Shown piece after piece: positions 1-6,925 of a stretch of DNA of 6,925 nt. How positions within the stretch are numbered: the first letter of the stretch is position 1; each line of letters starts with the position of its first letter. The translations under genes were made by a program, and so were the position numbers. A model generated the notes under the pieces. That model saw nothing but the letters and a program-made list of their open reading frames with translations, had not been told where the DNA came from and made no database searches. The stretch comes from Candidatus Omnitrophota bacterium (GTDB lineage: Bacteria; Omnitrophota; JACPQZ01): NCBI GenBank assembly GCA_016190205.1, contig JACPQZ010000054.1, positions 1 to 6,925 on the forward strand, given 5' to 3'.

Positions 1-2
1 GG

Positions 3-209
3 GGAACAGGCGGCTGCGCCCTGGTCATGTTTTTTGAAAATCCCGATGCTGCGCCGCTTAAGGTGCTGCGCGGGTTCCGCGACCGCATCTTTCGTAAAAA
101 CGCCTGGGGAAGGGGATTGATTACGTTGTATTACCACGTGTCGGATAGCATCGTTCGGGAAGCGGGAAGCGGGAAGCGGGAAGCGGGAAGAGAAAATGCA
201 GTCTTTTAA
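3..209 (+). CDS. C-terminal end of a divergent CFI-box-like protein (5' end outside window)
   Basis: The frame is open from the window edge and 68 residues are visible. They align with the C-terminal domain of the minus-strand protein at the other end of the window. Shared features are a Cys followed about 15-20 residues later by a hydrophobic stretch and FRD (here VLRGFRDR, there ILSRFRDE), then an ungapped match N-x-x-G then YY (here KNAWGRGLITLYYH, there TNRPGSAFVRFYYR). The canonical CFIATA start is not kept; only the Cys remains (CALVMFF). The last residues (EAGSGKREAGRE) are encoded by a 7-bp tandem repeat and are probably not functional sequence. The stop lies 14 bp inside wecB. The N-terminal part and so the overall function cannot be seen; the CFI-box assignment rests on my reading of pattern similarity, not a profile search. 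Confidence 0.55.
   Translation, partial: GTGGCALVMFFENPDAAPLKVLRGFRDRIFRKNAWGRGLITLYYHVSDSIVREAGSGKREAGRENAVF
157..191 (+). repeat. 7-bp tandem repeat GGGAAGC, about 5 units
   Basis: Four perfect GGGAAGC units (157-184) are followed by one GGGAAGA (185-191). The array codes for the tail of the upstream partial gene, and its last unit, GGGAAGAG, is the purine-rich Shine-Dalgarno-like sequence just before the wecB ATG at 196. Because 7 is not a multiple of 3, gain or loss of a unit would change the reading frame of the upstream gene's tail but leave the last unit's distance to wecB unchanged. Confidence 0.9.
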
Positions 210-1314
210 GAGGAAAAAAAGGGTTCTGGTAGTTTTCGGAACGCGGCCCGAGGCGGTGAAGCTCGCCCCGGTCATCGCGGCCTTAAAATCGAACACGCGT
301 GATTTTGCCGTGACCGTGTGCGTGACTGCACAGCACCGGCACATGCTGGATCAGGTGCTGACCCTTTTCGGAATCCGCCCGGACATCGATCTGGATCTCA
401 TGACGCATGATCAGACGCTCGCAGGGCTTTCGGCGAAGGCCCTCACGGCGGTGACCGGTGTTTTGGAGGGGGTTAGACCCGATTGGGTGCTCGTCCAGGG
501 CGACACCACGACGGCCATGATCGCCTCCCTCGCGGCCTTCTACCAGAAGATCCCTGTGGCGCACGTCGAGGCGGGTTTAAGGACCTTGGATCCCTACCGG
601 CCCTTCCCAGAGGAGATGAACCGGCGCGTAATCGGGACGCTGGCTCAAATCCATTTTGCGCCCACGGGGCGCGCGGTTTCGGCGTTGAGGCGGGAAGGGG
701 TCTCCCAGGAAAAAATTTTCGAGACAGGCAATACGGTTGTAGATGCCCTCCAGCATATTGCGAAGGAGCTTAAAAAACGGCCCGTAGATCTCGCCTGGAT
801 GAACGGCTATCGCTTGGTGCTTGTGACGGCCCACCGGCGTGAGAATTTCGACGAGCCGCTGGCCAATATTTGCCAGGCCCTCGCCCAGATCGCCCAGCGG
901 TATGCGGACGTGGAAGTCATCTATCCGGTGCACTTAAATCCCAACGTGAGCGAGCCGGTCAAGCAGATGCTGGGAGGGCGCGCGCGGATCAGACTCATCC
1001 CCCCCGTCGAGTACCGCGAGATGGTTTATCTCATGAAGCGCTCCTATCTTATCCTGACCGATTCGGGCGGGGTTCAGGAAGAGGCGCCTGCCCTGGGCAA
1101 ACCTGTGCTCGTCATGCGCGATGTTACGGAGCGTCCGGAGGGGGTTGACGCAGGGGTGGCCAGGCTTGTGGGGACGGACACGAACCGAATCGTTGAAGAG
1201 GTATCTACGCTCCTCGAGGACCCCGAGGCCTATGCGCGTATGGCGAGGGCCGTGAGCCCCTACGGAGACGGCCGCGCCTCGAAGCGTATCGCGGAGGTTC
1301 TGCGCCGTGCCTAA
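196..1314 (+). CDS. wecB: UDP-N-acetylglucosamine 2-epimerase (non-hydrolysing)
   Basis: This 372-residue cytosolic enzyme interconverts UDP-GlcNAc and UDP-ManNAc, a precursor step for many surface and exopolysaccharides. Full-length family signatures are present in order: FGTRPEAVKLAP (14-25, with Arg17 and Lys22), QGDTTTA (101-107, Asp103), AHVEAGLRT (122-130, Glu125), PFPEEMNRR (136-144, Glu139/140), TGNTVVDAL (177-185), VTAHRRENF (210-218, His213), YPVHLNPN (243-250) and LTDSGGVQEEAPALGKP (288-303), then the RPEGVDAG motif near 333. These correspond to the nucleotide-binding and catalytic residues known from E. coli WecB, and the length is typical (about 370-380). The start has a GGGAAGAG purine tract in the last tandem-repeat unit. 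The gene overlaps the next one by 8 bp, pointing to an operon with the exosortase genes. Confidence 0.96.
   Translation: MQSFKRKKRVLVVFGTRPEAVKLAPVIAALKSNTRDFAVTVCVTAQHRHMLDQVLTLFGIRPDIDLDLMTHDQTLAGLSAKALTAVTGVLEGVRPDWVLVQGDTTTAMIASLAAFYQKIPVAHVEAGLRTLDPYRPFPEEMNRRVIGTLAQIHFAPTGRAVSALRREGVSQEKIFETGNTVVDALQHIAKELKKRPVDLAWMNGYRLVLVTAHRRENFDEPLANICQALAQIAQRYADVEVIYPVHLNPNVSEPVKQMLGGRARIRLIPPVEYREMVYLMKRSYLILTDSGGVQEEAPALGKPVLVMRDVTERPEGVDAGVARLVGTDTNRIVEEVSTLLEDPEAYARMARAVSPYGDGRASKRIAEVLRRA
1293..1297 (+). promoter_or_regulatory. Shine-Dalgarno GGAGG supporting the GTG start at 1307
   Basis: GGAGG lies inside the 3' end of wecB, 9 nt before the GTG at 1307. This favours the GTG start over the in-frame ATG at 1331, which has no comparable site (its upstream sequence is CCCGCGGAAC). 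Confidence 0.7.
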
Positions 1315-2404
1315 ACTCATCCCGCGGAACATGGATATTTGGCTGGGCTCGTACTTAAAAAGAAATGTCTCCCGCGAGCCTGCCGATCCCTCGAAGCCCG
1401 TGGATATCTTTTTTGCTCTTTGTGATCACTTCGAGCCCCGCTGGGAGGACCCGGGGCTGGAGACGGAAAGAAGGCGGGTCGATGCCTGGTGCGAGCGCCG
1501 GCCGGGGCTGGCCCGCGGGCACAGGGATTCCGACGGCAGGCCTCCCCAGCACACCTTTTTTTATCCGCAGGAGGAATATTGCAAGGAACACGTCGAGAAG
1601 CTCGCCGCACTCTGCCGGAAGGGCCATGGCGAGGTTGAAGTCCATCTCCATCACGACCGAGATACCTCCCAGGGCTTTCGCGAGAAGCTCGAGCGCTTCA
1701 GGAACGAACTCGCCGGTCAAGGTCTATTGGCCAGGGCTCCGGACGGCGCGGTCCGCTACGCCTTTATCCACGGCAACTGGGCCCTGGACAATTCCCTCCC
1801 CGACGGCACGCTCTGCGGGGTCAACGACGAGCTCACCATCCTCCGTGAGACAGGCTGTTACGCCGATTTCACCCTGCCCTCGGCCCCAAGCGCGGCGCAG
1901 ACCCGCACGGTAAATTCGATTTATTATGCGGCCGACGATCCGGCAAGCCCAAAGTCGCACGACCGCGGCACTCAAGTAAAGGTCGGCGGAGCCCCCAGCG
2001 GGGATCTCTTGCTCATTCAGGGTCCCCTGGCTTTTAACTGGAGGCGGCGCAAATGGGGCATCCTCCCGAGGATCGAAAACGGCGAGATCGCCTGCGGAAA
2101 CCCGCCCACGCCCCAGCGCGTGGATTTATGGGTGAGGCAGGCCATTCATGTCGAGGGCCGGCCCAATTGGATATTCATCAAGGTACATACGCACGGGGCG
2201 CAGGAGGCCAACTGGGAGGTCCTCTTAGGAAGGCCCCTGCACGACATGTTGGATGATATGGAGTCCCGTTATAACGACGGCAGGCGCTACCGCCTGCACT
2301 ACGTGACGGCGCGGGAGATGTACAACGTGATCAAGGCGGCCGAGGCGGGTCTGGACGGCGATCCCGGCGCGCACCGTGACTTCGCGCTCAAGAGAGGATT
2401 TTAG
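1307..2404 (+). CDS. NodB-like polysaccharide deacetylase-fold protein (candidate)
   Basis: A 365-residue protein with no signal peptide. I do not recognise a named family with certainty, but the layout resembles the metal-dependent carbohydrate deacetylase (NodB/CE4-like) beta/alpha barrel. An early strand ends in an acidic pair-like motif (DIFFALCDHFEPRW, Asp40-His41-Glu43), followed by HTFFYPQEEY (82-91), a His-rich strand EVEVHLHHD (109-117), FIHGNWALDNS (153-163) and a late strand FIKVHTHGA (290-298). D/H-x-H motifs on successive strands are what such metal sites look like; which residues bind metal is inference. It lies between wecB and the exosortase with overlapping or near-overlapping junctions, so editing of the exported polysaccharide or its lipid-linked precursor is a reasonable guess. 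Alternatives are a glycoside hydrolase of a similar barrel fold or a non-catalytic relative. The GTG start is chosen on its Shine-Dalgarno site. Confidence 0.6.
   Translation: MPKLIPRNMDIWLGSYLKRNVSREPADPSKPVDIFFALCDHFEPRWEDPGLETERRRVDAWCERRPGLARGHRDSDGRPPQHTFFYPQEEYCKEHVEKLAALCRKGHGEVEVHLHHDRDTSQGFREKLERFRNELAGQGLLARAPDGAVRYAFIHGNWALDNSLPDGTLCGVNDELTILRETGCYADFTLPSAPSAAQTRTVNSIYYAADDPASPKSHDRGTQVKVGGAPSGDLLLIQGPLAFNWRRRKWGILPRIENGEIACGNPPTPQRVDLWVRQAIHVEGRPNWIFIKVHTHGAQEANWEVLLGRPLHDMLDDMESRYNDGRRYRLHYVTAREMYNVIKAAEAGLDGDPGAHRDFALKRGF
2392..2398 (+). promoter_or_regulatory. Shine-Dalgarno GAGAGGA for the exosortase GTG start
   Basis: The purine tract GAGAGGA lies in the last codons of the preceding gene, 8 nt before the GTG at 2407. 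The overlapping GTG at 2405 is followed directly by TGA, so 2407 is the usable start. Confidence 0.65.
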
Positions 2405-2406
2405 GT

Positions 2407-3216
2407 GTGAGACGCGGAATCCTGACGGGACTTTTCGCACTTTTGTTCGTGCTCATCTACCGGGGCACCTGGGTGTGGCTTTACCAGCGGTGGACCGCGC
2501 CCGACACCTACTACAGCCACGGGTTCCTGATCGCCCCTGTCTCGCTGTATCTCATTTGGCGCAAACGCGCACTGCTTGTGCCGGCGGTGTCGGGTGGAGC
2601 GGGCGCGGGATATTTCCTCATCGCAGGCGGGCTCCTTATTCATCTCATGAGCCGCTGGGCGGGGGTGGGGTTCGTGTCTGGTCTCACGCTCGTTCCCGTT
2701 CTTTTGGGCTTCGTGCACGTTTTCTATGGAAGTCGTGCCCTGCGCGAGCTATTCTTTCCCATCGCCTTTCTCATGGCCATGGTCCCTCTCCCGCTCGAGC
2801 TCATCGCAAGGTTGAGCTTTTCCCTTAAGATGTTGAGCACCGCCTGGGCGCTGGTGTGGCTCGGCGCAGCAGGGATCGGGGCCGTGCAGGAGGGAAGTTT
2901 CATCCGTATGAGTGAGGCAAGCATCCTGGTGGGAGATGTATGCAGCGGTCTTAGGTCCCTCATCGCGCTCCTTGCCCTGGGGGCGCTGGTCGCGTACTTT
3001 CTCAAGGTCTCCTGGTGGCGGAGGGCGGTCGTGTTCTTGTCGGCGGCTCCCGTTGCACTCCTGGTCAATACCGCCAGGATCGCCTTTCTCTGCTGGGTTG
3101 CGGAGGTGTACGGCGAGTCAGCCGCCGGCGGGATAGTGCATGATGTGTCGGGGGTCCTCATTTTTGCGTCGGCCTTCGTGCTTTTGAGTATGGTTCGGGA
3201 GGGTGTCGCCGGATGA
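2407..3216 (+). CDS. Exosortase (PEP-CTERM sorting transpeptidase, multi-pass membrane protein)
   Basis: A 269-residue, strongly hydrophobic protein with about seven or eight predicted membrane segments, as expected for the exosortase/archaeosortase family. Exosortases recognise the C-terminal PEP motif, membrane helix and basic tail of exported proteins, and are thought to cleave and transfer them. Signatures visible: DTYYSHGFLIAPVSLYLIW (33-51), ELFFPIAFLMAMVPLPLE (114-131), the catalytic Cys in DVCSGLRSL (177-185, Cys179), the conserved Arg in NTARIAF (221-227, Arg224) and the His in GGIVHDVSG (241-249, His245). All three proposed catalytic residues (Cys, Arg, His) are intact. It follows the deacetylase-like gene by 2 bp and overlaps epsI by 4 bp (ATGA), so they are translated together. 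The two PEP-CTERM proteins downstream are likely substrates. The Xrt subtype cannot be fixed without profile scores. Confidence 0.95.
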   Translation: MRRGILTGLFALLFVLIYRGTWVWLYQRWTAPDTYYSHGFLIAPVSLYLIWRKRALLVPAVSGGAGAGYFLIAGGLLIHLMSRWAGVGFVSGLTLVPVLLGFVHVFYGSRALRELFFPIAFLMAMVPLPLELIARLSFSLKMLSTAWALVWLGAAGIGAVQEGSFIRMSEASILVGDVCSGLRSLIALLALGALVAYFLKVSWWRRAVVFLSAAPVALLVNTARIAFLCWVAEVYGESAAGGIVHDVSGVLIFASAFVLLSMVREGVAG

Positions 3217-3860
3217 CGTGGAAAAGGGATCTCACCGTTCTAGGCATTCTTGTCGCTACGCTCGCCATGGGTGAAGGTCTTGTGGCTTCGACTGCGCTCA
3301 CCACTCGCGCGAGGTCTTCGAGGACTGTCCCGCAGGGAGGGAATTTGATGCAGGATATTCCCCTCGCCGCCGGCGAATGGCAGGGGAGCGACGTGCCGGT
3401 CCGCGAAGAAGTGTTCGAAATCCTCGAGACACGCAATATCCTCCAGAGGAGGTATGTGAATCACGAGGATGAGATCGTGTTTTTGGATATCGTGCAGTCG
3501 GAGACAGACGGCAGGGCAACCCACCCGCCCGAGGTGTGCTACATCGGAGAAGGAGTGGAGATTGTTAAAAAGGACCGGTTGAATTTGAACATCGGAGGTT
3601 CGGCTCTTATCGTGAACCGGCTGGTGGTTCAGGACGGCGGGCGCCAGGATTTGGTCCTGTACTGGTACAAGGCCGGGGATTTGAAAACGGCAAGTTACTG
3701 GGGTCAGCAGTGCGGGCTTCTGCTAAGAAGGCTTAAGGGAATGGGGGCGCAGGCGGCGCTGGTGCGTTTCTCTACCCATCTAGGGGCAAACTCTCTCGAA
3801 AGTTCCCAGGAACGAATTGCGGGCCTCGCTGAAGCGCTCAAGTACAATCTCGGAATATAA
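3213..3860 (+). CDS. epsI: EpsI-family exosortase-associated protein
   Basis: A 215-residue protein with an N-terminal membrane anchor (about 5-26), the rest expected outside the inner membrane. Family hallmarks: the early GEWQGSD segment (54-60), a REEVFEIL...RRYVN region, and the core motif RATHPPEVCYIGEG (101-114) with His104, Pro105-Pro106, Glu107 and Cys109, then VLYWYKAG (148-155) and a terminal region with VRFST (184-188). EpsI-type domains are encoded next to, or fused to, exosortases in exopolysaccharide loci; the molecular role is not settled. Here the protein is separate and translationally coupled to the exosortase by an ATGA overlap, with GGGAGGG at 3197-3203 as Shine-Dalgarno. 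It is the last gene of the first operon; a large palindrome starts 2 nt after its stop codon. Confidence 0.93.
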   Translation: MTWKRDLTVLGILVATLAMGEGLVASTALTTRARSSRTVPQGGNLMQDIPLAAGEWQGSDVPVREEVFEILETRNILQRRYVNHEDEIVFLDIVQSETDGRATHPPEVCYIGEGVEIVKKDRLNLNIGGSALIVNRLVVQDGGRQDLVLYWYKAGDLKTASYWGQQCGLLLRRLKGMGAQAALVRFSTHLGANSLESSQERIAGLAEALKYNLGI

Positions 3861-3861
3861 T

Positions 3862-4039
3862 GAACTCATCTCATAAACACTTTCTGCTACGGTCGGCTGC
3901 AAAGGCCGGGCTCTTCGTTCTCGGGCCCAAAGGTCCTCAACGTAGCACTGCGGCTACGTTTCCGGGCCTTTGGACCCTGCGGCCTCGATCCCGGCCTTTT
4001 CGCTCGACCTCGCAACGAAACCGTTTATGAGATGAGTTC
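3862..4039. repeat. 178-bp nested palindrome with 17-bp perfect terminal inverted repeats
   Basis: Ends GAACTCATCTCATAAAC (3862-3878) and its exact reverse complement (4023-4039). Nested inside are further complementary arms: AAAGGCCGGG (3901-3910) with CCCGGCCTTT (3990-3999); GGGCCCAAAGGTCC (3923-3936) with GGGCCTTTGGACCC (3964-3977), one mismatch and one G-T pair; and AACGTAGC (3939-3946) with GCTACGTT (3953-3960) around a 6-nt loop. Arms 3901-3936 and 3964-3999 share the same pairing register, so the whole can fold into one long hairpin. It is GC-rich in an otherwise AT-rich gap. Readings: a MITE-like or REP-like mobile repeat without its own gene, and/or a terminator for the epsI operon (five T follow at 4046-4050). 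No clear target-site duplication is seen. Confidence 0.85.
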
Positions 4040-4115
4040 GGGTTATTTTTGGACATCATGTTTAGAAGAAGGCACAGTTTTTTGGATAACGTCGCATGAA
4101 TGGCGGGAGCATTTA

Positions 4116-4129
4116 TAACGATAGCGTTA
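4116..4129. promoter_or_regulatory. Dyad TAACG-ATAG-CGTTA, candidate activator site
   Basis: Two 5-bp inverted half sites separated by 4 bp, with another TAACG at 4087-4091. The position, roughly 70 and 95 bp upstream of the -24 element, suits an enhancer for a sigma-54 activator such as PrsR, which is linked to PEP-CTERM systems elsewhere. Short dyads arise by chance, so this is weak. Confidence 0.3.
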
Positions 4130-4184
4130 CTTATTTATTTACAATAGGTTATATCATTGTATTTTATTAGATTATACCTCGATG

Positions 4185-4200
4185 TGGCATTTGTATTGCT
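4185..4200 (+). promoter_or_regulatory. Sigma-54 (RpoN) type -24/-12 promoter
   Basis: TGGCAT-TTGTA-TTGCT matches the consensus TGGCAC-N5-TTGCT in 10 of 11 defined positions. The invariant GG (4186-4187) and GC (4198-4199) have the required 12-bp offset. Predicted transcription start is near 4211, giving a leader of about 54 nt before the ATG at 4265. PEP-CTERM genes in several bacteria are controlled by RpoN with the PrsK/PrsR two-component system, which fits. Confidence 0.82.
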
Positions 4201-4264
4201 TATATCACTATGGTGGATTGTATTTGTAATATAGAAACATCTAATAATTGGAGTCTCTAGGAAA

Positions 4265-5008
4265 ATGTTGAGCAAACTTGGATTTACCGTTCTAGCAGTT
4301 ATAGGACTCTTCATCTTCCTATGGGTTACCCAGCCTGCGTACGCAGTTCCGGCCCTTCAGCTTTTTATTGCTGACGGGTTTTATAATCTGGCGGATGAAA
4401 CGTGGGAAACCGGCTCGCCTGATTTTACGCTTACAGCGTTTGCTTTAGACAAGGGTGACTTCGGGCCGAACGGGGGCAAGGACGCGTTCGGAAACGGGAC
4501 AAACGACGCTATCCTGTCGCTGGCTCTTAGCTCGGATACTTTCCCGCAATCCACTCCTCCCCCCATCAATTCGGTCACGATAAATGGAAGTGCCATTCCG
4601 ACAAGCTCCTGGACGTGGGGCTATGCTCCCATTTCTAATGATCCTGGCGTTTTTGACGGCGGGAATGATGATTTGCCGAAACACGGTATTTTTCCTGCCT
4701 GGTATACCGAATACGCCTTCAACTTCGGCTCCGTGCAGGAGGACATCGTCTTCGACACCCAGCCCGATGAAAACGGCGATTTGGATATGACTCATCTCTT
4801 GGATGGCTGGCAATTTGATTTTGATATTCATATCTCGGACTCCCTCGATCGGGTCCACTTTGATCTCTACACGTTAGGTACCGACGGCACCATTTACGAG
4901 AACGCCCCATTTTCCCACGACGCCGCATTCGTCCCGGAACCTGCCACCCTCACGTTAATGGGTTCGGGGCTCCTGGGCATGCTCTTGATGCGGCGGCGCC
5001 GCGGGTAA
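4265..5008 (+). CDS. Secreted PEP-CTERM protein (choice-of-anchor N-like)
   Basis: A 247-residue exported protein. Residues 1-27 form a signal peptide with hydrophobic core (LGFTVLAVIGLFIFLW) and an AYA cleavage site before Val28. The mature part starts VPALQLFIADGFYNLADETW and is rich in Asp, aromatic and beta-prone stretches, resembling the 'choice-of-anchor N' type of extracellular domain; that family name is from memory and tentative. The C-terminus is a textbook PEP-CTERM signal: VPEPATL (223-229), a short hydrophobic helix (about 229-242) and RRRR (243-246). The protein should be exported by Sec, held by its C-terminal helix and processed by the exosortase encoded upstream. A GGAG at 4250-4253 lies 11 nt before the ATG. 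It is the first gene behind the sigma-54 promoter. There are no Cys residues in the mature part. Confidence 0.92.
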   Translation: MLSKLGFTVLAVIGLFIFLWVTQPAYAVPALQLFIADGFYNLADETWETGSPDFTLTAFALDKGDFGPNGGKDAFGNGTNDAILSLALSSDTFPQSTPPPINSVTINGSAIPTSSWTWGYAPISNDPGVFDGGNDDLPKHGIFPAWYTEYAFNFGSVQEDIVFDTQPDENGDLDMTHLLDGWQFDFDIHISDSLDRVHFDLYTLGTDGTIYENAPFSHDAAFVPEPATLTLMGSGLLGMLLMRRRRG

Positions 5009-5043
5009 ATACACCCAACTATTTTTAAGGAGACCGGATTCTG

Positions 5044-5793
5044 ATGCAACGATACTACCGTACCGTTGTGCTGGCGTTTCTCTTGTGCTGTGCCCTTTCA
5101 TTGCTCGTAGCGGTGAAGCTCACGCAGAGTTCTTCATTGCAGACCGGATTTGCTGCAGGTACCGGCGCCCAATGGTTTGAGGCGAGTCTTGGAGCAGTTT
5201 CCAAAGGCGGGGTTTTTTACTTCCCGCAGGCGCGTCTGGAGCTCGCGCTCCCCGGCGCTCCACTAGGTCAGCCTGCCGAAGGCCTTATATCGGACGAGGA
5301 GTCGGTTATCGAAGAGGCTGTAAAGGCCCAGGAGGGCGCAGCCGGAGAGGACTCGGATGGCGAGTTAAGTCCGGGACTCATGGCCCTCACCGGGGGCGGG
5401 GGAGTAGATGAGGCCTTTGGGATTGATGACGACAATAACCGCTTCTTTACGCCTACACTCATCGCGGCCGGGCTCATCGCGGGGGGAGGGGCGCTCGCGC
5501 TTCTATCTTCCGACTCAGGTGGTTCTTCCGCGAGCTCGAACTCCGGTTCTGTTTCCGAAGGGTTGACGGGCGGCGGGGACGACCCTATTGATGACGGCGG
5601 CGACAACGACGGCGGGGGAGGCGATGGGGGTGATGGCAATGGCGGCGGCGGCGCGGGCGGAGACGAAGACGGAGACAGACAACTGCCTCCCTCGACGCCG
5701 GAACCTTCAACGCTGGCCCTTTTGGGTATGGGTCTCGCCTGGCTGTTTAAGCGCCGCGCTTGCGTTGTGAGGCCTGGCGGCAGGTCTCGTTAA
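5044..5793 (+). CDS. PEP-CTERM protein, Gly/Asp-rich, with extra hydrophobic segment and C-terminal tail
   Basis: A 249-residue protein 35 bp behind the previous gene, with a strong Shine-Dalgarno AAGGAGA (5027-5033), so probably in the same sigma-54 transcript. Parts in order: an N-terminal hydrophobic segment (about 8-24) without a clear AxA cleavage site, so signal peptide or anchor; an acidic region (about 84-130); a second hydrophobic stretch LIAAGLIAGGGALALL (139-154); a Ser/Gly/Asp low-complexity linker (155-212); and a PEP-CTERM signal, TPEPSTLALL (218-227) with helix to about 235 and KRR (236-238). Eleven residues (ACVVRPGGRSR) follow the basic cluster, which is longer than usual. 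I recognise no enzymatic domain. The stop codon overlaps the stop of the convergent gspC-like gene. A structural or matrix role is a guess. Confidence 0.85.
   Translation: MQRYYRTVVLAFLLCCALSLLVAVKLTQSSSLQTGFAAGTGAQWFEASLGAVSKGGVFYFPQARLELALPGAPLGQPAEGLISDEESVIEEAVKAQEGAAGEDSDGELSPGLMALTGGGGVDEAFGIDDDNNRFFTPTLIAAGLIAGGGALALLSSDSGGSSASSNSGSVSEGLTGGGDDPIDDGGDNDGGGGDGGDGNGGGGAGGDEDGDRQLPPSTPEPSTLALLGMGLAWLFKRRACVVRPGGRSR
5581..5670 (+). repeat. GGC/GAC-rich low-complexity coding tract
   Basis: A run of GGC, GGG, GAC and GAT codons encodes a Gly/Asp linker (residues about 180-209) ahead of the PEP-CTERM signal. The imperfect repeats could vary in length by slippage without frameshift since they are codon-sized. 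Linkers of this kind usually span the periplasm or cell wall side before a sorting signal. Confidence 0.6.
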
Positions 5794-6596
5794 TTAAGGT
5801 TGTAAACGAAAGTCCTCGCGCTGCCGTTTCGATCGACATTTACTTCCACCTTAAACGCTGCGTCTGACCTTGCCTGTTGTACCAGCGTTTTGTAAAGGGC
5901 AGCTGCCTCCCTCGGCGATGTGATCTTGCGGTTATTGATCTTTTTGATCACATCAAACTGTTTGAATCCCGCCTGTGCTGCAAGACCTTTTTCTTCCAGA
6001 CCTATAATCTTTAAGCCTTGGATCCTGCCGTTTGCAAGCGCCGGCCTTAACTCAACCTCCTTGAGAACGGAATTTAAGTTTTTGTATTTTGCCATCACCG
6101 ATTTCTTGTTCACGATCCTTTTGCCACCCTCCGAAGTGATGCACGGAGAATCGAGCGAGTGATCCTGGGAGGGGTAAGTGATCTCCAGGATTTCCTGACT
6201 CCCGCTCGCTCGGGTCAGCACGACCTTGCCCAGCCCTATGCGATCCAAGATAGCGTCTCGGATCCTGTCCCCGGCCGCATACTCGGCTTCATATCCTGTT
6301 CCCTTATCCCGTATCAGCGCCAGAGACCCGTCGGGCTTATCCAGAACGGTTGCTACAAGTTCCAGGTTCAGCGGTTCGTCGGCACGGGCGGTCATGACGT
6401 CAGGCGGCTGGGAATCGATGGCGCGTTCCCGTTCCAGCGTTTGTCTTGCGGGTTCTGCCCCGGGCAGGGCGCGAACGGTATCCCCGGTGAATGTTTTTTC
6501 GGGGCGAACAGGACGGCTGAAGAGCTGTGCTAGCAACAACGCGTTTAAAGCCAAGACTCCTGTTATCACCACGATCGTGCAGAGTTTCATATTCAT
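5790..6596 (-). CDS. GspC-like type II secretion protein with PDZ domain
   Basis: A 268-residue protein with the GspC architecture: short cytosolic start, one membrane anchor (about 7-25), a Pro/Glu-rich linker, an HR-like domain (about 76-140; LNLELVATVLDK, SLALIRDKG, EYAAGDRI, ILDRIGLGKVVL) and a C-terminal PDZ domain (about 184-265; GLKIIGLEEKGLAAQAGFKQFDVIKKINN). GspC links the inner-membrane platform of the type II secretion system to the GspD secretin through the HR domain; PDZ can take part in substrate choice. No other gsp gene is in the window, so it is either a stray gspC or a specialised paralogue. Its ATG directly follows the TGA of the CFI-box gene (no gap), with GGGAG 9 nt upstream; an ATG two codons later is an alternative. 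Its stop overlaps that of the convergent PEP-CTERM gene. Confidence 0.85.
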   Translation of the reverse strand: MNMKLCTIVVITGVLALNALLLAQLFSRPVRPEKTFTGDTVRALPGAEPARQTLERERAIDSQPPDVMTARADEPLNLELVATVLDKPDGSLALIRDKGTGYEAEYAAGDRIRDAILDRIGLGKVVLTRASGSQEILEITYPSQDHSLDSPCITSEGGKRIVNKKSVMAKYKNLNSVLKEVELRPALANGRIQGLKIIGLEEKGLAAQAGFKQFDVIKKINNRKITSPREAAALYKTLVQQARSDAAFKVEVNVDRNGSARTFVYNLN

Positions 6597-6925
6597 TCAG
6601 CCCTTCTCCCTTACCAGTATTTCGCTGAGCGCGATCAGAGGTTTGAGCGCGGCTCTTACGATCCTCTTGATGTGTTCTTTGTCCCTGATGTAATCAGCAA
6701 AGGGCGGGGAATGCCTGTAGTAGAATCTGACAAAGGCGCTTCCCGGCCTGTTGGTCAGCAAATACTCATCCCTGAAGCGGGACAGTATCCTGACTTCGTC
6801 CGCCATGGGCGTTCCAAAGCTCGCGGTAGCGATGAAACAACTCGCTGCGCTTCCACCCCCGCCTCCGCCGCCGCCTCCGCCGCCGCCCAAATTGCCTCCA
6901 CCACCCTCTCCGCCCAGATCGAAAA
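6597..6925 (-). CDS. CFI-box-CTERM domain protein, C-terminal part (5' end outside window)
   Basis: The frame is open to the window edge; 109 complete codons are visible. A Gly-rich stretch including an uninterrupted run of 12 Gly leads into the CFI-box motif SCFIATASFG, then FRDEYLLTNRPGSAFVRFYY and SPPFADYI, a hydrophobic helix-prone end (IVRAALKPLIALSEIL) and the stop. NCBI names such ends 'CFI-box-CTERM'; they sit at the C-terminus of otherwise varied, often exported proteins after Gly-rich linkers, so a sorting or anchoring role is suspected but unproven. The single Cys and the Gly spacer recall Cys-containing C-terminal sorting signals such as Myxo-CTERM. A TTG at 6890 could start a short product, but the frame remains open upstream and continues the same Gly-rich composition, so a longer protein is more likely. 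It is translationally adjacent to the gspC-like gene. Confidence 0.8.
   Translation of the reverse strand, partial: FDLGGEGGGGNLGGGGGGGGGGGGSAASCFIATASFGTPMADEVRILSRFRDEYLLTNRPGSAFVRFYYRHSPPFADYIRDKEHIKRIVRAALKPLIALSEILVREKG
6852..6888 (-). repeat. Polyglycine-coding GGC/GGA/GGG tract
   Basis: GGC, GGA, GGG and GGT codons encode 12 consecutive Gly directly before the CFI-box, with another Gly-rich cluster (GGEGGGGN) further upstream on the same strand. This is a flexible spacer and a slippage-prone tract. Confidence 0.75.

What the first reader, a model, noticed from the sequence alone, without database searches (positions are those of the whole stretch)
5790..6925. CFI-box-CTERM protein coupled to its own GspC-like protein: candidate dedicated sorting/secretion pair
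Seen: the stop codon of the CFI-box gene abuts the ATG of a gene for an anchored HR-PDZ protein of GspC layout, with no other type II secretion gene in view. Known: GspC HR domains contact the secretin and PDZ domains can choose substrates; the CFI-box is a C-terminal domain of unsettled role after Gly-rich linkers. Inference: the GspC-like protein may recognise or process the CFI-box tail, i.e. a C-terminal signal read by a type II secretion adaptor, next to an exosortase/PEP-CTERM system.
Basis: partly seen in the sequence, partly recalled or inferred. Interest (0 to 1): 0.72.

Follow-up and report, generated by a model that had tools for sequence, protein, structure and literature searches.

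The report
Surface protein with dedicated secretion adaptor
In a poorly known bacterial phylum, a gene for a large surface protein ending in a conserved "CFI-box" tail is often followed by its own copy of a type II secretion clamp protein (GspC), a conserved cargo-plus-adaptor pair that lets one test how this secretion machine picks what it exports.

Summary
A CFI-box-CTERM gene (5' end cut off by the contig edge) stops with TGA, and the next base starts the ATG of a GspC-type protein (membrane anchor, HR, PDZ). The window is a whole contig of an Omnitrophota MAG, so nothing upstream can be seen. The pairing holds up across the phylum. In 384 genomes, every CFI-type GspC ("GspC1") whose flank is visible (22 of 22) lies beside a CFI-box gene. 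In 17 of these it is the immediate next gene, across 10 GTDB families; chance predicts about 0.015. Where the core type II operon has its own GspC ("GspC2"), GspC1 is a separate clade. Best reading: GspC1 is a cargo-dedicated type II clamp that couples CFI-tailed surface proteins to a secretin. That it binds the CFI-box itself is unproven: a cargo Ig/PKD domain is a live rival, and the variable C-termini argue against textbook PDZ recognition. "Processing" by GspC has no support. The neighbouring exosortase cluster is not conserved with the pair. The link is mostly phylum-specific: in a second phylum the CFI-box is common (97 of 395 genomes), mostly carries a transmembrane tail, and shows no T2SS enrichment (one CFI-GspC pair in 40 loci).

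The parts
6597..6925 (-). 3' end of the CFI-box-CTERM cargo gene (108 codons visible; 5' end off the contig)
   Evidence: ORF open to the contig edge; NF041770 E=2.8e-28; window is a whole contig
6840..6923 (-). Gly-rich linker before the CFI-box
   Evidence: translation FDLGGEGGGGNLGGGGGGGGGGGGSAAS; similar linkers in relatives
6633..6839 (-). CFI-box domain; invariant Cys codon at 6837-6839
   Evidence: NF041770 positions 1-69; Cys, Phe, Ala, Arg, Leu and Tyr invariant in 62 sequences; AF2 four helices, pLDDT 87.9
6594..6599 (-). stop/start junction TGA-ATG between cargo and GspC-like gene, preceded by an AGGGAG ribosome-site-like stretch
   Evidence: read directly from the sequence
5790..6596 (-). 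GspC-like gene (268 aa), GspC1 type
   Evidence: NF041515 1.4e-22, TIGR01713 1.8e-6; family profile A1; tree
6519..6590 (-). N-terminal membrane anchor of the GspC-like protein (residues 3-26)
   Evidence: AF2 helix 3-26; hydropathy
6180..6365 (-). HR (secretin-binding type) domain, residues about 78-139
   Evidence: six beta-strands, pLDDT 70-86; alignment with GspC homologs; family profile match to GspC HR structure 7oio
5793..6080 (-). PDZ domain, residues about 173-268
   Evidence: GspC_delta match 162-267; PDZ_2 below cut-off; family profile matches to PulC/OutC/EpsC-type PDZ structures
5044..5793 (+). convergent PEP-CTERM protein gene; its end overlaps the end of the GspC-like gene (context only)
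   Evidence: PF07589 5.1e-5
2407..3216 (+). exosortase gene (context; not conserved with the CFI-GspC pair)
   Evidence: PF09721 4.2e-59; found near no other pair locus

Best explanation
The two genes form a cargo-adaptor pair. The first encodes a large surface or extracellular protein with a conserved helical CFI-box at its C-terminus. The second encodes a GspC paralogue (GspC1) dedicated to that cargo. By analogy with GspC, its HR domain docks on the N0 domain of a secretin and its PDZ domain holds the cargo, so the CFI-tailed protein is handed to a type II (or related type IV filament) machine and crosses the outer membrane. Shown here: the domains, the gene order, its conservation and co-inheritance, and the separation of GspC1 from the core GspC. 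Inferred: HR-secretin binding, PDZ-cargo binding and export. Unresolved: whether PDZ reads the CFI-box or a neighbouring domain of the cargo.
For: CFI-box genes occur in 45 of 384 phylum genomes. Strong GspC-profile hits (E<=1e-18; nearly all cover HR and PDZ) occur in 23 genomes, 20 of which have a CFI gene (Fisher p=4e-18). Of GspC1 genes with a visible flank, 22 of 22 lie beside a CFI gene: 17 directly, 5 within one gene or about 2 kb. Four or five more are cut by contig ends. One of the 22 (G381) was first scored as lacking CFI and then showed a divergent CFI C-terminal half just upstream. Chance expectation is 0.015 adjacent pairs. The independent model NF041515 recovers the same genomes. 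CFI-box and GspC1 distances correlate (18 pairs, Mantel rho 0.62, p=0.0002). Core-operon GspC2 is one clade (100/99), apart from GspC1 of the same genomes (98/93). The pair heads or precedes T2SS-type genes in G249, G201, G281, G196 and G341, and CFI genes directly follow a secretin gene in G151, G251, G268, G373 and G323. In published work GspC PDZ is required only for particular substrates (PMC12369372) and GspC HR binds secretin N0 (PMC3169554).
Against: 50 of 69 phylum CFI loci have no GspC within 3 kb. In another phylum CFI is common but not enriched near T2SS genes (0.032 per kb at 0-3 kb against 0.030 at 6-11 kb; one CFI-GspC pair in 40 loci). Desulfobulbus CFI genes head T2SS operons whose GspC lacks a PDZ domain. 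CFI-boxes also occur on zinc-ribbon proteins that look cytoplasmic (L158, L066) and beside exosortase genes. No binding or secretion was tested; no complex was modelled. Profile A1 was seeded with CFI-neighbouring proteins, though one search was not. The 22 cases are related by descent. The cargo's own N-terminus is off the contig here.
Confidence: 0.52

Rival explanations
1. GspC1 recognises the beta-rich passenger (PKD/Ig/ZU5 domains), not the CFI-box; the CFI-box is a surface anchor or maturation domain that happens to be shared.
For: EpsC PDZ dependence of VesB lies in an Ig-fold and OutC PDZ contacts an Fn3 domain (PMC12369372). Many paired cargos have PKD/Ig/cadherin domains. C-terminal residues of paired CFI proteins are not conserved (4 of 17 hydrophobic), which argues against classical PDZ end-recognition.
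Against: Passengers of paired cargos differ (PKD/Ig, BNR+ZU5, FG-GAP, glucoamylase), while the CFI-box is what they all share. Unpaired CFI proteins also carry Ig/PKD domains.
Confidence: 0.24
2. Ordinary T2SS: this is simply the gspC of a type II operon whose substrate gene sits at the operon head; nothing dedicated.
For: In G281 and G196 the order CFI-GspC-GspE-GspF makes GspC1 the visible GspC of those genes. G000 has no other PDZ-GspC. The upstream flank is off the contig.
Against: G149, G249, G201 and G231 carry both GspC1 and a core GspC2 in a separate clade. In G138, G239, G278, G355, G254 and others the pair stands without T2SS genes in view.
Confidence: 0.14
3. The CFI-box is primarily an exosortase/EPS-linked or membrane-anchoring sorting signal, and the GspC link is a lineage-specific side use.
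For: Exosortase genes lie near CFI genes in six f46 Omnitrophota and four genomes of the second phylum. Outside Omnitrophota the box is mostly followed by a TM helix and a basic tail, the layout of CTERM sorting signals. This window also holds an exosortase.
Against: None of the other pair loci has an exosortase in view. The box is about 70 aa and helical, unlike the short CTERM signals.
Confidence: 0.1

Closest known systems
GspC/PulC/OutC/EpsC, the type II secretion clamp protein
   Same: N-terminal anchor, HR and PDZ order; family profile matches to GspC HR and PDZ structures; in several relatives located beside GspD/GspE/GspF genes
   Different: below curated GspC cut-offs; paired with one cargo gene; several standalone relatives seem to have a cleavable signal peptide instead of an anchor (heuristic)
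CFI-box-CTERM domain (NCBIfam NF041770)
   Same: full-length match, 97.5 bits, C-terminal, after a Gly-rich linker
   Different: no TM helix and basic tail after the box, unlike most members sampled in other phyla
GlyGly-CTERM/rhombosortase and MYXO-CTERM/myxosortase proteins exported by T2SS
   Same: C-terminal module on surface proteins; GspC PDZ is needed for VesB, a GlyGly-CTERM protein (PMC12369372); MYXO-CTERM has an invariant Cys and T2SS export (PMC11980579)
   Different: no cognate intramembrane protease identified with the pair; VesB PDZ dependence resides in its Ig fold, not in its CTERM; the CFI-box is far longer and helical
LspC- and PilP-like HR proteins without PDZ
   Same: HR-only proteins sit beside secretins elsewhere in G000 and relatives
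   Different: lack the PDZ domain that GspC1 has

Membership tests
T2SS GspC | HR domain | tested here: met
   HR strands in AF2; family profile match to 7oio at 60-140; Pfam T2SSC found in relatives though not in the window protein
T2SS GspC | C-terminal PDZ or coiled-coil domain | tested here: met
   GspC_delta 162-267; family profile matches to PulC, OutC and EpsC-type PDZ; PDZ_2 alone is below its cut-off
T2SS GspC | single N-terminal transmembrane anchor | tested here: met
   helix 3-26; uncleaved anchor not proven, some relatives look cleavable
T2SS GspC | curated NCBIfam equivalog score | tested here: not met
   80.8 bits against 150 (NF041515) and 27.8 against 101.6 (TIGR01713)
T2SS GspC | encoded in a gsp operon with GspD/E/F | tested here: inconclusive
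   contig ends; T2SS-type genes beside the pair in G249, G201, G281, G196 and G341
T2SS GspC | binds secretin N0 and supports secretion | not testable with these tools
   needs biochemistry
CFI-box-CTERM | NF041770 over its cut-off at the C-terminus | tested here: met
   97.5 bits against 40
Three-part CTERM sorting signal | motif, TM helix, basic tail | tested here: not met
   window box ends 80 residues after the Cys with no strong TM segment (maximum 19-residue hydropathy 1.06)
Three-part CTERM sorting signal | cognate sortase gene | tested here: inconclusive
   exosortase lies 3.4 kb away, convergent; absent at the other pair loci

The most novel reading that the evidence does not exclude
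The CFI-box is a sequence-identifiable C-terminal export tag that is physically bound by dedicated GspC paralogues, so that T2SS cargo choice is encoded cargo by cargo through swappable adaptor proteins, some of which have become soluble periplasmic HR-PDZ shuttles.
Probability: 0.25. Interest if true: 0.85.

Novelty: new variant of a known kind. Interest (0 to 1): 0.6.

Why it matters
How T2SS recognises substrates is an open question; the literature describes no linear universal signal and sees GspC PDZ as needed for only a subset of substrates (PMC12369372). A conserved gene pairing of a recognisable tail with a PDZ-bearing GspC gives natural cognate pairs (22 found) plus same-genome control GspCs (GspC2), which makes substrate choice testable by swaps in vitro. 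It also gives the CFI-box, for which no paper was found in the library, a first functional context.

Tried and rejected
Joining the contig to a T2SS contig of the same MAG: no shared 19-31-mers at the ends of the contigs examined. Relatives in GTDB genome contigs by the GspC query: none. Literature for 'CFI-box' and 'CFIATA': no paper in the library. PDB relatives of the CFI-box: none by sequence or fold. Classical PDZ recognition of the extreme C-terminus: rejected as the default because terminal residues vary. A read-through CFI+GspC model: alignments prepared but not folded, because related rows misaligned and the tool reports no inter-domain error. A general claim that CFI-boxes mark T2SS cargo was tested in the second phylum and not supported.

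Full report
Setting. The window is the whole 6,925-base contig C44 of a 1.65 Mb, 92.8% complete MAG. The phylum is Omnitrophota: the contig of relative G227 is base-for-base the record 'Candidatus Omnitrophota bacterium isolate M55B170'. Plus strand: wecB, a 365-aa protein without a family match, an exosortase, EpsI and two PEP-CTERM proteins. Minus strand: a CFI-box gene running off the contig edge, then the GspC-like gene.

Observation. The CFI stop TGA (6599-6597) is followed at once by ATG (6596-6594). CFI-box NF041770: 97.5 bits, full length. The next protein is 268 aa with a helix at 3-26, HR strands at 78-138, and a C-terminal PDZ domain seen by GspC_delta and by family profile matches to PulC, OutC and EpsC-type PDZ structures. 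It is below the curated GspC scores, so it is called GspC-like here; the layout of GspC is met.

Own genome. No second PDZ-GspC was found by single-sequence or profile search. Six secretins and several GspE/PilB/PilT ATPases exist. Contig C63 holds a type IV filament/T2SS-like cluster (PilB/GspE, PilQ/GspD, GspK) with an HR-only protein beside one of its secretins (HR-only is read from sequence similarity, as no family model matches it). No overlap of contig ends was seen in the contigs examined. Whether the pair belongs to a nearby operon in this genome is therefore open.

Conservation of the pair. The window's GspC as single query hit only two other genomes of 145, and both hits lay beside CFI genes. 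With the CFI family and a GspC profile over 384 phylum genomes, 20 of 23 genomes with strong GspC hits have CFI genes, against 45 of 384 overall. Gene maps show CFI then GspC, same strand, with gaps of at most 54 bases or small overlaps, in G000, G138, G249, G231, G355, G201, G239, G278, G281, G369, G196, G341, G254, G316, G229 and G379. One gene or 1-2 kb separates them in G243, G193, G323 and G149; in G038 GspC precedes the CFI gene with one gene between. GspC1 genes in G162, G335, G227 and G275 are at or close to contig ends. G381, scored as lacking CFI, has a divergent CFI C-terminal half (18.4 bits) overlapping the start of its GspC gene. So 22 of 22 informative cases are linked, 17 directly. 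NCBI's GspC_delta, built without reference to this pair, finds the same set. Random placement predicts 0.015 adjacent pairs; related genomes are not independent, but the direct pairs span ten GTDB families.

Two GspC lines. In G149, G249, G201 and G231 a second GspC (GspC2) lies between GspD and GspE. GspC2 forms one clade (100/99); the CFI-linked GspC1 of these four genomes form another (98/93). Long branches, including the window's, make deeper placement unsure. CFI-box and GspC1 distances correlate over 18 pairs (rho 0.62, p=0.0002), consistent with co-inheritance.

Where the pair sits. It heads a full cluster in G249 and G201 (CFI, GspC1, PilM-like, HR-only, secretin, GspC2, GspE, GspF), precedes GspE/GspF in G281, G196 and G341, and stands without T2SS genes in view in G138, G239, G278, G355, G254 and others. 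In G138 and G239 a TPR-containing protein of over 1,300 aa follows, with large proteins at the same place in G278 and G355. The standalone GspC1 of G239, G278, G341, G355 and G369 have N-termini that look to me like cleavable signal peptides (sequences; judged by eye), which would make them soluble periplasmic adaptors.

Cargo. Paired proteins carry PKD/Ig/cadherin, BNR with ZU5, FG-GAP or glucoamylase domains; unpaired ones are similar. Family f46 has CFI proteins directly after GspD, the one scanned being a C25 peptidase. CFI-boxes also end pilin-like proteins (G380 GspH, G238 N_methyl below its cut-off, G167, and one in a clostridial pilin operon).

The CFI-box. Cys, Phe, Ala, Arg, Leu and Tyr are invariant in 62 sequences; those sequences were chosen for a recognisable CFI-type motif, so invariance of the Cys is partly by selection, and divergent boxes exist. 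AF2 predicts four helices at pLDDT 87.9 with no PDB relative by sequence or fold. C-terminal residues of paired proteins vary, so a classical PDZ ligand is unlikely; any recognition would involve the folded box or another cargo domain.

Limits. In the phylum of G388, CFI is in 97 of 395 genomes. In 40 sampled loci T2SS/T4P genes are no denser near CFI (0.032 per kb at 0-3 kb) than further off (0.030 at 6-11 kb). One locus, G517, shows CFI, GspC, GspD, GspE, GspF, and its GspC ends in a PDZ-like stretch. Most boxes there end in a TM helix and basic tail. Ten CFI loci have an exosortase nearby, but none of the other pair loci does. The T2SS link is thus a specialisation of one phylum plus scattered cases (Desulfobulbus, G517), not a universal property of the box.

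Mechanism. From the literature: HR binds secretin N0 (PMC3169554); GspC PDZ is needed for a subset of substrates, VesB through its Ig fold, and contacts PelI through Fn3 (PMC12369372). By analogy GspC1 couples the CFI-tailed cargo to a secretin. Export and binding are inference. Processing by GspC has no support; a separate possible cleavage site, a ZU5-type HFS motif about 30 residues before the Cys, occurs in 21 of 63 phylum CFI proteins against about 0.7 expected, and ZU5 autoproteolysis has been proposed for bacterial surface proteins (PMC3482391).

Verdict. Real, conserved, specific pairing; a cargo-dedicated GspC is the best reading (about 0.5); direct reading of the CFI-box about 0.25.

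Noticed in passing
window 3-209 (+), CFI-like part 33-158: The left contig edge holds the end of a second, divergent CFI-box-like protein (GTGGCALVMFFENPDAAPLKVLRGFRDR...; NF041770 E=1.9e-9, below the cut-off), upstream of wecB.
   Followed up: partly
L031, L028, L098, L099, L108, L073, L135 and others: ZU5-type HFS motif about 30 residues before the CFI Cys in 21 of 63 Omnitrophota CFI proteins; possible autoproteolytic release of the tail.
   Followed up: partly
L144, L146, L148, L152, L153, L155; L197, L200, L201, L205: CFI genes next to or within about 2 kb of exosortase (and often EpsI/EPS) genes in family f46 and a few genomes of another phylum.
   Followed up: partly
L130 5337-9655: In G162 an exosortase and EpsI directly follow GspE and GspF of a T2SS cluster.
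   Followed up: no
L054 1381-2073, L174 9285-9986, L169 9874-10802, L056 9371-10324: Pilin-like proteins (GspH/N_methyl type or N-terminal pilin motif) that end in a CFI-box, inside or beside T2SS/T4P operons, including one in a clostridium.
   Followed up: partly
L191 8740-9258, L192 4997-5530: Small PDZ proteins (172-177 aa) between a roughly 700-aa protein and a 782-784-aa lipoprotein-like protein, conserved in G038 and G278; no CFI-box seen in the ends read.
   Followed up: no
L158 9563-9928, L066 9386-10231: CFI-box on zinc-ribbon proteins that look cytoplasmic, suggesting that the box is not only on exported proteins.
   Followed up: no
L234 and L235: CFI-family hits in 600-662-aa proteins whose C-terminus looks like an outer-membrane beta-barrel, so the box would not be C-terminal there.
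   Followed up: no
G243 (15 CFI matches), G472, G604 and G466 (14 each listed): Genomes with many CFI-box proteins, suggesting expanded cargo families.
   Followed up: no
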